The notes beneath the pieces were generated by a model. That model had not been told where the DNA came from. It worked only from the letters and a program-made list of their open reading frames with translations, and did no database searches. A program made the translations under genes and the position numbers. A stretch of DNA of 64,000 nt from a virus, in the IMG/VR virus record IMGVR_UViG_3300029893_000004, positions 1-64,000 of that record. One strand, 5' to 3'. Positions 1 to 64,000 of this stretch are shown here, piece after piece. Numbering within the stretch: position 1 is the stretch's first letter; the number at the start of each line of letters is the position of its first letter.

Positions 1-373
1 CGCCTCGCAGGCGCCCCTGAGCGATCGTCACGTACTCCGGATTGATCTCGCACCCCACGAACCGCCGGTTCAGTTGCATCGCCACGAGCGCCGTCGTCCC
101 CGCGCCCGTGAACGGATCGAGCACAAGCCCGCCCTCCGGGCAGCCAGCCTTGATGCACGTCTCGGCGAGCGCGGGCGGCACCTCGCGGAACACGTCCACG
201 ATGCGCGCCACGTAGGCGTCGGGCGTCTCCTCCAAACCGATCTGGCCGTCGATTCCGTAGTCCCGCAGCCCCCAGTACGGCGGCGACGTGACGCACGTGT
301 GCACGGTTCCGCTCTCGATCTGCGCCAGCCCGTCGAGGACGTCGGCCGTGATGATGTGGGCGTTGTTGCTCAT
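1..373 (-). CDS. DNA methyltransferase, 3' end outside window, internally shortened
   Basis: N-4/N-6 DNA methylase family, beta-class order. The start ATG at 373 opens MSNNAHIITADVLDGL, followed by the catalytic motif TSPPYWGLRDYG at about residues 30-41 and the AdoMet-binding motif DPFTGAGTT at about residue 87. In phage relatives about 150 residues, including the target-recognition region and a LWLNLGDSY-type segment, separate these motifs. Here VFREV runs directly into PPALAETCIKAG, which in relatives lies just before DPFxGxG. The gene therefore looks like an in-frame internal deletion that keeps both catalytic ends. It starts inside the ATGA overlap with the preceding gene, so translation is coupled. 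Activity is doubtful. An assembly collapse is an alternative explanation. Confidence 0.85.
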   Translation of the reverse strand, partial: MSNNAHIITADVLDGLAQIESGTVHTCVTSPPYWGLRDYGIDGQIGLEETPDAYVARIVDVFREVPPALAETCIKAGCPEGGLVLDPFTGAGTTALVAMQLNRRFVGCEINPEYVTIAQGRLRG

Positions 374-813
374 CGCCCACACCGCCCGATCAAGTCCGCG
401 AAGAACCCGACCAGCCGCACCGCCGCCCGCAGAGCCCACGCCGCCCACGGATGCCGCACTGCCCACAGCGCCACGGGCGCGACCTGCGCGAGCGTCACGT
501 ACCGCACCGGGCGACCGTCCAGGTTGGCGCGCTGGATGCCCTGTTGCATGCCGGACGAGACGCCGAAGTCCTTGAAGACCCACGTCTCGTCGGCCGACCG
601 CACGAACGCGAGCCCGGCCTCAATCCCGGTGCGCCGCTCGCGCGGGTCGTCGTCGTCGAGCACGCCCGGCTGGGTGTAGAGCGCGTGCGACGCGAAGGGC
701 GCGCAGTCGCGCAACAGCACGTAGCGCATGCACGCCCGCACGTAGCGCAGATTGCGGCGCCGCTCGCGCCACGACTTGCCCGCGAAGGGCGACTCGACGA
801 CGACGCGCAGCAC
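370..813 (-). CDS. DUF7768-like protein
   Basis: 147 residues starting at GTG 813, two bases after the previous stop. The core (VVVESPFAG near the N-terminus, APFASHALYTQPGVLDD, then GIEAGLAF and GVSSGMQQGIQRA) matches the phage-associated DUF7768 family, which is related to nucleoside deoxyribosyltransferase-like folds. The function in phages is unknown. The C-terminus extends about 45 residues past the usual domain end and is rich in Trp, Ala and Val, possibly a membrane-associated helix. It lies in the minus-strand operon downstream of the 1991 regulator and overlaps the methyltransferase by ATGA. Family assignment is from sequence memory, not a search. Confidence 0.7.
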   Translation of the reverse strand: MLRVVVESPFAGKSWRERRRNLRYVRACMRYVLLRDCAPFASHALYTQPGVLDDDDPRERRTGIEAGLAFVRSADETWVFKDFGVSSGMQQGIQRANLDGRPVRYVTLAQVAPVALWAVRHPWAAWALRAAVRLVGFFADLIGRCGR

Positions 814-815
814 GG

Positions 816-1250
816 CTACAGCTCCACCAGCTCGAGGTCCACGACGTTGCCGCCGTCCTCCTCGCACTGCGCCACGAACAGCCCGGCGAGCGCCGCGCCC
901 ACGTCCTTGCGGAGCGGCAGATCCATCTGGAAGCGCAGCGCCGTCGCGTAGCCCTGGCGGTCGTCGTCGCCGACCTCCACCAGCTCGCTCTCGACCACCG
1001 GCTTGTCGACGTGGATCTCGTTCGCCTGGATCTCCCACGCCGCGCCCTGCACGGGCACCATGCGGATGTTGAAGTCGCCGGGGCTCGTGATGGTCATCTT
1101 GATCGCGCGCTCGGCGAAGCCCTCGGGGTCGAGCCCGAGCACGTCGAGGTCGTCGTCGTCGAGGATCGTGCGCATCTTCACGCGCACGACCGGCGACTTG
1201 CGCACCTGGCCCCATCCGAGGATCTCCACCCGTCTCAGTCCTGCCTTCAT
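816..1250 (-). CDS. Hypothetical acidic protein
   Basis: 144 residues. I chose ATG 1250 (MKAGLRRVEILGWGQVRK) because AGGAGAGCAGGG precedes it directly; the longer open frame upstream has no ribosome site and reads like a shadow. The middle holds an acidic stretch (ILDDDDLDVLGLDPEGF) and the rest looks like a small beta-rich domain (ITSPGDFNIRMVPVQ). I do not recognise a family. It is followed two bases later by the DUF7768-like gene, so the two are probably cotranslated. Confidence 0.7.
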   Translation of the reverse strand: MKAGLRRVEILGWGQVRKSPVVRVKMRTILDDDDLDVLGLDPEGFAERAIKMTITSPGDFNIRMVPVQGAAWEIQANEIHVDKPVVESELVEVGDDDRQGYATALRFQMDLPLRKDVGAALAGLFVAQCEEDGGNVVDLELVEL

Positions 1251-1400
1251 CCCTGCTCTCCTGTTGCGCTTGGAGGTTGCTGCCGGCCTTCCACCGGCGC
1301 GACGGGTGCAGCGGCTATCGCTCCCCGCTCGGCGCGTCACGTGCGCCGCCGGCCCATGGCGTCGTTGTGTGGGCCGCCCAGGGCGGGGCAGCCTGAAAGG

Positions 1401-1428
1401 TCCGGCGGCGACCTCTGGCACCGCCGGA
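1401..1428. terminator. Stem-loop between small genes
   Basis: TCCGGCGG at 1401-1408 pairs perfectly with CCGCCGGA at 1421-1428 across a 12-nt loop. It sits in the 200-bp space between the genes at 1452-1739 and 816-1250. There is no long U tract, so it may be an attenuator or processing hairpin instead of an intrinsic terminator. A second weaker hairpin (GGCGC-N7-GCGCC) lies at 1331-1347. Nothing else is evident in this gap. Confidence 0.4.
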
Positions 1429-1451
1429 GCCCCGGGGGGGCACGACGCCCG

Positions 1452-1739
1452 TCACCCCTGGCCCGGAGCCGCCTGTGCGTTCTTCTTGGCGTAGTCGAAC
1501 ATCAGCCGCGCCCGCGCCACGGCCTGCTCGCGCGTCCAGCGCGTGCCGCCGCGGCGGAAGTAGTCGCCGCGATCGGCCGCGAAGCCGAAGACGGCGAGCA
1601 TGGCGTCGTCGACGGTGCGCATGTACTCGCGCGCCTGCTCCTCGGTGAGCACGGCGTCGCCGCGCGCGATCTGGCCGTCTGCATCCCTGCGAAGTCCGTA
1701 GGTTGCGAGCCGATCGGCGCCGAATTCGTCCTTGCGCAT
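1452..1739 (-). CDS. Hypothetical protein
   Basis: 95 residues from ATG 1739, preceded by AAGAGGCAA as a weak ribosome site. It opens MRKDEFGADRLATYGLRRDA and contains ARGDAVLTEEQAREYMRTVDDAML and a final helix ARARLMFDYAKKNAQAA. No transmembrane segment, cysteines or known motif are visible. It is the first gene after the 1773-1991 regulator on the same strand and is probably transcribed with it. Confidence 0.65.
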   Translation of the reverse strand: MRKDEFGADRLATYGLRRDADGQIARGDAVLTEEQAREYMRTVDDAMLAVFGFAADRGDYFRRGGTRWTREQAVARARLMFDYAKKNAQAAPGQG

Positions 1740-1772
1740 TAGTTTGCCTCTTGCCTGAGAGTGAAATGACTG

Positions 1773-1991
1773 CTACTCATTTTGGGGAGCAGCAGCGATG
1801 TCCTCGTACCTGAGCACCTCAACGCCGGCCCGGGCGTTGACGGCGTGCACGATCTGCAGCCAGCGGTCCGCTGGCGGCCGGATCTCACGCCGCAGCACGC
1901 GGCTGACGTACGGGATGCTGGAGCCCAGGTCTGCTGCGAGTTCCCGTTGGGACACGCCTGCAGCCTTCACGATGTCGCGGAGGTTCTTCAT
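1773..1991 (-). CDS. HTH transcriptional regulator (repressor candidate)
   Basis: 72 residues forming a single helix-turn-helix domain. AAGVSQRELAADLGSSIPYVSRVLR at about residues 11-35 fits the XRE/Cro class. There is no dimerisation or cleavage domain, so it resembles Cro-type or short C repressors. Its promoter (2000-2028) contains an inverted repeat that overlaps the -10 box, so autoregulation is likely. From the -10 box the transcript should start about two bases before the ATG, making the mRNA nearly leaderless, a pattern known for phage repressors. It points away from the plus-strand regulator at 2095. HTH identity is secure; the role as repressor of the CTTTAC operators is inferred. 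Confidence 0.85.
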   Translation of the reverse strand: MKNLRDIVKAAGVSQRELAADLGSSIPYVSRVLRREIRPPADRWLQIVHAVNARAGVEVLRYEDIAAAPQNE

Positions 1992-1999
1992 GGTCGGAC

Positions 2000-2028
2000 A
2001 CTTTACTGTCGGTAAAGCAGAAGGTCAA
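2000..2028 (-). promoter_or_regulatory. Promoter with overlapping operator
   Basis: Minus strand: TTGACC (2028-2023), a 17-nt spacer, then TAAAGT (2005-2000). The inverted repeat CTTTAC-TGTCG-GTAAAG at 2001-2017 covers the -10 box and part of the spacer, so bound protein would block RNA polymerase. The same promoter-operator geometry recurs on the plus strand at 9051-9079. Confidence 0.75.
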
Positions 2029-2094
2029 GCAGAAGGCGAAGCGCTTGACTGGCACGCATTCAACAATTCGGACAACCTGATCCATGATCCCGAC

Positions 2095-2586
2095 ATGGGA
2101 CGGAAGAAGGACATGACGCTGCGCTTGGAGCTACGAGCGGCCCGCGGGCTGCGGCAGCTCGACGTGGCGGAGCGCGCAGGCATCAGCGCGCCTGCCGTGA
2201 GCCGGCTCGAAAATGAGCGCGAGTCGTACAACTACACGATCCAGACGGCGCAGCTTGTTGCCGACGCCTTGGGCGTGCACCTGTACGAGCTGTACGGCTA
2301 CGAGTACCCGCCGCCGTGGCGCACGAACACCGTTCGGGCGAAGCTGCACGGGCTCATTGACCAGCTCGACCACCGCAACGTGCAGGTGCTCATGCGCGTG
2401 ACGGAGGAGTTGCTGGCGCAGCCCCAGGAGGGGCCGCCGGAAGCTGCGGTCACGGTGCTGCTGCGCGTGGCGCAGGACATGCTGAAGCAGCCCCCGGCAG
2501 AACCGCCGGCATCCGCACCAGAGGATGCGACACCGCCCGAGAACGAAGCGCCTCGTCCACCGGATAAGCCACGCCGGCGAAGATGA
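2095..2586 (+). CDS. XRE-family HTH regulator
   Basis: 163 residues from ATG 2095. The HTH LRQLDVAERAGISAPAVSRLENER lies at about residues 18-41 and includes the typical XRE second-helix pattern. A linker, a helical segment with two similar halves (VQVLMRVTEELLAQ and VTVLLRVAQDMLKQ) and a Pro/Glu-rich basic tail follow. It diverges from the 1991 regulator across about 100 bp containing the operator. An alternative start at ATG 2113 follows GAAGAAGGAC but would remove only six residues. No good sigma70 promoter is visible for this gene. It may be a second repressor or an activator. Confidence 0.8.
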   Translation: MGRKKDMTLRLELRAARGLRQLDVAERAGISAPAVSRLENERESYNYTIQTAQLVADALGVHLYELYGYEYPPPWRTNTVRAKLHGLIDQLDHRNVQVLMRVTEELLAQPQEGPPEAAVTVLLRVAQDMLKQPPAEPPASAPEDATPPENEAPRPPDKPRRRR

Positions 2587-2818
2587 CCGCCCGCACCTGG
2601 CGGTATCGCACGCGCCCGTCCACGCTCTCGACGCCCCAGCCGACCACGACGCCGTCGTCCGAGCCGGCCGCTGCATCATCCAGAAGAAGGACCCGCGGAT
2701 CGGTCGCAAGCCTGCGCTGCGACGCGCCTTCCACCGGCTCGACCCATCCGCCAACCACGCGCACCTCGAGCACGACGCTCATGCCCGTCTCGCCGATCTG
2801 CCACTGAGCCCAGGCCAT
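2450..2818 (-). CDS. Possible hypothetical protein, antisense at its 3' end
   Basis: 122-residue frame from ATG 2818 (MAWAQWQIGETGMSVVLEVR). The first 75 residues look like genuine protein (VRVVGGWVEP, RVLLLDDAAAG, VRAVIFAGVAYPVDEAL) and fill an otherwise empty 230 bp. The last 45 residues run antisense to the 3' end of the 2095-2586 gene and look like shadow coding. A good minus-strand promoter (2863-2891) lies just upstream. A start at 2782 is also possible. I do not recognise a family. Moderate confidence because of the antisense overlap. Confidence 0.45.
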   Translation of the reverse strand: MAWAQWQIGETGMSVVLEVRVVGGWVEPVEGASQRRLATDPRVLLLDDAAAGSDDGVVVGWGVESVDGRVRYRQVRAVIFAGVAYPVDEALRSRAVSHPLVRMPAVLPGAASACPAPRAAAP

Positions 2819-2862
2819 TTTTTGCCCCACAGTAATTTTTGACTTGCCCTGACTTGCCCCAC

Positions 2863-2891
2863 GGTATACCTTCCACTTGACTGTGAGGCAA
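2863..2891 (-). promoter_or_regulatory. Minus-strand promoter in a divergent control region
   Basis: TTGCCT (2891-2886), a 17-nt spacer and TATACC (2868-2863) on the minus strand. The -10 lies inside the palindrome GGTATACC (2863-2870). On the plus strand the same TATACC is preceded by the tandem repeat GACTTGCCCT/GACTTGCCCC (2841-2860), which offers imperfect -35 boxes, so a plus-strand promoter for the recombination operon may overlap here. Confidence 0.55.
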
Positions 2892-2980
2892 GCGCAAAGC
2901 GCACCCATCGCCGGCTGTACAGCAACCGGCACCCGCTGCTCGACCGTCGAGCAGTACAGAATGCCCGTTCCCTGAACGGG
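2892..2980. repeat. Cluster of inverted repeats upstream of the recombination operon
   Basis: Four palindromic elements stand in 90 bp: GCGC-AAA-GCGC (about 2892-2902), GCTGTACAGC (2914-2923) inside a GCCGG/CCGGC stem, CTGCTCGACCGTCGAGCAG (2936-2954, nine-base arms) and CCCGTTC-CCT-GAACGGG (2964-2980). Together with GGTATACC just upstream this is the densest palindrome field in the window. It could hold operators, a processed leader or an origin. No gene lies between 2819 and 3090. Confidence 0.6.
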
Positions 2981-3090
2981 TGTCTAGTGTGCTGGTTGCG
3001 GCTGCAACGTTGGTCGGTCTCGCAGGTCGCTTTGATTCTCGCGAAGTTGCGCGGCGGTTACGTTCCAGTCGAATTCTCAGGAGGTGGACC

Positions 3091-3444
3091 ATGGATTGCG
3101 CTATCGACGTCGTCGCCAAGCGCCGGGGGCGGTTTTTCGACGTGCAGCTTCCGCTGGGCGTGCGCCTCGCGTTCGCGCGGCTCGGAATCGAGGGGTGCGA
3201 CATCGAGAGCGAGGCGAAAGACATGGCCCGCGACTTCGTGCGCAACGGACGCCCCGGGCTCGACGAGGTGCCGATGCGACTGCGCGTGACGGTGGAGATC
3301 GAGGTCGGCATCGGCGCCTGCGGCTGCGGACAGCTCGGCGAGAGCTTCCGCACCGTCAGCGGGTGGCGGGTCATGTGCGCGGACTGCCAGCGCATCGTGC
3401 AGGCCGCGGAAGAGGCGGAGGAGGCGGGCTGCGAGCCCGCGTGA
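3091..3444 (+). CDS. Small zinc-ribbon-like protein
   Basis: 117 residues from ATG 3091, chosen because TCAGGAGGTGGACC precedes it; the longer frame from 2980 has no ribosome site and crosses the palindrome cluster. The C-terminal half carries CGCG then CADC (ACGCGQLGE and VMCADCQRIVQ), a plausible zinc-binding pair. The first half (VQLPLGVRLAFARLGIEGCD) is unrecognised. It leads the recombination operon: the next gene starts 11 bases after its stop. A nucleic-acid-binding accessory is possible but not shown. Confidence 0.75.
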   Translation: MDCAIDVVAKRRGRFFDVQLPLGVRLAFARLGIEGCDIESEAKDMARDFVRNGRPGLDEVPMRLRVTVEIEVGIGACGCGQLGESFRTVSGWRVMCADCQRIVQAAEEAEEAGCEPA

Positions 3445-3455
3445 GGAGGAGCAGG

Positions 3456-4562
3456 ATGAACCAGCAGCAGTACGACGAGGGCACGGGCGAGGTCCGCTAC
3501 CAGGTCATGACCGAGCCGCAGATCGAGGCGCTGATCAAGACCATCTGCAGGATGACGGCCAAGCGGCCCGAGCTGTGGATGGAAATCGACAAGGACGCCG
3601 ACCCGTACCTCGGCGCCGACGGCGCGAAGCTCGTGGCCACGGGCTTCCACATCAGCATCACGAGCGTCAAGTTCGACGAGCCGGAGCGCACCGGGGAGAA
3701 GGACGACAACGGCGAGGAGATCGTCGGCTACGGCGTGCACATCACCGGCCGTCGCACGATGGAGGACGGCACGGTGCGCGAGTGGACCGACTACGGCCAC
3801 GCCATGACCGACCTGAAGCAGATCGTGGCGCAGCGCTCGCGGGTGTACGCCCGCGACTACGGCAAGGACATCAAGAAGGGCGACAAGAAGGAGCCGAGCC
3901 TGACGCGGGGCGAGGCGATGAGCCGCGCGCGCGACATGGCGAAGGCCCGCGCGCTGAACCGCGTGATCACGGGCATCCTGGGCATCCCGGCCATCACCTG
4001 GGACGACCTGGAGGTCAACGGCATCAGCCGCGACGCGGTCAAGTCGCGCGACGGCAAGAGCAAGGACGCCGACTTCCTCTGGACGGTCCTCAAGGGCAAC
4101 GCGCGCGGTCTGACCAAGGACGACCTGGGCGCCGTGTCGTCGCGCATCTGCGGCGGCTTCGCCAAGATCACCGACATGAGCGCCAGCCAGATCCGCGACG
4201 TCGCCCGCGAGCTGCGCGCCATGCAGCAGGGCAACGGCCAGCCGCGGGCCCAGCAGCGGCAGGCGCAGCAGCAGCGCGAGCCGGAGCCGCAGCGCCAGCA
4301 GCCGGCGCAGCGCCCGGCGGACAACGGCAACGGCGCGGCGCGCGCCAGCGACGAGCAGCAGGCGGCGCTGCGCGACGGTGCGAAGGAGCTCGCGGCACTC
4401 GGCCAGCAGGGCGGCATGGTCGCGGCGCTCGAGGCGGTCGGCTGGCAGCGTGGGAGCCAGTCGGTGAGCGCGCAGCAGGCCGAACAGGCCATCGCCTGGA
4501 TGAAGGCGCGCATCGCCGACCTGAGCGCCGGCGTCCCCAACGACGACGACATCCCCCTCTGA
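3456..4562 (+). CDS. Putative ssDNA-annealing or recombination protein with SSB-like tail
   Basis: 368 residues from ATG 3456 after AGGAGGAGCAGG. An N-terminal domain of about 250 residues contains SRARDMAKARALNRVITGIL, reminiscent of phage annealase and Rad52-like recombinases but not diagnostic. A Gln/Arg-rich linker (about 257-293) and a small helical domain follow, ending in PNDDDIPL. That acidic tip is the hallmark of bacterial SSB tails, and the phage SSB at 46699 ends SDDDIPF. The protein could compete for or copy SSB-tail contacts with recombination enzymes. It sits directly upstream of SbcD and SbcC homologues, supporting a role in DNA-end recombination. Function is inferred from context and tail only. 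Confidence 0.65.
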   Translation: MNQQQYDEGTGEVRYQVMTEPQIEALIKTICRMTAKRPELWMEIDKDADPYLGADGAKLVATGFHISITSVKFDEPERTGEKDDNGEEIVGYGVHITGRRTMEDGTVREWTDYGHAMTDLKQIVAQRSRVYARDYGKDIKKGDKKEPSLTRGEAMSRARDMAKARALNRVITGILGIPAITWDDLEVNGISRDAVKSRDGKSKDADFLWTVLKGNARGLTKDDLGAVSSRICGGFAKITDMSASQIRDVARELRAMQQGNGQPRAQQRQAQQQREPEPQRQQPAQRPADNGNGAARASDEQQAALRDGAKELAALGQQGGMVAALEAVGWQRGSQSVSAQQAEQAIAWMKARIADLSAGVPNDDDIPL

Positions 4563-4570
4563 GGTGACCC

Positions 4571-5770
4571 ATGTGGAAGATCATGCACATCGCCGACGTG
4601 CACCTGGAGCGGTCGACGCGCTGGGACGAGCAGCGGCGCGCCATGGCCGCGCTCCGGCAGCACGTGACCGACCGCCGCCCCGACGTCGTGTGCGTCGTAG
4701 GCGACCTGCAGAGCCCACACTCCACGCGGCGCCTGCACCCCGAGGAGCGCAACGAGTGGCGCGAGCTGTTCCTGCACTGCCGCACGGCGGGCGCGAGCGT
4801 CGTGCTCGTGCGCGGCAACCACGACCCGAAGGGCGACGGCCTGCACTTCGTCGACGTGGGCGTGGCGTACGTCGAGACGCCGCAGATCGTGTCGTTCGAG
4901 GACGAGCGGGGCAGGCTGAACATCCACTGCCTCCCGTACCCGGACGCGCAGGACTGGCTCGACGGCACGGAGCCAGCGGGCGAGCGCATCGCGACCATCA
5001 CGCGCCGCGTCGAGGAGCAGGCGCTCGCGTGGGCCGAGGCCGCTGACCCGCGCGCGACCAACGTCCTGGCCTACCACGGCGCGCTGCGCGACGCGGTCAT
5101 CCGCGTCGACGAGAAAAGCCAGCCGAAGGTCGGCGCCGAGCCCCGGCCGTCCGTGCAAGCGTTCAGCGGCTTCCGCGCCGTGCTCATGGGGCACTACCAC
5201 CTGAGCCAGATCATCCGCCCGAACGACACGTGCGTTGCGGCGTACGTGGGCAGCCCCTGGCCGCACACCCACGGCGAGGAGGGGCAGGCCGACAAGGGCG
5301 TGTTCGAGTGGACGGTCGGTCCGACGCACGTCGAGGAGCCGCGGCGCCTGACGCTGCCCTACACGCGGCGGCTCACCTACCACCTGCACTACGACGGCGG
5401 CTTGCGCTGGATCGACGGCACGCCGTTCGGGTCCATCAACGGCCGGGCGCCGTCGCCGGTCGTCGCCACTGAAGGCATGGTGCGCGATGCGATCGTGCGC
5501 GTCGTCGTGCGCTACCCGAAGGGCCTCGCCGATGCCATCAGCAAGGAGGCCATCGGCGCCGAGTTCACGCGCGCCGGGGCGAGCGTCGTCACCGTGCACC
5601 CGTCGCCCGAGCACGACGACCGCGTGCGCGTCGAGGCGCTGGCGTCCACGCACGCGCTGCCGACGCTCCACGACAAGCTGCAGGCCATGTGGCAGGCCGA
5701 GGGCATGCCGGCCGGCGCACCGCCCGCCGGCTGGATTCTCGACGCGTGCGCGCAGCTCCAGGCGGAGTAG
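4571..5770 (+). CDS. sbcD: SbcD/Mre11-type nuclease subunit
   Basis: 399 residues, equal to E. coli SbcD in length. All calcineurin-like phosphoesterase motifs are present in order: DVH at 9-11, GD at 44-45, GNHD at 82-85, YHG at 168-170 and GHYH at 207-210; these bind two metal ions in Mre11 enzymes. With the ATPase encoded immediately downstream it should cleave DNA ends and hairpins. Start ATG 4571 follows GAGGTGACCC and lies nine bases after the previous stop. The C-terminal 150 residues form the capping region, less conserved. Comparable phage pairs are T4 gp47/gp46 and T5 D12/D13. Confidence 0.92.
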   Translation: MWKIMHIADVHLERSTRWDEQRRAMAALRQHVTDRRPDVVCVVGDLQSPHSTRRLHPEERNEWRELFLHCRTAGASVVLVRGNHDPKGDGLHFVDVGVAYVETPQIVSFEDERGRLNIHCLPYPDAQDWLDGTEPAGERIATITRRVEEQALAWAEAADPRATNVLAYHGALRDAVIRVDEKSQPKVGAEPRPSVQAFSGFRAVLMGHYHLSQIIRPNDTCVAAYVGSPWPHTHGEEGQADKGVFEWTVGPTHVEEPRRLTLPYTRRLTYHLHYDGGLRWIDGTPFGSINGRAPSPVVATEGMVRDAIVRVVVRYPKGLADAISKEAIGAEFTRAGASVVTVHPSPEHDDRVRVEALASTHALPTLHDKLQAMWQAEGMPAGAPPAGWILDACAQLQAE

Positions 5771-5779
5771 GAGGACACC

Positions 5780-8700
5780 ATGCAGATCCATCGCATCACG
5801 ATCGAGAACTACAGCCGCTGGCGGAACCGCCGGGCGATCATCGACCTGGACGTCTACGGCCCGGGCGCCATCCAGCTCGCCGGACGCAACGGCGCGGGCA
5901 AGACCACGATTCTCACGGCGCTGCTCGCCGCGATGCTGGGCGAGGACCCGCACACGGCGGACATCGACCGCAAAGCCCACACGGGCCGCGCCGTGATCGA
6001 GGTCGAGCACACCTTCGCCGGGCACCGCTGGCGCCACCGGCTGGAGATCAAGAGGTCCAAGAAGAACGACGGCAAGCAGAAGTTCGAGCACGTGGGCTTC
6101 GTCTGGCGCGACGGCGAGGCGCTCGCCGAGTTCAGCGGCCCGGGCAAGTGGACGGCGTACAAGGCGCACAACCTCGCGCTGCTCGGCAGTCAGGAGTTCT
6201 TCTACACGACCGCCTATAGCGTGCAGCGCGCGGCGCCGCTCAACAACCGCGTGCCCACGTCGCTCGCGCAGTGCACGCCCGAGCAGAGCGAGAAGATCCT
6301 GGCCGTCGCCGGTGGCGTCGACGCCCAGAAGGCGTTCGCGCTCGGGGCCTTCGCCAAGGCCAAGGCCGCGCGCGAGCAGCTCGACGGGCTGCGGCCGCAG
6401 GTCGAGCGGCTGGCGTCGCTCGAGGCGCGCATCGCCCAGACGACCGACCGCCAGACGGCCGCAGCCGAGGCGCTGGACGCCGCGCAACAGGCGCACCAGC
6501 GGGCCGGCGACCGACTGACGCAGGCCACGGCCGAGCGCGACGCCCTGCGCGCGCAGCAGGCGGAGGCCGAGCGCGTCACGGAGCGGCGCCGGGCGCTGCT
6601 CGACGAGCACACCCGCCACACCCAGGCGCAGGAGCGCGAGCGCGCGACGCGCGCGGCAGTCGACGACGCAGCGAGCGCCTACGACGCGGCACGCGCCGTG
6701 CTCGCGACGGCCGTGGACCGCCTGACCGCCGCGCAGACGGCCGCGGCCGACGTGCATCAGGCCATCCTCCGCCGGCAGGACGCAGAGCGCGTGCTGGCGG
6801 ACATGCGCGGCCGGCTCGCGACCATGCAGGCCGACCACGAGCGCACGCGGGACAACGCCAACTGGCTGCGCGCGCAGGTCGAGGGCGCCGAGCGCGACCT
6901 GCAGGCCGCCCAGACGAGCGCCGAGCGCGCGGAGACGGCGCTGGCCGTCGCCCAGGCCGAGCACGGGGCGGCGTCCAGCCAGGCCGAGCGCCGGGCCGAC
7001 GCCGAGCGCGCGCTGCGCGAGGCCACGGCCGCGGCGGAGCGCGCGGCGACCGCACGACAGCAGGCGCAGCAGCGGGCACAGGACGCCGAGCACGCAGCAC
7101 AGCAGGCGCAGGACGCCGAGCGCGCGGCGGTCGAGGCGTTCCAGCGCGCGAGCGCCGGGGAGGCGGAGGCCCTGCGCCAGCGCCGCGACGCGCTGCGCGA
7201 GCAGTACCAGATCGAGCAGGAGCGCCTCGACGTGCTGCGCGGCGAGCGCGAGGCCGCGCAGCAGCGGGTGACCGAGGCCCGCGACGAGGTGCGCGCGCGG
7301 CAGGCGGACGTCACGCAAGCCAACGCCGCGCACGAGGCGGCGCGGCTGGCACTGGACGCCGCGCAACGACAGGCAGCGCTCGTCGACGAGGTGCCGTGCC
7401 GCGGTCAGGGCGGCTTCGCCACCTGCAAGCTGCTGGCGGTCGCCGTGCAGGCCCGGCAGCAGGTGCCGGCGCTCACTGCGGCCCTGGACGAGCGCGGCGA
7501 GGCAGCGCGCGACGCCGCGGCCGCCGCGCGCGACGCGGAGGACGTGGTCCGCGTGCGGATCGCGGACGTCGAGACCCGCGACCGCGCGCTGTACGAGCAG
7601 CGCGAGCGCATGGACGCGCTCGTCAAGTCCGGCAAGGAAGCGGCCGCCGCCCTGCGCGCGGCAGAGGAGACCGAGACGGCCGCCCGCGCGGCGCTCGACG
7701 ATGCGCGCAGCCGGCGCGCGACCGCGGACAGCGCCCTGGCCCTCGCCCGGCAGGGCCTCGACAACCTGACCGCGCAGAGCAACCAAGCGCTCGACGCGCG
7801 CACGCAGGCCGAGGCGCGGCTGGCGGAGCTGCCGACGGTCGACCTGGCCGGCGCGGCGGCGCGGCTCACGGCGACCCAGGGCGCCGCGCGGCAGGCCGCC
7901 GATCGCCTGCGCAGCCTGCGCGAGACCATCGCCCGGCGCCCCGAGCTCGACACGCTCGCCGACCGGCTGGCGACACTCGCCACGGACGTGCAGGCGCTCG
8001 CTCAGCGCGCGGACGAGGCGGCCGCCAGCCTCCCGCCGCTCCCGGACCGCAGCAAGCTCGACGCGCTGACCGAGTTTCAGACCGCCGTGCAGACCGCGCG
8101 CGCAGGCGAGAAGTGGGCGCACGAGGCGCGGGACGACGCGAAGCGCGATCACGCCAAGGCCGCGGCCGCGCTGGGCACGCTGCGGCCGGCGCAGGCCATC
8201 GCCGACGATCTGGAGGCGCTGCCTGCGGTCGAGCCGCCCGACGAGATCGCGGTGCTGTTCGCCGGGCAGGCCGTGGACGAGGCCGAGAGCGCGCTCGCGA
8301 CGGCCGCAGCCGGGGTGCGCGAGGCGCAGTCGGCGCTCGACGAGATCGGCGGCGCGTTGGGCGCGCTGCGCGCGGAGCTGGCGGCGATGGGCGACGTCCG
8401 GGCGCAGATCGCGGCGCTCGAGGAAGAGGTCGCGCGCTGGAAGTGGCTGTACGGCGAGATCAGCCGCCTCATCACGCTCATGGTGCAGGCCACGGCCCCC
8501 GCGCTCAGCGCGCGCATCAACCGCTTCCTGGCCGAGTGCTTCGGCGACCGCTACCGCGTGCGGATCGAGCCGTTCACCGAGAACAGTTCGAACGACGGCG
8601 AGCGCAAGACGTACACGATCTGGGTGCTCGACACCGAGACCGGCGAGGAGCGGCACCTCGACACGTTCAGCGGCGGAGAGTTCGGGCCGCAGCTCCAGGC

Positions 8701-9034
8701 CATCCAGTACGGGCTCATGCTGTACCGCAACGAGAACTGTGACCGCCCGTGGCTGACGCCGTTCGTGGACGAGGGCGACGCAGCGCTCGACCCGGACGCC
8801 TACGGCCAGTGGAAGCAGATGATGGCCGCGGTCATCGAGTCAGGCGCGCTGCATCAGGTGCTCATCGTGTCACACAAGGGCGAGCTGGAGTGGGCGCAGC
8901 AGCTCGACGTGTCGGCCATCGACGGCGAGCCGATCGATGCCGAGGACGGCGAGGCCGACAGGCCGCGCAAGCGCCGCAAGAAGGAGGCTGCACCCGAGCC
9001 GGCCGAGACCATGGCACAGGCGGATCTTTTCTGA
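5780..9034 (+). CDS. sbcC: SbcC/Rad50-type ATPase
   Basis: 1084 residues, start ATG 5780 after GGAGGACACC. Walker A GRNGAGKTT is at 35-43. Long Ala/Glu/Arg/Gln-rich coiled coils run from about 190 to 520 and 560 to 880. The ABC signature FSGGEFG is near 962, Walker B FVDEGDAALD near 993 and the H-loop VSHKGE near 1029. At the coil apex, where Rad50 has CxxC, this protein has PCRGQGGFATCKLL (about 538-550), a wider cysteine pair that may still form a zinc hook. It partners SbcD. The repetitive coil explains the enormous antisense open frames over this region. A T-rich run follows the stop without a clear stem. Confidence 0.92.
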   Translation: MQIHRITIENYSRWRNRRAIIDLDVYGPGAIQLAGRNGAGKTTILTALLAAMLGEDPHTADIDRKAHTGRAVIEVEHTFAGHRWRHRLEIKRSKKNDGKQKFEHVGFVWRDGEALAEFSGPGKWTAYKAHNLALLGSQEFFYTTAYSVQRAAPLNNRVPTSLAQCTPEQSEKILAVAGGVDAQKAFALGAFAKAKAAREQLDGLRPQVERLASLEARIAQTTDRQTAAAEALDAAQQAHQRAGDRLTQATAERDALRAQQAEAERVTERRRALLDEHTRHTQAQERERATRAAVDDAASAYDAARAVLATAVDRLTAAQTAAADVHQAILRRQDAERVLADMRGRLATMQADHERTRDNANWLRAQVEGAERDLQAAQTSAERAETALAVAQAEHGAASSQAERRADAERALREATAAAERAATARQQAQQRAQDAEHAAQQAQDAERAAVEAFQRASAGEAEALRQRRDALREQYQIEQERLDVLRGEREAAQQRVTEARDEVRARQADVTQANAAHEAARLALDAAQRQAALVDEVPCRGQGGFATCKLLAVAVQARQQVPALTAALDERGEAARDAAAAARDAEDVVRVRIADVETRDRALYEQRERMDALVKSGKEAAAALRAAEETETAARAALDDARSRRATADSALALARQGLDNLTAQSNQALDARTQAEARLAELPTVDLAGAAARLTATQGAARQAADRLRSLRETIARRPELDTLADRLATLATDVQALAQRADEAAASLPPLPDRSKLDALTEFQTAVQTARAGEKWAHEARDDAKRDHAKAAAALGTLRPAQAIADDLEALPAVEPPDEIAVLFAGQAVDEAESALATAAAGVREAQSALDEIGGALGALRAELAAMGDVRAQIAALEEEVARWKWLYGEISRLITLMVQATAPALSARINRFLAECFGDRYRVRIEPFTENSSNDGERKTYTIWVLDTETGEERHLDTFSGGEFGPQLQAIQYGLMLYRNENCDRPWLTPFVDEGDAALDPDAYGQWKQMMAAVIESGALHQVLIVSHKGELEWAQQLDVSAIDGEPIDAEDGEADRPRKRRKKEAAPEPAETMAQADLF

Positions 9035-9050
9035 CCCGGGCGGTTTTTTC

Positions 9051-9079
9051 TTGCCCTGCGACTTTACCGAGGGTAAAGT
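9051..9079 (+). promoter_or_regulatory. Operator-controlled plus-strand promoter
   Basis: TTGCCC (9051-9056), a 17-nt spacer and TAAAGT (9074-9079). The inverted repeat ACTTTACC-GAG-GGTAAAGT (9061-9079, eight-base perfect arms) covers the -10 box and part of the spacer, as in the minus-strand promoter at 2000-2028. Transcription should start near 9086 and read into the methyltransferase gene through a leader of about 140 nt. Confidence 0.75.
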
Positions 9080-9162
9080 TGCGGGGTGTTCGCAGGACGA
9101 CGGCCGCCCAAACGGCCACCAAACGCGCCCCCTTGTTGGGTTCGGGGGCTCGTGCCCACTTC

Positions 9163-9204
9163 GCCGCAGGCAGGGACACCCGGCGTCCCCCCGGGGCCTG
9201 CGGC
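9163..9204 (+). promoter_or_regulatory. Structured mRNA leader
   Basis: GCCGCAGGC (9163-9171) pairs with GCCTGCGGC (9196-9204). Inside it GGGAC pairs with GTCCC, giving a long two-part hairpin that ends 24 nt before the ATG at 9229. Its closeness to the ribosome site suggests translational or attenuation control, but no known riboswitch class is recognised. Apart from the promoter, the rest of 9035-9228 shows nothing. Confidence 0.45.
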
Positions 9205-9228
9205 GGGGTGGGGTTCTCTGGAGGACAG

Positions 9229-9807
9229 ATGAGCAGCACGAACCGAGGCGCCGAGCGCCACCCACACGACTTCTACGCGACGCCGGCCGACACGACGCGG
9301 GCGCTGGTGCGGTGGCTGCTACGGCGCGGCGAGTTCCCGGAGCGCACGCTAGACCCGTTCGCCGGTGACGGCGCGATCCTGCGCGTGCTGCGCGAGGAGG
9401 GCCACTGCCCCACGCGCCTGCACGCCGTCGAGATCCGCCCCGAGATGGAGGCGCCACTGCGCAAGGCCACGGACAACGTGACCATCGGCGATTGGTTCGC
9501 GATGCAGCCAGAGCGGCGTGCCTTCGTCCTGACGATCATCACCAACCCGCCGTTCTCGCTGGCGGAGCAGTCCGTGCGCTCGTGCGTGGCCGTGGCAGAC
9601 ACCACGATCATGTTGCTGCGCCTCAACTTCTGGGGCTCGCAGAGGCGCGCCTTGCTGTTCCGCCACTGCCCGCCGGCGCACTGCCTGATCCTGCCCAAGC
9701 GGCCGAGCTTCACCGGTAACGGCAAGGTCGACTCGATCGAGTACGCGTGGTTCATCTGGCGCCGCGACCATCGCGGCCCGTGCCTGACCGAGAGACTGGA
9801 GGACTGA
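9229..9807 (+). CDS. Adenine-specific DNA methyltransferase-like protein
   Basis: 192 residues from ATG 9229 after TGGAGGACAG. AdoMet motif I LDPFAGDGAI is at about residues 41-50 and the catalytic motif TNPPFSLAE near 105. This DPFxGxG then NPPF order fits N6-adenine methyltransferases of alpha or gamma type. HDFYATPADTTRALVRWLL at the N-terminus is typical of phage methylases of this small class. No partner endonuclease is nearby, so host-mimicking methylation or restriction evasion is more likely than a complete restriction system. It heads the short operon to 11210 behind an operator-controlled promoter. Confidence 0.75.
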   Translation: MSSTNRGAERHPHDFYATPADTTRALVRWLLRRGEFPERTLDPFAGDGAILRVLREEGHCPTRLHAVEIRPEMEAPLRKATDNVTIGDWFAMQPERRAFVLTIITNPPFSLAEQSVRSCVAVADTTIMLLRLNFWGSQRRALLFRHCPPAHCLILPKRPSFTGNGKVDSIEYAWFIWRRDHRGPCLTERLED

Positions 9808-9808
9808 C

Positions 9809-10021
9809 ATGAGCACCGCCATGCAGATCGCCCGCGAGCGCCGCGGGCTGGCGCTGGGCAGAGCGCTGGGGGTGACCGACGCACTGCGGGTCGAGCTGGA
9901 GCTCGCGGAGGGGTGCGAGCCGGACATGGGCAGGGTGCTGGACCTGCACCGGCTGCTCGGCGATGCGCTGGAGCGACTGGGCGAGGCGGCACAGAGGGTG
10001 AGAGACGCGGAGGGCAGGTAG
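9809..10021 (+). CDS. Small helical protein
   Basis: 70 residues, starting one base after the previous stop with GGAGGACTGAC as ribosome site. It is almost wholly alpha-helical and Leu/Ala/Glu/Arg-rich (VTDALRVELELAEGCEP, LLGDALERLGEAAQRVRD). The N-terminus MQIARERRGLALGRALGVTDAL has a faint HTH look but is too short to call. The next gene begins directly after its TAG. Function unknown. Confidence 0.65.
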   Translation: MSTAMQIARERRGLALGRALGVTDALRVELELAEGCEPDMGRVLDLHRLLGDALERLGEAAQRVRDAEGR

Positions 10022-10753
10022 ATGGGCGATCAGACGCAGGAAGCCCGCGCCCACAGCGGCGCGGGCGAGCGGACGGCCGCGCCGCAGGACGCTCGGGTGA
10101 CGCACGAGGAGGCGCGACGGGCGCTGTCGCTGTACCGCGAGCCGGCCGGTGTGGAGGCGCTGCGACGGTACATCGGCGAGCAGGAGGCCCGCGACGCCGA
10201 GATGGCGGCGCTGGGCGAGCTCTGCAACAAGGTCGTTGCCGCGGCGGGCGTGGACATCCGGCAGATGCCCGACCGGATCGCGTTCCTCACGCACAAGCTG
10301 GCGGAGACCGAGCGGAACCAGAACGTGTGGCAGGAGCGTGCGCACTCCGCGTACAGCGAGCTGGCCGCCCTCCGCGCCCAGCTCGCCACCGCCCAGACCA
10401 GCGAGACCCCGACCCTCCGCAGCATCGGCGCCGCCCTCGACGCGGGCCGCCAGACGTTCACGGCCGCTGAGGTGCAGTACGCGCTCGACCGCTGCCGCGA
10501 GGCGCGCAGCATCGTCCTCGACGACGGGTGGGTGCTCTGCGAGTCGTGCGACGCGCTGATCGACACGGGGAGCGACGCGCACACCCACGACCCCGATGAG
10601 GGCTACTGGTGCGCGCAGTGCAGCGAGCGGGCGGGGGCGGGCGACGCGGCCGAAGGGGCGCAGGCAGGCGGGCGAGAACAACGAGCCGCGATGCACGCCG
10701 GAGCACTGTGTCATTGCGGTGCGGGATCGGCGGTAGGAAGGAGACAACGATGA
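10022..10753 (+). CDS. Hypothetical protein with zinc ribbon
   Basis: 243 residues from ATG 10022, immediately after the previous stop. Residues 30-130 are helical and probably coiled coil. Near 175-200 there is a four-cysteine motif, WVLCESCDAL then YWCAQCSE, a probable zinc ribbon. The last 40 residues are low-complexity Ala/Gly/Arg and may be non-functional read-through, since the next gene's SD and start lie inside them (ATGA overlap at 10750). No family is recognised. Confidence 0.65.
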   Translation: MGDQTQEARAHSGAGERTAAPQDARVTHEEARRALSLYREPAGVEALRRYIGEQEARDAEMAALGELCNKVVAAAGVDIRQMPDRIAFLTHKLAETERNQNVWQERAHSAYSELAALRAQLATAQTSETPTLRSIGAALDAGRQTFTAAEVQYALDRCREARSIVLDDGWVLCESCDALIDTGSDAHTHDPDEGYWCAQCSERAGAGDAAEGAQAGGREQRAAMHAGALCHCGAGSAVGRRQR

Positions 10754-11007
10754 CCGAACGCAAAAGCATGCTGGACCAATGGCTCGACCGCCAAGCCGCC
10801 CTATACCGCGCCGAGATGGAGGGCGCGCTCGCCAAGCTGGCCATGCAGCCGCCGACGACGCACTACCCGCGCCACTGGTACGACCCGCAGCCGCCCAGGC
10901 GCGTCGTGTGGCACGGGCCTCACCTGCAGCCCGTGCGCCTGACCGCGGAGGAGTACGAGCGGGTCATCGAAGAGGCCAAGGCGGGCGCGGCAAGGAGGCA
11001 GCGATGA
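10750..11007 (+). CDS. Hypothetical protein
   Basis: 85 residues from ATG 10750 with AGGAAGGAGACAACG in front, overlapping the previous stop by ATGA. It has an N-terminal helix (MLDQWLDRQAALYRAEMEG), a Pro/Trp/His-rich middle (THYPRHWYDPQPPRRVVWHG) and a terminal helix (LTAEEYERVIEEAKAG). No known domain. It also overlaps the next gene by ATGA. Confidence 0.65.
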   Translation: MTERKSMLDQWLDRQAALYRAEMEGALAKLAMQPPTTHYPRHWYDPQPPRRVVWHGPHLQPVRLTAEEYERVIEEAKAGAARRQR

Positions 11008-11210
11008 GGGTACTGGAGACGTGGGAGGAGGGGGTGACGGCTTGCGGGCGCAGCAAGCTGCGCGTGCGCACTGAGAAGTTCCGGCTCACGGTGCCGGTTC
11101 GCCCGGGCCAACCCAGGCCGGAGCCCGGCGACGTGCTGGAGACCCTGACGCGCGACTCCTATCGGCTCGCCACCGGCCCGCACGCAGGCGAGGTCTACAC
11201 CTGGGACTAG
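11004..11210 (+). CDS. Hypothetical small protein
   Basis: 68 residues from ATG 11004 (MRVLETWEEGVTACGRSKL). It appears to be a small beta-rich domain (KFRLTVPVRPGQPRPEPGD, DSYRLATGPHAGEVYTW). It is the last gene of the plus-strand early block. Its TAG overlaps the stop of the convergent gene at 11207 within the tetranucleotide CTAG, leaving no room for a terminator. Function unknown. Confidence 0.65.
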   Translation: MRVLETWEEGVTACGRSKLRVRTEKFRLTVPVRPGQPRPEPGDVLETLTRDSYRLATGPHAGEVYTWD

Positions 11211-11671
11211 GGCCCGGCGCTGACCGCCACGGCCACCCCTACCGCAGCCCGCTCGACGCACCGCGCGATGCCCCACGCGCCGCACTCGGGCAGCGCCACG
11301 TCACCGCACAGATCCACGGTCGGCTCCGGCAGCGTGCCGATGCACGCTGCGGCCTCCGCGAGCGCCGTCGTTCGGTAGACCGGCCCGGCGTACCGCACGG
11401 AGAGGGCGTCACGCGCCAGGTCGACCGCCAGCGGCAGCAGCCCGGCGACGTGGCCGCCGAGGCACGGCAGCGCCGCCCGCGTCGCGCAGTCCCGAAAGCT
11501 CTCCCAGCCGTCGCCCCACGCGCACTCGCGCACCGGGTCGAGCACGCACTGCTTGGCGGCGCTCTCGCCGACCGCGGCGAGGCGGTCCTCCGCGGTGGCT
11601 TTCTGGGCGGCGGTGCAGCCCTGCGACGCCTGCGCGAAGGCCAACAGCATCGACAGCGCGAACAGCGCCAT
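11207..11671 (-). CDS. Exported Cys-rich protein in the lysis cluster
   Basis: 154 residues from ATG 11671, overlapping the upstream holin-like gene by ATGA. The N-terminus MALFALSMLLAFAQASQGC is a short signal peptide, possibly a lipobox variant. The mature part has about ten cysteines (QCVLDPVRECAW, RDCATRAALPCLG, DLCGDVALPECGAWGIARC), consistent with disulfides in the periplasm. Its place after the endolysin and holin-like genes suggests a spanin-like lysis role, but no coiled coil is evident, so this is conjecture. It is the last gene of the late transcript. Confidence 0.65.
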   Translation of the reverse strand: MALFALSMLLAFAQASQGCTAAQKATAEDRLAAVGESAAKQCVLDPVRECAWGDGWESFRDCATRAALPCLGGHVAGLLPLAVDLARDALSVRYAGPVYRTTALAEAAACIGTLPEPTVDLCGDVALPECGAWGIARCVERAAVGVAVAVSAGP

Positions 11672-11892
11672 CAGGGCGCCGGCTGCTCGCTGGACGTGTC
11701 GCCTGGCAGCGGCTCGCCGTCCGCCATGGCGTCCGCAGTCGACGCCGCCACGCCCTCGCGCACCAGGTCCAGCTTCGAGCGTCGCGCGTCGCGCTTGTCC
11801 AGCGCCGCCAGCACTCGCTCGACCAGCCCCAGCAGGAATCCCGAGAGCCCGCTCACGAACGCGATCCACTCCGCCACCGTCCACTCGTCCAT
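11671..11892 (-). CDS. Small membrane protein, holin candidate
   Basis: 73 residues from ATG 11892. One hydrophobic segment (AEWIAFVSGLSGFLLGLVERVLAAL, about 7-31) is followed by a charged cytoplasmic tail (DKRDARRSKLDLVREG). One transmembrane helix and a hydrophilic tail beside the endolysin gene fit class III-like holins, but proof needs function. It overlaps the following gene by ATGA. Confidence 0.6.
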   Translation of the reverse strand: MDEWTVAEWIAFVSGLSGFLLGLVERVLAALDKRDARRSKLDLVREGVAASTADAMADGEPLPGDTSSEQPAP

Positions 11893-11950
11893 TCACCTTG
11901 ATCCTCCTGGGCTGGCGCCCGGCTATCCGTGCGGCTGCGGCCGCCGTTGC

Positions 11951-12817
11951 TCAGTAGGCCCACTCGGGCCCGATCCCCATCTGGCGCATCTTGCGGAGCG
12001 TCCCGTGCCCGTCCCACCGGTCGCCGCTCAGGTGGCCGTGCGCGTAGACGCCCGGCGGCAGCGTGTCCGGGTCCGCCCCCTCGAGCGTGTGCTCGGCCTT
12101 CGCGGTCTTGTACGGGATGCTCCACTGCTCGCACTGCTCGCGCAGCCAGGCGTCGAGCGTGTGCAGGGCCTCCTCGGTGTCTTCGTGGTAGCGCCGGCCG
12201 TCCGAGGCCGGCGCGAACGGCGCGGTCGCGATCGGCCAGATCGTGTCATCGAAGTCGCCGCTCACGTCCTCGTCCACGGGGTTGACGACGTCGACGCCGA
12301 GCCAGCGCTGGTTGTAGGCGCCCGCGTGACGGGTGCGCTCGACGGTCGGGTCGCTCGTGCGGTAGAGCGAGCCGTACGGGCCGATGATCGCGTCGGTGGA
12401 CAGGCCGCGGTTGGTCAGCACGTTGAAGGTCCGCTTGCAGGCGTGCCAGTCGACGAGCAGCTCCGTTGCCGCCGGCTTCGCCCGCGTCACGGTCTGGTGC
12501 AGTACGATCCCGCGGACCGCCTTCTTGCGGGCCGGCAGACGCGGGAAGCGCAGGGCGTACTCGTCACCCGGCACACCATCGCCGGACGGTCGCACGAAGC
12601 CGGCCCAGCCCCACGTGAGCGGCCCGACGATGCCGTCGACGTGCAGCTTGTTGGCGCGCTGGTAGGCGCGGGTGGCCTCGATGGTCGCCTTGTCCATGGT
12701 GCCCGTCACCTGCGACGACGGCAGCAGCCCGCGCGGCACGAGGCCGTGAAGCTGCCAGACGGACACGAAGGGCGAGGCGTCGCCAGGGCGCAGGGTCGGC
12801 GGGGTCTGCAGCTTCAT
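11951..12817 (-). CDS. Endolysin: N-acetylmuramoyl-L-alanine amidase
   Basis: 288 residues from ATG 12817 after GCAAGGAGACCCC. Residues 35-72 (TMDKATIEATRAYQRANKL, DGIVGPLTWG) form a peptidoglycan-binding-type domain. The catalytic part begins near 102 with GIVLHQTVT, whose His is the first zinc ligand of the amidase_2/PGRP fold, and ends with YAHGHLSGDRWDGHGTL, which supplies later ligands. There is no signal peptide, so release should depend on a holin. It would cut the bond between N-acetylmuramic acid and L-alanine in the host wall. Confidence 0.85.
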   Translation of the reverse strand: MKLQTPPTLRPGDASPFVSVWQLHGLVPRGLLPSSQVTGTMDKATIEATRAYQRANKLHVDGIVGPLTWGWAGFVRPSGDGVPGDEYALRFPRLPARKKAVRGIVLHQTVTRAKPAATELLVDWHACKRTFNVLTNRGLSTDAIIGPYGSLYRTSDPTVERTRHAGAYNQRWLGVDVVNPVDEDVSGDFDDTIWPIATAPFAPASDGRRYHEDTEEALHTLDAWLREQCEQWSIPYKTAKAEHTLEGADPDTLPPGVYAHGHLSGDRWDGHGTLRKMRQMGIGPEWAY

Positions 12818-13083
12818 GGGGTCTCCTTGCGGCGCAGCCGAGCCGCGCGCTCTCGGGCCGCGGGGTGCCGCTCGCAGCCGTCGGTCGCCTCCTGCGGCTG
12901 GCCGTTGATGCCGCAGGGCAGACCCTGGCCCGGCCAATGCGGACACGTCCTGCACCGCGGGAAGGGGTCGCCGAGCGCCACGGGCACCCGCTCCCGGCGC
13001 GGGCGGGCAGTCGCCCACGTCGCCAGCAGCAGCGCCGCCAGGACGGCGACGACGGCCAGGGCGAGCCACGCGAGGGTGGTCAT
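12814..13083 (-). CDS. Membrane-anchored protein of the lysis cluster
   Basis: 89 residues from ATG 13083, with ATGA overlaps at both ends. An N-terminal transmembrane helix (LAWLALAVVAVLAALLLATW, about 4-23) precedes a basic, Cys-containing tail (RCRTCPHWPGQGLPC and GCERHPAARERAARLRRKE). CxxC-type spacing could bind zinc or form disulfides. An inner-membrane spanin is possible by position, but the tail is short. Function not assigned. Confidence 0.65.
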   Translation of the reverse strand: MTTLAWLALAVVAVLAALLLATWATARPRRERVPVALGDPFPRCRTCPHWPGQGLPCGINGQPQEATDGCERHPAARERAARLRRKETP

Positions 13084-14141
13084 CGCGGCCCCCCGTTGGT
13101 GCTGCCGTTGGCGCCCCATGTCTCCGTTGTGCCGTTGGCGCCCCAGTCGCGCGTGACGCCGTTGGCGCCCCAGACGCCGGCGGGCAGCCCCGTCGGGACG
13201 TACTCATACGCGCCCACGTCCGCCGTCCCGTCCGTGCGCGTGCCCACGCCCGTACGGTCGTCGGGCTCGCCGCTGCCGGTCGCGCCATCGATCAGGGCCG
13301 AGCCCGCTGCGAGGCGCAGGTCGCCGCCGGGCTGGTCCACGTAGCCGGGCGCTGAGGTGGTGTCGGTGCCGGCGCAGGCCGTGGAGCAGTCCGCGGGGGC
13401 CGTGTTCGCGTTGAAGTTGTTGTAGGACTCGGATGTGCCGGCGCGGAGCACGGCGGTGCTGGCCGCGTTGTTGCTGAACGAGTTGAAGTCCGCGATCGCC
13501 ACGTCGGCGACGTAAGCGCGTGTGCCCGTCTGGCCGTCGAAGGTGTTGTGCCGCGCCGTGGCCGTGTTGGCGCACTGGAGATAGGCGCCGTTTCCGCTGA
13601 ACACGTTGTTCGTGACCGTGGTGCTGTTGACGCACCGCACCGTCGCGGTGCCGGTGACGCCCGTGAACGTGTTGCGCTCGATTACGCTGTTGCTGGACAC
13701 GCCGTCCACGCCGTTGCCAGCGCACCCGCTGATGGTCGAGCCGGTCAGGGTGAAGTCGGCCTGTGAGCTGCCGGAGGCGTCCAGGCAGTGGCTCGTGTAG
13801 TTCTGCACCGTCACGCCGTCGACCGTGCCGTACCGCGTGAACACGATGCCGATGGCCGTGGCGTTGTTGCCGTCGAGCACCGCTGTCCCGCTGCCGCGGA
13901 TCGTCACGCCGGGGCTCAGGACGCCCGGCATCGTGAGCGTGAGGCCCGTGCACGTGACGTCGGTGAGCACGAGCTCGTCTCCGGCCACCATCGCCGACAA
14001 GCGCGTCTGCGCGGTGGCGCACGTCTCGTCGCAGCCTGAGTCGCAAACGGTGTAGGTCGCGGCCCGGGCCGGCAGCGCGAACGGCAGCAGCGCGAACGCG
14101 GCCGCAGCCAGGATCAGGGCGATGCGCAGCGCCGCTCTCAT
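13080..14141 (-). CDS. Secreted right-handed beta-helix protein
   Basis: 353 residues from ATG 14141. It opens with a classic Sec signal peptide (MRAALRIALILAAAAFALLP then PARA/ATY cleavage). The mature part is a parallel beta-helix of the pectate-lyase/tailspike type with recurring short strands and Asn ladders (SNSVIERNTFTGVTGTATV, NSTTVTNNVFSGNGAYLQC). It ends with three copies of WGANG in about 25 residues, encoded by three CCGTTGGCGCCCCA repeats. A Myxococcota-like choice-of-anchor CSLREA-type start (YTVCDSGCDETC) is visible. A signal peptide is unusual for a tail gene. It may be a secreted or surface-displayed product rather than a virion spike. Confidence 0.8.
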   Translation of the reverse strand: MRAALRIALILAAAAFALLPFALPARAATYTVCDSGCDETCATAQTRLSAMVAGDELVLTDVTCTGLTLTMPGVLSPGVTIRGSGTAVLDGNNATAIGIVFTRYGTVDGVTVQNYTSHCLDASGSSQADFTLTGSTISGCAGNGVDGVSSNSVIERNTFTGVTGTATVRCVNSTTVTNNVFSGNGAYLQCANTATARHNTFDGQTGTRAYVADVAIADFNSFSNNAASTAVLRAGTSESYNNFNANTAPADCSTACAGTDTTSAPGYVDQPGGDLRLAAGSALIDGATGSGEPDDRTGVGTRTDGTADVGAYEYVPTGLPAGVWGANGVTRDWGANGTTETWGANGSTNGGPR

Positions 14142-15472
14142 CGCTCCCACCTCGGGTACATGCGCCCGAGCGAGCAGGTGCCCGACGTGGCGCCCGAGTC
14201 GCACCAGGCGCGCAGGCACACGAGCCCGCCGGCCGCGGTCACGCAGTCGTCCAGAGCGGCGGCGCCGATGCTGATGGTCGTCTTGCTCGCGCTGGACACG
14301 TAGCTCGGTGACTCGCACTGCGCGCCGCCGGTGCCGATCACCTCAAGGCCAACCGTCGCGGTGCCCGTCGTCTTGTAGACGAGCTGCGCGCTCGACGCAG
14401 CGCCCGGCGTGGCCGACCGCTGCGGCACCACCCAGCACTGATGCAGCGCCGCGGACTGCGCCGCGAGGCTGGCCGTGCCGACCGTGTAGACCTCGTGGTC
14501 CGTCGCGTCGTACGTCGGGCTGCCGAAGCTGATGTCCTGATTGGCTCCGGGCCAGTGGATCGTGAGTGGGCTCACGTACGCATGGTCCGTCGCCACGCTC
14601 TCGGCGAGGGCGTCGCCGGCGTTGGCCGTCGTCGTCGCCGTGACGAGCTGCCCGTCGAGCTGGCCCAGATGGGCCTGGACGGTAGTCCCCGTCGCGTACG
14701 TGAGTCCCGTGGGGTCCGCGCTGACCGCCGAAGCATCGTGCGCGTCCACCGCATCGGCGAGGTGATCCGCGAGCCCCTGCACTACCCCGTCGAGCGAGAC
14801 GCCGTCGGCAGCCACGTCGCGCCCGTCGACGGTGCCCGTGAGCGTCAGGTTGCCCTGCACGTCGAGCGCGTCAGCGGACTGCACCGCCACAAAGCCGTCC
14901 AGCACGAGGATGCCCGCAGCGGAGTGCCGCACGAGGCCCTCCTTGACGGTGCCGACCGGGTCGCCAGACGTGTGCGAGCGGAGCCGGAGGCCGGCCTCGA
15001 GGTCGCCGGCGCCAAGAGCGTCTCCGGGCGGGCCAAGGTAGAGGTACTGGTCCACCGGCGTGTCGTAGTACAGCGCGATCCCGGGCGGGCTCGCCGCGAT
15101 CGCGCTGGTGAGCACGGCGTCGGCTGCGATGCCCAGACCGAGAGACTGCGCCTTGAGCCTGAGCGCCGCGTCCTCCGTCGCCGTGCCGTCCGCGTCGCTG
15201 TTGATGGTGAAGCTCGCGGCCGTGGTCGTCGACAGGGCCGCGGTTGGGCCGAGCGAGACCCACGTGCCCGCGTCGCACAGGTAGACGAGGCCCCCGTCGT
15301 ACGCGATCCGCCCGTCCGTCGCCGACGTGCACAGCGAGGCGCCCGGGGCGCCGCCGACCGGCACGAGCCGAATGCCCGTCGCCGGGAACGTCTCGAGCCC
15401 GCGCGCCACGACCTGCGCCTGTGCCGCGACCGGCGCGAGCAGCAGGAGGACCGCCAGGATGCGCGCCATCAT
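14138..15472 (-). CDS. Tail-fibre-like protein with Sec signal peptide
   Basis: 444 residues from ATG 15472 (a second ATG follows at once). Signal peptide MMARILAVLLLLAPVAAQAQ with AQA cleavage. The body has tail-fibre features: low-complexity Ala/Thr/Gly, repeated short strands (DVQGNLTLTGTVDGRDVAAD) and a coiled segment (TTVQAHLGQLDGQLVTAT). The C-terminal 80 residues hold several cysteines (DDCVTAAGGLVCLRAWCDS, GTCSLGRMYPRW). It starts within the stop of the preceding gene. The combination of export signal and fibre-like body is odd for a virion component. Confidence 0.75.
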   Translation of the reverse strand: MMARILAVLLLLAPVAAQAQVVARGLETFPATGIRLVPVGGAPGASLCTSATDGRIAYDGGLVYLCDAGTWVSLGPTAALSTTTAASFTINSDADGTATEDAALRLKAQSLGLGIAADAVLTSAIAASPPGIALYYDTPVDQYLYLGPPGDALGAGDLEAGLRLRSHTSGDPVGTVKEGLVRHSAAGILVLDGFVAVQSADALDVQGNLTLTGTVDGRDVAADGVSLDGVVQGLADHLADAVDAHDASAVSADPTGLTYATGTTVQAHLGQLDGQLVTATTTANAGDALAESVATDHAYVSPLTIHWPGANQDISFGSPTYDATDHEVYTVGTASLAAQSAALHQCWVVPQRSATPGAASSAQLVYKTTGTATVGLEVIGTGGAQCESPSYVSSASKTTISIGAAALDDCVTAAGGLVCLRAWCDSGATSGTCSLGRMYPRWER

Positions 15473-15852
15473 CGGGACACCCACGGCGTGCACCACGCGT
15501 TGATGGTCGCGGCCGCGCCGTTGGCGACGCTGATCCGCAGCCGGTCGAAGCGGTAGGGCAGCACGAAGACGTACGGCGTGCCGGCCGTGACGCTGCCGCT
15601 GGCGCTCGTCCACTCGGTGAAGTCACTGACGGCGCCCGCGGGCGTGACGCTCGCGACGCTCACGGTGACGGCCAGCGTGCCGGCCGAAGTGGTGACCGTG
15701 CACGTCGTGCTCTGCCCGTCGCCGATGGGCAGCGTGCCGACCGCCGGGTTCGATGTGGACGCGGAGATGACGGGCAGCGCCCGGGGCGTCTGGGCGAGCG
15801 TGTGCCCGGCGGCCAGCGCGAGGAGCGCCAGCGCGAGGAGGATGCGCTTCAT
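15469..15852 (-). CDS. Small exported protein of the tail-tip cluster
   Basis: 127 residues from ATG 15852, preceded by AGGAGACTCCCC. Signal peptide MKRILLALALLALAAGHTLA with cleavage before QTP. The mature 105 residues look like a small beta-sandwich (STTCTVTTSAGTLAVTVSVA, YVFVLPYRFDRLRISVANGA) with two cysteines that may pair. It sits between the 533-residue tail protein and the 444-residue exported fibre-like protein. Role unknown. Confidence 0.7.
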   Translation of the reverse strand: MKRILLALALLALAAGHTLAQTPRALPVISASTSNPAVGTLPIGDGQSTTCTVTTSAGTLAVTVSVASVTPAGAVSDFTEWTSASGSVTAGTPYVFVLPYRFDRLRISVANGAAATINAWCTPWVSR

Positions 15853-15862
15853 GGGGAGTCTC

Positions 15863-17464
15863 CTATGCGGGGACGGTGTCGACGACGACGCGGAAGCCGT
15901 CGGCGACCATGTCGTCGAGCACGATCTGCAGGGCCTCGACACCGCCGCCCCCGATGTAGAACGGGTGCGCGGGGTCGAGCGTCGAGCCCGCCGTCGAGGG
16001 GCTTTCGAGGACGTAGCCGGAGCGGGTGGACAGTGGATGCGCAGCGGCGCCCGGCGCGGGCGGAGTCAGGCCCGCGTACGTGGCCTCAGAGAAGCCCGGC
16101 ACGTAGTGCGGCTGCGCGGCGTAGGCCGCTGGCAGCGCGACGTGCACGCGGATGATGCCCTCGTCTCGCTCCATCCAGAACGGGAGCAGGTACCACGAGC
16201 GCGAGCCGGCCGCGTAGCTGGCTGCCTGCCAGTATGGCCCCTTGCCGGCGTTCAGGATGGCGGAGATCGGCGCGAGCACGGACGTGACGCGGTGCACGCG
16301 CTGCGTGCCGTCGGTGTCCGTGATGCGCATCCAGCGGCCGTAGTGGTGCGCCTGGAAGTAGCCGCCCGGGTCGAGCACCGTGGCGCCGCTCACGCTCGAT
16401 GACTGCGCCGAGCGAAACTGCGCCGTCCACGCGTCGCACACGCGGAAGATGCTGTACCACGTCCCGCGCGGCGACGTGGTGACCGCCTCGATGACCTCTC
16501 GGTAGGTGGCGTCGGTCATCCACGAGCCGCCACGCGGAACGCCGTAGGTCTCGCCCCAGGCGTCGAGCGCTTCGCCGGTGGCGAGGCTCACGTTCAGGTC
16601 GGCGCGGGCGTTCTCGAAGTACGAGCGCTGCCGCGTCCAGTCGACCACCTCGGCGCCCAGGTCCGCCGCGCGCGTCTCGTACGCGCTGCGCGTGAGCCCG
16701 GTAAGCGTGGTGGCCGTCTTGCCGGTGTACGTGATCTCCGGGTAGTCGAGCCCGGCGATGACCACCGTCCCGGCGTCCTGCATGCCGTAGGTGCTCTCGA
16801 CGCTGGCCGTCGTGGCGTTGGTCGCCAAGCTGGCCGTCAGCCGCGTGCTGTAAACGCCGCCGAGCGTCGTCAGCTCCTCGCCCAGCGCCTTGACGGTCTC
16901 CGCCCGCACGCGCCGGTTGATGGTCGCGTCGGGCCCGTTGGAGTCGAGCAGCGGCTCGTCGTCGATGTCCTGCGGCCCCGTCGGGTAGACGGTCGCCGGG
17001 AAGCGCTTGCGCAGGCTGTAGACGTGCGACGGCCACTGCCGGCGCACCACCACGAGCGCGTCGGCGATCGTGGACTCGGCGCCGCCCTCGCCCGTGATGC
17101 GGATCGAGTACGTGCCGGTCTGCAGTGGGGGCGTGACGAACACGAGCCGCGTGCGCGTCTCGTCCGCCCAGCACGTGTAGCCCTCGCCCTGCACCAGTCC
17201 GTAGCACGGATGGTCGAGCGCGTCGGGGTCGCCGTAGAGCTCGACCACGTACGGGCCGGCGTAGGCCGAGAAGTCGCCGGTGAGCGTCAGGATCTCGCCG
17301 CCGTCGTCGGCAATGGTCGCCTGCGACAGCGAGCCGCCGACCAAGTACGACGGTGAGCCCCATCCGGTGTCTTCGGTGGCGCCGACGTCGTCGGGCGAGC
17401 CGAAGCCGGCGTCGTACCCGCCGAGGTCGTCAGGCGCCCCGAAGCCGGTCTCCTTGCCGCTCAT
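15863..17464 (-). CDS. Tail/baseplate protein with IPT-like domain
   Basis: 533 residues from ATG 17464, no signal peptide. The N-terminus repeats a short motif (GFGAPDD, GFGSPDD, GWGSPS). Residues 45-140 resemble an IPT/TIG immunoglobulin-like domain (GGEILTLTGDFSAYAGPYVV). The rest contains a beta-rich adaptor region and a helical stretch with VYSLRKRFPATVYP. By position after baseplate J and the 373-residue protein it is probably a baseplate wedge or fibre-attachment protein. I do not recognise the family. Confidence 0.7.
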   Translation of the reverse strand: MSGKETGFGAPDDLGGYDAGFGSPDDVGATEDTGWGSPSYLVGGSLSQATIADDGGEILTLTGDFSAYAGPYVVELYGDPDALDHPCYGLVQGEGYTCWADETRTRLVFVTPPLQTGTYSIRITGEGGAESTIADALVVVRRQWPSHVYSLRKRFPATVYPTGPQDIDDEPLLDSNGPDATINRRVRAETVKALGEELTTLGGVYSTRLTASLATNATTASVESTYGMQDAGTVVIAGLDYPEITYTGKTATTLTGLTRSAYETRAADLGAEVVDWTRQRSYFENARADLNVSLATGEALDAWGETYGVPRGGSWMTDATYREVIEAVTTSPRGTWYSIFRVCDAWTAQFRSAQSSSVSGATVLDPGGYFQAHHYGRWMRITDTDGTQRVHRVTSVLAPISAILNAGKGPYWQAASYAAGSRSWYLLPFWMERDEGIIRVHVALPAAYAAQPHYVPGFSEATYAGLTPPAPGAAAHPLSTRSGYVLESPSTAGSTLDPAHPFYIGGGGVEALQIVLDDMVADGFRVVVDTVPA

Positions 17465-17476
17465 GGCCGGCTCCTA

Positions 17477-19504
17477 TCAGTACGCCCAGCAGCCGAGCCG
17501 CCCGATCTTGCAGTCGGAGGTGCCCGACGCGCTCACGACGTAGATCTCGCCGAAGGTGTCGGAGCCGAGCGCCGACGTCGCGAACGTCACCTCGTAGCTC
17601 TGCGCGTTGGCAATGGTCGTGCCCGACGCGCCGCACTCGGCGGCCGGAATCGCGGCGTCCACGATGGTCGTGCCCGCCTCGTCCGTGAAGCGCAGCGAGC
17701 AGTTGGCGTCGTCGGCGGCCGATGCCACGCACCAGCCGGTGCAGCGCACGGTGATGGTCGCCGTGTCGAGGGGAATTGACCACTGCGCGACGGCCGAGGC
17801 AGACACCGCGCTCGCGCTGGCCGTCACCTGCCCGCGGTCGGTGGCGATGAGCGCCGGCACCGCGTGCCGGTGCAGCGCGTCGGCGTTGCTCGAGGCGCCG
17901 CCGCGCAGCGTGTTCAGCTCTGCGGCCGTGGCGTTGACGGTCACGCCCGCGAGCTGGAAGGTGCCCGACAGGTTGGCGGTGCCCGCGACCGTGGTCGTCA
18001 CGCCGCCCTTGCCGATGGAAATGGCCCGGGCCTCGGACGTGCCGATGGTGATGGCGCCGGCCGTGCCCGCGCCTCCGCCGTTGTCCGTGCCGGCCGGGCC
18101 GCCGTTGATGCTCACGTCGCCGCCGTCGGTCGCAGCACTGCCCGCCGAGCCGTCGCCGCCCCGTCCGCCCGAGATCGAGATCGCGCCGGCGTCCGTGCCG
18201 GCCGTGGCACCGTCAGCCGCTCCGCCGTCGCCCGACGACAGGAACAGGCCGCCCGCGGTGCTGGCAGGCGTGGCGCCGGACGCGGCTGCCGCGTCGCCCG
18301 CCCACAGGCGCAGTGCGTCGCCGTTGACGCCCGTCGAGCCGTTGGCGCCCTGGATGGTGAGCGTGGTTCCCGTGCCGTTGTTGATGGTGCGGGCGTACAG
18401 CGTCGCGGCCGCGGCCGTCGTGCTGCCGATGGCCCGGGCGTTGTCCGTGCTCCACAGGATGTTGCCGGTCATCGTGCCGCCGGCCAGGTCGAGGTAGGTG
18501 CTGTGCGTGTGCAGCGCCGCGGCGTCCGAGCCGTCCGTGAGGGTCGTGAGGTTGGCGGCCGTGACCGAAGCGCCGATGCCGTCGAGCGCTTGGTTGATCT
18601 CGGTGGCCGTCGCCGTGAGCTGCGTGGCGTTGATGAACACGTTGCCGACCAAGTAGACGCTGCCTGCCGCGCGGCCGATGTTGGTCTTGCTCGCGAGCGT
18701 GGCGCCGATGTTGATCGTGCCCGCGCTGGCTGCGTCCAGGCCTAGGTTGCCCGTCGAGCCGATGGTTCGCGCGTAGATCGCGCTCCACGCCGCGGACGTC
18801 GTGCCGAAGTCAAACTGGTCGTCAAGGCTCACGAGCACGTCGCCCGCCAGCGTGCCGCCCGCCAGCGGCAGGTAGGGGCCGGTGGTGGTCAGGACGGTGT
18901 CGAGGTAGGTCAGGGCCTCCTCGACATTGTCGGCGTTGTTCAGGTTGGTCTTCGTGTCGGTGCCGACCATGAGCGCGCCCTCGGACGTCGCGGTCGTGTC
19001 CGCGAGGTCCGTGATCAGCGTGTCGTGCTCGCCGCGCAGCGCGTCGAGAGCGTCGGCCCAGGCGTTGACCAAGTCCCAGGTGTTGCGCTGGCCCTTCGCG
19101 GGCTTCACGAGCGCCTCGTGCTCGGTCGTGACCATGACGTTCGTGCAGGCCGCGGTGGGCTGCGCGATGAACGTGGTGCCGTTGGTCTCGGCGTCGGAGT
19201 CGGTCACCTGCAAGCAGAAGCGGTAGGTGCCCGGCAGGTCGGCCGTGAACGTGGGCGACGCGACGTTGCTGGCGCTGAGCGTGGCCGTCGAGCTGGGCGG
19301 TACGTCGACCGTCGTCCACGAGTAGGCCGTGATCGAGCCGCCGTCCGGGTCACTGCCCGAGCCCGAGAGCGTCACGAGCGCCGGGAGGCTTCCGTACGCG
19401 ATCGTCTGGTCGGCGCCCGCGTTGGCGGTCGGGTTCGCGGCGCTCGCGAAGGCCGGCGCGAGGCAGATCGCGACGACGGCCGCTGCGCGGAGGGTGGTGT
19501 TCAT
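17477..19504 (-). CDS. Tail-fibre-like protein with signal peptide and PKD domain
   Basis: 675 residues from the ATG at 19504. Signal peptide MNTTLRAAAVVAICLAPAFA with ASA cleavage, then a PKD domain (about 25-125: ANAGADQTIAYGSLPALVTL, SDPDGGSITAYSW). PKD domains are typical of secreted bacterial surface proteins. The remainder is classic phage fibre: PLAGGTLAGDV, LAGGTMTGNI, LHTHSTYLDL and a Gly/Ala-rich stretch. The C-terminus carries cysteine pairs (RCTGWCVAS, CSLRF). No clear ribosome site precedes the ATG. It has its own promoter at 19554-19583. A host surface domain fused to a fibre suggests recent acquisition. Confidence 0.8.
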   Translation of the reverse strand: MNTTLRAAAVVAICLAPAFASAANPTANAGADQTIAYGSLPALVTLSGSGSDPDGGSITAYSWTTVDVPPSSTATLSASNVASPTFTADLPGTYRFCLQVTDSDAETNGTTFIAQPTAACTNVMVTTEHEALVKPAKGQRNTWDLVNAWADALDALRGEHDTLITDLADTTATSEGALMVGTDTKTNLNNADNVEEALTYLDTVLTTTGPYLPLAGGTLAGDVLVSLDDQFDFGTTSAAWSAIYARTIGSTGNLGLDAASAGTINIGATLASKTNIGRAAGSVYLVGNVFINATQLTATATEINQALDGIGASVTAANLTTLTDGSDAAALHTHSTYLDLAGGTMTGNILWSTDNARAIGSTTAAAATLYARTINNGTGTTLTIQGANGSTGVNGDALRLWAGDAAAASGATPASTAGGLFLSSGDGGAADGATAGTDAGAISISGGRGGDGSAGSAATDGGDVSINGGPAGTDNGGGAGTAGAITIGTSEARAISIGKGGVTTTVAGTANLSGTFQLAGVTVNATAAELNTLRGGASSNADALHRHAVPALIATDRGQVTASASAVSASAVAQWSIPLDTATITVRCTGWCVASAADDANCSLRFTDEAGTTIVDAAIPAAECGASGTTIANAQSYEVTFATSALGSDTFGEIYVVSASGTSDCKIGRLGCWAY

Positions 19505-19553
19505 GGTGGTGTCGCAGGGTGGTCGGTGGGCGTAGAGGTGGATTCTACTCGCG

Positions 19554-19583
19554 AGTGTAGCGCATCCGAACGGGTGGGGTCAA
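19554..19583 (-). promoter_or_regulatory. Late-type promoter of the tail-tip operon
   Basis: TTGACC (19583-19578), an 18-nt spacer and TACACT (19559-19554) on the minus strand. The spacer contains CGTTCGGATG, also present in the spacer of the promoter at 46664-46692. The perfect palindrome ACTCGCGAGT overlaps the -10 and start region. It restarts minus-strand transcription after the plus-strand lipoprotein gene. Confidence 0.7.
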
Positions 19584-19588
19584 GCGGA

Positions 19589-19620
19589 GGCCCGCCCGCA
19601 ACCGAAATCGCGGGCGGGCC
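19589..19620. terminator. Strong stem-loop between opposed promoters
   Basis: GGCCCGCCCGC (19589-19599) and GCGGGCGGGCC (19610-19620) form a perfect 11-bp stem with a 10-nt loop. No T tract follows on either strand. It lies just behind the minus promoter and may insulate the two opposed genes. The neighbouring 19621-19700 is a run of degenerate short repeats (TGCC, CGCC, CCTTGC) that I cannot interpret and that encodes no convincing protein. Confidence 0.5.
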
Positions 19621-19782
19621 CGTGCCAAGCCATGCCTTGCGCTGCCACGCCATTCGTTGCAACGCCAGACCTTGCCGCGCCGAACCATGCGGCCTCGGGC
19701 TCACCACCGAAGTCGTGAACTCGATACGGCGTCAAGAAAAAAGTACATGCGCCGGCAAATCAAAACGGCCGTCAGAACCGAC

Positions 19783-19788
19783 TATACA
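19783..19788 (+). promoter_or_regulatory. Possible promoter of the lipoprotein gene
   Basis: TATACA at 19783-19788 lies in an island of AT-rich sequence (about 19733-19790, with an A6 run) in an otherwise very GC-rich genome, 50 bp before the lipoprotein ATG. The best -35 candidate (TCAAAA, 17 nt upstream) is weak, so a non-sigma70 or activated promoter is possible. Confidence 0.35.
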
Positions 19789-19835
19789 GGTGACGACCGA
19801 CGGTGTAACATGACCGACAGGCAAGGAGGCCAACG

Positions 19836-20432
19836 ATGAAGACGACGATCAGGATGATGGCGCTGGCGCTGGCGCTGGCGCTGGCTGGCTGCGAGCAGGA
19901 CGAACGCACCGCGGGCTTCGCGGGGCCGCTGAGCGGCGACGGCGAGAGCTGCGAGCGCACCGCCGACTGCGCGGCGGGGCTCGTGTGCGTGGAGCAGGTG
20001 TGCGAGCACGACGGGGCGCCGGGCGAGCCGGACGGGCTCGGGGGCGCGGATGCGGGGGCGGAGGGGGACGCGGGGGCGGAGCAGGACGTGCAGGGGGAGG
20101 ACGGGGGCGCGGGGGATGCCGGGGCGGGGGATGCGACGGCCGAGGATGCCGGCGACGCGGCGGCCGAGGACGCGGGCGAGCAGGACGCGGGGGGCATGGA
20201 CTGCGCGCCGATGGTTGACTGGGTGTGCGTCCACCCGAAGGGGTGCGCGTGTCTGCCGCCAGGCTCGTACAAGCACACGGAGGAGGAGGCGGAGGCTGTT
20301 TGTGTCGGGGGGTGGGGGTGCAGCGGCGACGACATGTGCTACTGCGACAGCGATCTTGCGTGGGGCCTGACGCAGGAGGAGGCCGAGGAGCAGTGCGTCT
20401 ACTACGTTGGCCCCGACTGCGACGCCGACTAG
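19836..20432 (+). CDS. Acidic Cys-rich lipoprotein (moron-type insertion)
   Basis: 198 residues from ATG 19836 with a strong AAGGAGG site. The lipobox LALAGC places the lipidated Cys near residue 18. The mature protein has a Cys-rich segment (ESCERTADCAAGLVCVEQVC), a long acidic Asp/Ala/Gly/Glu linker (about 60-125) and a second Cys-rich domain (CVHPKGCACLPPG, CSGDDMCYCDSD). This layout is common in Myxococcota surface lipoproteins. The signal peptide is encoded by a tandem CTGGCG hexamer. The gene opposes all its neighbours, and its TAG overlaps the next gene's stop in CTAG. It could be a lysogenic-conversion or superinfection-exclusion lipoprotein; that is inference. Confidence 0.85.
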   Translation: MKTTIRMMALALALALAGCEQDERTAGFAGPLSGDGESCERTADCAAGLVCVEQVCEHDGAPGEPDGLGGADAGAEGDAGAEQDVQGEDGGAGDAGAGDATAEDAGDAAAEDAGEQDAGGMDCAPMVDWVCVHPKGCACLPPGSYKHTEEEAEAVCVGGWGCSGDDMCYCDSDLAWGLTQEEAEEQCVYYVGPDCDAD

Positions 20433-21550
20433 GCCCGCTGCATCGACACCTTGCCCAGGCGCACGGTGAGCATCCCGGCCGCCGCGTTGGTCACTTCGAT
20501 CCGAACCTCATAGCGCTTGTCCGAGTCGACGGTGTGCGCCGGGGTTGGCATCCAGATCTTGTTGCCGTTGAAGTTCGCGTGCACTGTGGTCGTAAACAGC
20601 GTGGTCGCGGTCGCGCTGTTGTCCACCTCCGAGATCGTGATCGTCCCGCCGGAGGCCGCGTTGGCGATGATTTGCATCGACATCCGCGTGATCTTGTGCC
20701 CGCCGCGCAGGTCCAGCCCCAGGTAGTACGTGCCCGTCGTCGCACCGGCGCCGTCGCCGATGAACGTGACGCCGCTCGTTGCCCGGCTGATCGTCCCGCC
20801 GCTGGCCGTGGCGTTGCCGTTCATGATCGGCAGGGTCTGGGTGTACGTCTCCTCCTCCTCGAGCGTCGTCACCCGCGTGTGCAGCCCCTCCAGGTCGTCC
20901 GACGGTACATCGTCCCAATCGCTGGTGCCCTTGGCCTCCAGGATGGCCTGCGCGAGCAGCGAGAGCGTGAGCAGCACGCCGCCCACGGACGTCGGCGCGA
21001 TGGTTGCGCCGAGCGCCAGGGCGTTGTTGGCCGTGAGGGTCGGCACGTTCGGGCTGCCGCCGTCCCAGGCCGTGACCGTCGCAACCGTGAAGTAGTTGGC
21101 CGTGGGGTTGCTCAGGGGCGCGGGCGCGCTCGCCGCGAACTGCAGATCGACGAGATCCACGCGCTGCGTATTCGCCGAAAACGCCGTTTCACCGCTTCCG
21201 ACGTCCTTGACGCGGTTCAGCGCGTTGGTTTCAGTGGTGCCGACCTGAATCGCGCCATACAGCCGGATTCCGACCGTGCCGATGAGCGCGGGCGGGATGA
21301 CGGCAGACGTCACGCTGGCCGCGGTGGTCGTGATGTTGCCCGCGGCGTCGACGAGCATGGTTCCGGCCGGGATGGTCGCCCTCTGCGTCGATGTCGAGTA
21401 CACGATCGAACTCGGCAGGACGAGAATGCCCGCCCCACCGTTGAACAGCGCGGTCCCGAGCGTACGTGCGAGATCCTCCACGCCGTCAAGCAGCAGCTCG
21501 TTGTGCACCCGGTCGTACCGCTCGCCCGCTACGACATTCAGCCTCTTCAC
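20429..21550 (-). CDS. Baseplate/tail protein, fibre-like C-terminus
   Basis: 373 residues from ATG 21550 (MKRLNVVAGERYDRVHNELL). There is no signal peptide. The N-terminal 60 residues are helical with LLLDGVEDLARTLGTALFNGG, then Thr/Ala-rich beta segments. A coiled region (LEGLHTRVTTLEEEETYTQT) leads to a C-terminal beta-sandwich (ITRMSMQIIANAASGGTITI, YEVRIEVTNAAAGMLTVRL), plausibly a carbohydrate-binding or attachment domain. It follows baseplate J, the usual place of a tail-tip wedge or fibre adaptor. Family not recognised. Confidence 0.7.
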   Translation of the reverse strand: MKRLNVVAGERYDRVHNELLLDGVEDLARTLGTALFNGGAGILVLPSSIVYSTSTQRATIPAGTMLVDAAGNITTTAASVTSAVIPPALIGTVGIRLYGAIQVGTTETNALNRVKDVGSGETAFSANTQRVDLVDLQFAASAPAPLSNPTANYFTVATVTAWDGGSPNVPTLTANNALALGATIAPTSVGGVLLTLSLLAQAILEAKGTSDWDDVPSDDLEGLHTRVTTLEEEETYTQTLPIMNGNATASGGTISRATSGVTFIGDGAGATTGTYYLGLDLRGGHKITRMSMQIIANAASGGTITISEVDNSATATTLFTTTVHANFNGNKIWMPTPAHTVDSDKRYEVRIEVTNAAAGMLTVRLGKVSMQRA

Positions 21551-21560
21551 GACGTGCCTC

Positions 21561-22919
21561 CTACGAGAGTGCCAGCGTCACGTCATCGGACGTGATGCGG
21601 ATGACCTTGTTCTGCCCGGGCGTCTGGTCTGCGGTCGGGCTGGTCAAGTCGAAGTCCAGCGCGCCGTCCACGTTCATGGCGGCCCGCACGATCTGCCCCG
21701 TGTAGAGCGTCTCGCCGATGTCCAGGCTGTTGACGAGCGCCACGATCGCCGTCGTGACGTCGTCCTGCACGGTGCTCGACGTGTAGCCCTTCCGCACGCG
21801 CAGGGTCGCGCTGATGGTCACGGTCTGGCTGACGGCGCCCTGGACGAGAATGCTCGCGCCGTCCGCCACCTTCGGCGGGTAGGTCACGAGGTCGGCGGGG
21901 TCGCCGTAGATGAGCCGGTGCGCCTCCGCGACGAGCCCGGTCCAGTACGAGTAACCGTCATCCAGCGTGTACGCGCTGGCAGCCGTCGCGGCGCTCGCCA
22001 GGATGAAGGCGCCCGTCGCCCGGTCGCAGCGGTAGTCGGTGCCGTTCGTGAGCGCGACGCCGTCCTTGTACAGCACGGGCACCGCCACGATCGGCGCGAA
22101 CTGCGTGTAGAAGACGGTCTCCGTCCCGAGCGCCGAGCCGATCAACGTCTCGCTCGCGACCACCGCCACCTTGCCGGACAGTAGACCCGTGCCGTCGTCG
22201 ACGTAGAGGATGGACTGCCCGGCCTCGCTGCCCGGGAAGCTCTTCGCGAACTTCACGCGCTCGCCCGTGTCGAGCTCCGCCTCGCGCGCCCGTGTCTCGA
22301 GCGCCGTGCGGTTGCACCCGCTGAGGCTCCGGAGGTAGGCGACGATGCGCGCCCGGAACTCGTCATCCGTCTCGCGATCGGTGCCGCCCGTGGCTGCGGT
22401 CGTGTTGGCAAACGACAGGCCGGCCGGCGACGTGCTCACGACGCGCAGGATGGACCCCACCGCGCCGTTGGCGCTCGTACCCACCTGCTGCGCGATGACC
22501 TGCACCGCGGCGCTGGTCGAAGACCCGTCGCTGATGGTGGTGGACGCGACGCTCTGATAGCTCACGCCGTCGGAGCGCGCCACGACGTGCCCGGCCGGGA
22601 TGGTCTGGGCGCCCGTGGTGCCCGAGCGGCTGAAGGTGCCGTAGGCCGTCGCTCGGGTGCCGGCGCGCCGCTGCTGGCCGTCGGGTAGCACCTCCAGCGC
22701 GAAGGCGTCGAGGTCCTCGCCGGTCAGGCGCCCGAGGATGCGCTGGTTGCGCAGCGTGAGCACGCCCTGGGCGATCTCGTGCAGGGCCTGGGCGAAGGCT
22801 CCGAGGAGCTGCGCGAGCTCTCCCGCTTCGTGCAGGTCGGTCAGCTCGGTCCGCGCGACGACGCGGGCCGCCAGGCGCCGGAAGATGTCCCGGGCCGTCG
22901 GGGGCGTGTAGGCTGCCAT
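21561..22919 (-). CDS. Baseplate J-like protein
   Basis: 452 residues from ATG 22919. It has the hallmarks of the P2 gpJ/Mu gp47 family: an N-terminal helical region, RSGTTGAQTIPAGHVVARSDGV, AVQVIAQQVGTSANGAVGSI, the conserved GGTDRETDDEFRARI near residue 180 and a C-terminal segment (ISATLRVRKGYTSSTVQDDV). It forms the wedge of contractile-tail baseplates. It is preceded by the LysM baseplate protein and followed by the 373-residue tail-tip protein, as expected. Confidence 0.92.
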   Translation of the reverse strand: MAAYTPPTARDIFRRLAARVVARTELTDLHEAGELAQLLGAFAQALHEIAQGVLTLRNQRILGRLTGEDLDAFALEVLPDGQQRRAGTRATAYGTFSRSGTTGAQTIPAGHVVARSDGVSYQSVASTTISDGSSTSAAVQVIAQQVGTSANGAVGSILRVVSTSPAGLSFANTTAATGGTDRETDDEFRARIVAYLRSLSGCNRTALETRAREAELDTGERVKFAKSFPGSEAGQSILYVDDGTGLLSGKVAVVASETLIGSALGTETVFYTQFAPIVAVPVLYKDGVALTNGTDYRCDRATGAFILASAATAASAYTLDDGYSYWTGLVAEAHRLIYGDPADLVTYPPKVADGASILVQGAVSQTVTISATLRVRKGYTSSTVQDDVTTAIVALVNSLDIGETLYTGQIVRAAMNVDGALDFDLTSPTADQTPGQNKVIRITSDDVTLALS

Positions 22920-22928
22920 GGTCTCCCG

Positions 22929-24698
22929 CTACAGGTTGGGGGTGCTGGCGAGGGTGATGGCGGGCGTGGCGCGGTTGCCGCGGAGCTTGACGCGCACGGC
23001 CAGCTCGACGGACGTCCCGCCGTCGACGCCGCTCGGGTCCTCGACGCCCTCGACGCGGTCGTCGGCGGCCGCCTGCTCGGTGAGGTACGCGAGCAGCACG
23101 GCAGATGTGCCTGCCTCGTTGGGCTCGCCCACAGCGCGAGGAAGGCCCACGCGCGGGAACACGGGGTTCGCGCCGCGCACGGTGGCGAAGCGCGCGTTCA
23201 GGCCCTGCTCGGCCGCCGGCTGCCCACGCACGAGGCGCACGTCGTCGCCCGACGCGTCGATCTCCCACTCGCCGGTCTGCTCGCTGCGGTAGACGTCGAC
23301 GCCGAACAGGCGCTCCTCGACCGTGTGGTCGACCACGGGGAAGACGTCGACCACGGCGGGCGGCACGCTGGCGGCCGGCAGGATGATGTCGTCGCCGGGC
23401 CCGAGGGTGCCGGCGATCTTCACCGGGCTGATGAACGGCCAGACGAGGTTGTTCGCCGCGGCGATGGCCGGCGCCTCGGACTCGAAGCCGTAGTACAGGA
23501 GCGCGATGCTGGCCAGCGTGTCGCCGCGCTTGATCCGGTGCACGCCGTCGCGCTTGCTCTCCTGCAGCGTCGAGACGACGTAGGCCAGCGCCACGGAGTC
23601 GCGCGCGTTGCGGATCGCCGCGTGCGTGTCCTCGAACCACCCGGCGCTCCCGCGCTGGATGCCGAGGTCCTCGAGCGTGCGCTCCAGCGTGTAGATGGCG
23701 TTGTCGGCGAGGTCGAAGATGCTGCCGATGGTCTGCTTGACGAGCGCCCGGCCGTTGGCGATCTCGCCCGTCAGGTCCTGCACGCTTTCGAGCACGCGGT
23801 CGAGCGCCTCGATGGGCTCCAGGATGGCGGCCGTGACGTTCAGCGCGTCGGCCACGTTGGCGCGCGCGATCTGAAGCCACAGGCTGGCCGTGTCGATGTA
23901 GTCGGCCACGTCCCGAGCGCCGTTGATGGCGTCGCCCAGCGCGCCCTGCAGGAGCGACGCGGGCTCCTCCTTGACCTCCTGGTACGCCTGCAGCCGGAAC
24001 TCGAAGGACGGCGTCACCTTGTTCCGGTCGTCGAACTCCCAGCGGTACGGGTCGAGCTTGACGAGCTGGTGCATCTTCTGCCCGAAGTCGCGCCAGATCA
24101 GCTCGTACTTTGGCTGCCCCGCCGTGGCGTTGTTCGTGAGCACGAACTTGATGAACTCGCGGAGCTCGTAGAACAGCCGCGGGCTATCCCAGAAGCGCGG
24201 GGCGCCGTTGCGGTCGGTGCCGAGGCGGTACTTCAGCCCGACCTTGCCGCCCACGGTCACGTTGACGAGCCGCTGGCCCTTGTCCTCGACGACGGCCGCG
24301 TCCTGCGTGAACGTGAGCACGGACGCCGGGACCGGCTCGTAGCGCACCATCTCGGGCGGAATGGGCAGTGCGTAGACGATCTGCGGCGGGGCGCCGGCTT
24401 GACCGACGGCGATGGGGTCGAACTTGGGGCGCGGGTCTTCGGGGCGAAGAGCGCTGTTGCCCGTGATGGGCCCGCGGTTGATGAAGACTCCAGCGCCCGG
24501 CCCGTCGACGGAGTCGAAGCCCTGCGCGTAGATCTCGCTCGGCTCCAGCACGACGAACAGGCGGCCTTCGGGCGGAACGTCGCCGACTGCCGCGTTCGCC
24601 AGATCGGCCTCTGCGATGGCCGCCTTGAACGGGTCGCTGGCCGGGACAGCGCGCCGCGCCTCGAGCACGTGCGTGAGCGGGAACGGCTGCAGTGCCAT
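22929..24698 (-). CDS. LysM-containing baseplate protein
   Basis: 589 residues from ATG 24698. Near residue 390 a LysM-type module (HRIKRGDTLASIALLYYGFE) would bind peptidoglycan or, as in many phage baseplates, simply act as a structural module. The C-terminal 150 residues (TVEERLFGVDVYRSEQTGEW and ANPVFPRVGLPRAVGEPN) resemble W/gp25-linked modules in fused baseplate proteins. The first 200 residues are unassigned. It lies between the spike/OB protein and baseplate J. Assignment rests on the LysM motif and position. Confidence 0.75.
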   Translation of the reverse strand: MALQPFPLTHVLEARRAVPASDPFKAAIAEADLANAAVGDVPPEGRLFVVLEPSEIYAQGFDSVDGPGAGVFINRGPITGNSALRPEDPRPKFDPIAVGQAGAPPQIVYALPIPPEMVRYEPVPASVLTFTQDAAVVEDKGQRLVNVTVGGKVGLKYRLGTDRNGAPRFWDSPRLFYELREFIKFVLTNNATAGQPKYELIWRDFGQKMHQLVKLDPYRWEFDDRNKVTPSFEFRLQAYQEVKEEPASLLQGALGDAINGARDVADYIDTASLWLQIARANVADALNVTAAILEPIEALDRVLESVQDLTGEIANGRALVKQTIGSIFDLADNAIYTLERTLEDLGIQRGSAGWFEDTHAAIRNARDSVALAYVVSTLQESKRDGVHRIKRGDTLASIALLYYGFESEAPAIAAANNLVWPFISPVKIAGTLGPGDDIILPAASVPPAVVDVFPVVDHTVEERLFGVDVYRSEQTGEWEIDASGDDVRLVRGQPAAEQGLNARFATVRGANPVFPRVGLPRAVGEPNEAGTSAVLLAYLTEQAAADDRVEGVEDPSGVDGGTSVELAVRVKLRGNRATPAITLASTPNL

Positions 24699-24701
24699 GG
24701 T

Positions 24702-25478
24702 CTACCCTGCCTTGACGGTCTCGGATGCGGCGGTGATGGCGCCCTTGATGGGCGTCGTCGGCTGCACGATGGTCGGGTCGATGGTCTTGGCTGCGGCGCC
24801 CACCTTCGCGACCCACGCCGCCCACGTCGTGTTGAGCGCCGCGTCGAGCGGGTCGACCTGCACCTCGTCGTCAAGCCGCGCCACGCCCTTGCCGTCGTCG
24901 TCGGTGTTGATCAGCACGGTCTCGCCGTGCACCTCGACACTGTCCGTGACCTTGACGCGCACGGCGCCCGCCTGCGAGACGAGCACCTGTTCGCCGTTCG
25001 CGAATCGCAAATGCGCAACGACGGACGTGCCGTCCTCGGGCTTCCACTGCGCGCGCGGGTGCGGGCGGGAGCCGCGGATGATCGGGTCGTCCACGTTGCC
25101 GTCGAAGAAGTCGATGACCACGTGGTCGCCGTCCATGTCCGCGAGCAGCGTGGTCTCGACCCAGCGCGGGATCTCGGTGTTGGGCGCGTAGGTCAGCGCC
25201 TCGCCCGTGTTCAGGCTGCGCGTCGTCGGCCGGGGCACCCACAGCGCGAGGCTCGCGTAGCCGCCGCGCTGCTCGACAGGCACGTGCCGCAGCACGCGAC
25301 GGCCGCGGTAGAGCACCACGTCGCACTCGACGCCCACGTCGGCGCGGTTGCCCGTGGCGTTGACGAGGTACGTGGCGAGCACCACGCCCTTCGTCGGCCC
25401 CGGGGCATGGCGCGGAGCGGTTGGGCGCACGGACAGTGGCACGCTCGCGCTGTGCATCGTGCCGTCGGGGTGCTTCAC
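24702..25478 (-). CDS. Baseplate spike (gpV/gp5 OB-fold) protein
   Basis: 258 residues from ATG 25478. The centre has VVIDFFDGNVDDPIIRGS near residues 115-135, the OB-fold loop of phage gp5/gpV and VgrG spike proteins. A short repetitive strand region (QVLVSQAGAVRVKVTDSVEV) follows. The C-terminal 60 residues are Ala-rich and helical. It overlaps the hub gene by ATGA. Its job would be the membrane-piercing spike below the hub. No metal-binding apex motif HxH is visible, so a separate tip protein may exist. Confidence 0.8.
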   Translation of the reverse strand: MKHPDGTMHSASVPLSVRPTAPRHAPGPTKGVVLATYLVNATGNRADVGVECDVVLYRGRRVLRHVPVEQRGGYASLALWVPRPTTRSLNTGEALTYAPNTEIPRWVETTLLADMDGDHVVIDFFDGNVDDPIIRGSRPHPRAQWKPEDGTSVVAHLRFANGEQVLVSQAGAVRVKVTDSVEVHGETVLINTDDDGKGVARLDDEVQVDPLDAALNTTWAAWVAKVGAAAKTIDPTIVQPTTPIKGAITAASETVKAG

Positions 25479-27664
25479 TTCCAGCTCTCCGGCTCGGGCG
25501 CGAGGTACGACGCCAGCGGCTGCAGGCGCGTGACCATGATCTGCGTCTGGGCGTTGGCGACGGCGCCGGTCGCGGGGTCGATCTGGAACGCCTTGACGAC
25601 GCCCTCGATGTAGCCGTGGCTCGGCGGATCACCGTCGTCGCTCGTGTCGGTGAGCAGCAGCTTGTGGCCGACCAGCGCCCGGGCGTCGAGCCACGGGACC
25701 GTGACGGAGCCGCCGAACATGCGCGGGAGCGGGTGGTTCCAGCGAAAGAGCGTCTCGTTGAAGTCGCGCACCTGCTCGGCGTAGCCGCCGCCGGTGAGGT
25801 CCTCGATCTCCTCCTCGGTCAGCGTCTGGTCGTCGAGCGCGCCCACGAACTCGGGCGAGAACAGGAAGCGCGCCTCGACGTCCATGCTGCGCAGGCCGTG
25901 CGGGTAGATGCGCGGCGCGTCGATGGCCGGGATGCGCCCTGCCCCGCCGCCGACCATCTCGTCCCAGATGGGCCCCGTGACTTCGCTCGTGGCCGGCGGC
26001 CGCGCGAAGAAGTAGTTGAAGCGCTCGGTTCCTCCGCGGCCGAGGTCCTCGGCGAGCAGGTCGCCCCAGCGCAGCGTGCAGGCCGGGAGCGCGTCCCAGT
26101 CGGCCTTGTCCAGCGGGCGGCGCCGGAACACGACGACGGGCGCCCAGCCGCCGGTCAGGCGCGCCAGCTTGCTCGCGCTGCCGTTCGCCACGCGCCGCGT
26201 GTCGTAGAACAGCTCGCAGAAGACCGGATCGGCCTGCCCGCGCACGAACGCGTCGACCGTGGACTTGCCCATCTGGTAGAGCGTCGATAGCTGCCACCAG
26301 CGGCCGCGGATGCCGTTGCTCGGGTCGTTGTACGTGGCCAGGTCCAGGACGTCGAGCCAGTCCCAGCGCGGCATGTTGCCGAGCGGGCGGCCGGCCGCGG
26401 TCGTCGTCGGCCGGTTCGTCGCCAGCGCGCGCGCCGCAAGCGGTCCGGGCACGGCGAACGCACCGTCGCCCGACTGCCCGGGGACCGCCTCGACGGCCTC
26501 GGGCTTCGACAGGTCGGGGGCGGCCTCTGCCTCGATGGCGTCGTCGGTCGTCGGCGCGTCGTCGGTCGACGTCTCGACGGTGCCGGCGCCAGGCACGGGC
26601 TTCAGCGCGAGGAACGCCGCAACGTCCGCTGCGCTCGGGACCAGCGCCGGGTTGGTCGGCTTGCCCTTGGCCCAGATCGGCCGCGTGTCTCCGCCGTCTC
26701 CCGTCTCGCCGATGTCGTAGTGCACGAACGTGGCGTAGAAGATGACGCCGAAGCTGGCCGGCAGGTCGCCGGCGGCGATGGCGTCGCTGATCTTCTCCGC
26801 GACCTGCAGCGGCGTGAGCCCGGCCACGCGGATGTCGGCGGCCTTGCCCAGCAGATGGCGCGAGCGGGGCGCGCTCGGATTGATCTTCTGCTGCGCCCTC
26901 TTGCTGCGGAAGCCGCCGGCGGGCGTGATGGTCACGGCCGCGTTGTTGAAGTAGTTGTCGCGCAGCGTCTGCAGGTGCCCGGCGAGCGTCGCGAGGTTCG
27001 CCTTCTGCGTGGCGTCCGGCGGGTCGTCGCCCGGAATCAGGAACTCCCGGATGTGGAAGTTCGTCGTCAACTGCCCCTCTTTCAGGGGCGACGGCGCGGG
27101 CGGCTTCTGCGGGATGGCCGGGGCCTGCGGCGGGGTGGGCTCGTTCGGCAGCGGCGTAGCCTTGATGATGCGCCGCGGACGGAAGACCTCCTCGAACAAG
27201 TGGCGCAGGATGTCGCGCGGCGCGTACTCGGACGGCGTGAGCACGCGCGCGACTGTCTCCATGTTCGCGCTGAGCATGCCCGGGAGCGTCGGCAGGTTCG
27301 CGTCGAAGCGGAACTCGTGCACCTCGAACGGCTTGCCGACGTGACGGGCAACGATCGTGTACGCGCGCTGCACGGCGCCCGAACGGTCGACGCGCTTGGA
27401 GCGGGTCACGGAGTCGACCAGCGCCACATGCACGCGCTCGCCGTACGGGCCTTGCTCGCGCACGATGAGCCAGTCGTCGTCAGCGATGATCCGCCGCGGG
27501 TCGGGCCGGTCGGCCGGCCACTTGAACTGGACGGCGAGCGGCCAGGAGACGCGCGCCATGTGCTCCTGGATCTGGTAGCCGGTCAGATACGGCGTGAGCT
27601 CGTGGACGGAGCCCGCGTGCGTATAGACGGTCGCCAGGACGCGTGAGTCGGGAAACATCGTCAC
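25475..27664 (-). CDS. Baseplate hub protein with inserted M15 peptidase domain
   Basis: 729 residues from ATG 27664. The N-terminal and C-terminal regions match a gpD/gp27-type hub (SWPLAVQFKWPADRP, AYTIVARHVGKPFEVHEFRF, C-terminal GGYAEQVRDFNETLFRWNHP). Between them, about 200-330, lies a peptidase M15-type domain: NFHIREFLIPGDDPP, then SRHLLGKAADIRV and VHYDIGE with the His/Asp zinc ligands of D-Ala-D-Ala carboxypeptidases. The hub would thus carry wall-degrading activity into the host, analogous to lysozyme domains in T4 gp5. A Pro/Thr/Asp-rich linker follows the peptidase domain. Confidence 0.82.
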   Translation of the reverse strand: MTMFPDSRVLATVYTHAGSVHELTPYLTGYQIQEHMARVSWPLAVQFKWPADRPDPRRIIADDDWLIVREQGPYGERVHVALVDSVTRSKRVDRSGAVQRAYTIVARHVGKPFEVHEFRFDANLPTLPGMLSANMETVARVLTPSEYAPRDILRHLFEEVFRPRRIIKATPLPNEPTPPQAPAIPQKPPAPSPLKEGQLTTNFHIREFLIPGDDPPDATQKANLATLAGHLQTLRDNYFNNAAVTITPAGGFRSKRAQQKINPSAPRSRHLLGKAADIRVAGLTPLQVAEKISDAIAAGDLPASFGVIFYATFVHYDIGETGDGGDTRPIWAKGKPTNPALVPSAADVAAFLALKPVPGAGTVETSTDDAPTTDDAIEAEAAPDLSKPEAVEAVPGQSGDGAFAVPGPLAARALATNRPTTTAAGRPLGNMPRWDWLDVLDLATYNDPSNGIRGRWWQLSTLYQMGKSTVDAFVRGQADPVFCELFYDTRRVANGSASKLARLTGGWAPVVVFRRRPLDKADWDALPACTLRWGDLLAEDLGRGGTERFNYFFARPPATSEVTGPIWDEMVGGGAGRIPAIDAPRIYPHGLRSMDVEARFLFSPEFVGALDDQTLTEEEIEDLTGGGYAEQVRDFNETLFRWNHPLPRMFGGSVTVPWLDARALVGHKLLLTDTSDDGDPPSHGYIEGVVKAFQIDPATGAVANAQTQIMVTRLQPLASYLAPEPESWK

Positions 27665-29406
27665 GACGCACCCACCATGACGTCAGGCGCTACCGGCAGG
27701 CCCGTGATGGTGCCGCGCTCGTCGCGGATGACGATCGCGATGACCTGCTGGCCGGGGCGAACGCCGTCGAAGGAACTGAGCGGGCCGCGAAACTTCAGGC
27801 CGCCCGAGCCCATCGGCCCATCGGTCGACGGCGGGGGCGGGCCCTCCAGCACCTTCTGGATTGCTCCTCGGGCTGCGCCAACGGCGCCGCGAACGCCGCG
27901 GATGATCACCGCGGGCGCGCGCGCCGCGCCGCCCTTGAAGCTCTCCTTCGCGCGCTCCAGCGCCTCCATCTCGGGCAGGTACTTTTCGCCCGTGCCGATG
28001 CGCGCACCCTCGATCTCGGCGCGCGTGCGCAGGACGCGCAGCGCCTCGTTCAGCAGCGGGCTCGCGTCTTCCAGTGGCGCGTCGGCCACGCCGCGACGGC
28101 CACCGTAGCCGAGCAGGTCGAGCGCGGAGCGCATGGACAAGCGCCCGGGCGACTGCCCGAGCAGCGCGAACGCTGCCATGCTTGGCGAGCCCGGGAACAT
28201 GCCGCGCGCGCCGCCGACGAAGCGGTCGAGGATCGTGCCGTCGGCCTGGTCGCGGTCGATGGCGAGCATTGCGCGCACCGGGTTGCCCTCGGCCTCGCGC
28301 AGATAGCGCGCGAGAACCAAGTCCTGCAGCGCCTGCGGGGGGATGACGCCAGCGATGCGGCCGCGTAGGCCCTCGCCCACGTCCTGGAAGGTCTGGATGG
28401 CGTCGAGCGCGCGCGTGCCCTCGAAGCGCGCGCTGCCCGTGGCTCGCAGGCCCGCCTGGACGGCGAGCAGGCGCAGCGGGTCGACGTCCATGCCGCGCGC
28501 CGCGAAGCGCGTGGTGAGGTCGGCGACGCGCGCAAGGTAGTCGGGCAGCTTGGCGTTCTTCAGGCCCTGCGCGAGCCCCTCGCCGATGGACGCCCGGAAG
28601 AACTTCGCGGTCTCCTCGGGGTTGCGCCCGCCGATGCCGCCGGCGCCTGCCCCGAAGATGGCCGCAGCGCCGCCCGACACTTCCGCGCTGATGCCTCGGG
28701 TGCGCTCGAGGGCCAGCACGTCCATGATTCCGAGGCCGCGGTCCTCGAGTCCGGACGACCGCACGAAGCCCGCGAAGCGCCGCAGGGCGTCGGTCGGCCC
28801 GTAGCCGAGCCGCGTGCTGCCCCAGAGCCCCATGAGCAGGCCGGCCTGTCCGGCGAGCCCGCGCGCTCCGAACGGGGCGACGCCGGCTATCGCCTCGCGA
28901 TAGCCGGTGACGGCGCTGTAGCCCTCGTCGAAGCCCTGCTTGGCCGCCATGAGGCCCGCGCCGCCAATCGCCAGACCGGCGAGCGCGTAGGGGTTCATGG
29001 TGAGCGCCGACAGGCCACCCAGGATGCCACCCGGGCTGCCCGACGCCATGGCGTTGATCGTGCCCGCGCCGAGTTGCCCGGCGCCAAGCACGCGCTGCTG
29101 GCCCATGGCGACGGCGCGCGCCTCCTCGCGCTGCTGCCGGCGCTGGGCGTCGTCGGACTGCCGCGCGGCGAGACTCTCGCGCTTCTGCTTCTCCAGCTCG
29201 ATGCGCTGCGCCAACTCCTGGTTGCGCATCTCCTGCGACTTGAGCATCTCCTCGGGAGACGCCGCCCGGCCGCCGGTCTTCTCGAAGCTCTCGCGCACGT
29301 CCGCGGCGGTCTTCGCCAGCTTGTCGAGACGCTTCTCGATGGCGTCGATGCCGCTCAGGTCGCCGGCGGAAATGTCGATGACCGTCTGCTTGTGCTGCTG
29401 CGTCAT
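27661..29406 (-). CDS. Tape measure protein
   Basis: 581 residues from ATG 29406. An N-terminal coiled coil (GIDAIEKRLDKLAKTAADVR, ELAQRIELEKQKRESLAARQ) and a central hydrophobic region (GGILGGLSALTMNPYALAGL) with long helices fit tape measure proteins. By the usual rule of about 0.15 nm per residue it predicts a tail near 87 nm, short for a myovirus. It lies directly after the tail-assembly chaperone pair and before the hub, as in Mu-like phages. No lytic motif is visible. Confidence 0.82.
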   Translation of the reverse strand: MTQQHKQTVIDISAGDLSGIDAIEKRLDKLAKTAADVRESFEKTGGRAASPEEMLKSQEMRNQELAQRIELEKQKRESLAARQSDDAQRRQQREEARAVAMGQQRVLGAGQLGAGTINAMASGSPGGILGGLSALTMNPYALAGLAIGGAGLMAAKQGFDEGYSAVTGYREAIAGVAPFGARGLAGQAGLLMGLWGSTRLGYGPTDALRRFAGFVRSSGLEDRGLGIMDVLALERTRGISAEVSGGAAAIFGAGAGGIGGRNPEETAKFFRASIGEGLAQGLKNAKLPDYLARVADLTTRFAARGMDVDPLRLLAVQAGLRATGSARFEGTRALDAIQTFQDVGEGLRGRIAGVIPPQALQDLVLARYLREAEGNPVRAMLAIDRDQADGTILDRFVGGARGMFPGSPSMAAFALLGQSPGRLSMRSALDLLGYGGRRGVADAPLEDASPLLNEALRVLRTRAEIEGARIGTGEKYLPEMEALERAKESFKGGAARAPAVIIRGVRGAVGAARGAIQKVLEGPPPPSTDGPMGSGGLKFRGPLSSFDGVRPGQQVIAIVIRDERGTITGLPVAPDVMVGAS

Positions 29407-29409
29407 CGG

Positions 29410-29700
29410 TCAGTCTCCGCCGAAGGCCCGCTTCACGCGCTCGTGCGCCTCGCGCTCTGCGCGCATGGCGTCGAGCTCCGCCCGCTCGCGCTCCGGGTCG
29501 TCCATCCAGTCGCCGGTCGCGCTGCGCGCGTCCGCGTCGCCGATGTCGAGCGCGGCGAGCGCCGCCTGATACTCGTCGTCAGGGAGAAGCGCGATCCGCG
29601 CCTCGATCATCTCGCTCTGGCTCAGGTCGCGGACGTCAATCCCCCGTGCGCGCAACCACCACTCGGCCTGCCAAGCCGCGTCGGAACGCTTCCACGACAC
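29410..29700 (-). CDS. Tail assembly chaperone, second frame (frameshift extension)
   Basis: The frame ends at 29410 and is open back to 29700, where only a GTG without a ribosome site is available. I therefore think it is made as a fusion with the 29636-30052 gene by -2 frameshifting at a GGGGG run. The coding part after the shift reads IDVRDLSQSEMIEARIALLP and ends in a charged helix with AHERVKRAFGG. It lies between the tube/chaperone genes and the tape measure, the classical place of the lambda G/GT or Mu gp41/42 pair. An independent GTG-started protein is the alternative. Confidence 0.7.
   Translation of the reverse strand: MSWKRSDAAWQAEWWLRARGIDVRDLSQSEMIEARIALLPDDEYQAALAALDIGDADARSATGDWMDDPERERAELDAMRAEREAHERVKRAFGGD
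29636..29646 (-). other. Candidate -2 programmed frameshift site
   Basis: On the minus strand the zero frame reads ACG GGG GAT TGA. The five Gs lie at 29641-29645 and the stop at 29636-29638. Slipping back two bases after GGG gives GGG ATT GAC, which enters the open frame of 29410-29700 without a stop. The geometry copies the -2 site described for phage Mu tail chaperones. Confidence 0.6.
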
Positions 29701-30052
29701 TCGCGCCCGCGTGCTGGCGAAAGTAGCGGTCGGAGTGCTTCCGAGCCTCCGCAGCGAGCAGCGAGTTGACGGTCGGGTCCCATCCGAGCATGCCCGCCGG
29801 ATTCAGCGGGTACCACCCGGGCGCCTCAACGCACGCCGTGAGCAGCGTGGCGATGGACTCGAAGTTGTACCGCGCCAGCGGGTCGAGGGAGTCCCACGCC
29901 GCGCCGTGCGCCAGATTGGCCCGGCGGATGGAAATCGTGGCCTCGTCCTCCGGCTCGATGGCACGGAAGACGAAGACCCCCTCCAGCACTTGGCCGCCCT
30001 CGCCCTGCAGGCGAATGGGGTAGCCCTGCTGTCTCTGGACGATGTCGCTCAT
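29636..30052 (-). CDS. Tail assembly chaperone, first frame
   Basis: 138 residues from ATG 30052. A small alpha/beta protein (YPIRLQGEGGQVLEGVFVFR, FESIATLLTACVEAPGWY) located between the tail tube and the tape measure. It overlaps the next frame by 65 nt and ends ARTGD with TGA just after a run of five Gs. In phage Mu the equivalent protein is extended by a -2 shift on a G-rich slippery site, and the frame relation here (+1 or -2) matches. Confidence 0.75.
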   Translation of the reverse strand: MSDIVQRQQGYPIRLQGEGGQVLEGVFVFRAIEPEDEATISIRRANLAHGAAWDSLDPLARYNFESIATLLTACVEAPGWYPLNPAGMLGWDPTVNSLLAAEARKHSDRYFRQHAGASVVEAFRRGLAGRVVVARTGD

Positions 30053-30080
30053 GCCTCCTCCTTACGCGCCGCGAGCGGCC

Positions 30081-30518
30081 TTACAGCTCGTCGCGGCCCA
30101 GGTAGTTGCGCGCCGTGAAGCTCAGGTTCTCCTCGAAGCGACCGTTGGGCGAAATGCTGCCGCCCTCCCCGGTGACGTGGAAGCCCACGACCTTGCCGAT
30201 CATGACGTCCTCGTCGATGTCGTAGATGTCGATGTCCTTGCCGTTGAACGCGACGGACGCCCGCACCTGCTGCTCGACGGTCCCCGCCATGGACGGCGCG
30301 ATTCCTTCTCCGGACGGCGACTGCCCCGACCCGACGCGCTTGACGCGGCCGATGCTGCCGGAGACGGTGACGCCGGTGATGACGATCTCGTCGGCGATGA
30401 GCTGGCCCACGGGCTGCACGGGCTGCGTCGCCGTGTTCTTGTTGTACGAGAACGATTCCGCGAAGAATCGCTGGCCGTCGACGAACAGACGGCACCTCGC
30501 GTGCGTACCGGTTGCCAT
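30081..30518 (-). CDS. Tail tube protein
   Basis: 145 residues from ATG 30518 after AGGAGACTCCCC. Beta-rich, with CRLFVDGQRFFAESFSYNKN at the start, an acidic loop (GKDIDIYDIDEDVMIGKVVG) and ENLSFTARNYLGRDEL at the end. Size, fold pattern and position directly downstream of the sheath gene are as in Mu gpM and other myophage tube proteins. It forms the inner tube hexamers. Confidence 0.8.
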   Translation of the reverse strand: MATGTHARCRLFVDGQRFFAESFSYNKNTATQPVQPVGQLIADEIVITGVTVSGSIGRVKRVGSGQSPSGEGIAPSMAGTVEQQVRASVAFNGKDIDIYDIDEDVMIGKVVGFHVTGEGGSISPNGRFEENLSFTARNYLGRDEL

Positions 30519-30552
30519 GGGGAGTCTCCTGTGCGCTCAGGGGTGGGATGAA

Positions 30553-32634
30553 TCAGAGGATGGTGACCGTCCGGCTGTACTCCGGGCGGATGTAGACGAA
30601 GTCGATGGGCTCGACCGGGTTCAGGTTGTTCGCGTCGAACGTGTAGGTGACGCCCGCGTCGGTCAGGCTCAGGTTCCCGGCGGTGAACGACTTCAGCCAC
30701 CGGAACTCGTTGACCTGCCGGCTCAGGCGGTTCTTGAGCGCGGCGAGCACCGCGGCGCCCGGGCTGCTGACCGCGTCGCCGCCCACGAACGTGGCCGCGA
30801 AGCGGCGCAGGTCCATCGTCGACGCGTTCATGGCGCGGACGGTGCTCGCCTGCGTGCGCAGCACGTCCGGGCCGCGGAACGTCGTGATCCAGCGCACGAC
30901 CTTGAACCCGCCGCGGTCGACGTCTTTGGCGAGCAGGCACAGCCCGGCCTTGACCAGTTCCTCGGCGTCCGCCGCGTAGCTCCAGTTGCTGCCGCCGTGG
31001 CGCACGTCCTCGACGTCCAGCCGCTTGTTCGTGAGGTTCATCCCGAGCCGCGCGAGGCCCGCCGCGGCGCAGCACACGCGCAGCGCCGTGTACTTCGGCG
31101 CCCACCAGCGCGAGGTGCCGTTGCGGTCGCGGTACTTGGTCTCGTTGGCGTAGACCGTCGCGTAGTCGCGGTTGATGTTGACGACCGTCGCCTTCGCGAT
31201 GGTCTTCGTCGGCTGCGCGCTGGTCGCCAGATGCAAGTGCGTCTCGCGCCCGCCTTGGCCGTGCCGGTAGTCGAGCTCGACCTTGACCCGCGCCAGCACG
31301 CCCTCTCCCGTGGCGTCACCGTCGGTGACGTCCTGGTCGATCCACATCTCGGCGACGTCGTACTCGCGCAGCGCCTGCAGCGCTTGGTCCCAGGTGCCGC
31401 CGACGCTGTAGGTCGCCGAGCCAGCCGTGCCGCCCGCCAGATAGGTCGTGCTCGTGATGTTCGTGGGCGTGCCGGTGGCGCTCGCGTCGCGCGTGGCGAT
31501 GATCAGCCCGCTCGGGTGGATGGGCAGGGTCGGCGTGTCCGCCTCGTCGTCGCCGAACGCCTGCATGAGAAAGTCGAGGTCGGCCTTGAAGTAGGCGATC
31601 GCCGTCTTGATGTCGGACGCCGTGGTCGTGTCCATCTTCGACACGAGCCGCGTGGACGCGTCGCCGAACTGATCGGTCGCGCTGAAGCCCGCCGCGCTCT
31701 TGGCGTTGACGGCGTCCATCACGTCCTGGATGGTGTCGTAGGTCGCCAGCGGCAGGTTGAACGCCAGGCCGCTGATCGCGACGCTCGCCGTGTTGCCCCA
31801 GCCGTCCGGGTTCGTGCGCGCGATGGTCGTGACGCTCGACCACGACTTCGACGAGGTGACCGCCGTGTTCCCCGCCGTCAGAATCACGACCTCGGTGTCC
31901 GCGGCGCCCGTGGCCTTGTTCACGCCCGTGATCGTGAAGTCCAGGTCGACGCTCGTGGGGTCGGCGTTGGCCGTGAACGTGATCGTGCCGTCGAACGCCA
32001 TGTTGTCGGGCGTGTACGAGTCGGTCGCGGGCGAAGCGAGCGCGCCGGTCTTCGTGTAGTTGACCGTGACGCCGCTCGTGGGGTCGACCGTGGCCGTCAT
32101 GGTCGACGCCTCGGTCTCGCTGTAGCGCAGGCCGAGGATGTTGTCGCCGCCGATGTCGTCGGTCACCCACTCGTCCGATTCGAAGCTGACGGTGAGCTTC
32201 TTGCCCTTGCTCGTGCCGGTCTCGATCTTGAACCCGATCTTGTTCGAGTCGAGCCCGTAGATGCGCGCCTTGAGCACGGCCACCGTACCGTCGCCGTTCG
32301 TGACGGTGTACGTCCCGCGCGTGCTGGACGCGGCGTTGACCACGTACACGCCGCTCGGGCGGCCCAGGTCGGGCTCGTTGGCGTCGCCGGGCGACCAGAT
32401 GGCCCCCGCGTGGTCGGCGCCGAACACGGGCAGCAGCGCCTTGAGCGCGGCCTCGCTCGAGGCGAGCGTCGGGGTGTACGGCTTGACGCGCGTGAAGTCG
32501 CTCGGGCTGACGAGCGCCACGATGCCCTGCGAGGCGCCCGGACCGCTCGGCGTCGCCGTGCTGCGGTCGGAGTACGCGCCGGGGATCGCCGTCTCGTACT
32601 TGCGGGTGCGGAGAGTCTCGATGATCTGCGCCAT
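30553..32634 (-). CDS. Tail sheath protein
   Basis: 693 residues from ATG 32634. The C-terminal third (SNWSYAADAEELVKAGLCLL, GGFKVVRWITTF, VNEFRWLKSFTAGNLSLTDA, PVEPIDFVYIRPEYS) is the conserved sheath-polymerisation domain of contractile tails. The N-terminal part (GIVALVSPSDFTRVKPYTPT, LLPVFGADHAGA) and a large central insertion (about 150-300, an Ig-like surface domain) are less conserved. Its presence identifies a myovirus-type tail. The tube gene follows. Confidence 0.9.
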   Translation of the reverse strand: MAQIIETLRTRKYETAIPGAYSDRSTATPSGPGASQGIVALVSPSDFTRVKPYTPTLASSEAALKALLPVFGADHAGAIWSPGDANEPDLGRPSGVYVVNAASSTRGTYTVTNGDGTVAVLKARIYGLDSNKIGFKIETGTSKGKKLTVSFESDEWVTDDIGGDNILGLRYSETEASTMTATVDPTSGVTVNYTKTGALASPATDSYTPDNMAFDGTITFTANADPTSVDLDFTITGVNKATGAADTEVVILTAGNTAVTSSKSWSSVTTIARTNPDGWGNTASVAISGLAFNLPLATYDTIQDVMDAVNAKSAAGFSATDQFGDASTRLVSKMDTTTASDIKTAIAYFKADLDFLMQAFGDDEADTPTLPIHPSGLIIATRDASATGTPTNITSTTYLAGGTAGSATYSVGGTWDQALQALREYDVAEMWIDQDVTDGDATGEGVLARVKVELDYRHGQGGRETHLHLATSAQPTKTIAKATVVNINRDYATVYANETKYRDRNGTSRWWAPKYTALRVCCAAAGLARLGMNLTNKRLDVEDVRHGGSNWSYAADAEELVKAGLCLLAKDVDRGGFKVVRWITTFRGPDVLRTQASTVRAMNASTMDLRRFAATFVGGDAVSSPGAAVLAALKNRLSRQVNEFRWLKSFTAGNLSLTDAGVTYTFDANNLNPVEPIDFVYIRPEYSRTVTIL

Positions 32635-32699
32635 GGGCGGTGCTCCTTGCGACGGCCGGCGCCGTCTCGGGAAGGGTCAGGGGTGGGAAGGCGGGGGAA

Positions 32700-33365
32700 T
32701 CAGTCGTCGGCGCGGTCGTAGCCCACGGTGCCGTCGATGTCGGTGCCCTCGACGGTGGTCGTGTAGCCCTCGCGCACGATGGTCAGCGAGTCGATGAGGC
32801 CCGTCGGGTCGAGCGCCGTCGGCACGGCCGTTGCCGGCAGACTCAGCGTCTCCTTGACCTCGAAGTTCAGCATGCGCGTGTAGAGCAGCTCCGGCCCGCC
32901 GCCCGGGGCGCCCTCGATCTCGACCGGGATGGTCTCGGTGCTGCCGCGGTAGTGGACTCCGCCGCAGCCGACCCGCGCCCGCAGGATGGCCTCGTTGCTC
33001 ACGAGCACGCACGCGCGCGCGAACTGGCCGAGCAGCGCGACGTCGTCGGGCGTCTTGCCCACGACCGCCACCGAAACCATGTTGCCGAGCGTGTAGTAGT
33101 GGTCGGTGTCCACGCCGCCGGCCGGAGCGCCTTCGGTGTTGTCCTGCGGGGCGTAGACGAGGAACAGCGGCACCTTGACCGGACGCCGCGTGTACTCCAT
33201 GCGCACGGCCGGGCGCTGGTCCGCGCTCTGGTAGTCCGACCACAGCGCGTCAATCTCGGCGGTCGGCCAGCCCTGGAACACGGCGCGAAACGCCGTCTCG
33301 TCTGCGGCGTACGCGTCGATAGCGGCCTTGAGCGCCGCGGCGATGATGCGGTCTGCCGGTAGCAC
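32700..33365 (-). CDS. Tail terminator or sheath-initiator-like structural protein
   Basis: 221 residues from ATG 33365. An N-terminal helical part (DRIIAAALKAAIDAYAADET) is followed by RPAVRMEYTRRPVKVPLFLV and a C-terminal beta region (LLYTRMLNFEVKETLSLPAT, LIDSLTIVREGYTTT). It sits immediately upstream of the sheath gene, where Mu-like phages encode the tail terminator and related proteins. Family not identified; role from position. Confidence 0.6.
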   Translation of the reverse strand: MLPADRIIAAALKAAIDAYAADETAFRAVFQGWPTAEIDALWSDYQSADQRPAVRMEYTRRPVKVPLFLVYAPQDNTEGAPAGGVDTDHYYTLGNMVSVAVVGKTPDDVALLGQFARACVLVSNEAILRARVGCGGVHYRGSTETIPVEIEGAPGGGPELLYTRMLNFEVKETLSLPATAVPTALDPTGLIDSLTIVREGYTTTVEGTDIDGTVGYDRADD

Positions 33366-33366
33366 G

Positions 33367-34290
33367 TCAGGCCCCCATCTCGTCGGGGATGATGCGCGAC
33401 TGCAGTCGGTTCATGACGCGCTCGGCGAGATTGAGCGGCTTGAACCCGGGGTGCATCCAGTTGGCGGTCCCGCGGCCGAGCAATGCGGGCTTGCCCTGCT
33501 CGTCTCGCCGCGTGCTGGGGTTCGTGCTGATGGTGCGGAAGGTCAGGCCGTACGACTGCTTCGCCTTCGCGTACAGCTTGCCCATGCGGTACATGCCCGC
33601 GTAGATGTCCGTCGCGTGGTGCGCCTTGAGCTTCGGCGCAAGACCCGCCGCCATGGTGCCGCGCTTCTTCGGCTCGACGAAGGCCGAGCCGCCCCACAGC
33701 GTGTCGCGCGACGACTCGCGCAGCCGGGCCTCTTCGCGCGCGCCCGCCTCGGGGTCGGCCTGCTTGAGCTTGTTGACCGTGGCCTGGGCGTCGACGCCGC
33801 TCTCGGTGGTGCGCAGCCGCTTGTAGGCAGCCTCGACGGCGCGTGCGATGTTCGCGCGGTCTGCCGCCGGGTACTGCGAGCCGATGGGCTTGCCCGCGTC
33901 GCCGCGCGTGTCCGCGCCCGCGTGCCGGAAGGGGATGGACAGGTACAGGTGCCCGTCCTTGCTGCGCTTGGCCTTCGGGCTCTTCAGCACTGTCTCGCGC
34001 AAGTCCCAGGGCGGCGCGCCCTGCTCCCACATGTTCGGGAGCGAGCCGAGCAGACCGATGCGGATGGACAGCTTGTCGGTCGCGGCGCTGAGGATCTGGA
34101 CGTTGCGCCCGTACTCCAGGGCCGAGCGCTCGCTCAGGTGGCCCGCCGGCAGGCTGCGCCAGTAGTCAACGGCGACGTCCGCGATGACCATGAGCTTGCG
34201 TGCCAGGTCGGCGCGGGTCATGCCCACGGCGTCGACTGCCAGGGACCGCGCCTCCTCGAGTCGGCGGGCCCCGGGCTGCGCGCTCATCAC
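33367..34290 (-). CDS. Virion morphogenesis protein
   Basis: 307 residues from ATG 34290 (a second ATG follows). It has basic, helical segments (LRTTESGVDAQATVNKLKQA) and a C-terminal stretch with RRDEQGKPALLGRGTANWMH and AERVMNRLQSRIIPDEMGA. The C-terminus recalls Mu gpG-like tail completion proteins, which bind at the head-tail joint, but similarity is faint. It begins inside the stop of the upstream gene (TGATGATG), so translation is coupled. Confidence 0.55.
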   Translation of the reverse strand: MMSAQPGARRLEEARSLAVDAVGMTRADLARKLMVIADVAVDYWRSLPAGHLSERSALEYGRNVQILSAATDKLSIRIGLLGSLPNMWEQGAPPWDLRETVLKSPKAKRSKDGHLYLSIPFRHAGADTRGDAGKPIGSQYPAADRANIARAVEAAYKRLRTTESGVDAQATVNKLKQADPEAGAREEARLRESSRDTLWGGSAFVEPKKRGTMAAGLAPKLKAHHATDIYAGMYRMGKLYAKAKQSYGLTFRTISTNPSTRRDEQGKPALLGRGTANWMHPGFKPLNLAERVMNRLQSRIIPDEMGA

Positions 34291-35084
34291 GGCACCTCGA
34301 TCGTGCGGTTGTCGAGTCGGGCGAAGACCTGCGTGGGCATGACCGCGCGCGTCTGCGCGGCCCGGGCGAGCTTGACCTCTGCCATGCGCACGACGTGCGG
34401 CGCACGCTCGACCACGTACCGCGGCTTCGCGTAGTACGTGATCGAGTAGGCGCCGCCTGCGGCCGGAGCCGTGCCGCGCGCGACGCCGAGCGTCCAGTCG
34501 ATGGCGCCCGCGTCCGTCACGGCGAAGTCCGTGCCCTCGACGAGCACGTCGCCGCCGAGCCCGGTCGCCGTGGCCTTGCGCACGTACATGACGCCGGACG
34601 TGGCCGTATCAGCGGCCGTCGGACCCACGATGAGCCCGCTCGGCACGATGATCGGGTCGCGCAGCGTGTCGGTCGTGCCCGATGCCGCCCGCTGGCGGAT
34701 GCGCTGCAGCACGACGAACGCGTCGGTCAGGATGATGTAGCTGTGGTCGGGCAGCGCGTACTCGCCGCGCAGCGTGAAGCTGCCCGTGCCGATGAACAGG
34801 TCGCCGTGCTTCGCCTGCAGGTCGCGGTCGCGGCCGAGGTCCTGGAAGATGGCGCGAGCGCTCACGCGCAGGCCCGCCGGATACTCGAAGCGCTTGCCGT
34901 CGCAGACCGTGCAGTCGCGCCGGGGCTGGTCCGTCTCACTGCTGATGTAGCACGGGCACTCGACGGCCGGCCACAGGTCGACGCGCGTGCCCTGCGTGGA
35001 CAGCAGATCGTAGAACTTCCGGGGGTCGAACTCGGCGCCGCGGAAGACGAGCGACGAATCGGGCGGGCTCGGGAATCCCATCAC
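34287..35084 (-). CDS. Neck-region structural protein with zinc-ribbon cysteines
   Basis: 265 residues from ATG 35084. Near residues 42-62 is CPCYISSETDQPRRDC then CDGKRFEYP, a Cys4 ribbon (CPC-N13-CTVC) seen in several phage neck proteins. The rest is beta-rich (FTLRGEYALPDHSYIILTDA, GGAYSITYYAKPRYVVERAP). It lies between the connector-like gene and the virion morphogenesis gene. Exact role unknown. Confidence 0.6.
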   Translation of the reverse strand: MMGFPSPPDSSLVFRGAEFDPRKFYDLLSTQGTRVDLWPAVECPCYISSETDQPRRDCTVCDGKRFEYPAGLRVSARAIFQDLGRDRDLQAKHGDLFIGTGSFTLRGEYALPDHSYIILTDAFVVLQRIRQRAASGTTDTLRDPIIVPSGLIVGPTAADTATSGVMYVRKATATGLGGDVLVEGTDFAVTDAGAIDWTLGVARGTAPAAGGAYSITYYAKPRYVVERAPHVVRMAEVKLARAAQTRAVMPTQVFARLDNRTIEVP

Positions 35085-35806
35085 GCCACCGCGAAGACCG
35101 GCCCGCGCTCCGAATCGCGCAGCACCTTGTAGCGGTCCTTGAGCGCCTTCTGGAGCTCGATGATGCTCGCGCCGAAGCCGTTGTTGGTCGCGCTCGACGT
35201 CGTGCCGATCGACGTGCTCATGCCGTCGACGCCGATGGACTGGCTCGCGATGCCCGCGCCGAGGATGAGCTCGCCCGCCACCCGGAGAATCGGGATCGCC
35301 GCCTCCATGGCGACGATCTCCTTGATGCTCTCGGGGACGTCGCTCGACTTGTAGCCGGCGGTGTACGTGAAGCGGAACACGCCGTTCAGCCGGAAGGGGC
35401 CCCAGAGCGCCGCGTAGACGCGGGTGAACTCCCAGGCGATGTTGCCGGTGGTCGGCACGAGCTGCACGAGACCCGTCTTCGGGTCGACGACGTTGAACCA
35501 GTCGGTCGGAATCGCGCCGATCGTGTCGGTGCCGTAGGCCATCTGCACCTGCGTGATGGCGCGCACCGGGCCGTTCTGCAAGTAGAACTGATACGTGCGC
35601 CCGATCTCGTGATCGTGCTGCTCGTCCGTGAACGTCACGTAGTCTGCGTCGCCCAGCGGAATGCCGAGGCGCCGGCTGGCGCGGTCCTGCGCGGACTCGA
35701 TCGACCGCGTGAAGAACGCGTCGGGGAAGGCGTTGTTGTCACTGTCGGTCAGCCGCACGCCGAAAAGCTGCGTGTCGGTCAGGTAGTCCTTGTCGATGAC
35801 CGCCAT
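35081..35806 (-). CDS. Head-tail connector-like protein
   Basis: 241 residues from ATG 35806. The N-terminus (MAVIDKDYLTDTQLFGVRLT, FFTRSIESAQDRASRRLGIP) resembles gp6/DUF1320-type head-completion proteins that bind below the portal. The middle is beta-rich (GRTYQFYLQNGPVRAITQVQ) and the C-terminus helical (FGASIIELQKALKDRYKVLR). Location between capsid and tail genes supports this. Overlaps the next gene by ATGA. Confidence 0.6.
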   Translation of the reverse strand: MAVIDKDYLTDTQLFGVRLTDSDNNAFPDAFFTRSIESAQDRASRRLGIPLGDADYVTFTDEQHDHEIGRTYQFYLQNGPVRAITQVQMAYGTDTIGAIPTDWFNVVDPKTGLVQLVPTTGNIAWEFTRVYAALWGPFRLNGVFRFTYTAGYKSSDVPESIKEIVAMEAAIPILRVAGELILGAGIASQSIGVDGMSTSIGTTSSATNNGFGASIIELQKALKDRYKVLRDSERGPVFAVA

Positions 35807-35809
35807 GGC

Positions 35810-36334
35810 TCATCCGAGCGTGGCGCGCAGGACGGCGTCCGCGCTGCCCGCGACGTACGACGCGATGCGGAAGTAGACCTCCCGCTGCCCGATGGCGCTG
35901 CGGTACTCGCGATGCGACGTCACCGCCGCGTACGAGTCGACCAGAACCCAGATCCAGTCACCGGCGAGCGTGCCGTCGGTGTGCACGTCCGTGCGGGCCC
36001 AGACCTCGACGCCGACCGCGCCGCCCTTGGTGTCGACGTGCCAGATCACCTCGTCGCCGTCGCGGGCGGCGGGGAAGCTGGCGGGCGTCGTCGTCGGGCC
36101 CGGCTGGTCGGTGTTCGGGTCGTTGGTGTCCGCGGCGCTGATCGTGCGCGTGAAGAACAGCGGGCCGTCCGCCTCGCGCTCGCCCGTGAGCGTGGCGCGG
36201 TAGCGCACGGCCGGGCCCACGTTGCGCGTGACGAGCGCCCTGGTCGGGATGTCGAAGGACTGCGCGACGACGCGCGCCGGACTCGGGCGGTGGTCCGTCT
36301 GCTTGTCGCGGCCCACGGGGCGCTTGTCGGCCAT
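35810..36334 (-). CDS. Structural protein of unknown role
   Basis: 174 residues from ATG 36334. Beta-rich with RYRATLTGEREADGPLFFTR, DEVIWHVDTKGGAVGVEVWA and VYFRIASYVAGSADAVLRAT, probably a single immunoglobulin-like or jelly-roll domain. It lies between the decoration-like protein and the connector gene. A head decoration or neck whisker component is possible; no family is recognised. Confidence 0.55.
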   Translation of the reverse strand: MADKRPVGRDKQTDHRPSPARVVAQSFDIPTRALVTRNVGPAVRYRATLTGEREADGPLFFTRTISAADTNDPNTDQPGPTTTPASFPAARDGDEVIWHVDTKGGAVGVEVWARTDVHTDGTLAGDWIWVLVDSYAAVTSHREYRSAIGQREVYFRIASYVAGSADAVLRATLG

Positions 36335-36423
36335 GGCGTGTCCTCGGGATGGGTGGGAAGGGGCCCGGGGCGCAGCGCGACGCCAGGAGGCGGAGGCGGC
36401 GCGCTACGCCCGGGCTATCGGTC

Positions 36424-37620
36424 TCAGCTCAGAGTGATGTTGCTGTCGCCGATGAGCGCGATCTTCGGGATGAAGCCGAGCTCGACGCTCACGCCGGCCG
36501 GCACCGTGACCGTGGCCTTCAGCGCGCCGCCCGAGTGGAACTCGGTGGTCGTGGCGAGCGTGGCCGCCTTGACCGTGCCGCTGTCGGCGCTGGTGATGGT
36601 CAGGGTGCTGATCGCCGCCGTGCCCGCGACCGCGGCGGCGACCGTCACGTCGCCCGTGCCGCTCACGAGGTCGCAGGCCACGTCCAGGCCGAGCATCTGG
36701 TAGCCCGCGTCGAGGTCGAGCACCGTCACGACGTAGGAGCCCGCGCCCGTGCGCTGGATCTCGAGCAGCGCCGCCACGGACACGTTGGCGCCCGCGGCCG
36801 CCGTGAGCGTGGCCTTCGGGATGGCGCCGGCCGCGAGCGCCCCGGTCGCGGCGATGGTGCCCGCCTTGACGGTGGCGTTGTCGGCCATGTCGATCGTGAT
36901 GCTGTTCGCGATCGCCGCGTCGGCGTCGGCCGCGTTGACGATGGCGAGCGTGCTGCCGTCGGCCCCGGCCGCGGACTGCACGAGCGCCGAGGCGCGGATC
37001 GCCTTGCTCGCCAGCGCCGAGTAGCCGAACCACTTCGACGTGACGCTCGTGGCGGTCGCCGTGAGGCTCGCGAGCGGCGCGGCGCCCACGGCCACGGCCG
37101 TCTCGGCGCCCGTCGCCGTGCCGTAGGCCGCGCTGACCAGCGTGCCAGCCACGCCCCGGTTCAGCTCGTCGCGCACGTTCTCGACGGTCGACGTGATGGA
37201 GCCTCCGCCGTTGGTGGCGAGGCTGATCACGATGGCAGCCACGCCCGTCGCCGCGTTGAACGTCACGGTCTGGCTGAGCGGCTGGCTGTTGGCAGCGGGG
37301 TCGACGAGCGCCACGGTGTGCGCCTTGTTGTCGACGTTGCGCCCGGTGACGACCAGCGTGGCGCCCGCGCCGTCGGCGTCGATGGTCAGCGTGCCCGCCT
37401 TGTAGCGGTTGTCGATGGCGATGACCTCCGACACGAACGTCTTGGAGTCGCCGACCTGGTCGACGGCCAGACGCGCGGCCGAGGGCTGCTTCGACTCGTT
37501 CAGCAGCAGCCGCTCGAGGACGTGCAGCTCCTGGAGGTGCTGCTGCGAGCGGCGGTGCTTGCTCAGGAGTTGCTTACCGGTCGTGGAGCCGAGCCGGTAC
37601 GGGAGCTTCAGGGTTGCCAT
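36424..37620 (-). CDS. Large Ala/Thr-rich virion protein, decoration candidate
   Basis: 398 residues from ATG 37620. After a basic helical N-terminus (LSKHRRSQQHLQELHVLERL) the protein consists of repeated beta segments rich in Ala, Thr and Val (AGTLTIDADGAGATLVVTGR, STLTITSADSGTVKAATLAT). Two or three similar modules of about 90 residues can be seen around LTI-ADxGT. It lies near the capsid gene, so a head fibre or capsid-surface protein is likely. No named family. Confidence 0.55.
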   Translation of the reverse strand: MATLKLPYRLGSTTGKQLLSKHRRSQQHLQELHVLERLLLNESKQPSAARLAVDQVGDSKTFVSEVIAIDNRYKAGTLTIDADGAGATLVVTGRNVDNKAHTVALVDPAANSQPLSQTVTFNAATGVAAIVISLATNGGGSITSTVENVRDELNRGVAGTLVSAAYGTATGAETAVAVGAAPLASLTATATSVTSKWFGYSALASKAIRASALVQSAAGADGSTLAIVNAADADAAIANSITIDMADNATVKAGTIAATGALAAGAIPKATLTAAAGANVSVAALLEIQRTGAGSYVVTVLDLDAGYQMLGLDVACDLVSGTGDVTVAAAVAGTAAISTLTITSADSGTVKAATLATTTEFHSGGALKATVTVPAGVSVELGFIPKIALIGDSNITLS

Positions 37621-37623
37621 GGG

Positions 37624-38133
37624 TTACTCCGTGTTCCGGCGGCGGCGGCCGCGCCGGCTCTGCGTGGGGGCGCCCTCGGAGACCTCCTCCGAAGGCTGGT
37701 CCGCCTCGACCGGCTCGCCTGCGGGCGCGTCGGTCTGCTCCGCGGGCGCGTCCTGCTCGGGCTCGGCGGGGGCGTCCAGCGCCGGCTCGGAGACCTCCTC
37801 CGGGGCGGGCTGGGAGTCGTCCGGCGCCTCGTCGGCGGGCTCGTCGACCACGGGCGGCAGGGGCTCGGGCTGGGGGGCGACACACGGCTCGACGACGAAC
37901 GTGCCGGGCACGCGCTCGAAGTGCGCCACGAGGTGCTGGTCCACCACGATGGGCAGCCTCGGGCCTTCGGACGCCAGATGCCCCTCGGAGACGAGTGCGG
38001 CGAACGCGTCGAACTGCGGGTGATCGCCGTCGGGAGCGCACAGCAGGCCCCCGGCGTCGACCCAGTACGGCACACTGCCGTAGACGTTCACGACCTCGCG
38101 CGAGGCCGGTCGAAAGCGGACTCGGAACTGCAT
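37624..38133 (-). CDS. Small head-region protein with acidic Pro/Glu tail
   Basis: 169 residues from ATG 38133. The first 80 residues form a small domain (MQFRVRFRPASREVVNVYGS, LPIVVDQHLVAHFERVPGTF). Residues 85-155 are acidic and Pro/Ala/Glu-rich (PPVVDEPADEAPDD and repeats), and the end is basic (RRGRRRRNTE). Disordered acidic tails occur in phage proteins encoded after the capsid, but function is unknown. Confidence 0.6.
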   Translation of the reverse strand: MQFRVRFRPASREVVNVYGSVPYWVDAGGLLCAPDGDHPQFDAFAALVSEGHLASEGPRLPIVVDQHLVAHFERVPGTFVVEPCVAPQPEPLPPVVDEPADEAPDDSQPAPEEVSEPALDAPAEPEQDAPAEQTDAPAGEPVEADQPSEEVSEGAPTQSRRGRRRRNTE

Positions 38134-38203
38134 CAGGGATCTCCTCGGATGGCAGACGCCGCCGCGCCCGCTCAGGGCGCTGCGCGGAGGCGGTCAGCGG
38201 TCA

Positions 38204-39715
38204 TCAGACGAGCTGCGGGCTCGCCAGCGTGCCGACGTTCTTGAACATGACCAGTCGGCGGTTGAGCCGCGCGAACGGCGCGCCGAACAGGAACATGCCG
38301 AACTGCTGGCTGTAGTTGGTCAGCCCGAAGTTGACGGCGTTCATCGTCACGCCGCCGCCCGGGATCTGCGCCGGCGCCGACGTCGGCCCGACCTGCCCCG
38401 CGCGGTACTGCGCGAAGGCGAAGTGCGTCGGGTCGGCCTTGAGCATGAAGGCCCGCGAGGTGCCCGGGATGTCCGCGTTCAGGTCCACGATCGAGGTGTT
38501 GCCCGCGGCGGCCTTCTTCGTGCGGCCGAGGTACTTCACGGTCGACGCCGCGTCGCCGGGGTTGACCGTGCGCCAGACGTGGTAGTAGGTCACGCCCGAG
38601 ACGCCCGAGTCGGTGAGCGTGATGGTGTTCTTCTCGCCGACCGCGATCGTGTACTGCGCCGAGGTGGTCGCGGACGAGTAGCCCGCCGGGCCCACGGCCA
38701 CGATCTTGTAGTAGTGGGCGCCCGCGTAGGTCGCGTCGAACCGACTCGCCGCGTCGGACGCCTGGGCCGCCGTGTCGATGGTCGGGGCGTCGGGCGCGCT
38801 GGTGCTGCTCTCCGCGCTCGGCACGCGGAAGTGGTTGTTCGACAGGAACTTGTCCGCGTACGGCACGATCGTCGAGCCGGTCGCCGCGAGGATGCCGCGC
38901 ACGGGGTTGCCGCCGAGCAGGATGTTCGTGCCGTTGCCGCCCGGGATGCGCTGCATGGCCTGCGCCTCGCGCTTGAGGCTGTCGGCGATGGTAGGCGCGC
39001 AGAGCAGCGAGTCGTGCTCGCCGAAGACCTGCTCGGAGACCTCCGTCGAGACCGCCGAGACGAAGTCCGCGGACAGCGGCTTGCCGCGCAGGTCGCGCAC
39101 CTGCAGGCCGGCCGTGTCGAACGCCGCGTCGGCGTCGGCGACGATCTTCCACACGCCGTCGAACTCGTTCGCGCTGATGGTCGAGTCGCCCCAGTACAGG
39201 TCGCGCGTCAGCGCGCCGGCCAGACGCATCGCCACGAGCATGCGCTCGGTGTCACCCGCGCGCCAGCCCTCCGGCGCGCCCTCGGGCCGGATCACGTTGC
39301 CGACCGCGTCGATCGCGAACTCGTACGAGCCCACCGCGTTCAGCATCTTGATCTGGGTGTAGTACCGGACGATGTCCGCCGACAGCTCGGGGGCCTTGTC
39401 CGTGTTGCCCACGGCCGCCGGGAGCAGCGGGTCGTAGGTCTTGTTGATGTTCGACCACTGGTGCACGATGGCGTTCGCCGTCGCGAACATGCCCTTGTTG
39501 AGCATGAGGCGCAGCAGCATGAGGTCGTCGTCGGAGTACGAGGCGTTCTTCAGGTACGGCTCGAGGCTCTCGACCTGGATGGCGGCGCCAGCGCCGGACG
39601 CCGTGTTGGGCGTGGGCGCGACGGCGGTGATCGACTTGAGGACCGCGGCGGCCTGCTGGGGATCGGTCGCCCCCAGCATTCCACCCGTCCAGAAGGTGAA
39701 ATCGTTCTGCATCAT
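38204..39715 (-). CDS. Major capsid protein
   Basis: 503 residues from ATG 39715. Large protein directly downstream of protease and scaffold genes, with LYWGDSTISANEFDGVWKIV, ERMLVAMRLAGALTRDLYWG, GNPVRGILAATGSTIVPYAD and a C-terminal LTNYSQQFGMFLFGAPFARL, compatible with an HK97-like capsid with an inserted Ig/fibronectin-like domain (about 295-400, YYKIVAVGPAGYSSATTSAQ). The N-terminus contains ITAVAPTPNTASGAGAAIQ, which recurs in the protease C-terminus and may mark a processing or scaffold contact. Identification is by context and size. Confidence 0.8.
   Translation of the reverse strand: MMQNDFTFWTGGMLGATDPQQAAAVLKSITAVAPTPNTASGAGAAIQVESLEPYLKNASYSDDDLMLLRLMLNKGMFATANAIVHQWSNINKTYDPLLPAAVGNTDKAPELSADIVRYYTQIKMLNAVGSYEFAIDAVGNVIRPEGAPEGWRAGDTERMLVAMRLAGALTRDLYWGDSTISANEFDGVWKIVADADAAFDTAGLQVRDLRGKPLSADFVSAVSTEVSEQVFGEHDSLLCAPTIADSLKREAQAMQRIPGGNGTNILLGGNPVRGILAATGSTIVPYADKFLSNNHFRVPSAESSTSAPDAPTIDTAAQASDAASRFDATYAGAHYYKIVAVGPAGYSSATTSAQYTIAVGEKNTITLTDSGVSGVTYYHVWRTVNPGDAASTVKYLGRTKKAAAGNTSIVDLNADIPGTSRAFMLKADPTHFAFAQYRAGQVGPTSAPAQIPGGGVTMNAVNFGLTNYSQQFGMFLFGAPFARLNRRLVMFKNVGTLASPQLV
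39561..39636 (-). repeat. Capsid copy of a 75-bp sequence shared with the protease gene
   Basis: Codes for ITAVAPTPNTASGAGAAIQ and flanks near the capsid N-terminus. It is similar, roughly four bases in five, to 40711-40788, which codes for MTAVAPTPNTAEGAGAAIQ in the prohead protease. Both copies are read in the same frame. Confidence 0.7.
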
Positions 39716-39761
39716 GGCGGGAATCTCCTTGAAGGCTCGTGTTGGTGGGCTTGCTGGGGGG

Positions 39762-40556
39762 TCAGATGATGTTCAGGGACTTGGCGAGGTTGGCCCGGAG
39801 CGTGCCGCGCGACGCGGGCAGGATCAGGCCGCGGATCGTGTTGGCGCGCAGCGCGTCGCCCTTCGCGTCGGCCTCCGCCAGCGCCTTGGCCAGCGCGGGC
39901 TCGGCCACGTGCGCCGGCAGGAACTCGCCGTTGGCGTTCTCGCGGGCGTCGGCCGGGGTCGGGACCACGTCCGCCGCGGTCGTGGTCACGCGCGACGGCA
40001 CGGGCAGGCGCAGCGCCGTGGCGATGGCGTCCATGCTCTTCTGCAGGGCGTCGCCCTGCGCCTTGATGGCGGCCATCTCGGCCTTGAGCGCGGCGCTGCC
40101 GGCCTGCGACTTCACGAGGCTCTTGGAGACGGCATCGAGCCGCATGGCAAGCGCGACCACGCCCTTGCGCGCGATGGCGCTGTTGGCGTTGGCCGTGCCC
40201 AGCGCGGCCTCCAGCGACTTCAGGATCGGCGCCGCGTCGAGCGGCTCGTCGCCCTCGGGGTCGACGCCCTCGAAGTCGTCACCCAGCGCGAGCAGCGTGC
40301 CGGCGGTCAGGTCGACCGGCTCGGGCTCGGGGTCCTCGGCCGGGTCCATCGACTTGACGAACGCCGCGAGCGCGTCCGCGTCGAAGCGCGACTCGGTCTC
40401 GCCCGTGAGCGACTTCTCGACGGACTCCTCGTCCATCTCGTCCATGGCCTTCAGGAGCGCCGACTTCTCGTCGCCGTCCTCCATCTTGCCGGCCATCTTC
40501 CTGAGCGCCTTCCGGTCCTCGGCGCCCGCGGAGTTGTACATCTTCTTCAGGTCCAT
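39762..40556 (-). CDS. Scaffold protein
   Basis: 264 residues from ATG 40556. Acidic N-terminus (MEDGDEKSALLKAMDEMDEE), Asp/Glu/Pro-rich middle, and a coiled-coil region (ALGTANANSAIARKGVVALA, LKAEMAAIKAQGDALQKSMD). The C-terminus (LRANTIRGLILPASRGTLRA) is basic and amphipathic, as expected for capsid binding. Position between the prohead protease and the capsid gene is diagnostic in HK97-type modules. Confidence 0.78.
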   Translation of the reverse strand: MDLKKMYNSAGAEDRKALRKMAGKMEDGDEKSALLKAMDEMDEESVEKSLTGETESRFDADALAAFVKSMDPAEDPEPEPVDLTAGTLLALGDDFEGVDPEGDEPLDAAPILKSLEAALGTANANSAIARKGVVALAMRLDAVSKSLVKSQAGSAALKAEMAAIKAQGDALQKSMDAIATALRLPVPSRVTTTAADVVPTPADARENANGEFLPAHVAEPALAKALAEADAKGDALRANTIRGLILPASRGTLRANLAKSLNII

Positions 40557-40580
40557 GATGTCTCCTGGGGGAATGGGCGC

Positions 40581-41465
40581 TCAGGCCCGGGGAAAGTGGG
40601 CGAGCGCGAGTCTCGCCTGCTTCGGGGGGATCTTGTTCTCGGTGAGGTACGCGAAGGCTTCGTCGTAGGTGAGGAGCTTGCGCTTCTTCTTCGGCTTGCT
40701 GCCGCCCCCGTCGAGAGACTCGGTCTGAATGGCGGCGCCCGCGCCCTCCGCCGTGTTCGGCGTGGGAGCGACGGCCGTCATGGACTTGCGCAGGAACGCC
40801 CAGACTTCCGCGGCGCCTGCGGGATTGACCCGCGCCAGGTCGTGCAGGGCGCCGGTGATGACCGGATCGACGTGCAGCGACTTGAGCAGCTCGATGTAGG
40901 CGTTCGGGTGCACCGGCAGGTTGGTGACCGCCACGTTGTAGACGGTCGCGCGCGTGATGCGCCGGTGATTCTGCGGGTCGCGCTCGGGCGGCGGGCCCTC
41001 GATGCTGAATCCGAGGCTGCGGTCGGTGCCGACCAGCGACTTCCCGAACTCCACGATCTCGCGTCCGCGCCCGTCGGGCGTGTCGAGGATTGGGCCCTCG
41101 ACCCACAGCCCGCGGCCATGCTCGGGGTGTTCGCGAATCTCGGCCAGAGTCGGGTAGCCGATGGCCTTGCACGTGTCCTTGGAGTGGTTGTCGTTGAACC
41201 ACCCGCGCTTGAGAAACACGCGCCGGAACTCCAGGCCGTCGGGCTCGACGATCTCGTCTTGGTCGTCGACCGTGCCGAAACTCGCCCAGCCGGCCACGTA
41301 GCCGGCGAACACGTCGTCTGCGCTGCGGCGGGCCTCGGCCGGGATGTCCGCAGCCTTCTCCAGCCCGTAGACGTGCAGTCCACCCCACAAGCCGCCGATG
41401 CGAACGGGCGCACCCGTCCCTTCCGTGGCCGCGGGGCTCACGGTGGCGTTGCTGGTGTCGGTCAT
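40581..41465 (-). CDS. HK97-type prohead protease
   Basis: 294 residues from ATG 41465. The fold matches peptidase family S78/U35: the loop NDNHSKDTCKAIGYP carries the catalytic His at 94, and RSLGFSIEG near 149-157 carries the catalytic Ser. It would mature scaffold and capsid during head assembly. Residues 229-250 (KSMTAVAPTPNTAEGAGAAI) duplicate a segment of the capsid N-terminus. A Lys-rich stretch (SKPKKKRK) and a helical tail follow. It lies immediately upstream of the scaffold gene. Confidence 0.85.
   Translation of the reverse strand: MTDTSNATVSPAATEGTGAPVRIGGLWGGLHVYGLEKAADIPAEARRSADDVFAGYVAGWASFGTVDDQDEIVEPDGLEFRRVFLKRGWFNDNHSKDTCKAIGYPTLAEIREHPEHGRGLWVEGPILDTPDGRGREIVEFGKSLVGTDRSLGFSIEGPPPERDPQNHRRITRATVYNVAVTNLPVHPNAYIELLKSLHVDPVITGALHDLARVNPAGAAEVWAFLRKSMTAVAPTPNTAEGAGAAIQTESLDGGGSKPKKKRKLLTYDEAFAYLTENKIPPKQARLALAHFPRA
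40711..40788 (-). repeat. Protease copy of the 75-bp sequence shared with the capsid gene
   Basis: Codes for MTAVAPTPNTAEGAGAAIQ in the C-terminal part of the prohead protease. Partner of 39561-39636 in the capsid gene; same strand and same reading frame, about 1.15 kb apart. Confidence 0.7.
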
Positions 41466-41468
41466 GGT

Positions 41469-41660
41469 CTACCGGGAGCAGGAGGTGCAGACGACGCGCC
41501 CGCCGCCCACGTAGGTCGTGGCGCGGCGGCCGCAGCCGTTGTCGCAGGGCAGGTCAGGAGCGGGCTTCGATGGCGGGCTCTTCGGCCGGGGCGTCTTCTG
41601 GGGCGTCTTCTCGGGCTGGGAACTCGACTCGGACCACGTTGCCTTCGTCGTCGAATCCAT
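41469..41660 (-). CDS. Small zinc-finger protein, overlapping the gpF-like gene
   Basis: 63 residues from ATG 41660, which has GGAGGG just in front. A Ser/Pro/Lys-rich linker leads to a C-terminal motif LPCDNGCGRRATTYVGGG then VCTSCSR: four cysteines (CDNGC, CTSC) likely binding one zinc. The first 107 bp lie in another frame inside the 3' end of the gpF-like gene. The conserved cysteines and ribosome site convince me it is real despite the overlap. Function unknown. Confidence 0.65.
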   Translation of the reverse strand: MDSTTKATWSESSSQPEKTPQKTPRPKSPPSKPAPDLPCDNGCGRRATTYVGGGRVVCTSCSR

Positions 41661-42543
41661 AGCCCTCCGGGAGCACGGACAGCGAACACGAGCACCACGG
41701 GTGCATGGCGTCGAGCACCGGCAGCCAGTCGGCCTTCTTGCGGCCGAAGTTCGTGCCGTTGCGCACGAGCTCGGACAGCAGGAACACCCGCGGCTGCCCG
41801 TTGCCGTCGATGTATGCCTTCTCGCAGGCGTCGCAGCAGCGCGGCGAGACGCGCTTGAAGACGCGCGCGTCGCCGCCGTAGCGGGCCGCGATGTCGGCCG
41901 CCTTGCCGCGCTCGTGGACGTTCTGCGCCTCGGTCTCTGCGATGCGTCGCAGGTCGCGGGCGCCGTCGTTGGTGGCGTCCAGGATGCGCGAGGCGATCCA
42001 GCGGCCGCCCTTGCGACGCGCGACGCCCTCCTGCACGGCCTCGCCGATGGCCTCGAGCGCCTCGTCGCGGACATCCTGGTCGCCCAGGAGCACTTCGCGG
42101 CGCTGCTCGTCGAGGACCTCGATCACGAGGTTGCCGACCTGGTCGGCCAGCTTGTTGCCGAGCCCCTGGATGTACAGGCCCACGTCGCGCCGGCTCGCGT
42201 CCAGGATGGCGCGCTCTTCGGTCGACAGGGCGATCGGCCGCTTGTCGATGGCCTCGTGCCAGCGCTTGGCGTCCCAATCGGCCGCGTCCTCGCCCTCTTC
42301 GGCGAGTCGCTGGAACAGCAGGCCGGTGACGAACGCGTCGCCGACAAGGTCGGGCGCGTCGCCGCTCTCGATGGCGGCTTGCGTGTCGGGGGCCAGGATG
42401 CCGCGGTCAACGAGCCGCTGGATCGTCACCGGGTCCAGCGCTTCGATTCCGCCGGCCTCGACGGCCGCGATCACCCACCAGTCGGTCAGGTCCCGTAGGC
42501 GCTGCAGCAGGCCCGATAGCTCGTCCGGGGTCAGCGCTGCCAT
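41554..42543 (-). CDS. Mu gpF-like head morphogenesis protein
   Basis: 329 residues from ATG 42543. The C-terminal half has the typical ETEAQNVHERGKAADIAARY, VFKRVSPRCCDACEKAYIDG and HPWCSCSLSVLPEGY of the SPP1 gp7/Mu gpF minor head family, with conserved cysteines and a final His-Pro-Trp-Cys. The N-terminal half is helical and bacteriophage-specific. It lies between portal and protease, the canonical location. Confidence 0.85.
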   Translation of the reverse strand: MAALTPDELSGLLQRLRDLTDWWVIAAVEAGGIEALDPVTIQRLVDRGILAPDTQAAIESGDAPDLVGDAFVTGLLFQRLAEEGEDAADWDAKRWHEAIDKRPIALSTEERAILDASRRDVGLYIQGLGNKLADQVGNLVIEVLDEQRREVLLGDQDVRDEALEAIGEAVQEGVARRKGGRWIASRILDATNDGARDLRRIAETEAQNVHERGKAADIAARYGGDARVFKRVSPRCCDACEKAYIDGNGQPRVFLLSELVRNGTNFGRKKADWLPVLDAMHPWCSCSLSVLPEGYGFDDEGNVVRVEFPAREDAPEDAPAEEPAIEARS

Positions 42544-42646
42544 GGTCGGGCCTCGGGAGCCGCGCGAAGCGCAGCGCGCCGTCGTCCGTGCGGCGGAGCA
42601 CCTCGCCGGTTGCGGGGTCGATGTCGATCGTGTACTTGCGGACCAT
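42407..42646 (-). CDS. Possible small protein overlapping the gpF-like start
   Basis: 79 residues from ATG 42646 (MVRKYTIDIDPATGEVLRRT). The first 34 residues, upstream of the gpF-like ATG, look natural; the remaining 45 lie in another frame over the gpF-like gene and are Arg/Gly/Pro-rich, so they may be incidental. The ATG lies four bases after the previous stop, which favours translational coupling. Confidence 0.4.
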   Translation of the reverse strand: MVRKYTIDIDPATGEVLRRTDDGALRFARLPRPDHGSADPGRAIGPAAAPTGPDRLVGDRGRRGRRNRSAGPGDDPAAR

Positions 42647-42650
42647 GGCG

Positions 42651-42905
42651 TCAGTCGAGCAGACCGGACGCGCGGATCTCCGCGAGCACCTTGTCGCGGT
42701 AGATGCGGGCGATGCGGTCGAACCTCGATCCGAGCCTATCAGCCTGCTGCTCCAGCGCAAGCAGGTGGAAGCGCCGGGCCTTGCCGTCCGTGGGCAGCGT
42801 GGCGCCGGTGTCGCCCTTGCGCGGGGTCGCGCGGGCGAGCGACGCGGCGATGGCCTTCTGCAGTTCGGGCGACGGGTTCGTCAGGATGACGAAGCGCGTG
42901 CTCAT
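42651..42905 (-). CDS. Hypothetical head-region protein
   Basis: 84 residues from ATG 42905, overlapping the previous gene by ATGA. Starts MSTRFVILTNPSPELQKAIA and is otherwise helical (FHLLALEQQADRLGSRFDRI, KVLAEIRASGLLD). No motif recognised. It is placed between the portal and gpF-like genes, as are many uncharacterised minor head genes. Confidence 0.65.
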   Translation of the reverse strand: MSTRFVILTNPSPELQKAIAASLARATPRKGDTGATLPTDGKARRFHLLALEQQADRLGSRFDRIARIYRDKVLAEIRASGLLD

Positions 42906-43060
42906 GGCTCGCCGGGGGCTGCGTCCCGGAACGGCCCGATCGAATCCTGCGTAAGCAGGTCGTCGACAGTGTAGATCTCCGCCTCTTGCTTGCCGCTCTC
43001 ATCGAACGCCTCGTGCTGTATCCACAGCGGGTGGCGCTCTTCGCCGGCCTCGCCTCCCAT
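42902..43060 (-). CDS. Small acidic protein
   Basis: 52 residues from ATG 43060, with the strong ribosome site AAGGAGGAGG in front. Sequence WIQHEAFDESGKQEAEIYTV is followed by an acidic helix. It is too short for a domain call. Its ribosome site and coupling to the next gene (ATGA) support expression. Confidence 0.65.
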   Translation of the reverse strand: MGGEAGEERHPLWIQHEAFDESGKQEAEIYTVDDLLTQDSIGPFRDAAPGEP

Positions 43061-43080
43061 GGTTGCCTCCTCCTTAGTGC

Positions 43081-44742
43081 TCACGCCGCAACCTCCACCT
43101 CGACCACCTCGCCCCGGCGCTTGCCGGCCTCGATGGCCGCGAGCAAGCTCTTGACCACCGGCGAGCCGTCCCGCGCCTCGCGCTGCGCCTCGCTCATGAA
43201 CCGCTCGATGTCGAGCGGCTCCGCGCCTCCTGCCTGCTCGGGCGCCTCTTCGGAGGCGTCGTCGGGGCCGCCCTCGGGCTGGGCGGGCGCGAAGGTGCCC
43301 TTGGCCTGGTGCATGGCGAGCCACTGTTGCAGGTACGCCTGCGGCACGTTGGCCGGGTTCGTCTCGTTCTCCAGGTCGAGCTCCTTGTCGTCGCGCCCGG
43401 CGCGCACCTCGTTCAGCGTGCGGAACGTGAGCTCTTCCTTGTCCCGGGCGTTGCGATCCTGCGCGCTCTCTTCGTCCAGCCCGCCGCAGACGATCTCGAA
43501 GTCCGGGTACTTCGGCTGGATGTAGTAGCGGTCCAGGCCCTCGATGATGTGCTCGGCGATCGTCAGGATGCCCTTGCTCCGGCCGTAGTCGATCCGCTCC
43601 TTGCCGGAGCCCTGCGAAATCGTCGACTTCTGGCCCTCGTTGCCGAACTGGAACCCGATGAGCATCGGGTCGATCTTGTACAGCGCGCAGAACACTTTGA
43701 GCAGGAAGTTCAAGAACGCCCCGAACTCCATGTCCTTCATGGTCGCGGCCGTGAAGGGGATCCACGTCGGCGGCTTCCCTTCGTAGCCGAGCACGCCCAC
43801 GCGGCGGTTGTTCGCGGCGCCCATGAGGGTCGCCTGAATCATCCGCTTGAGCGACTGCACCTGCGCGGGTTTCGTCGAGCCCTCGAGCGCGATGATGCCG
43901 GCCGCCGACAGGCCGTGGTCGAACCACTTGAAGTTGTGCTCCATGGCCTTCGCCAAGCCGTAGAGCACCTGCAGGCCCATCTCCAGCTCGCTCTGTCCGT
44001 AGCCGCTCCATTCGACGGTGGTCTGCGTGTTGCGGATGCCGACGTGGCAGCGGTGCGGCTGCCCGGGCTTCCACTCGGCGAGCGGCGAAAGGCTCGTCTT
44101 GCCGATGAACACCGGGTACAGGTAGCCGCTCTCGCGCTCCTTCGCGAAGCGCACGCGCGCGCCGTCGATGGCCTGGAAACGCGCCGGCTGCCCGAGTCGG
44201 TCGGGCATGTACTCGGTGGGGTTCAGGTCGAGCACCAGCGAGTCAATCGCGGCCTTGGCGAAGTACGTCCGCAGGTCGTCGCGATAGAACCGCTCGTCAT
44301 CGTTCTTGAGCACGCCGCAGAAGTCCAGCTCGCGCTGGATGCGAAGGATCTCCTTCTGCTCGGCGTCGGTCGGCGGCTTCTTGCTGTCTCGCAGGCGGAG
44401 CTGATAGCCCGGGGCGTTCGGCCGCGCCTGCGGCATGGCGAAGCGCACGACCTCGGTCTTGATGGTCTGCAGCACGGCCGCGGCGATGAACATGCGGCTG
44501 ACGGCGCGCAGCTCGAACGGGGTCGCCACGTAGCCGTAGGGGTCGTGGCGCTCCCGGATGCCGCCCATCATCACGCCCGGGTCGAACGCGAACGGGTCGC
44601 CGTCGAGCCCCCATGGCTCCTCGACGGGCGGCAGGACCTTGTCTTGCGTCTGCTCGCGCACCCGCCGCTGCGCCGCCTTGGCGAGCGCGGCGTACTGCTC
44701 GCTACCCCACGACGGGGGCGGAGGGGTGCGTGGTCGGGTCAT
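43081..44742 (-). CDS. Portal protein
   Basis: 553 residues from ATG 44742. It matches portal proteins in length and in features such as VRFAKERESGYLYPVFIGKT, MLIGFQFGNEGQKSTISQGS, the long helix region and IIEGLDRYYIQPKYPDFEIV in the C-terminal crown. Twelve copies should form the DNA-entry ring. It is the first head gene of the structural run; a terminase is not found upstream in the window. The C-terminus is Glu/Ala-rich. Confidence 0.85.
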   Translation of the reverse strand: MTRPRTPPPPSWGSEQYAALAKAAQRRVREQTQDKVLPPVEEPWGLDGDPFAFDPGVMMGGIRERHDPYGYVATPFELRAVSRMFIAAAVLQTIKTEVVRFAMPQARPNAPGYQLRLRDSKKPPTDAEQKEILRIQRELDFCGVLKNDDERFYRDDLRTYFAKAAIDSLVLDLNPTEYMPDRLGQPARFQAIDGARVRFAKERESGYLYPVFIGKTSLSPLAEWKPGQPHRCHVGIRNTQTTVEWSGYGQSELEMGLQVLYGLAKAMEHNFKWFDHGLSAAGIIALEGSTKPAQVQSLKRMIQATLMGAANNRRVGVLGYEGKPPTWIPFTAATMKDMEFGAFLNFLLKVFCALYKIDPMLIGFQFGNEGQKSTISQGSGKERIDYGRSKGILTIAEHIIEGLDRYYIQPKYPDFEIVCGGLDEESAQDRNARDKEELTFRTLNEVRAGRDDKELDLENETNPANVPQAYLQQWLAMHQAKGTFAPAQPEGGPDDASEEAPEQAGGAEPLDIERFMSEAQREARDGSPVVKSLLAAIEAGKRRGEVVEVEVAA

Positions 44743-44820
44743 GGTTCACCGGGTTCGGCATGGGCCGGAGGGCCCGGTTCAGGCGGCGCGGCGGCGGTGC
44801 AGGACGAGGCGGAGGGACTT

Positions 44821-46482
44821 CTAGACCGCGCCGATCTCGTTCGCCACGGCGTCGAGCTTGTCGGCTGGGATGGTCCAGCGCCTGAAGTCGGCGTCCCACC
44901 GGCCGCCCGCGGCGCGGATGGCGTCCTTGTGCGCGAACGTGTCGCCGGACAGGCCGATGCGATCGCCCTGCTTCCTGGCGACGATTCCGGCCCTGACGAG
45001 CTTGCCGAGCGCGTCCGTTCCGTCGCTCTCGACCGTCACCTTGCCGCTGCGCAGCCCCGGGAGAGCTTCGGTCGGCCACACCGTGCCACTTGCGGCGTCC
45101 ATCCACTCGCCTCGCGGCGTCTTGTAGAACGTCCGCTCATCGTTGCGCAGGACGATGCGCACCGCGTGCCCGGGCGGAAGCTGCATCGCCTCCGCCGCGG
45201 TGACCGCCGCCCCCACGGGCTTGGCCTCGATCTTCGGCGGCGGCGCGACGGTCGGCGCTGGCGCGGCTGCGGTGTCCTGCGGCCCCTTGGCCGCGGCGTT
45301 CTGCGCCTCTTCTTCCGCTCGCTTCGCCGCGATCAAGCCGGCGTGTGCTGCGCGTAGCCGACCGGCGACAGCCGCTGACGTTGCGCGGTATGTGATCGTG
45401 CGGTTGTCGCCTCCCACCCCCGGATGATGAACGACGGCTTGGTCACTCGTTGCGTAGACGTGGAATCCGTCCGTCAGTTCTGCCGGGAATGGGAGCGAAT
45501 ACACAGCCTTGCGTGCGCTCTTCGTCTGCCGATCGCCATTCTCCAGGCGCTCCCCCTTGGCCTTGACATCCGCGATCGCGTCCTTGACCTCCTGCTCAGC
45601 GGCGAGGCGCTTGGCCTTCGCATCCTGATCTGCCGGCTTGTCGTCGGCCTTCGCTGCGGCGTCCTTGCCCACCCCAAGCTTCCGCGCCTCCTCCTCGAGC
45701 CGCGCCACCTGCTTCTTGCTGCCCGCCTTCCGCGCCGCCTCCAGGTCGCGCTTCGCCTTGTCCGCCCGCGCCTTGATGGCGTCGGCGTGCTCGGCGTGCA
45801 CGAGCTGCCGGAACTCCTCCCGGGTGAGCTTGATCGTGTCGCCCGTCTCGTCGTGCTCGACGTGGACGGTGTCGCCGTCGACCTTCCTGACGTGGAAGTG
45901 CCCGTCCTTGCCGCCGCGCTTCGCCTTGAACGCCGCGCCTTCGTGGATGGCGTCGCCATCGTGCGCCAGCCCGGCGCTCGTGACCTTGTACCAGTAGCGG
46001 TATCGCCCGTTCGGGAGCCGCTGCCGGCGAATGTACTTGTGCCCCGCGGCCTTGAGCAGCCACGTCGACTCTTCCGAGCACGGGCGCCACGTGCCGCCCT
46101 CCTGCGCGCTCAGGCTCTTCGCGAGGCTCACGAGCGCAGGACCGTCGTTCAGCGGGTCGCTCTGCGCCTCGATCTCGCCCTCGACCAGCGCGCGCAGTTC
46201 CTCGGAGCCGCCAAGCTTGCGGATGGCCTGGTGCAGCGGCGCCTCGTACTGGCGAGCGCGGATCATGTCTCCGACGATGTCGCCGGCAATGGCGCTGTGG
46301 TCGAGCCCGTTGGCCACCCCGAGCGGGCGCGGGCCGTCGAAGCCAGCAGGCGGGCCGGCAAGGGCCCAGCGCACGCGCTGCTGCACGGTGTAGATCAGCA
46401 CCTCCAGTGCTTCGGCGTCGGTCAGCGACGGCCGGCCCTGCGCGTCCACCGCGGCGCTCTTGCGGAAGAGTACGAGGCGCAT
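44821..46482 (-). CDS. Polyvalent-type protein, smaller copy
   Basis: 553 residues from ATG 46482 after CGGAGAACC. It starts MRLVLFRKSA and contains GHKYIRRQRLPNGRYRYWYK near 147, followed by HEGAAFKAKRGGKDGHFHVR and a charged coiled coil. It ends with a DUF5710-like motif FAHKDAIRAAGGRWDADFRR near 515-535. Both modules recur in the 1178-residue protein at 58397-61933, and part of the DNA is identical there. Compared with that copy this gene ends at a TAG where the other has AAG, shortening it by about 30 residues. It sits between a late promoter and the portal gene, so it may be packaged or injected with DNA. That is inference. Confidence 0.65.
   Translation of the reverse strand: MRLVLFRKSAAVDAQGRPSLTDAEALEVLIYTVQQRVRWALAGPPAGFDGPRPLGVANGLDHSAIAGDIVGDMIRARQYEAPLHQAIRKLGGSEELRALVEGEIEAQSDPLNDGPALVSLAKSLSAQEGGTWRPCSEESTWLLKAAGHKYIRRQRLPNGRYRYWYKVTSAGLAHDGDAIHEGAAFKAKRGGKDGHFHVRKVDGDTVHVEHDETGDTIKLTREEFRQLVHAEHADAIKARADKAKRDLEAARKAGSKKQVARLEEEARKLGVGKDAAAKADDKPADQDAKAKRLAAEQEVKDAIADVKAKGERLENGDRQTKSARKAVYSLPFPAELTDGFHVYATSDQAVVHHPGVGGDNRTITYRATSAAVAGRLRAAHAGLIAAKRAEEEAQNAAAKGPQDTAAAPAPTVAPPPKIEAKPVGAAVTAAEAMQLPPGHAVRIVLRNDERTFYKTPRGEWMDAASGTVWPTEALPGLRSGKVTVESDGTDALGKLVRAGIVARKQGDRIGLSGDTFAHKDAIRAAGGRWDADFRRWTIPADKLDAVANEIGAV
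44842..44942 (-). repeat. 101-nt perfect direct repeat, copy 1
   Basis: Identical to 58523-58623 over 101 nt; similarity continues over about 230 nt. It codes for the C-terminal GRWDADFRRWTIP module of the smaller polyvalent-type gene. Both copies lie on the same strand about 13.7 kb apart. Confidence 0.85.
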
Positions 46483-46663
46483 CGGTTCTCCGGATGACGG
46501 GACCGCCGGGCGCCAGAAGACGCCCGACGGCTGGCGGTGGAGTGGCTGTAGCGGGATGATGGTCCGGGCTCGGTGTGTCAAGCCGAAGAGATCCCCGGTC
46601 CGGAAGGCTGGTCAGGAGTAGGATGATGGCGTCCGCGAGGCGCAACTCTCACGGATACCACCA

Positions 46664-46692
46664 CCTATACACCATCCGAACGCCGGTGTCAA
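46664..46692 (-). promoter_or_regulatory. Strong minus-strand promoter for head genes
   Basis: TTGACA (46692-46687), a 17-nt spacer containing CGTTCGGATG, and TATAGG (46669-46664). It is located between the SSB gene and the first head-region gene, whose leader is about 175 nt. The spacer word is shared with the promoter at 19554-19583, suggesting a common late regulator. Confidence 0.75.
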
Positions 46693-46698
46693 CTGCGC

Positions 46699-47097
46699 TC
46701 AGAACGGGATGTCGTCGTCGCTGAAGCTGCCCTGCTCGGGCTCGGGCGCGCTCTGCTGCCGGCCGCCGACCCCGCCGAGGAACGTGACGACGTCCGCGAC
46801 CACCTCCGTGGTGTACCGATCGGCGCCGTCCTTGTCCTGCCACTTGCGCGTCTGCAGGCGGCCCTCGACGTAGACCTGCCGGCCCTTGCTCAGATGCGCC
46901 TGGCAGACCTCCGCCAGCTTGCCCCAGACGACGACGGGGAACCACTCCGTGCGCTCCTGCTGCTCGCCGGCCTTGTCGCGCCACTTCTTGCTGACGGCCA
47001 CTCTGAAGTTGCAGACGCCGGTGCCGCTGTTCGTGTACCGTGTCTCCGGGTCGCGGCCCAGGTGGCCGATGATCTGCACCTTGTTCAGTCCTGCCAT
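46699..47097 (-). CDS. ssb: Single-stranded DNA-binding protein
   Basis: 132 residues from ATG 47097. A complete OB-fold [63 protein letters not shown] and [16 protein letters not shown]. It ends [10 protein letters not shown], the interaction tip used by bacterial SSB to recruit repair and recombination enzymes. The protein at 3456-4562 carries a matching DDDIPL end. It is the last gene of the accessory block. Confidence 0.95.
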
Positions 47098-47102
47098 GTC
47101 TC

Positions 47103-47336
47103 TCAGTCCTCCATGCCGACCACGGCGTCGCGCCAGCGGCGGAGCATTCGCTCCACGCGTGGGACGGCGCACTCGTCGGCGTGCTCGTGGTGTGCGTTGT
47201 TCGGTCTGCGGCACGCGCAGCACCGCGTCAGGTTGCCGCGCTCGCTGTAGTGGACCTGACTCTCGGCCCATTCGGTCAGGTGGTCGGCGAGCGTCTGTCC
47301 CGCCAGTTCGAGGCGGTCGATCGGGAGTCCGGTCAT
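47103..47336 (-). CDS. Small HNH-like or zinc-binding protein
   Basis: 77 residues from ATG 47336. It contains [20 protein letters not shown], a Cys/His cluster that could bind one zinc ion, between two helical segments. No full HNH catalytic signature can be seen. It overlaps the preceding gene by ATGA. Function unknown. Confidence 0.6.
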
Positions 47337-47518
47337 GCGTCCGCGTCCTCCGGGGTTGTCATCTCCGCGGTGTCGTCCGCGCGGCGCTCGGCTGTGTGCG
47401 CCACCTTCGGCTCGTACGCCGCGCACGCCAGCGAGTCGTCCCGCACGCCGGCCTGGTAGACGCGGCAGACGCCGAGCCCGCGGGTGCCGTGGTAGTGGGC
47501 GCAGGTGGCGCAGGTCAT
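47333..47518 (-). CDS. Small Cys-rich protein
   Basis: 61 residues from ATG 47518. N-terminal [20 protein letters not shown] and a later LACAAYEP give a CxxC...C...C pattern typical of small phage zinc or iron-binding proteins. The C-terminus is acidic ([14 protein letters not shown]). The gene overlaps its neighbours by ATGA at both ends. Confidence 0.6.
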
Positions 47519-47679
47519 AGGACGCCCAGCATGTCAGCGACGATGGCAGCGATGAGGACGCCGCCCATCAGGGCCCACAGCACCTTGGCGATAGCGACCG
47601 CGCCAAGAATGGCGGTCACCGCGGTCAGACCAGCCAGCACAGAGAGTATCACGGCCACGATGCGGCAGTACACGTTCAC
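47515..47679 (-). CDS. Two-helix membrane protein
   Basis: 54 residues from GTG 47679 with GGGAGGTGACGCC as ribosome site. Nearly all hydrophobic: IVAVILSVLAGLTAVTAILG and VLWALMGGVLIAAIVADMLG form two probable transmembrane helices. It starts within GTGA over the stop of the previous gene. Small membrane proteins in phage accessory blocks often interfere with host or superinfecting phage; no specific function can be given. Confidence 0.7.
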   Translation of the reverse strand: MNVYCRIVAVILSVLAGLTAVTAILGAVAIAKVLWALMGGVLIAAIVADMLGVL

Positions 47680-47940
47680 GGCGTCACCTCCCGCCCGTCC
47701 TTCACGATCGCCACCTCGACGTCGTAGTCGCCGATGCGCCCGGCGAGCTCGACGCCGAACGCCTCGATGACCGCCTGCGGCGACCCGCCCATGTGCTCGG
47801 CCAGCGCGCGCATCAGCTCGCTCGTGTTCATGCGCTTGGCGGCGCGCGCTGCGGCCGCGACGGCCAGCCAGCGCCACGTGGAGAGCACGGCAAGGGTCAG
47901 GACGATGCCGGCGAGCAGGCCGGCGATGATGGGGGGTCAT
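47676..47940 (-). pseudogene. Small membrane protein with +1 frameshift in a C6 run
   Basis: The expected start is ATG 47940, overlapping the exonuclease stop by ATGA. The frame that follows loses sense within a few codons. One base later the sequence reads PIIAGLLAGIVLTLAVLSTW, a convincing transmembrane helix, and then AGRIGDYDVEVAIVKDGREV to the stop at 47676. Removing one C from the six-C run right after the ATG would restore an 87-residue protein. No good start exists in the second frame. This is a frameshift, phase-variable tract or assembly error. Confidence 0.65.
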
Positions 47941-48584
47941 GCGGTCTCCTTCGGCTGCCTCGCCAGCCACTCCTCGAACTCCCGCTGCTGCACCTGCGCC
48001 TGGAACCACAGCACGCCGCTCATCTCGTACGCGTCCTCCCAGGTGCAGTAGTCGCGCAGCGCCCACAGCAGGCGCCCGGTCATGAGACAGTCCGCCGACG
48101 CCCGGTGCGCCTTGCCGGGCGCTTCGATGCCGAACCGCTCGCACACGGCCGTCAGCTTGTGCCGGCCCTTGCCCTTCCACCACCGCCCGACGTGGTCCAT
48201 GCGCACGAGCGCGAGCGGGTCGATGAGCGGCTTGTCCGCCACCGCGTCGTCCCACGCTCTCCCGATCAGACGCGCGAGCACCGGGGCGTCGTAGTGGTAG
48301 AGGTTGTAGCCGACGATGATGTCGGCGGCCTGGACGTGCGTCAGGAAGCGCTCGGCGACGTCCTCGAGCCGCGGGGCGCTCGCCACGTGCGCGTCCGTGA
48401 TCCCGTGGATGGCGCTCGCTTCCTCGGGGATCGGGCAGCCCGGGTTGATGAGCGTGCCCCTCCGCCGGACCGGCTGCCCGGCCTCGAAGCGGACGGCGCC
48501 CAGCTCGACCACGGCGCACGTCGCCGGGTCGGGGCCCGTGGTCTCGGTGTCGATGACGAGCCAGGAGGCGGTCCAGGGGTTCAC
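47937..48584 (-). CDS. DnaQ-like 3'-5' exonuclease
   Basis: 215 residues from GTG 48584, chosen for GGGGAGGTGGGGC directly in front. DEDD-family motifs are complete: VIDTETTG near 10-17 (Asp and Glu), HGITDAHV, NLYHYDAPVLARL and HRASADCLMTGRLL with the final His and Asp. This is the RNase T/DNA polymerase III epsilon fold. No polymerase is encoded in the window, so it probably acts as a free exonuclease or recruits to host polymerase. GTGA overlap with the previous gene. Confidence 0.9.
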   Translation of the reverse strand: MNPWTASWLVIDTETTGPDPATCAVVELGAVRFEAGQPVRRRGTLINPGCPIPEEASAIHGITDAHVASAPRLEDVAERFLTHVQAADIIVGYNLYHYDAPVLARLIGRAWDDAVADKPLIDPLALVRMDHVGRWWKGKGRHKLTAVCERFGIEAPGKAHRASADCLMTGRLLWALRDYCTWEDAYEMSGVLWFQAQVQQREFEEWLARQPKETA

Positions 48585-48964
48585 GCCCCACCTCCCCGTG
48601 CGGCCACGCCCAGCACGAACAGCTTGATGTCGCGGTGTATCTTCGTCCCATTGGGGTCGTCGCTGCGCGAAACCATGACCCCGAGCGGCCCGAAGAACAG
48701 CGCCGTGTCGTGCTCCCGCCGCTCGACGCGCGGGCGCTGCCACGGCGGCCCCCAGCCGATGTGCATGGATCTCCGCGGGCGGAAGATGCTCAGGCGGTAG
48801 TCCGTGCGCGCGTGCGGCCGGAGCGTGACCACCAGGTCGGTCGGCTCGTGAACCAGCGCGTGCATGACTCCGCCGTCCGCTCGCGTCGCCGTCGCGCGGT
48901 ACACGTCGAGCGCCGGCAAGTGCAGCGGGCCGGGCAAGCGGTAGTGCTTGGTGATGATGCTCAT
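48581..48964 (-). CDS. Hypothetical protein
   Basis: 127 residues from ATG 48964 (MSIITKHYRLPGPLHLPALD). Beta-rich with THALVHEPTDLVV-like strands and RSMHIGWGPPWQRPRVERRE. It has some likeness to the frameshifted product at 50476-50785 in the word GPPxxRP. No known family. Confidence 0.55.
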   Translation of the reverse strand: MSIITKHYRLPGPLHLPALDVYRATATRADGGVMHALVHEPTDLVVTLRPHARTDYRLSIFRPRRSMHIGWGPPWQRPRVERREHDTALFFGPLGVMVSRSDDPNGTKIHRDIKLFVLGVAARGGGA

Positions 48965-49368
48965 TGCGTCTTCTCGTCCTCCATCGCCTGCACGACTGCC
49001 TTGCCGGTGTCGGTCAAGTACGGATTGCCGAAGTTGCTGTAGGCGAGCCCACGCCGGTCGAGCGCCGCGACCACGCGCAACGGCGTCGTCGTCTCGCCGC
49101 GCCGGCGCCACACCTGCGCGAGCTCGCTCATGGCGGCGCAGTCGGCCACCGCCCGCAGCACCTCGCGCTGCAGCGGCGGCAGCTTCGCGAACGTCTTGCG
49201 TGCTGCAGCCATGGCCTCGGCCGCGCGCACCTGCGCCCAGTGGCGGGCCGCCTGCTGCCAGAGGCTGTGCGCGTCGTCGGACAGGCGGTGAGCGATGCTG
49301 GCGATGAGCTTGAAGTCGGCTTCGCTCGCCAGCGGGTCGAAGATGAGCTTGGTGCCGTCGATGTTCAT
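48961..49368 (-). CDS. Hypothetical helical protein, possible winged helix
   Basis: 135 residues from ATG 49368 with CAAGGAGACCCC. Helical throughout; LPPLQREVLRAVADCAAMSE followed by RVVAALDRRGLAYSNFGNPY looks like a winged-helix domain in which a turn follows the recognition helix. DNA binding is possible but unproved. It overlaps the next gene by ATGA. Confidence 0.6.
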   Translation of the reverse strand: MNIDGTKLIFDPLASEADFKLIASIAHRLSDDAHSLWQQAARHWAQVRAAEAMAAARKTFAKLPPLQREVLRAVADCAAMSELAQVWRRRGETTTPLRVVAALDRRGLAYSNFGNPYLTDTGKAVVQAMEDEKTQ

Positions 49369-49392
49369 GGGGTCTCCTTGTTCACCTCGGTG

Positions 49393-49785
49393 TCAGTCAT
49401 AGTCGAACACCACCAGCAGCCGACCCTCCGGCACGTCGACGCCGTTCGCCTTGCCCGCCTCGCGGAGCCGCTCCCAGGCATCGCGGGCGGCCTTGATCTC
49501 GCCGGGGAACTCGCTGCTCAGCCACGCCTCGAAGTCGGACAGGGGCGTCACGTCGGGCGTCAGCAGGCCCGGCCCGTAGGCGTTCGCGTTGTCGGCGATG
49601 CGGAAGCCGACCCAGTGCGTCCACGACTCGTAGCTGTAGCCGAGCCGATGGTATCCCCCGGCAGACTCGACCACGGACTCCACCCACGGCGCACGATCCC
49701 ACGTCCCGTTTTCACACGGACTCTCTGTCCAGTGCGTATCCCCGATGGCGCCGAACACGACGCCCATGTAGTGTCCCTGTCCCAT
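49393..49785 (-). CDS. Hypothetical acidic protein
   Basis: 130 residues from ATG 49785 after AAGGGAGCC. Opens MGQGHYMGVVFGAIGDTHWT, continues YHRLGYSYESWTHWVGFRIA and ends LLVVFDYD. Many aromatic residues suggest a folded alpha/beta domain. No family recognised. Confidence 0.65.
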   Translation of the reverse strand: MGQGHYMGVVFGAIGDTHWTESPCENGTWDRAPWVESVVESAGGYHRLGYSYESWTHWVGFRIADNANAYGPGLLTPDVTPLSDFEAWLSSEFPGEIKAARDAWERLREAGKANGVDVPEGRLLVVFDYD

Positions 49786-49852
49786 GGATGGCTCCCTTGT
49801 TGATGGTGTACGGCCGCGCCAGAGCACCTGTGCCCAGCCGTAGGTTCTTACC

Positions 49853-50479
49853 TCACCCGCCTCGACATGTCGGAAAGAGCGTCGTCTGCCGTCCACGTCG
49901 TCGGTCTGTCCTCGCCCATACCGCCTCGCCCTCCTTCCGGTCGTCCACGATCTCCACCGTCACAGTGCCGCCGCAGCGCGTGTCCACGACGTAGACGGCG
50001 CGCACCACGCGCTCGGCGCGCTCGGCGAGGTGTAGGGGGTGGGACGGCGTCCAGCTGTTCAGCGCTGCCAGCGCGCCCGCCGCCGCCTCGCGCCCGCTCC
50101 CGATGGCGCAGTGACCTTGCTCGATCTCCCAGGCGACGCCGGAGGCATCCAGGCACCACAGCCGCCCGTCGACTACGGCGATGGCCTCCGCCTCGTAGTG
50201 GCGCGCCCCGCCCGGGGTGTCGTGCGGCTTGTCGGCCACCGCCTCGCAGGCGTGACGCAAGGCCACGGCCAGCCCCATGGCGCCGCGCTCCGCCGCGCCC
50301 TCCGCGCGCCAGAAGAAGCCCTCGCAGATCGCGTTCTGCCCCACGGCGCCGACCAGGACGTCGCCGAACCGGCGGACCTTGCGGTAGCTCTCGGCCAGGA
50401 TGATGTTCCCGCTCGTCACGCGGCCGTCGCTCGCCATGGCCCACCTGTCCGCTTCGCGGAAGGCGATCACTACGCTCAT
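49853..50479 (-). CDS. HslV/proteasome-like Ntn hydrolase
   Basis: 208 residues from ATG 50479 with AAGGAGGA. After Met removal the N-terminus would be Ser: SVVIAFREADRWAMASDGRV and TSGNIILAESYRKVRRFGDV follow HslV closely in pattern (N-terminal nucleophile, SDGRVT, RKVRR). AIGSGREAAAGALAAL near 125-140 matches the conserved AIGSGG-type loop. Ser as nucleophile is known in the CodW branch of HslV. There is no HslU-like ATPase nearby. A phage-encoded peptidase could act on host or phage proteins or join host HslU; that is inference. Confidence 0.8.
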   Translation of the reverse strand: MSVVIAFREADRWAMASDGRVTSGNIILAESYRKVRRFGDVLVGAVGQNAICEGFFWRAEGAAERGAMGLAVALRHACEAVADKPHDTPGGARHYEAEAIAVVDGRLWCLDASGVAWEIEQGHCAIGSGREAAAGALAALNSWTPSHPLHLAERAERVVRAVYVVDTRCGGTVTVEIVDDRKEGEAVWARTDRRRGRQTTLFPTCRGG

Positions 50480-50785
50480 GGTGCGTTGTCCTCCTTCCGT
50501 GCGCCCGCCCGCCTCGTCACCGCCACGAACCCGAACGCCCACCGCGTGCCGTCTGCGCTGTCCTTCCGCGTCGGCCGCTCGAACGGCGGCCCCATGCTCA
50601 CCTGCCAGCGCGGGCCGGTGAACACGATGTTGTCGGGGCTGATCGTGATGCCGCGCGCCCGACGTCCTTGCAAGGAACCGCGCCACGTAGGCGGCAACCG
50701 GGTCCGGGCGCGCGTCGTTCCGCCGGCGCTCCTCGTCGAGCTCGGCCTGCGTGAGCGTCACCTTGAGCGGTCTCCAAGCCATCAT
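50476..50785 (-). pseudogene. Hypothetical gene with one-base frameshift
   Basis: ATG 50785 (GAGGAGGGAAGG site) starts MMAWRPLKVTLTQAELDEER and reads well to VAAYVARFL near 50675. The same frame then degenerates, while the frame one base ahead continues with GITISPDNIVFTGPRWQVSM and RTRWAFGFVAV-like sequence to the stop at 50476, where it overlaps the Ntn hydrolase by ATGA. One extra base in the region 50660-50690 explains the break. Original length would be about 102 residues. Function unknown. Confidence 0.6.
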
Positions 50786-51112
50786 CGACCTTCCCTCCTC
50801 ACCGTCCTCGCCGCCCGTCCGCGGCCGATGTCCTTGTGTGCCTGTCCGTGGTACTGCCCCCACGCATCGGGCACCTCGCCGGTCGCCGCGCTCGGCAGGG
50901 TGGCGCACCCGCGTCTCGCACCCGCCCCACGGCAGGCGCATCTCCTCGACGCACGCCTCGCCCTCGTACCGCCGCACGGTCACGCCCGCGACGTCGCACT
51001 CCAGCTCGCAGCCGTCCGCCCGCGCCGTCGTCGTCGTGGCCGTGCGCGCCGTGACCTCCGCGCGCAGGCCCCACAGGGCGGTGATCAGGCGGTGGTGGTG
51101 GGGGTTGATCAT
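50782..51112 (-). pseudogene. Hypothetical gene with one-base frameshift
   Basis: ATG 51112 overlaps the previous stop by ATGA and opens MINPHHHRLITALWGLRAEV, then ADGCELECDVAGVTVRRYEG. Near 50908 a GGG run seems to have one G too many; in the next frame the sequence continues as TLPSAATGEVPDAWGQYHGQ and AHKDIGRGRAARTVRREGR and stops at 50782, overlapping the next start. Without the extra base it would encode about 109 residues. Confidence 0.6.
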
Positions 51113-51513
51113 CTCGCTCGCTCCCGCAGCACGGCTGTCCCCGCCTCGACCACCTCCGCCAGCGACGCGCGGGTCAACAGCAGGTCGCGGGGCCGCTCGC
51201 CGGTCATCCGCTCGTACGTGTCGCAGTACGCCTCCCATGCCGCCCGCTCCGCCTCCGTGCTCGGGCGCGTCAGCGGCCGGTGGCGCGTGGCCTCGACCAT
51301 GGCCGCGAGCATGGCGTGCCCGAGCTCCTCGACGGCCGCCAGAACCTCCGCCCGGTCGTGCTCGCCGACCGGCCGGTAGCTCACGACGCCCGGCTCGACC
51401 GCGACTACGAGCGTGCGCCCGCGCGGCAGGTCCGGGCACAGGGCGCCGGCCAGCTCGTAGCGCACGCGGCCGCCGGGGGTGGTGCGGCGGGTGTAGAGGT
51501 CGGTTGCGGTCAT
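51109..51513 (-). CDS. Hypothetical protein
   Basis: 134 residues from ATG 51513 (MTATDLYTRRTTPGGRVRYE). After a short beta region the protein is helical (LAAVEELGHAMLAAMVEATR, AWEAYCDTYERMTGERPRDL). No family recognised. It overlaps both neighbours by ATGA. Confidence 0.6.
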   Translation of the reverse strand: MTATDLYTRRTTPGGRVRYELAGALCPDLPRGRTLVVAVEPGVVSYRPVGEHDRAEVLAAVEELGHAMLAAMVEATRHRPLTRPSTEAERAAWEAYCDTYERMTGERPRDLLLTRASLAEVVEAGTAVLRERAR

Positions 51514-51674
51514 GGCGCGGGCACCTCCGCGCACCCCGGACAGAAGACCACCCCGTCCTCGCGCATGTCACACCGCAGATTGTCACGGCTCGTGACAGCC
51601 AGAGCGATGCTGCCGCCAATGGATGCATCTGCCACGCGAAGCGCCTGCCGGACGATTTGGTCGTCCTTCTTCAT
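51510..51674 (-). CDS. Small protein with terminal cysteine pair
   Basis: 54 residues from ATG 51674 with GAGGAGGGTAGGGAG. Sequence MKKDDQIVRQALRVADASIG, then CDMREDGVVFCPGCAEVPAP at the end, with three cysteines that may bind metal. It overlaps the HTH gene upstream (stop of that gene at 51671). Confidence 0.6.
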   Translation of the reverse strand: MKKDDQIVRQALRVADASIGGSIALAVTSRDNLRCDMREDGVVFCPGCAEVPAP

Positions 51675-51856
51675 CTCCCTACCCTCCTCCCCCTCGGCCT
51701 CAGCACCACCCCGACACTCAGCAGCCGATACCGCACGGCCTGCCACGTGTAGCCCGTCTCGGCCGCCAGCTCCGAGAGACTCGCGCCAGCCTCGTAGCGG
51801 GCAGCGAGCGCCTTGCTCAGTGTGCGGCTCTTGGGGCCGGTGAGGCGCTGGGTCAC
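51671..51856 (-). CDS. Small HTH protein
   Basis: 61 residues from GTG 51856, in a GTGA overlap. After a basic N-terminus it reads LAARYEAGASLSELAAETGYTW and AVRYRLLSVG, a typical helix-turn-helix similar to resolvase or MarR-like tails. It resembles the 52173-52460 protein around GA[ST]xxExAxExGxT-x-AVxxRL, so the two may share a DNA site class. A transposase-like Hin HTH is an alternative. Confidence 0.7.
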   Translation of the reverse strand: MTQRLTGPKSRTLSKALAARYEAGASLSELAAETGYTWQAVRYRLLSVGVVLRPRGRRVGR

Positions 51857-52176
51857 GTGATGACCTCGCGCATGGCCGCTGCCACGTCGCGCTTGAGCTG
51901 AATCACCCGGTCGTGCAGTTGCCGCGCCGCCTCCTCGGGCCTCGAGCACCACGACGTCTCGACGTGGAAGCCCGGCAGCGACGCGACGCCCTTCCAGCCG
52001 ACCGCCTCGCCGTCGGCTGACTCGACGTCCAGCGTCACGCCCGGGCCGTCGTAGGTCCAGGCGTCGCAGTCGGCGTCGAACACGAGCTGTGCGCGCCCGA
52101 CGCGCAGAACGTCCGGGTCGTCGGCCGGGCGGCCGTCGCGCAGATCCTTGACCTTGGGTCGCTTGGCGCTTGTCAC
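51853..52176 (-). CDS. Hypothetical protein
   Basis: 107 residues from GTG 52176, in a GTGA overlap. Beta-rich core (GRAQLVFDADCDAWTYDGPG, VTLDVESADGEAVGWKGVAS, PGFHVETSWCSRPEE) with a final helix. The alternation and WxYDGPG look like a small barrel. No known family. Confidence 0.6.
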   Translation of the reverse strand: MTSAKRPKVKDLRDGRPADDPDVLRVGRAQLVFDADCDAWTYDGPGVTLDVESADGEAVGWKGVASLPGFHVETSWCSRPEEAARQLHDRVIQLKRDVAAAMREVIT

Positions 52177-52460
52177 AGTGCGTTCTTCCCGCGGTCGTGC
52201 CGCGTCGTGCCGAGCTTGCGCAGGCGCTGCGCGACGGCCGCCTGAGTCATGCCAGCCTCGTTCGCGATCTGCGGCTGAGTCGCGCCGTTCCGGTACGCCT
52301 CCGCCATGGCCTCGCTCACCGCGCGGCTCTCGGGCGTCTCCGTCCGGCCCTTGCGCAGCCGGCCCGTGATGCGCGCCGGGTCGTCGCCGGTCAGCTTGGC
52401 GATCTTCTCGACAGTCAGGCCGCCAGCGATGGCGGCCCGGATGATGGGGGCTGGGATCAT
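52173..52460 (-). CDS. HTH DNA-binding protein
   Basis: 95 residues from ATG 52460 after GTGAAGGAGGCCCCC. It contains two possible HTH segments: AGGLTVEKIAKLTGDDPARI near 12-31 and NGATQPQIANEAGMTQAAVA near 58-77, both with turn glycines. Tandem HTH architecture is found in phage transcription factors and homing-type regulators. It overlaps the next gene by GTGA and stands next to a lipoprotein gene. Confidence 0.75.
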   Translation of the reverse strand: MIPAPIIRAAIAGGLTVEKIAKLTGDDPARITGRLRKGRTETPESRAVSEAMAEAYRNGATQPQIANEAGMTQAAVAQRLRKLGTTRHDRGKNAL

Positions 52461-52471
52461 GGGGGCCTCCT

Positions 52472-52759
52472 TCACCGTGCGTGGGCCTTGGGAAACCGGC
52501 AGCCGTCCGCGAACGGCTGGACCCAGCCGGCGGAGCACTCGAGCGGCGGCGTGATGACCTCGCCCTTCGGCGTCTCCAACGACAGGTTGCAACTCGCGTA
52601 GCCGTCCCCGTCGCTGTCCGAGCCCTGGCACGCGACGTTGACGATCTTGTGCCCCGGGTAGTTGGCCGCGGCGTACTCCCGCGCCAGTCCCTCGGCCTTC
52701 TCGACGTTGGCGCAACCGGCCAGCGCGAGCGCCGCGATGATGAGCGTGATGTGTCTCAT
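52472..52759 (-). CDS. Small lipoprotein
   Basis: 95 residues from ATG 52759. Lipobox LALAGC with lipidation at Cys 16 after a short signal peptide (MRHITLIIAALALA). The mature part has several cysteines (VACQGSDSDGDGYASC, LECSAGWVQPFADGCRF). Phage lipoproteins in early or accessory blocks frequently block superinfection at the outer membrane, but other roles are possible. Confidence 0.75.
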   Translation of the reverse strand: MRHITLIIAALALAGCANVEKAEGLAREYAAANYPGHKIVNVACQGSDSDGDGYASCNLSLETPKGEVITPPLECSAGWVQPFADGCRFPKAHAR

Positions 52760-52768
52760 GGGGTCCTC

Positions 52769-52963
52769 CTACCAGCGCCGCGCGGCGCCGAAGCCGACGA
52801 AGATGCCGATGATCAGCAGCACCACCGCGACGCTGATCCACAGCGGCGAGAGCACCCACCACCACGACCAGTCGATGACGCTGCCGAGCTTGAGCCCGAT
52901 GAACAGGATCGTCAGCAGTCCCGCGAAACCCACGCCGCCGCTGCTCCCGCTGCTCTGTGCCAT
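52769..52963 (-). CDS. Fragile-X-F-like transmembrane protein
   Basis: 64 residues from ATG 52963. Two hydrophobic segments flank a WSWWWVLSPLW motif (GFAGLLTILFIGLKLGSVID, WISVAVVLLIIGIFVGFG). The pattern LKL-x-VIDWSWWWVLSPLW matches the phage family called transmembrane Fragile-X-F proteins. Function is unknown; it sits next to the lipoprotein gene, a usual partner of membrane proteins. Confidence 0.75.
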   Translation of the reverse strand: MAQSSGSSGGVGFAGLLTILFIGLKLGSVIDWSWWWVLSPLWISVAVVLLIIGIFVGFGAARRW

Positions 52964-53058
52964 TGCCTACCTCCTCTCTTGAAGCTTCCCGCCCGACTGA
53001 CCCGCGTCCGTAAGACGGGCCCGCCGGACGGGCGCCCGCACCGCGCGGGCGTGACTGG

Positions 53059-53241
53059 TCAGCGCCCGCCGCGCTGGTAGCCGCGCACCTTGGCCGCCTG
53101 GCCGCGCGCGATGTCGAGGTCGTCGCGCTCCACAGCCACGGCGCGGGTGTGCGCAACAGCGATCTGGCGGCACTCGGTCTCGGTCAGCTTCCGATCGCCG
53201 ACGACACTCGGCGGAACGGGGCCGGTGATAAGGCGTCTCAT
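53059..53241 (-). CDS. Hypothetical small basic protein
   Basis: 60 residues from ATG 53241 with GGTGGGG before it. Sequence LTETECRQIAVAHTRAVAVE and DIARGQAAKVRGYQRGGR. It starts inside the stop of the previous gene (CCATGA). Between it and the next gene lies a GC-rich 95-bp space that may fold but holds no other gene. Confidence 0.55.
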   Translation of the reverse strand: MRRLITGPVPPSVVGDRKLTETECRQIAVAHTRAVAVERDDLDIARGQAAKVRGYQRGGR

Positions 53242-53396
53242 GGCCCCACCTCCGCTCGCGCCGCGACTTCGCGCACCGTGGCGCTCAGGTCCCCAATGTC
53301 GTTACCCAACGAACCCGCCTGAGATCCGTCCGCTGAGATCACGCGGGAGTGCCGTCGAACGCAGCCGGTCGCCGCTGTCCCTGTCCCCGTGCTCAT
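53238..53396 (-). CDS. Hypothetical small protein
   Basis: 52 residues from ATG 53396: MSTGTGTAATGCVRRHSRVI then GNDIGDLSATVREVAARAEV. It is short and otherwise unremarkable, but it overlaps the genes on both sides by ATGA, which is the pattern of real genes in this block. No ribosome site stands out. Confidence 0.5.
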   Translation of the reverse strand: MSTGTGTAATGCVRRHSRVISADGSQAGSLGNDIGDLSATVREVAARAEVGP

Positions 53397-53812
53397 GCCT
53401 CACTCCCTGCCGCCGGCGCAGCTCGCAGCCATGCGATGCGGTCACGCACCCAACGGTCCAGGTCCTCGCCGCTGTGCGGCAGGTACTGGAACTCGATGGT
53501 CGTCCGCTCCATCGCGTCCCGCTGCCCCGTGGTGAGCCACACGCGGATGCCGATGTGGGGCAGCACCGCCTGCTTGCTCGCGTCCTTCTCGGCCCGGTAG
53601 TCGATGATGAAGCCGCCCATGAAACTCTCGCAGGAGAAGCCCGCACGGGTGAAGCGCCGCGTGACCTTGGCTGCGAGCAGCTTTCCCAGACGGTTGTGCT
53701 CGCGTCGCGCGTGGTCGAGCGCATCCTTCCGCCGCCGGTACGCCTCCTCGGCTTCGCGGGCCACGGGGACGGGCAGAGCCGCCAGCGCGGCGATGATTTC
53801 GGCAGTGGTCAT
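53393..53812 (-). CDS. Hypothetical protein
   Basis: 139 residues from ATG 53812 after AGAGGAGACC. The N-terminal half is helical and basic (AEEAYRRRKDALDHARREHN, LGKLLAAKVTRRFTRAGFSC), then MGGFIIDYRAEKDASKQAVL and ERTTIEFQYLPHSGEDLDRW. It resembles no family I can name. It overlaps the following gene by ATGA. Confidence 0.6.
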   Translation of the reverse strand: MTTAEIIAALAALPVPVAREAEEAYRRRKDALDHARREHNRLGKLLAAKVTRRFTRAGFSCESFMGGFIIDYRAEKDASKQAVLPHIGIRVWLTTGQRDAMERTTIEFQYLPHSGEDLDRWVRDRIAWLRAAPAAGSEA

Positions 53813-54006
53813 GGCAACGGTCTCCTCTGCATTGGGCAAGGGATCTTGGAGTCGCACAGCCCGCCGCACCCGCAAACGGCGCACGTGGCGTCGCCGTAGC
53901 GGCACTTGTCGAGCGTGCGCTTGTGCGTTTCGCAGTAGATATCCTCGCGGTAGCGCCGGCGGCGGGCGTTGCGCTTACGATCCATCAGCTTGCCTACCCA
54001 GGGCAT
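53809..54006 (-). CDS. Small zinc-finger protein
   Basis: 65 residues from ATG 54006, in a TGATG overlap with the ATPase stop. A basic helix (KLMDRKRNARRRRYREDIYC) precedes many cysteines: YCETHKRTLDKCRYGDATC, VCGCGGLCDSKIPCPMQRR. Two zinc sites are possible. The gene begins where the truncated ATPase ends, so the ATPase C-lobe could have been lost at this junction. Confidence 0.6.
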   Translation of the reverse strand: MPWVGKLMDRKRNARRRRYREDIYCETHKRTLDKCRYGDATCAVCGCGGLCDSKIPCPMQRRPLP

Positions 54007-55475
54007 CAGGCCGTCCCCCACTCGTCTTCCGCGAGGATCTCCGAGCAGAGCACCGTCGCGGCCGTCAATTCCTCGTTCGCGCCACCCGCCTCGATGTAGC
54101 CTTGGATGCGACGCACCTTCTCGGCGAGGCTTCGGGCGAACCGCCGGGCGTCTTCGAGCGGAGTTGAACCTGCCTCGGCCGCGCGGACCCTGACGTACGC
54201 TCCGTAGCTACCCTGGATCGCTCGGAGCTCGCTCGCTGTGGCTCGAACCTTCGGGGCGAGGGCTGCATCGATCTCTGCGGAGATCCCTTGGATCGCAGCG
54301 TCCATCTCCTTCAGAGTTGCTCCCAAGGCATGCTGCTCGGTGGACATCTGCTCCGCTGCGACACGAAGCTCCACCCGCAAGCGCTGAACCTTGGCCGCTT
54401 CTGCCTGGGCGGCTTCGAGGGTGGACTCGGGCGCGCGCACTTCGGCATGCCGCTGATGTTCGGGTTCAGCTCCACAGTAGTCGCACGATTTTTCGCCGTA
54501 CATCTGCAGGAGATAGGCAGACTCCTTCATGGCATCGAGCCGAAGAAGGTCCGACTCATAGTGTGCGTCGAGCAAGGACGCGCGTGCGAGCATCGCGTCG
54601 AGTTCATCCAACCGCCCTCGATGCTCGCGTTGCTGGGTAAGGAACTTGGCCCTCTTGGACTCCGCGGCGCGAAGATCGCTCAACGCCGTGCTCGACAGAT
54701 CGCCCAGTTCACGCAGCTTGGCTTCGAGTTCAGACGCCAGCTCAGGCGTGATGTCCATGCTCTGGAGGAGCTCATCGAGCGCGGCCTGGTCACGCTCAAG
54801 CAGACCCTCGATCGCCTCCTTCCGCCCTGCCAACCGGCCCGCGGACGTTTTCGCATCCTCTGGCTGCACGATGGCGGAATCATCGACACCGGTGAGCAAC
54901 ATCCGGATCATACTTGCCGCGGCAGTGTTGCCGGTATTCTGGGAACCGTAGAGCGGAGAGCGCTTCGCGATGATTCGCTCTTCATCGACGATCAGGGCCT
55001 TGGACAGGACCCGGAAACTGGCCTCCTGAGTCGTCCCGCTATCGTTCTTGCGGACTCGCCTGCCATCAAGGCCGCACAGGCCAAGCAAGAAGCCGGAGAC
55101 AGACTCCTTGGCGTTGGTGGTCTCGCCCAGAACCTCCCACTCGATGTCGGCTCCGAGTGCATCGTCGATCGGCCCGCGAAAGAGCCCGATCTTCCCACCA
55201 ACGAGCGCACGCTTCAGGGTGTAGAACTGGCCGTCGGCCGCTTCGATGCACAGATAGGCGACGTCGTACGGTCTTGCCTGCGGGATCTCTTCGGGAGGGG
55301 TGCCGGCGCCCATCACGAAGTCGATGCAGCTCAAGGCGTAGGACTTCCCCGTATCCGACGCCCCCTCGATGACGTTGAGCCCCGACGCGAAGACGAGACT
55401 CCCGGCCACCTGACCAGGGCCACAGAGACGAAGCTCCCGAAGCTCGAAACCGCGGCGAGCGCTCTCGTCTGTCAT
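54006..55475 (-). CDS. ABC-3C system ATPase, lacking the C-terminal lobe
   Basis: 489 residues from ATG 55475. It matches ABC-three-component ATPases at the N-terminus: FELRELRLCGPGQVAGSLVF, Walker A GASDTGKS at 38-45, LLGLCGLDGRRVRKNDSGTT, LIVDEERIIAKRSPLYGSQN and LLTGVDDSAIVQPEDAKTSA. A coiled coil follows with a zinc-hook CDYC near 330-333, then a returning coil. It ends soon after, EILAEDEWGTA, without an ABC signature or Walker B. Family members have roughly 150 more residues. Base and codon use look less GC-biased than in neighbouring genes, suggesting transfer. It is coupled by ATGA to the middle component. ATP hydrolysis is unlikely in this form. Confidence 0.78.
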   Translation of the reverse strand: MTDESARRGFELRELRLCGPGQVAGSLVFASGLNVIEGASDTGKSYALSCIDFVMGAGTPPEEIPQARPYDVAYLCIEAADGQFYTLKRALVGGKIGLFRGPIDDALGADIEWEVLGETTNAKESVSGFLLGLCGLDGRRVRKNDSGTTQEASFRVLSKALIVDEERIIAKRSPLYGSQNTGNTAAASMIRMLLTGVDDSAIVQPEDAKTSAGRLAGRKEAIEGLLERDQAALDELLQSMDITPELASELEAKLRELGDLSSTALSDLRAAESKRAKFLTQQREHRGRLDELDAMLARASLLDAHYESDLLRLDAMKESAYLLQMYGEKSCDYCGAEPEHQRHAEVRAPESTLEAAQAEAAKVQRLRVELRVAAEQMSTEQHALGATLKEMDAAIQGISAEIDAALAPKVRATASELRAIQGSYGAYVRVRAAEAGSTPLEDARRFARSLAEKVRRIQGYIEAGGANEELTAATVLCSEILAEDEWGTA

Positions 55476-55972
55476 GTCGACCTCCCTGAGCCGCGGTACT
55501 CGGCGAACTGCCCACCCCAGCGATCGAGCTCTGTATTGACGTATCGGCTGATCTCGCTGGTCTCCAACTCTCCGAAGCTCGCTGCGATCCAGCTCGCGCG
55601 GCTCCGAAGGGCTTCGACATACTTGCTGCGGAGCGAGTCCAGGAAGCAGCCGCCTCGGTCGGTTGCGCCGTAGCTGAAACCGTTCGCGTCCATCGTCACG
55701 GAGACCAGACCGCGCCTGGCGTACAGGGCAAGGCCAGGCTCCAGCACGGCACGTCGGACGAGCACTTCGGCTCCGCGTTGTGGCACCGCAGGATGGAGAC
55801 TCTCCGGGCCACCGTCCACGTCCGCCGAGTGGACCAGAAGGTAGTCGAGCAGAACGAGCCGCTGAAGGTCGTGGCGATGAGGATCGAGCTCGACGAGGAT
55901 GCACAGCGAGCGGAGCCCAAGCTCGACTGGCGAGTTGAACACCCAGGATGTCGTGGCGTCCGGCGTGCCCAT
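55472..55972 (-). CDS. ABC-3C system middle component
   Basis: 166 residues from ATG 55972 (TGATG overlap). VFNSPVELGLRSLCILVELD, DLQRLVLLDYLLVHSADVDG, ESLHPAVPQRGAEVLVRRAV and GLVSVTMDANGFSYGATDRG follow the family pattern of ABC-3C middle components, small winged-helix-like adaptors linking the ATPase and an effector. The upstream gene, expected to be the effector, is only 63 residues and does not resemble one, so the system seems incomplete. ABC-3C loci are predicted anti-mobile-element systems; a phage copy may be a decoy, inhibitor or superinfection-exclusion device. Confidence 0.8.
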   Translation of the reverse strand: MGTPDATTSWVFNSPVELGLRSLCILVELDPHRHDLQRLVLLDYLLVHSADVDGGPESLHPAVPQRGAEVLVRRAVLEPGLALYARRGLVSVTMDANGFSYGATDRGGCFLDSLRSKYVEALRSRASWIAASFGELETSEISRYVNTELDRWGGQFAEYRGSGRST

Positions 55973-56163
55973 CACGGCACCCACTTGAGCCGAGCGTTGT
56001 CGGCGAGCTGGTGGCAGATGCCTGCCTTGTCCTTGACCCCGAGCACCTGACCGACGCCGCTGGTCCAGCGCACGCGCACGACGCCGCGCCCTGCCTCCGT
56101 CTTGTGCTTGTTCTTGCGCCGGCCCTCGGTGTGACTGCGGCGGCGCAGGATGTTCGTGTTCAC
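55972..56163 (-). CDS. Small basic protein upstream of the ABC-3C pair
   Basis: 63 residues from GTG 56163 with GGAGGCGGGG. Basic N-terminus (VNTNILRRRSHTEGRRKNKH) followed by VVRVRWTSGVGQVLGVKDKA and ICHQLADNARLKWVP. It looks like a small SH3-like beta barrel with a basic arm, similar in style to nucleic-acid-binding adaptors. It overlaps the middle component gene by TGATG. Confidence 0.55.
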   Translation of the reverse strand: MNTNILRRRSHTEGRRKNKHKTEAGRGVVRVRWTSGVGQVLGVKDKAGICHQLADNARLKWVP

Positions 56164-56309
56164 CGCCCCGCCTCCGCCGTCCGCGCCCCGTCCTGCAGCC
56201 CGCGCTCGTAGCCGTGCTGCCACGCCTCGCCGAGCGCCGCTGCGCTCATCCACACGACGAACCCAATCGCCGCAATCGCGCACGCGGCAGCGGTCAGGAG
56301 TCGGATCAT
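56160..56309 (-). CDS. Small membrane protein
   Basis: 49 residues from ATG 56309 after GAGGTGACGC. One transmembrane helix (LLTAAACAIAAIGFVVWMSA) and a short charged tail (EAWQHGYERGLQDGARTAEA). It is the first gene behind the third CTTTAC operator and overlaps the next gene by GTGA. A holin or conflict-related membrane peptide is possible; not assigned. Confidence 0.6.
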   Translation of the reverse strand: MIRLLTAAACAIAAIGFVVWMSAAALGEAWQHGYERGLQDGARTAEAGR

Positions 56310-56320
56310 GCGTCACCTCG

Positions 56321-56337
56321 CTTTACTGACGATAAAC
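56321..56337 (-). promoter_or_regulatory. Operator of the CTTTAC family
   Basis: On the plus strand CTTTAC-TGACG-ATAAAC, an imperfect inverted repeat like 2001-2017 and 9061-9079. It stands 11 bp before the start of the 56160-56309 gene. A minus-strand -10 could be TATCGT or TAAAGC, but no good -35 is visible, so the promoter may need an activator. Confidence 0.5.
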
Positions 56338-56385
56338 TTGACTGGTAGTAATACAACGACCCACACGAACACGCAAGCGAAAAGC

Positions 56386-57750
56386 TCAGGCCGCCGCGCT
56401 TTCCGCAAAACGCCAGCCGGTATCGGCACTTAGCTCCGCCTCGCGCGCTTCACCCACAAGCAGGTTGCCACCAAACAGAGCGCGTCCGTCCTCGAACGGC
56501 ACGATCTGCGGCCAGACGGCGCCGTCGTCGCAGCGGGTGAGCACCATGGCGCCCTGCTGCCAGTCGACGCGCGGCGTCGCGGCCGGCACCACGCCGTCAA
56601 TGCGGCAGAGCGTGCCCGGGCTCCCGCTGAAGATGCGCGTGCGGCGCCCGCCCGGGCCGTGCAGCGTGCGCCACGCGAGCTCGCAGCGGTGGATGTGCCC
56701 GTAGACCTCGGAGTGCGTGGCCTCGCCCAGCACGGCGGCGGCCGTCGCGCCCGCGCGCTTGCGTACCGTGTGCCCGTGGTGCACACGCACCTGGTCCCAC
56801 AGCCACACCTCGGCGCCGTAGGGCCCGTGGTACTCGACGTCGAGCGCCGCGAGCCCGAGCAGGCGCGGGATGCTCAGGAGCGCCGGCCCGCGCGTGTCGT
56901 CGGCCGGTCGCAGGCCCTCGGCCTCGGGCAGCATGGCGACGATCGCCTTCTCGATCCGGTGCTCGTGGTTGCCCTCCAGGTAGACGATGCGCGCCCCGGG
57001 CGCCGCTGTGCGCAGGCGCCCGATGAACCAGTGCAACTCGATCAGGCTCGCCTGCGTCGTGTACCGGAGCGCGGCGCTGGCCGTGTACTTGGTCGACCAC
57101 GGCGCCAGGTCGAGCATGTCGCCCAGGAGCACGATGATCTCGGGCTGCAGGAGCTGCGCGAGCTGTACGGCCAAGTCGCAGGCGCGCCGGTCGTGCAGCG
57201 GGTCGAGCGTGCCGCGCTCCCGGTCGTGCCGGAACCCGTGCTGACTGTCGGGGACGATGAGCGCCTGTCGCAGCGCCCCGGGCTCGAGGGGCCGCGCCTC
57301 GCGCCGGAGGTGCGCGACCGGCTGCACCGGCTCGAGGCCGGGCGTGCGCTGTTGCAGATGCGCCGTCACCTGCCAGACGCGCCGGTCGCCGCTCACCCAG
57401 CTATTCGCCTTCCAGCGCTCGACCGCCCAGCGCTCCCGGTCGACGTCCGCGTCGCGCATCAGGTCGTCGAGCGTGTAGGGGCCCTCATCCGTCGCAGCTC
57501 CGGCCGTCGCCCCGTCGTCGGTCTCGCGCAGGGCAGCGGGGGCCGGCGGGGGCGGCTCCTCGGCGTCCTGGGGCACGCGCGGCGGCTTGATGCGCGTCGT
57601 CATCGGGCGGCCGCTCTTCGCGGCCTCGATGCGCCCGCGCAGGGTCGAGCGCGAGACGCCCAGCGCGCGGGCGGCGCTGGCGACGCACCCGTGGTGCGGC
57701 TCGGAGTCGACGAAGCGCAGGAGCGCCTCGCCGGTCAGGGAGTCGGCCAT
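56386..57750 (-). CDS. HTH protein fused to calcineurin-like phosphoesterase
   Basis: 454 residues from ATG 57750 with AAGGA in front. Near the N-terminus HHGCVASAARALGVSRSTLR (about 17-36) is a Fis-type helix-turn-helix. After a Pro/Ala-rich linker the phosphoesterase domain shows IVPDSQHGFRHDRE (first metal motif with D and H), IIVLLGDMLDL (GD), YLEGNHEHRIEKA (GNHE) and VHHGHTVRK and YGHIHRCEL (GHxH). Such fusions are known in phages; the HTH may target DNA ends or operators. Function unproved. Confidence 0.82.
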   Translation of the reverse strand: MADSLTGEALLRFVDSEPHHGCVASAARALGVSRSTLRGRIEAAKSGRPMTTRIKPPRVPQDAEEPPPPAPAALRETDDGATAGAATDEGPYTLDDLMRDADVDRERWAVERWKANSWVSGDRRVWQVTAHLQQRTPGLEPVQPVAHLRREARPLEPGALRQALIVPDSQHGFRHDRERGTLDPLHDRRACDLAVQLAQLLQPEIIVLLGDMLDLAPWSTKYTASAALRYTTQASLIELHWFIGRLRTAAPGARIVYLEGNHEHRIEKAIVAMLPEAEGLRPADDTRGPALLSIPRLLGLAALDVEYHGPYGAEVWLWDQVRVHHGHTVRKRAGATAAAVLGEATHSEVYGHIHRCELAWRTLHGPGGRRTRIFSGSPGTLCRIDGVVPAATPRVDWQQGAMVLTRCDDGAVWPQIVPFEDGRALFGGNLLVGEAREAELSADTGWRFAESAAA

Positions 57751-57782
57751 GGGGGGTGTCCTTTGTGGGAGAGGCGGGAGGG

Positions 57783-58343
57783 TCAGGCGGCCGAGCGCTC
57801 GATGCGCTTCAGCTTCTTGTAGTAGCTCGGATCTTCGGCCAGGTGGTCCATCGCGATCTCGCGCGCGATGGCCTCGTCGTCGGTGTGCTCGCGCTCGTGC
57901 GCGATGCCCTCGGCGAGCGCCTCGGGGTCGAAGTCCTCGGGGCACCGGCCGTCCGCCGTGCCGCCGCGGAGCTTCTCGCGCGGGCGCAGCGCCTTCTCCG
58001 TCGCCTTGTCCGCCCGCTCGACGATGGCCCGGGCCCACCGCCAGCCGGCGTCACCGCCCCAGAGGTGCCACGCCTGCCAGCCCTTGCCCTGCTCGTCCCA
58101 CGTCTCGCCCTGCTTGTCGGGCTCGTGACGCGGGAAGTAGGCGGCGATGTGCCGGACCTTCGCCAGCGACACCGGGCGGCCGGACGCCAGCAGGCGAGCC
58201 GTTGCGAGGCCGACGGACGTGCCGCCGCGCTCGCTCGGGGGCTTGTCCTTGCGGACCTGCAAGGCGCGCCGGGCGGCGGCCTGGACGGCGAGGGGCGGGG
58301 TGTAGGAGTCGGTGGACTTGTGGAGGTGCAGGACGAGGCGCAT
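57783..58343 (-). CDS. Phage protein with WGGDAG motif
   Basis: 186 residues from ATG 58343 (MRLVLHLHKSTDSYTPPLAV). It contains QVRKDKPPSERGGTSVGLAT, SLAKVRHIAAYFPRHEPDKQ and WHLWGGDAGWRWARAIVERA, a pattern common in phage proteins near structural genes, often as part of large polyvalent polypeptides. The SD is poorly placed, so translation may depend on the upstream gene. The opening MRLVLHL resembles the starts of the other two polyvalent-type genes. Confidence 0.65.
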   Translation of the reverse strand: MRLVLHLHKSTDSYTPPLAVQAAARRALQVRKDKPPSERGGTSVGLATARLLASGRPVSLAKVRHIAAYFPRHEPDKQGETWDEQGKGWQAWHLWGGDAGWRWARAIVERADKATEKALRPREKLRGGTADGRCPEDFDPEALAEGIAHEREHTDDEAIAREIAMDHLAEDPSYYKKLKRIERSAA

Positions 58344-58396
58344 CGGACGCGCGCTCAGCGCCTTCTCCGTGTTGGCCTCAGGGATCTTCGCGCCCG

Positions 58397-61300
58397 TCAC
58401 CTGCTCCGCCGCGTAGCGCGCCGCGTTGTTGCGCTGGCGCTGCCAAGCTCCGATGCTCGGTGCCCAAAGGGGCGGAGGTGCAGCACGAGGCGGAGAGACT
58501 TCTTGACCGTGCCAATCTTGTCCGCCACGGCGTCGAGCTTGTCGGCTGGGATGGTCCAGCGCCTGAAGTCGGCGTCCCACCGGCCGCCCGCGGCGCGGAT
58601 GGCGTCCTTGTGCGCGAACGTGTTGCCGGACAGGCCGATGCGATCGCCCAACTTCGTGACAACGATTCCGGCCCTCACGAGCTTGTCGAGCGCGTCCGCT
58701 CCGTCGCTCTCGACCGTCGCCTTGCCGCTGAGACCGCTCACGGGCGCAATCGCGGGCGCGGGCTTCTCCGCCTGCGCGATCAGCCTGTCCGCCAAGTCGA
58801 AGGCGTCCGTGCTCTTGTTGTCCAGCCACCAGCCGGCGCTGGTCTGGCGCTTGAACGCCTCGGCTGCGTCCGCAAGGTCGTCCGGAGACTCCGCGGCGAT
58901 GATCTGGAGCTTGCGCTCGCGCACGGCCTCGGCCGCGCGCACCTGCGCCTCGCTGCCGGTCAGCACCGGCATGGGGCCGACGGCCTTGACCGCGTCGAGT
59001 ATCGGCTTGAGCAGCGCCTCGCCGCGCTCTCGCACGGCCTGCAGCGCTTCCTCGTTCACGCCGCGTTGTGCGAGGATCTTGAGGTTCTCCGCGAAGACGT
59101 CGGCCCTCCCCTCCTTCGCGTTGCGCAGCGCCAAGTCGGCGAACTGGCCCTGCGCAAACGGCAGGGCCTTGATCGGGTCGGCGGGCTGGGCCTTGACGCC
59201 GACCTTCCGCGCCTCGCGCTCCCGGGCCGCCACCTGCTTCGGCGTGCCGTGCTTGCGCGCGGCCTCCAGGTCGCGCTTGGCCTTCTCGCGCGCCTTGCCG
59301 ATGGCCTCCGCATGCTCCCGGTGCAGCATCGCGACGAACGCCGAGCGCTTGACCGTCTCGGTGTGCCCGCTCTCGTCGTGCCGGATGGTGACGTCGTCGC
59401 CGTCGACCTTCGTGACGTGGAAGTGCCCCTCCTTGCCCGCGTGCTTCACGCGGAACGCGGCGCCCTCGTGGATCGTGTCCTCGTGGCCGATGCCCTTGCC
59501 GGCGGTGACCGTGTAGTAGTACCTCCAGGGCCGCTTCGGGTTGCCCGTGCGCTCGCGCCGGATGTACTTGTGGCCGGCGCCCTTCGTGACGAGCTGGCTC
59601 AGGAACAGCAGGCGGCCGATCTGCTCGGGCAGTTCGTGCTCGATCGGGTGGGTGTGCATGCTCAGGCTCCGGAAAAGGCCCATCTGCCCGCGGCGGTCGC
59701 CCTGCTGGCCAGATGCCAGGTCGAGCAGGTCATCGGTGGACCGGCTGCCGCCCGCAAGGTCGCCCTGGCCGGCCGGGTTGCGCTTGGCGTGCGTCGCGAA
59801 GTCGCGGACGAACGCCGCCATCTGCACGGGCTTGTCGAGACGGTCGACCAGTACCTGCAGCAGTCGTTGCGACGTGCCGTCCAGCTTCGGCTTGCTCTCG
59901 AAGCCCTCGACGCCAAGCGCCGCGAAGCCGCCCGAGTCGCGGTCGTACTCGGAGACGCTCGTCAGGTTGCGCCGGCGCATGTAGGCGTGCGCCTCGAGCG
60001 CCGTGCGCAGCGGCTTCTGCAGGTCGTGGCCGTTGCGAGCGGCCCGGACGAGGTGCGGCACGACGCCCGAGATCGCGGCCACGTGCTTCGGGAGCATGTC
60101 CGACAGGAGATCCGGATCGGGCAGGTAGTGCCCGACCAGCACCCGCTCGACGAACGTCTTGCCGTCCTCGTTCAGCTTGCCGTCCTTGCCGACGTACTGG
60201 CTGCGGTTGCGCCGATCGATGATGGCCTTGCCCTCGCGCGCGGACTGCAAGTCGCGCACGAAGCGAGCGCCTTCGCTGGACGACAGGAACGCGTTGAGCG
60301 TGGGGTGCAAGGGCTCGCCAGTCTCCTTCGTGCGGTCCATGGCCGTCGCCAGCCCGTCAAGCATGGCCTCGGTCACCATGCGGCCGCGCGCGACCTGGTC
60401 AACGCGTGGGTCCATGCCCTGGGTGAACGACTCGTTGTAGCGCCGAACGAGCACGCCCATCTGGGCACGGTCGGCGTCCGGGACGTCCACCTCGCGCACG
60501 AGGATGGGCGCCTTCATCGCGTCGACGTCGCCGTGCGCAAAGCCGAACTCGTGCGCGTGCTCTCTCAGGTAGTCCTTGTACGCCTGCGCCTTGTCCGGCG
60601 CCTCGGCGTAGGCGAGCTGCAGGCTCATCGTGCGGCTGTTGCCGCCGAGCACCACGCCGCCGGCCGTCATGACGGGCGGGCCGTTGACCGCGTCCGGGTT
60701 CGTGTTCACGACGTAGGCCGGCTGCAGCTTGCGGGCGTTGGTGCGGACCTTGTCCTGCTCGGCCTTGTCCCGGTGGTAGGAGCGCTCCTGCACGCCCTCT
60801 GGGTAGTCCTCGCGCTGCTTGAATCCCTTGGTCGGGTCGTGGCTGGCCACGGCGTCCCCGGCCTCCACGAGCCGATAGCGGGCGCGCTGCGGCGTCGGGT
60901 TGCCCTCGGCGTCTGCGACGAACACGGTCGTTGCCGCGCCCTGGATGCCGCGCGCGTCCGGCTTGCGGGCGCCTGCTCGCTCTGCCCGCAGCGCGTCCCA
61001 TCGTGCCTGCAGATCGTGCGCCTTGCCGACTTCCGGCACGTCGCGCAGGCCGGGGTACGCGTGCGCGAGCCGCTCGAGGCTCATGGACACGCGCGCGCCT
61101 AGCATGGCGGTCGCGTAGTCGATCATTGCCCGCCGCGCTGCCTCGTTGGAGCCGGCCGCCTCGATGGCGCCGAGCAGCGCCTCCGCCTTGCCCAGCTCCT
61201 CGGCCGCGTCGCGCCGCATCTCGACCAGCCGCTCGTCGAAGTCGGCCTTCGGCAGTCGCAGCGTTGCGGCCTCGACCACGTGCGCGGCCCGCACCTTCGG

Positions 61301-61933
61301 CGCGCCGTCCGCGCCGCGCAGGTTCTCCGCGCCCTTGGTGATCTGCCGCGCGTTCGCGCTCACGCGCCGGCCGATCGTCGCGTCCGACGCCATGGCCAAC
61401 AGGGCGCGCTTGGCGTCCTGCTCCCAGCCGGGCCGCGCCGCCAGGAAGCTCACGATGCGCTGGGCGTGCTCCGGGGGCACCTTGGCCGCCGCGAAGCGCT
61501 GTGCGTACGCCTTCGACGTCGCCTGCGCGTCGTCGTGGTTGACACGCTCCGCCTCCCGCACGAACCGGCGCAGCATGCGCTCGGCGCCCGCCTCGAAGCG
61601 CGAGCGGTACACGGCCGCCATCTTCGCGTGCAGGTCGGCGTGCGTCAGCTCCTGCTCCTGGCCCGTCTCGCGGTGGCGCACGCGCACCTTCTCATGGTCC
61701 GCGTGCACGACGTCGAGCACGCCGCCGGCGCGCGTGTTGATGCTCTCGCCCTCGACCGCGTGGCGCGCCGTCGACGCATCGCTGTAGTAGTAGCGGTAGC
61801 CGCCGCCCGGCTTCGGGACGCGCCGGATGTACTTGTGGCCGGTGGCCTTGCCGAGCGCCTGCAGCGCAAACAGGCGGGCGCCTTCGGCCTCGGGCAGCTC
61901 GACCCATCTGGGCCTGGCGAGAGTGAGCCTCAC
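58397..61933 (-). CDS. Large polyvalent-type protein with DdrB/ParB-like domain
   Basis: 1178 residues from GTG 61933, in a GTGA overlap. A first GHKYIRRVPKPGGGYRYYYS lies at 32-51. A helical region (200-360) precedes a DdrB-like ParB-superfamily domain (about 370-510: GVVLGGNSRTMSLQLAYAEA, FKQREDYPEGVQERS, VNTNPDAVNGP). A second GHKYIRRERT near 786 leads into the module HEGAAFRVKHAGKEGHFHVT and a charged coil. A DUF5710-like motif FAHKDAIRAAGGRWDADFRR stands near 1110. Such assemblies are called polyvalent proteins in phages and plasmids and may enter the cell with DNA to counter defence. Function here is inferred. Confidence 0.75.
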   Translation of the reverse strand: MRLTLARPRWVELPEAEGARLFALQALGKATGHKYIRRVPKPGGGYRYYYSDASTARHAVEGESINTRAGGVLDVVHADHEKVRVRHRETGQEQELTHADLHAKMAAVYRSRFEAGAERMLRRFVREAERVNHDDAQATSKAYAQRFAAAKVPPEHAQRIVSFLAARPGWEQDAKRALLAMASDATIGRRVSANARQITKGAENLRGADGAPKVRAAHVVEAATLRLPKADFDERLVEMRRDAAEELGKAEALLGAIEAAGSNEAARRAMIDYATAMLGARVSMSLERLAHAYPGLRDVPEVGKAHDLQARWDALRAERAGARKPDARGIQGAATTVFVADAEGNPTPQRARYRLVEAGDAVASHDPTKGFKQREDYPEGVQERSYHRDKAEQDKVRTNARKLQPAYVVNTNPDAVNGPPVMTAGGVVLGGNSRTMSLQLAYAEAPDKAQAYKDYLREHAHEFGFAHGDVDAMKAPILVREVDVPDADRAQMGVLVRRYNESFTQGMDPRVDQVARGRMVTEAMLDGLATAMDRTKETGEPLHPTLNAFLSSSEGARFVRDLQSAREGKAIIDRRNRSQYVGKDGKLNEDGKTFVERVLVGHYLPDPDLLSDMLPKHVAAISGVVPHLVRAARNGHDLQKPLRTALEAHAYMRRRNLTSVSEYDRDSGGFAALGVEGFESKPKLDGTSQRLLQVLVDRLDKPVQMAAFVRDFATHAKRNPAGQGDLAGGSRSTDDLLDLASGQQGDRRGQMGLFRSLSMHTHPIEHELPEQIGRLLFLSQLVTKGAGHKYIRRERTGNPKRPWRYYYTVTAGKGIGHEDTIHEGAAFRVKHAGKEGHFHVTKVDGDDVTIRHDESGHTETVKRSAFVAMLHREHAEAIGKAREKAKRDLEAARKHGTPKQVAAREREARKVGVKAQPADPIKALPFAQGQFADLALRNAKEGRADVFAENLKILAQRGVNEEALQAVRERGEALLKPILDAVKAVGPMPVLTGSEAQVRAAEAVRERKLQIIAAESPDDLADAAEAFKRQTSAGWWLDNKSTDAFDLADRLIAQAEKPAPAIAPVSGLSGKATVESDGADALDKLVRAGIVVTKLGDRIGLSGNTFAHKDAIRAAGGRWDADFRRWTIPADKLDAVADKIGTVKKSLRLVLHLRPFGHRASELGSASATTRRATRRSR
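58523..58623 (-). repeat. 101-nt perfect direct repeat, copy 2
   Basis: Identical over 101 nt to 44842-44942, with similarity continuing for about 230 nt. Encodes the same C-terminal module as in the smaller polyvalent-type gene. Homologous recombination between them would excise or duplicate the 13.7 kb in between. Confidence 0.85.
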
Positions 61934-62115
61934 GGCACCACCTCCACGGCGCCCGCGTCCGGCGCGCACTGGACCACGTCGGGCGCCGGGCGCTCGGCGG
62001 GCGGCTCGTAGCTGCCGAAAATGTCGTCGAGCGGCACGCCCAGCGCGAGCCCGACGGCTGCGGCAAGGAGCGCGATCGCGGTGCCAATCTGCTTGGCGCG
62101 GATGCGGTTGGTCAT
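61930..62115 (-). CDS. Small membrane protein
   Basis: 61 residues from ATG 62115. One hydrophobic stretch (IGTAIALLAAAVGLALGVPL) after a basic start (MTNRIRAK), then a Pro/Asp/Glu-rich tail (ERPAPDVVQCAPDAGAVEV). It overlaps the large polyvalent gene by GTGA. Upstream, 62116-62315 is gene-free: repeats of GCGCCTCG and weak hairpins only. Confidence 0.6.
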   Translation of the reverse strand: MTNRIRAKQIGTAIALLAAAVGLALGVPLDDIFGSYEPPAERPAPDVVQCAPDAGAVEVVP

Positions 62116-62315
62116 GGCGGGCTCCGAAACGCGGCGAGGCGCCTCGACGGGATGCCGGGCGCCTCGGTGCGTGGGGTGTCATGCTCGCGCGCGAACGGCG
62201 CAAGCGGGGCTGCTCGGGAGTTTAGCAGGAGTAGAGCGCGGAGTCGAGTGCAGGAGGGGTCAGCGGGAGGCCAGCGCGTCCGTCAGCGCCCGGTGCCCCG
62301 GGCCTCGTCAGTGGG

Positions 62316-63092
62316 CTAGTCGGCGATGAGCGCCAGCGCCCGGGCTCCGCGCATGGTCACGCCCCAGCCGTCCATGCGCTGCCCATCGCGGTACGCCTGC
62401 CAGTAACCGTCGCCGTCGTACCGCATGGTGACGACGGCTCCGTGCGGCACGCCCTCGGGCCTGTCGTCGCTGTACAGGTCCGCCAGCTCGCCCATGGTCG
62501 TCGCGAACCTGGGCGCGGGGCACCGCGTCGCGATGATGTCGTCGGCAGCATCGTCGTCGGGCTCGCAGCCGCCCTCGGTCAGCATGAGCCGGATCGCGTC
62601 GCCGGCCGTCTCGCCCTCGTACACGCCCAGCACGAATCCGCTCGTGGTGTTCTCGATCAGGTAGTGCGCCTTGGCGGCCGGAAGGTCGCGGCTTTCGCCC
62701 TCCTCCGCCTCCGTGCTGACCGCCTCGCCGATGCTCTCGCACCAGATGACGTAGGCGTCGGCGTCGTCCGCCTCGTACAGCGGAACGTCGCCGCTGTAGC
62801 AACGCCAGACGCCGCCCTGGACGTACTCGAACCGCACCGTCCCCTCCACCAGGCTCCCATCGGTCGGCATGCGGAGCGGTCTGTTGGCCACGGCGCGACG
62901 CATCTCCTGCAGCAGGGACGCCTCCACCTCGAACGTCGCCGGAGCGCAGCGCATCGCAGAGATGTTGTCGGTGACGCCGAGGGCGATCGCCTGGCTCTCC
63001 GCCTTGTCGAGCGCCTCCGCCGCGCTCCCCGCCTCGATGACCATGAGAGTCGGACCGAACGTCTTGCTGATCAGGTAGTGCTTGCTCGCCAT
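62316..63092 (-). CDS. Hypothetical protein with internal duplication
   Basis: 258 residues from ATG 63092 (GGAG spaced well); a leaderless start at ATG 63128 is also possible as it falls at the predicted +1. Two similar halves can be seen: HYLISKTFGPTLMVIEAGSA near the start and HYLIENTTSGFVLGVYEGET near 120, each followed by a segment ending in an Asp/Glu-rich tract. Family unknown. It is the gene controlled by the 63.1-kb promoter-operator region. Confidence 0.7.
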   Translation of the reverse strand: MASKHYLISKTFGPTLMVIEAGSAAEALDKAESQAIALGVTDNISAMRCAPATFEVEASLLQEMRRAVANRPLRMPTDGSLVEGTVRFEYVQGGVWRCYSGDVPLYEADDADAYVIWCESIGEAVSTEAEEGESRDLPAAKAHYLIENTTSGFVLGVYEGETAGDAIRLMLTEGGCEPDDDAADDIIATRCPAPRFATTMGELADLYSDDRPEGVPHGAVVTMRYDGDGYWQAYRDGQRMDGWGVTMRGARALALIAD

Positions 63093-63134
63093 CGTCGTCT
63101 CCATCTGGTTGGTGCCGCCGTCGTTCATGACCCA

Positions 63135-63186
63135 ACAATACACCACAGGTGAATCGGCGTCAAGGGCAAAGTTAACCAGAGGTGAA
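63135..63186 (-). promoter_or_regulatory. Promoter with two operators
   Basis: TTGACG (63163-63158), a 17-nt spacer and TATTGT (63140-63135) on the minus strand. Two operators of the form TTCACC-N3-GGT: one at 63139-63153 over the -10 and spacer, another, nearly palindromic (TTAACC-AGA-GGTGAA), at 63172-63186 upstream of the -35. A third similar site is at 63443-63457 over the regulator's own ribosome site. Confidence 0.7.
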
Positions 63187-63438
63187 TTTTTCTTCCGCGG
63201 CCCGGGCCGCGTCCACCGCCCCCGGCACCTCGGCGAGCACGTGGGCGAGGATGAACAGCCACTTCGGCGGCTGGTAGGGCTGCCCCGCCTCGGGGCCCGA
63301 CTCGGCACGCGTGCCCCGCAGGGCGCGCGACATGGACGGCCGCGCCATCCCGACCAGGTCTGCTGCCTCGCTCGGTCCGAGCCCGGCCCGCTTCAGGGCG
63401 GCCCGGATCTCGGCCGCGGTCTTGATCGAGTCGCTCAA
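63172..63438 (-). CDS. HTH regulator of the 63-kb control region
   Basis: 88 residues from TTG 63438, preferred because GGAGGTGAACACC is spaced correctly; GTG 63447 is an alternative. It has AAEIRAALKRAGLGPSEAAD then VGMARPSMSRALRGTRAESG, an HTH in which the second helix has the M-A-R-P-S-M-S-R sequence seen in XRE/phage regulators, and a C-terminal helical extension. Its 3' end overlaps operator 2. It probably represses the 62316-63092 gene and itself. Confidence 0.75.
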   Translation of the reverse strand: MSDSIKTAAEIRAALKRAGLGPSEAADLVGMARPSMSRALRGTRAESGPEAGQPYQPPKWLFILAHVLAEVPGAVDAARAAEEKFTSG

Positions 63439-63547
63439 GGTGTTCACCTCCGGTGCATCAGTGTCGCGTGGGCCTTGGTCGCCGTCAAGCCGCCGCGGAC
63501 CGCCGAGGGGCTTGACCCCGTTCATCAGCCGATCCACCATCGCGGCC

Positions 63548-64000
63548 ATGAGCAGCAACCGCACCAAGCAGGACCGCAACCGGGCCCGGCGCCTCGACCG
63601 CCAGCGCGCGCGCCAGGGCGCCGCGGAGGAAGCCGGCGACGGGCCCTCGCTGTACCACCTCACGGTCAACACCGCCCACAGCCGGATCTCGCCGCGCTCC
63701 GAGGTGCGCGACGACGTCGTGGCGATGCTACGGCAGCGGATCGCGGAGGCGGACCTGGGCCATGTCCCCCTCGACGACGTCGAGCCGGGGGCCTTCGCGC
63801 GCCTGAGCGTCGAGCCCGACATCAGCGCCTACGGCGTCGAGCTCGGGCTGACCTTCGGCGGCGAGCGGCTGCCCGTGGTCATGTCGGTGCTGTGCGTCGA
63901 CCCTGAGCACACCGCGGCCGTGTGGCGCCACGCCCAGCGCTCCTGGGCGAAGATCATGCGCGAGCTGCCACCCGTGCAGATGCCGCCGGCGGACCGGCCG
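63548..64000 (+). CDS. Hypothetical protein, 3' end outside window
   Basis: At least 151 residues from ATG 63548. The N-terminus is strongly basic (SSNRTKQDRNRARRLDRQRA), then SLYHLTVNTAHSRISPRSEV, VVAMLRQRIAEADLGHVPLD and a beta-rich stretch (ISAYGVELGLTFGGERLPVV). Opposite strand to the regulator, with about 110 bp between starts and no clear promoter. No family recognised; the frame remains open at the window edge. Confidence 0.7.
   Translation, partial: MSSNRTKQDRNRARRLDRQRARQGAAEEAGDGPSLYHLTVNTAHSRISPRSEVRDDVVAMLRQRIAEADLGHVPLDDVEPGAFARLSVEPDISAYGVELGLTFGGERLPVVMSVLCVDPEHTAAVWRHAQRSWAKIMRELPPVQMPPADRP

Follow-up and report, generated by a model that had tools for sequence, protein, structure and literature searches.

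Two divergent XRE genes, encoding proteins of 72 and 163 amino acids, lie on either side of the palindrome CTTTAC-N5-GTAAAG (site 1) in the window, i.e. the whole 64,000-nt stretch that was analysed (Table 1). The window is part of a linear, 82,095-bp virus record of the IMG/VR type with a GC content of 71%. According to the gene model made in this analysis, 91% of the record was coding. Leftward from site 1, the 72-aa gene is followed by genes for a nucleoside-deoxyribosyltransferase-like protein and an N6/N4 methylase, and this operon probably runs on across the record ends into the helicase and DnaB genes. A second copy of the palindrome (site 2) lies ahead of another methylase gene, and an imperfect third copy (site 3) precedes a small ORF and Lamassu-type genes.

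For TerL and MCP, only distant matches were found. As all of them were below 60% identity, the virus was considered an orphan, and the phage collection searched contained nothing closely related to it. The start of the N6/N4 methylase gene was present at both record ends (1-373 and 81785-82095), and the right-hand copy had an internal deletion. This repeated, partly deleted copy suggests that the ends overlap; they are probably an overlap or a variant of a circular or terminally redundant genome. In addition, a long perfect palindrome, ATAACGTTAGCTAACGTTAT, was seen at the 3′ end of dnaB (74489-74508). Tyrosine/serine integrase, AAA_31-type ParA and protelomerase (PF00589, PF00239, PF13614, PF16684) were all absent from the record, which may be incomplete. 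Lysogeny is therefore unsupported.

Table 1. Coordinates of the XRE genes, putative operators, promoters and associated genes
Feature	Position	Strand	Description
72-aa XRE/Cro-type regulator	1773-1991	-	Heads the leftward operon; favoured candidate binder
Leftward promoter	2000-2028	-	TTGACC-N17-TAAAGT
Putative operator site 1	2001-2017		CTTTACTGTCGGTAAAG; perfect 6-bp arms, N5 spacer
163-aa XRE regulator	2095-2586	+	HTH_3; divergent from the 72-aa gene, CI-like position
Rightward promoter	9051-9079	+	TTGCCC-N17-TAAAGT
Putative operator site 2	9062-9078		CTTTACCGAGGGTAAAG; exact 6-bp arms, palindrome extends to 19 bp (9061-9079)
192-aa DNA methyltransferase	9229-9807	+	First gene behind site 2; phrog_799 (1e-41)
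LmuB	54006-55478		Profile positions 3-411 of 610; PADLOC LmuB (3.1e-101)
LmuC	55472-55984		Near-complete; PADLOC LmuC (2.4e-51)
LmuA tail	55972-56163		After the 49-aa ORF; last 28 LmuA residues only
49-aa ORF	56160-56309	-	Small, probable membrane protein; behind site 3
Putative operator site 3	56321-56337		CTTTACTGACGATAAAC; 10/12 arm positions
68-aa XRE gene	70717-70923	-	Outside the window; own operator family, GTAACGYGGCGCTAC
Degenerate fourth site	73101-73117		Adjoins a TTGACA-17-TACGGT frame; ahead of the terminase gene

The sequence-only reading had proposed that the same half sites occur at three places. In a search of the complete record, which had been set beforehand as a test of the motif, two exact copies (2001-2017 and 9062-9078) and one copy matching 10 of the 12 arm positions were found. 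Thus, the half sites are the same at sites 1 and 2, whereas site 3 has ATAAAC as its right arm instead of GTAAAG. Allowing one mismatch revealed sites 1 and 2 only, and allowing two added site 3 alone. All three sites were intergenic in a record that is mostly coding. At 71% GC, no such copies are expected by chance: none that was exact appeared in 300 second-order Markov shuffles made from the full record, and a pair of identical-arm AT-rich N5 palindromes was absent from all 200 shuffles. The sequence-only reading had named a motif lying mostly within genes, at the frequency of chance, as the outcome that would refute its proposal; the record did not show this outcome. A hairpin or terminator reading of the palindromes was dropped: the arms have 6 bp, no T-run follows them, and no terminator was called at site 1 or 2.

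With up to three mismatches allowed, the forward pattern had five matches and the backward control ten, so that matches with three mismatches are mostly noise; those in the window at 2281, 49861, 56337 and 62220 were regarded as such. A PWM built from sites 1, 2 and 3 set them sharply apart: they scored 30.9, 28.6 and 28.0, the degenerate site at 73101 scored 20.9, and the rest reached 13 or less. CTTTAC/GTAAAG hexamers occur eight times in the record, five of them in sites 1-3 and a sixth in the degenerate site. Another three-mismatch match, at 2876, lies together with a word at 2853 in the gap 2586-3091, ahead of the rightward operon. Their PWM scores (13.0 and 10.5, respectively) were just above background, with about 0.05 and 0.2 expected from noncoding shuffles. 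The segment 2840-2892 of this gap also has a TTGCCC/TATACC region like that of site 2, and its operator-like words are degenerate only.

Sites 1 and 2 both lie on promoters, and the observation that they share one geometry on opposite strands was borne out. Both promoters fit the frame TTGMCC-N17-TAAAGT with its 17-nt spacing, and the palindrome takes the identical position in each, with five of the six -10 bases and 12 spacer bases falling within it. The site 2 promoter has eight of 12 consensus matches, which is below the threshold of 9/12 used in our promoter scan. At site 3, the idea of three promoter regions did not hold as well: the only promoter there, on the minus strand, is poor (TTGTAT-16-TATCGT); the palindrome covers its -10, and the geometry is unlike that of sites 1 and 2. 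A common operator on the promoters of the 72-aa gene and the methylase operon is well supported, as the motif is rare, palindromic and intergenic and has the same geometry on both promoters. Between the site 2 promoter and the methylase gene at 9229 lies a leader of some 150 nt, which has GGAGG ahead of the ATG; the product of this gene had no Pfam or NCBIfam match. Because the ATG of the 72-aa gene lies only 8 nt past its -10 and has no Shine-Dalgarno sequence, we infer that its mRNA is probably leaderless or nearly so.

The 72-aa protein had Pfam matches above cut-off to HTH_31 (1.1e-07) and HTH_3 (8.5e-07), a match to YdaS_toxin (8.7e-04) under the Pfam cut-off of that family, and a match to phrog_35, repressor. 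Its AF2 model had five helices, with a pLDDT of 86.7. The top PDB neighbours of the model were C.BclI, an XRE-like protein of P. syringae, ClgR, DdrO and C.AhdI, and C.Esp1396I and C.EcoT38I ranked lower. The TM values were about 0.5-0.7, and, as the Foldseek E values were at least 0.04, these matches indicate a fold class and carry no claim of homology. No relatives of the 72-aa protein were found in IMG/VR, phages, plasmids or GTDB genomes; its sole IMG/VR match (L004) was ParB-like and so not an orthologue. Likewise, sequence searches of the PDB and the family libraries matched it to no C protein. An AT-rich inverted repeat, AAATGA-N7-TCATTT (1764-1782), spans the stop codon of its gene. 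The 163-aa protein matched HTH_3 in Pfam (2.2e-10) and the DdrO HTH (7e-07), with the DdrO-like match confined to the HTH domain, and no relatives of it were found in IMG/VR or phages.

A third XRE gene encodes a 68-aa protein and seemed to have a different operator. GTAACGYGGCGCTAC was found at three places round it (70672-70686 on the minus strand, 70706-70720 and 70950-70964 on the plus strand), and one copy lies in the spacer of the gene's own promoter, TTGACG-18-TACCAT. XRE genes typically autoregulate, and the similar placement of GTAACGYGGCGCTAC implied that this phage regulates its XRE genes in this way. As the 68-aa protein has its own, different putative operator, it is unlikely to bind the CTTTAC sites, and the CTTTAC operator therefore falls to the XRE pair at site 1. 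Within this pair, we favoured the 72-aa protein as the probable binder of CTTTAC-N5-GTAAAG, since site 1 covers the promoter of its gene and small XRE controllers are the nearest folds to its model.

Three other explanations were weighed. Only the promoters might be conserved, with TTGMCC-17-TAAAGT serving one sigma factor and the palindrome being incidental. Both promoters indeed have TAAAGT, and the right arm of the palindrome overlaps with it. However, sigma-70 does not read the spacer, in which the left arm lies; site 3 retains the palindrome without the promoter frame, and the expectation for perfect 6+6 arms occurring twice is near zero in the shuffles. We consider this explanation extremely improbable. 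The binder might also come from the host or be another HTH protein of the phage, and not a neighbour of site 1. Other phage HTH proteins are encoded at 52173-52460 and 70717-70923; against this, two XRE genes flank site 1 and the 68-aa XRE protein has its own three-site operator, which leaves such a binder improbable.

The 163-aa protein is the remaining candidate. It could be a CI-like repressor for which the operator silences the leftward early and methylase operons, with the 72-aa protein being Cro-like and perhaps binding as well. Its gene lies across site 1 from the 72-aa gene, as cI does from cro, and the protein extends C-terminally past its HTH. By position, it is as good a candidate for the binder as the 72-aa protein, and it may also be a co-binder. 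As site 1 covers the leftward promoter only, the 163-aa gene would remain on while the rest is off. In PY54 and CP-933P, CI-like and Cro-like proteins both work in a common intergenic region (PMC4488713, PMC8630535). However, with integrase, AAA_31-type ParA and protelomerase all missing from the record, lysogeny is unsupported; the 163-aa gene has no good promoter beside site 1, and site 1 is a single operator instead of a tandem OR array. We see the CI-like reading as a real though rather unlikely alternative.

Similar layouts were found in other elements. In an unrelated element (L012), TTGCCT-N17-TAAAGT encloses CTTTACAATGCGTAAAG, which is of the form CTTTAC-N5-GTAAAG, and an XRE gene lies 7 nt downstream. 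The promoter and XRE gene of Azospirillum rugosum (L057) are identical to those of L012. Because the L012 XRE protein could not be aligned to the 72-aa or the 163-aa regulator, this case supports the architecture and not common descent. In L028 and L029, small putative DNA-binding proteins are encoded 12 and 7 nt behind the operator-promoter pattern, and the L029 protein had no Pfam match. L029, a 36,969-bp virus record, has two copies of TTTACATTACGTAAAG (5664-5680 and 1800-1816), one of them placed 7 nt before the ATG at which a putative HTH protein of 72 aa starts, and is apparently another autoregulon. The operator-plus-promoter pattern matched mostly within coding sequences of AT-rich contigs, which was taken as chance, and, with so many coding regions matched, L012, L028 and L029 serve as examples and not as a statistic.

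The region behind site 3 had been called an ABC-3C region. Among the PADLOC matches listed for it, there was no ABC-3C model, and the best were Lamassu LmuB and LmuC; from these profiles it seems better named a Lamassu-type LmuC/LmuB pair with an LmuA tail. The effector part appears to be missing, or the 49-aa membrane ORF appears in its place. Site 3 may plausibly belong to the regulon as a weaker member, and the link to this distant region is the least certain part of our reading.

With modest confidence, we lean towards CTTTAC-N5-GTAAAG as the operator of a phage XRE repressor of the Cro/C1 type, most probably the 72-aa product. A repressor dimer would read both hexamers, the centres of which are 11 bp apart, about one helical turn. 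At site 1, the dimer would block the -10 of its own promoter and thus limit both itself and the leftward early operon. At site 2, bound with the same geometry, it would turn off the rightward methylase operon, and site 3 may be a weaker site ahead of the small membrane ORF and the LmuC/LmuB pair. We infer binding, repression and the identity of the XRE binder, whereas the sites, how rare they are, their place between genes, the geometry of the promoters and the HTH character of both flanking genes were shown here. A small regulon of the regulator starting at 1991 had been suggested. Its promoter-linked operator, on the regulator's own gene and on the methylase operon, stands; the binder is only probable and site 3 is weaker.

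C proteins of R-M systems are small autoregulated XRE dimers. The 72-aa protein is similar to C.Esp1396I, C.AhdI and C.Csp231I in being a small XRE protein with a putative operator on its own promoter, and C proteins are among the top PDB neighbours of its model. Sites 1 and 2 precede a regulator gene and a methylase gene, and the C-boxes of Esp1396I are placed likewise, one ahead of the C gene and the other ahead of that for the methylase; leaderless transcripts are common for C genes, too (PMC4824078). The C.Csp231I target, CTAAG-N5-CTTAG, has two 5-bp arms and a 5-bp spacer (PMC4321490). However, the arm sequence differs here, and the libraries searched gave no sequence match to C proteins. 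Unlike in C systems, no restriction endonuclease was recognised among the scanned genes at site 1 or 2, where methylases are present, and the methylase at site 2 lies 7 kb from the 72-aa gene on the opposite strand. Each promoter here has a single operator, with one copy at site 1, instead of the OL/OR pair of C genes. As neither an endonuclease nor an OL/OR pair was recognised, we did not class the 72-aa regulator as a C protein.

Phage systems offer further comparisons. PY54 has one 16-bp palindromic operator between cI and cro, which is bound by Cro, and its cI and cro mRNAs are leaderless (PMC4488713). As in PY54 immB, two divergent regulators here have a single palindromic operator between them. 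However, PY54 Cro represses cI and not itself, whereas our putative operator is on the small protein's own promoter, and PY54 is a telomere phage, whereas protelomerase is absent here. In CP-933P, the operators are common to PaaR2 and YdaS and lie over their promoters and a second distant promoter (PMC8630535). There, too, a small XRE protein faces a second regulator, and the YdaS match of the 72-aa protein is sub-threshold. In contrast, the CP-933P operators are arrays of 18-bp repeats with a different sequence, and toxin-antitoxin genes were not recognised here. As with lambda cI/Cro and OR/OL, one operator occurs at two or more phage promoters and HTH_3 regulators stand back to back; unlike in lambda, there are single sites instead of triple operators, and lysogeny is unsupported.

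The case for an autorepressor regulon, in which two putative operators are strong and one or two others are weak, is convincing. It is conventional, of the Cro/C-protein type, and leaves current views of XRE regulation unchanged. It is rather doubtful that the DNA methylase and the effector-less LmuB/LmuC pair are linked to the early operon through one small Cro/C-protein-like regulator encoded there. If they were, a phage autorepressor would set the time in infection at which self-modification and a remodelled defence complex are expressed. The regulon itself would mean that C-protein-style logic, i.e. control of its own gene and a methylase, operates in a phage in which no endonuclease was recognised. 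It also provides a testable regulon in a phage without close relatives, as the operator has the same geometry on two promoters and there is a clear candidate for the repressor.

Follow-up and report, generated by a model that had tools for sequence, protein, structure and literature searches.

ABC-3C and DdmABC systems are both placed within the Lamassu superfamily (PMC10586767). All Lamassu components are essential wherever they have been tested, including ATP binding by LmuB and the enzymatic activity of LmuA (PMC10586767). Lamassu-type genes also occur on phage genomes, and the loci of Vibrio phage 10N.286.54.F2_PE001, Streptococcus phage Javan630 and Christensenellales phage NatCom_6392 are complete three-gene operons. 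Partial phage-borne defence is nevertheless a common feature. In marine Vibrio prophages, the share with incomplete defence is 20.7% among the tailless and 33.1% among the filamentous ones, and single defence genes lie beside possible partners (PMC11630473). The locus described here shares Lamassu-type genes on a phage genome with the three complete loci, but it is clipped at both ends, and unlike in the Vibrio prophages the breakpoints cut inside genes.

The DNA analysed (the window) comprises bases 1–64,000 of an 82,095-base virus record with a tailed-phage gene set, including portal, major head protein, large terminase, and DnaB-like helicase (Table 1). At both record ends lie pieces of a single DNA methyltransferase gene that overlap and are in part duplicated. 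This points to a genome that is circular or circularly permuted and whose join was assembled imperfectly. The phage also encodes SbcD-like and SbcC-like proteins. SbcCD processes DNA hairpins. Hairpin-forming palindromes are the presumed Lamassu trigger (PMC10586767), and a link between these phage proteins and Lamassu evasion is conceivable.

On profile evidence, the "ABC-3C pair" of the window is a Lamassu pair, LmuC and LmuB. The two minus-strand ORFs are translationally coupled by an ATGA overlap, and the prediction of a coupled middle component and ATPase was borne out by the Pfam family of the former and the PADLOC LmuC and LmuB profiles. The MC2 middle component is present in full, as is the N-lobe of LmuB with Walker A, coiled coil and zinc-hook CxxC. 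The LmuB match covers residues 10–421 only, corresponding to profile positions 3–411 of 610.

Table 1. Features of the Lamassu segment and of the phage record around it (window positions unless marked as record positions).
Feature	Position	Strand	Evidence
Small ORF downstream of truncated lmuB, 65 aa	53809..54006	-	Weak phrog_35028 match, E 0.01
Truncated lmuB, 489-aa ORF	54006..55475	-	PADLOC LmuB 3.1e-101; alignment to full-length LmuBs
Non-Lamassu C-terminal extension of LmuB, 59 residues	54006..54185	-	No homolog; codon score positive only in this frame
Captured internal segment of bacterial lmuA-lmuC-lmuB operon, 1863 bp	54187..56049	-	Ungapped blastn
lmuC (MC2 middle component), complete, 166 aa	55472..55972	-	Pfam PF20288 8.9e-47; PADLOC LmuC 2.3e-51
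3' end of lmuA (effector), last ~24 codons of 357	about 55972-56049 to 56055	-	CTD6, shuffle control, tblastn
GTG-start ORF, 63 aa: 38 unmatched phage-like codons that run in frame into the lmuA relic	55972..56163	-	
SbcD-like and SbcC-like proteins	4571-9034	+	phrog_100 E 2.5e-10; phrog_77 E 1.8e-11
Small membrane protein	52769-52963	-	DNA 71-78% identical to phage genes
Metallophosphoesterase	56386-57750	-	phrog_20266 1.1e-46
DNA methyltransferase, pieces of one gene	1-373 and record 81781-82095		

Truncation of LmuB is sharp. The phage protein consists of codons 1 to ~430 of about 618, followed by 59 unrelated codons. Aligned to nine full-length LmuBs (595–626 aa), it keeps Walker A (GASDTGKS) and the hook (CDYC) in invariant columns and lacks the block with the signature (SxGKGxR) and Walker B (hhhhDSPL), as the original prediction had described it. 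The breakpoint, which was to be placed by alignment, falls at codon ~430, and the last 59 residues turned out not to be Lamassu sequence. The C-lobe, to which ABC signature and Walker B belong, is missing from the protein and also from the whole record: the C-lobes of the nine full-length LmuBs reached at best E 0.29 by tblastn in the complete 82,095 bases, and the two closest cellular C-lobes gave zero matches, so the truncation stands. A frameshift or sequencing break in lmuB was considered and rejected, as no C-lobe remnant is found in any frame and the sequence beyond the breakpoint is unrelated. The 59-residue extension is probably phage-derived. It ends in a stop overlapping the ATG of the 65-aa ORF (TGATG).

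Directly upstream of lmuC lies a relic of the effector gene. It matches positions 106–130 of CTD6 (PF20282) with E 3.7e-6, and its local alignment score is 145 vs a maximum of 55 in shuffled controls. The last ~24 lmuA codons (QVLGVKDKAGICHQLADNARLKWVP) encode a protein identical to the end of Marinobacterium stanieri LmuA, and their stop TGA overlaps the lmuC ATG (TGATG). The claim that no effector gene is adjacent thus needs amending: these codons are in place, whereas the catalytic portion is indeed gone, as is the bulk of the docking domain, and of the two parts of an LmuA, enzymatic domain and docking domain at the C-terminus, nothing else is left. As a lmuA tail is present without the rest of the gene, the operon has been clipped on the 5' side too; the source therefore once held the effector, which was lost along with nearly the whole docking domain. 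The relic continues an ORF whose first 38 codons have no database match. The frame of this ORF has a phage codon score of 0.47 per codon, and the score is negative in the other five frames.

The closest complete operons are those of M. stanieri and Thiocapsa sp. KS1. They align with the phage DNA by ungapped blastn over 1863 bp at 84.6% identity and over 1876 bp at 83.6% identity, respectively, and these alignments establish the origin of the segment in a Lamassu operon. Both cellular operons have the lmuA-lmuC-lmuB order and the same gene overlaps as the phage segment, in which the order is kept in the relic together with TGATG and ATGA. They encode a complete 357-aa LmuA (PADLOC LmuA; CTD6, PF20282) and a 618-aa LmuB with C-lobe, and the phage has neither. 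Homology to the cellular operons starts in the last codons of lmuA, ends at lmuB codon ~430 and is abrupt on both sides, so that what lies in the window is an inner stretch of the operon, clipped at each end. The 59-codon tail and the 38-codon upstream part look coding in frame, which points to in-frame fusion to flanking sequence, probably that of the phage, at both ends. Neither part was matched in phages, plasmids, PHROGs, or IMG/VR (not every part against every collection). Among 369 sampled genomes from the class to which Thiocapsa belongs, none held a closer donor. Searches for relatives of the phage did not yield the empty site: the metallophosphoesterase has relatives on many IMG/VR contigs at 40–48% identity, with 48% as the best, and gene order at the site is not shared, while the neighbouring gene for a 1178-aa protein gave no match as a query for phage relatives. 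The reconstruction of the capture event accordingly draws on the cellular copies alone. Near the insertion, the gene shared most widely is that of the small membrane protein, with counterparts in Rhodobacter, Gordonia, Rhodococcus, and Arthrobacter phages.

Composition sets the segment apart from the phage, in line with the AT-shift noted earlier for the pair. The GC content of the segment is 63.7% (63–65%) vs 61.1 and 60.2% in the two cellular copies and about 70% in the phage, and GC3 of lmuC and truncated lmuB is 0.75–0.77 vs about 0.9 in typical phage genes. Substitutions on the phage branch are balanced, with 39 AT to GC and 38 GC to AT. A GC3 below the phage level and the lack of GC skew in the substitutions indicate that the segment has not been ameliorated and that the DNA is recent in the phage genome. 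Values of dN/dS between the phage and cellular copies are low (0.07–0.14) and fit recency and continued selection equally. Synonymous and non-synonymous changes number 55:14 on the phage branch and 159:60 on the branches of the cellular copies, which is no difference (Fisher P 0.27) and shows no relaxation in the phage lineage, and under simple assumptions at most about 2–3 unconstrained synonymous changes could have accumulated. The low dN/dS therefore allows a short neutral phase at most, and would follow equally from a capture in the very recent past or from selection that continues; of the two, recency is favoured by composition.

AlphaFold2 models of the phage LmuB and of the full-length Thiocapsa LmuB, built from alignments of the collected loci (39 and 38 sequences), bear on the capacity of the proteins to work. 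In the Thiocapsa model the head contains strands at residues 33–38, 489–492, 497–500, 538–542, 579–584, and 597–602. In the phage model the strand before Walker A (33–38) is unformed, the C-lobe strands are absent, and residues 465–489 are predicted to be disordered; coiled coil and hook are predicted with high confidence. SMC chains of the solved Lamassu complexes (PDB 9hqu/9hqx, Salmonella LmuACB; 9nyg; 9uxh) are among the best Foldseek matches of both models, but the match is weaker for the phage model (best E 2.8e-8 vs 7.3e-16), which is consistent with the missing C-lobe. Walker B and the signature both reside in this lobe, which also completes the head, so the phage protein cannot assemble a full ATP site. 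With no nuclease and an SMC-like protein devoid of its C-lobe, the products presumably cannot work as Lamassu. Judged from the model, phage LmuB might have retained a residual ability to pair with full-length LmuB through its coiled coil and hook.

The truncated form is rare among the copies surveyed. Full-length LmuB was found in all 80 bacterial copies fetched. In the viral survey, 32 contigs carry an LmuB relative, 30 of them with a complete 3' end; 29 of these 30 proteins have at least 584 aa, and nearly all have a recognisable Walker B. The sole exception (locus L071) is broken differently and was rejected as the same form, because the frame downstream of its short LmuB looks like the C-terminus of a serine recombinase. 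The arrangement around positions 5001–6389 of that locus resembles a mobile-element insertion within lmuB. A second phage with the truncated form, as the original prediction had asked for, was not found by protein, profile and junction scans of IMG/VR, which are of limited sensitivity; single-sequence scans of viral contigs with truncated LmuB and LmuC gave nothing, and the left junction is not on any other IMG/VR contig. Within the sensitivity of these scans, the truncated form thus appears isolated and is not a conserved phage type. The prediction had also named, as counter-evidence, related phages with the full operon and a present copy that is only a sequencing break: the former applies in a general sense, phage-borne Lamassu elsewhere being normally complete, but the break itself does not hold.

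The pair is probably a recent, non-functional captured fragment of a Lamassu operon, which agrees with the decay remnant that had been listed first among the original readings. A tailed phage would have acquired a 1.86-kb internal segment through recombination, either with a bacterium or with some other mobile element, taking up the last ~24 codons of lmuA, the whole of lmuC and codons 1–430 of lmuB. Both ORFs may still be translated via the preserved start/stop overlaps. The remnant would be functionally neutral and so recent that no stops have been gained and no drift to phage codon composition has occurred. Against neutrality it can be held that neither ORF is disrupted, that the reading frames run on through each junction, that coupling by TGATG and ATGA is kept, and that the dN/dS values suit continued selection just as well. 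The same open frames, coupling and low dN/dS, along with a complete LmuC, an intact CDYC hook and a confidently predicted coiled coil, are points in favour of a dominant-negative decoy, in which LmuC and a headless LmuB would poison the host Lamassu, for example by zinc-hook pairing with host LmuB or by LmuC titrating LmuA or LmuB, and let the phage escape abortive infection. The predicted coiled coil and hook and the complete LmuC are the only physical basis left for such an activity, which is unlikely: intact frames are explained by recency, the tail of LmuB is unrelated and partly disordered sequence, the segment begins at an arbitrary point in lmuA, as with a random breakpoint, and no second phage has the truncated form or the same junction. 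That the phage domesticated headless LmuB and LmuC as an inhibitor of host Lamassu by clipping the defence operon itself is a shade more doubtful still.

The idea of a reduced working device, in which truncated LmuB and LmuC act with another phage or host effector in superinfection exclusion, draws on the observation that prophages often hold incomplete defence systems, possibly completed by neighbouring genes (PMC11630473), and small uncharacterised ORFs do flank the pair. The neighbouring ORFs tested gave no confident family match, however, the lobe needed for a complete ATP site is missing, and the other phage-borne Lamassu loci whose annotation was read are complete A-C-B operons, which makes this the least probable of the explanations. 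The decoy and superinfection readings of the original prediction have in common that no positive support was obtained for them: the truncated form occurs in no other phage or genome examined, both operon ends and not the ATPase alone are clipped, with ~24 of 357 effector residues left, and the truncated ATPase head loses core-sheet strands in the model. An assembly chimera, in which the assembler joined a bacterial Lamassu fragment into a phage contig, would be in keeping with the repeated, scrambled-looking contig ends and with a left junction seen on no second contig. It is quite improbable, though not to the degree of the reduced device, as it needs two independent misjoins 1.86 kb apart, both in frame and both with flanking codons that look coding in that same frame.

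As a captured remnant, the locus is a clean example of the uptake by a phage of a portion of an immune operon from bacteria, and the two breakpoints can both be seen. No phage anti-defence pair made by clipping a defence operon was found described in the literature searched, and no Lamassu inhibitor is included in the table of a 2026 review (PMC12904381). Should the headless pair inhibit Lamassu, it would matter more, because no described inhibitor of this system was found. Capture of this kind could supply phages with defence genes or with raw material for counter-defence.
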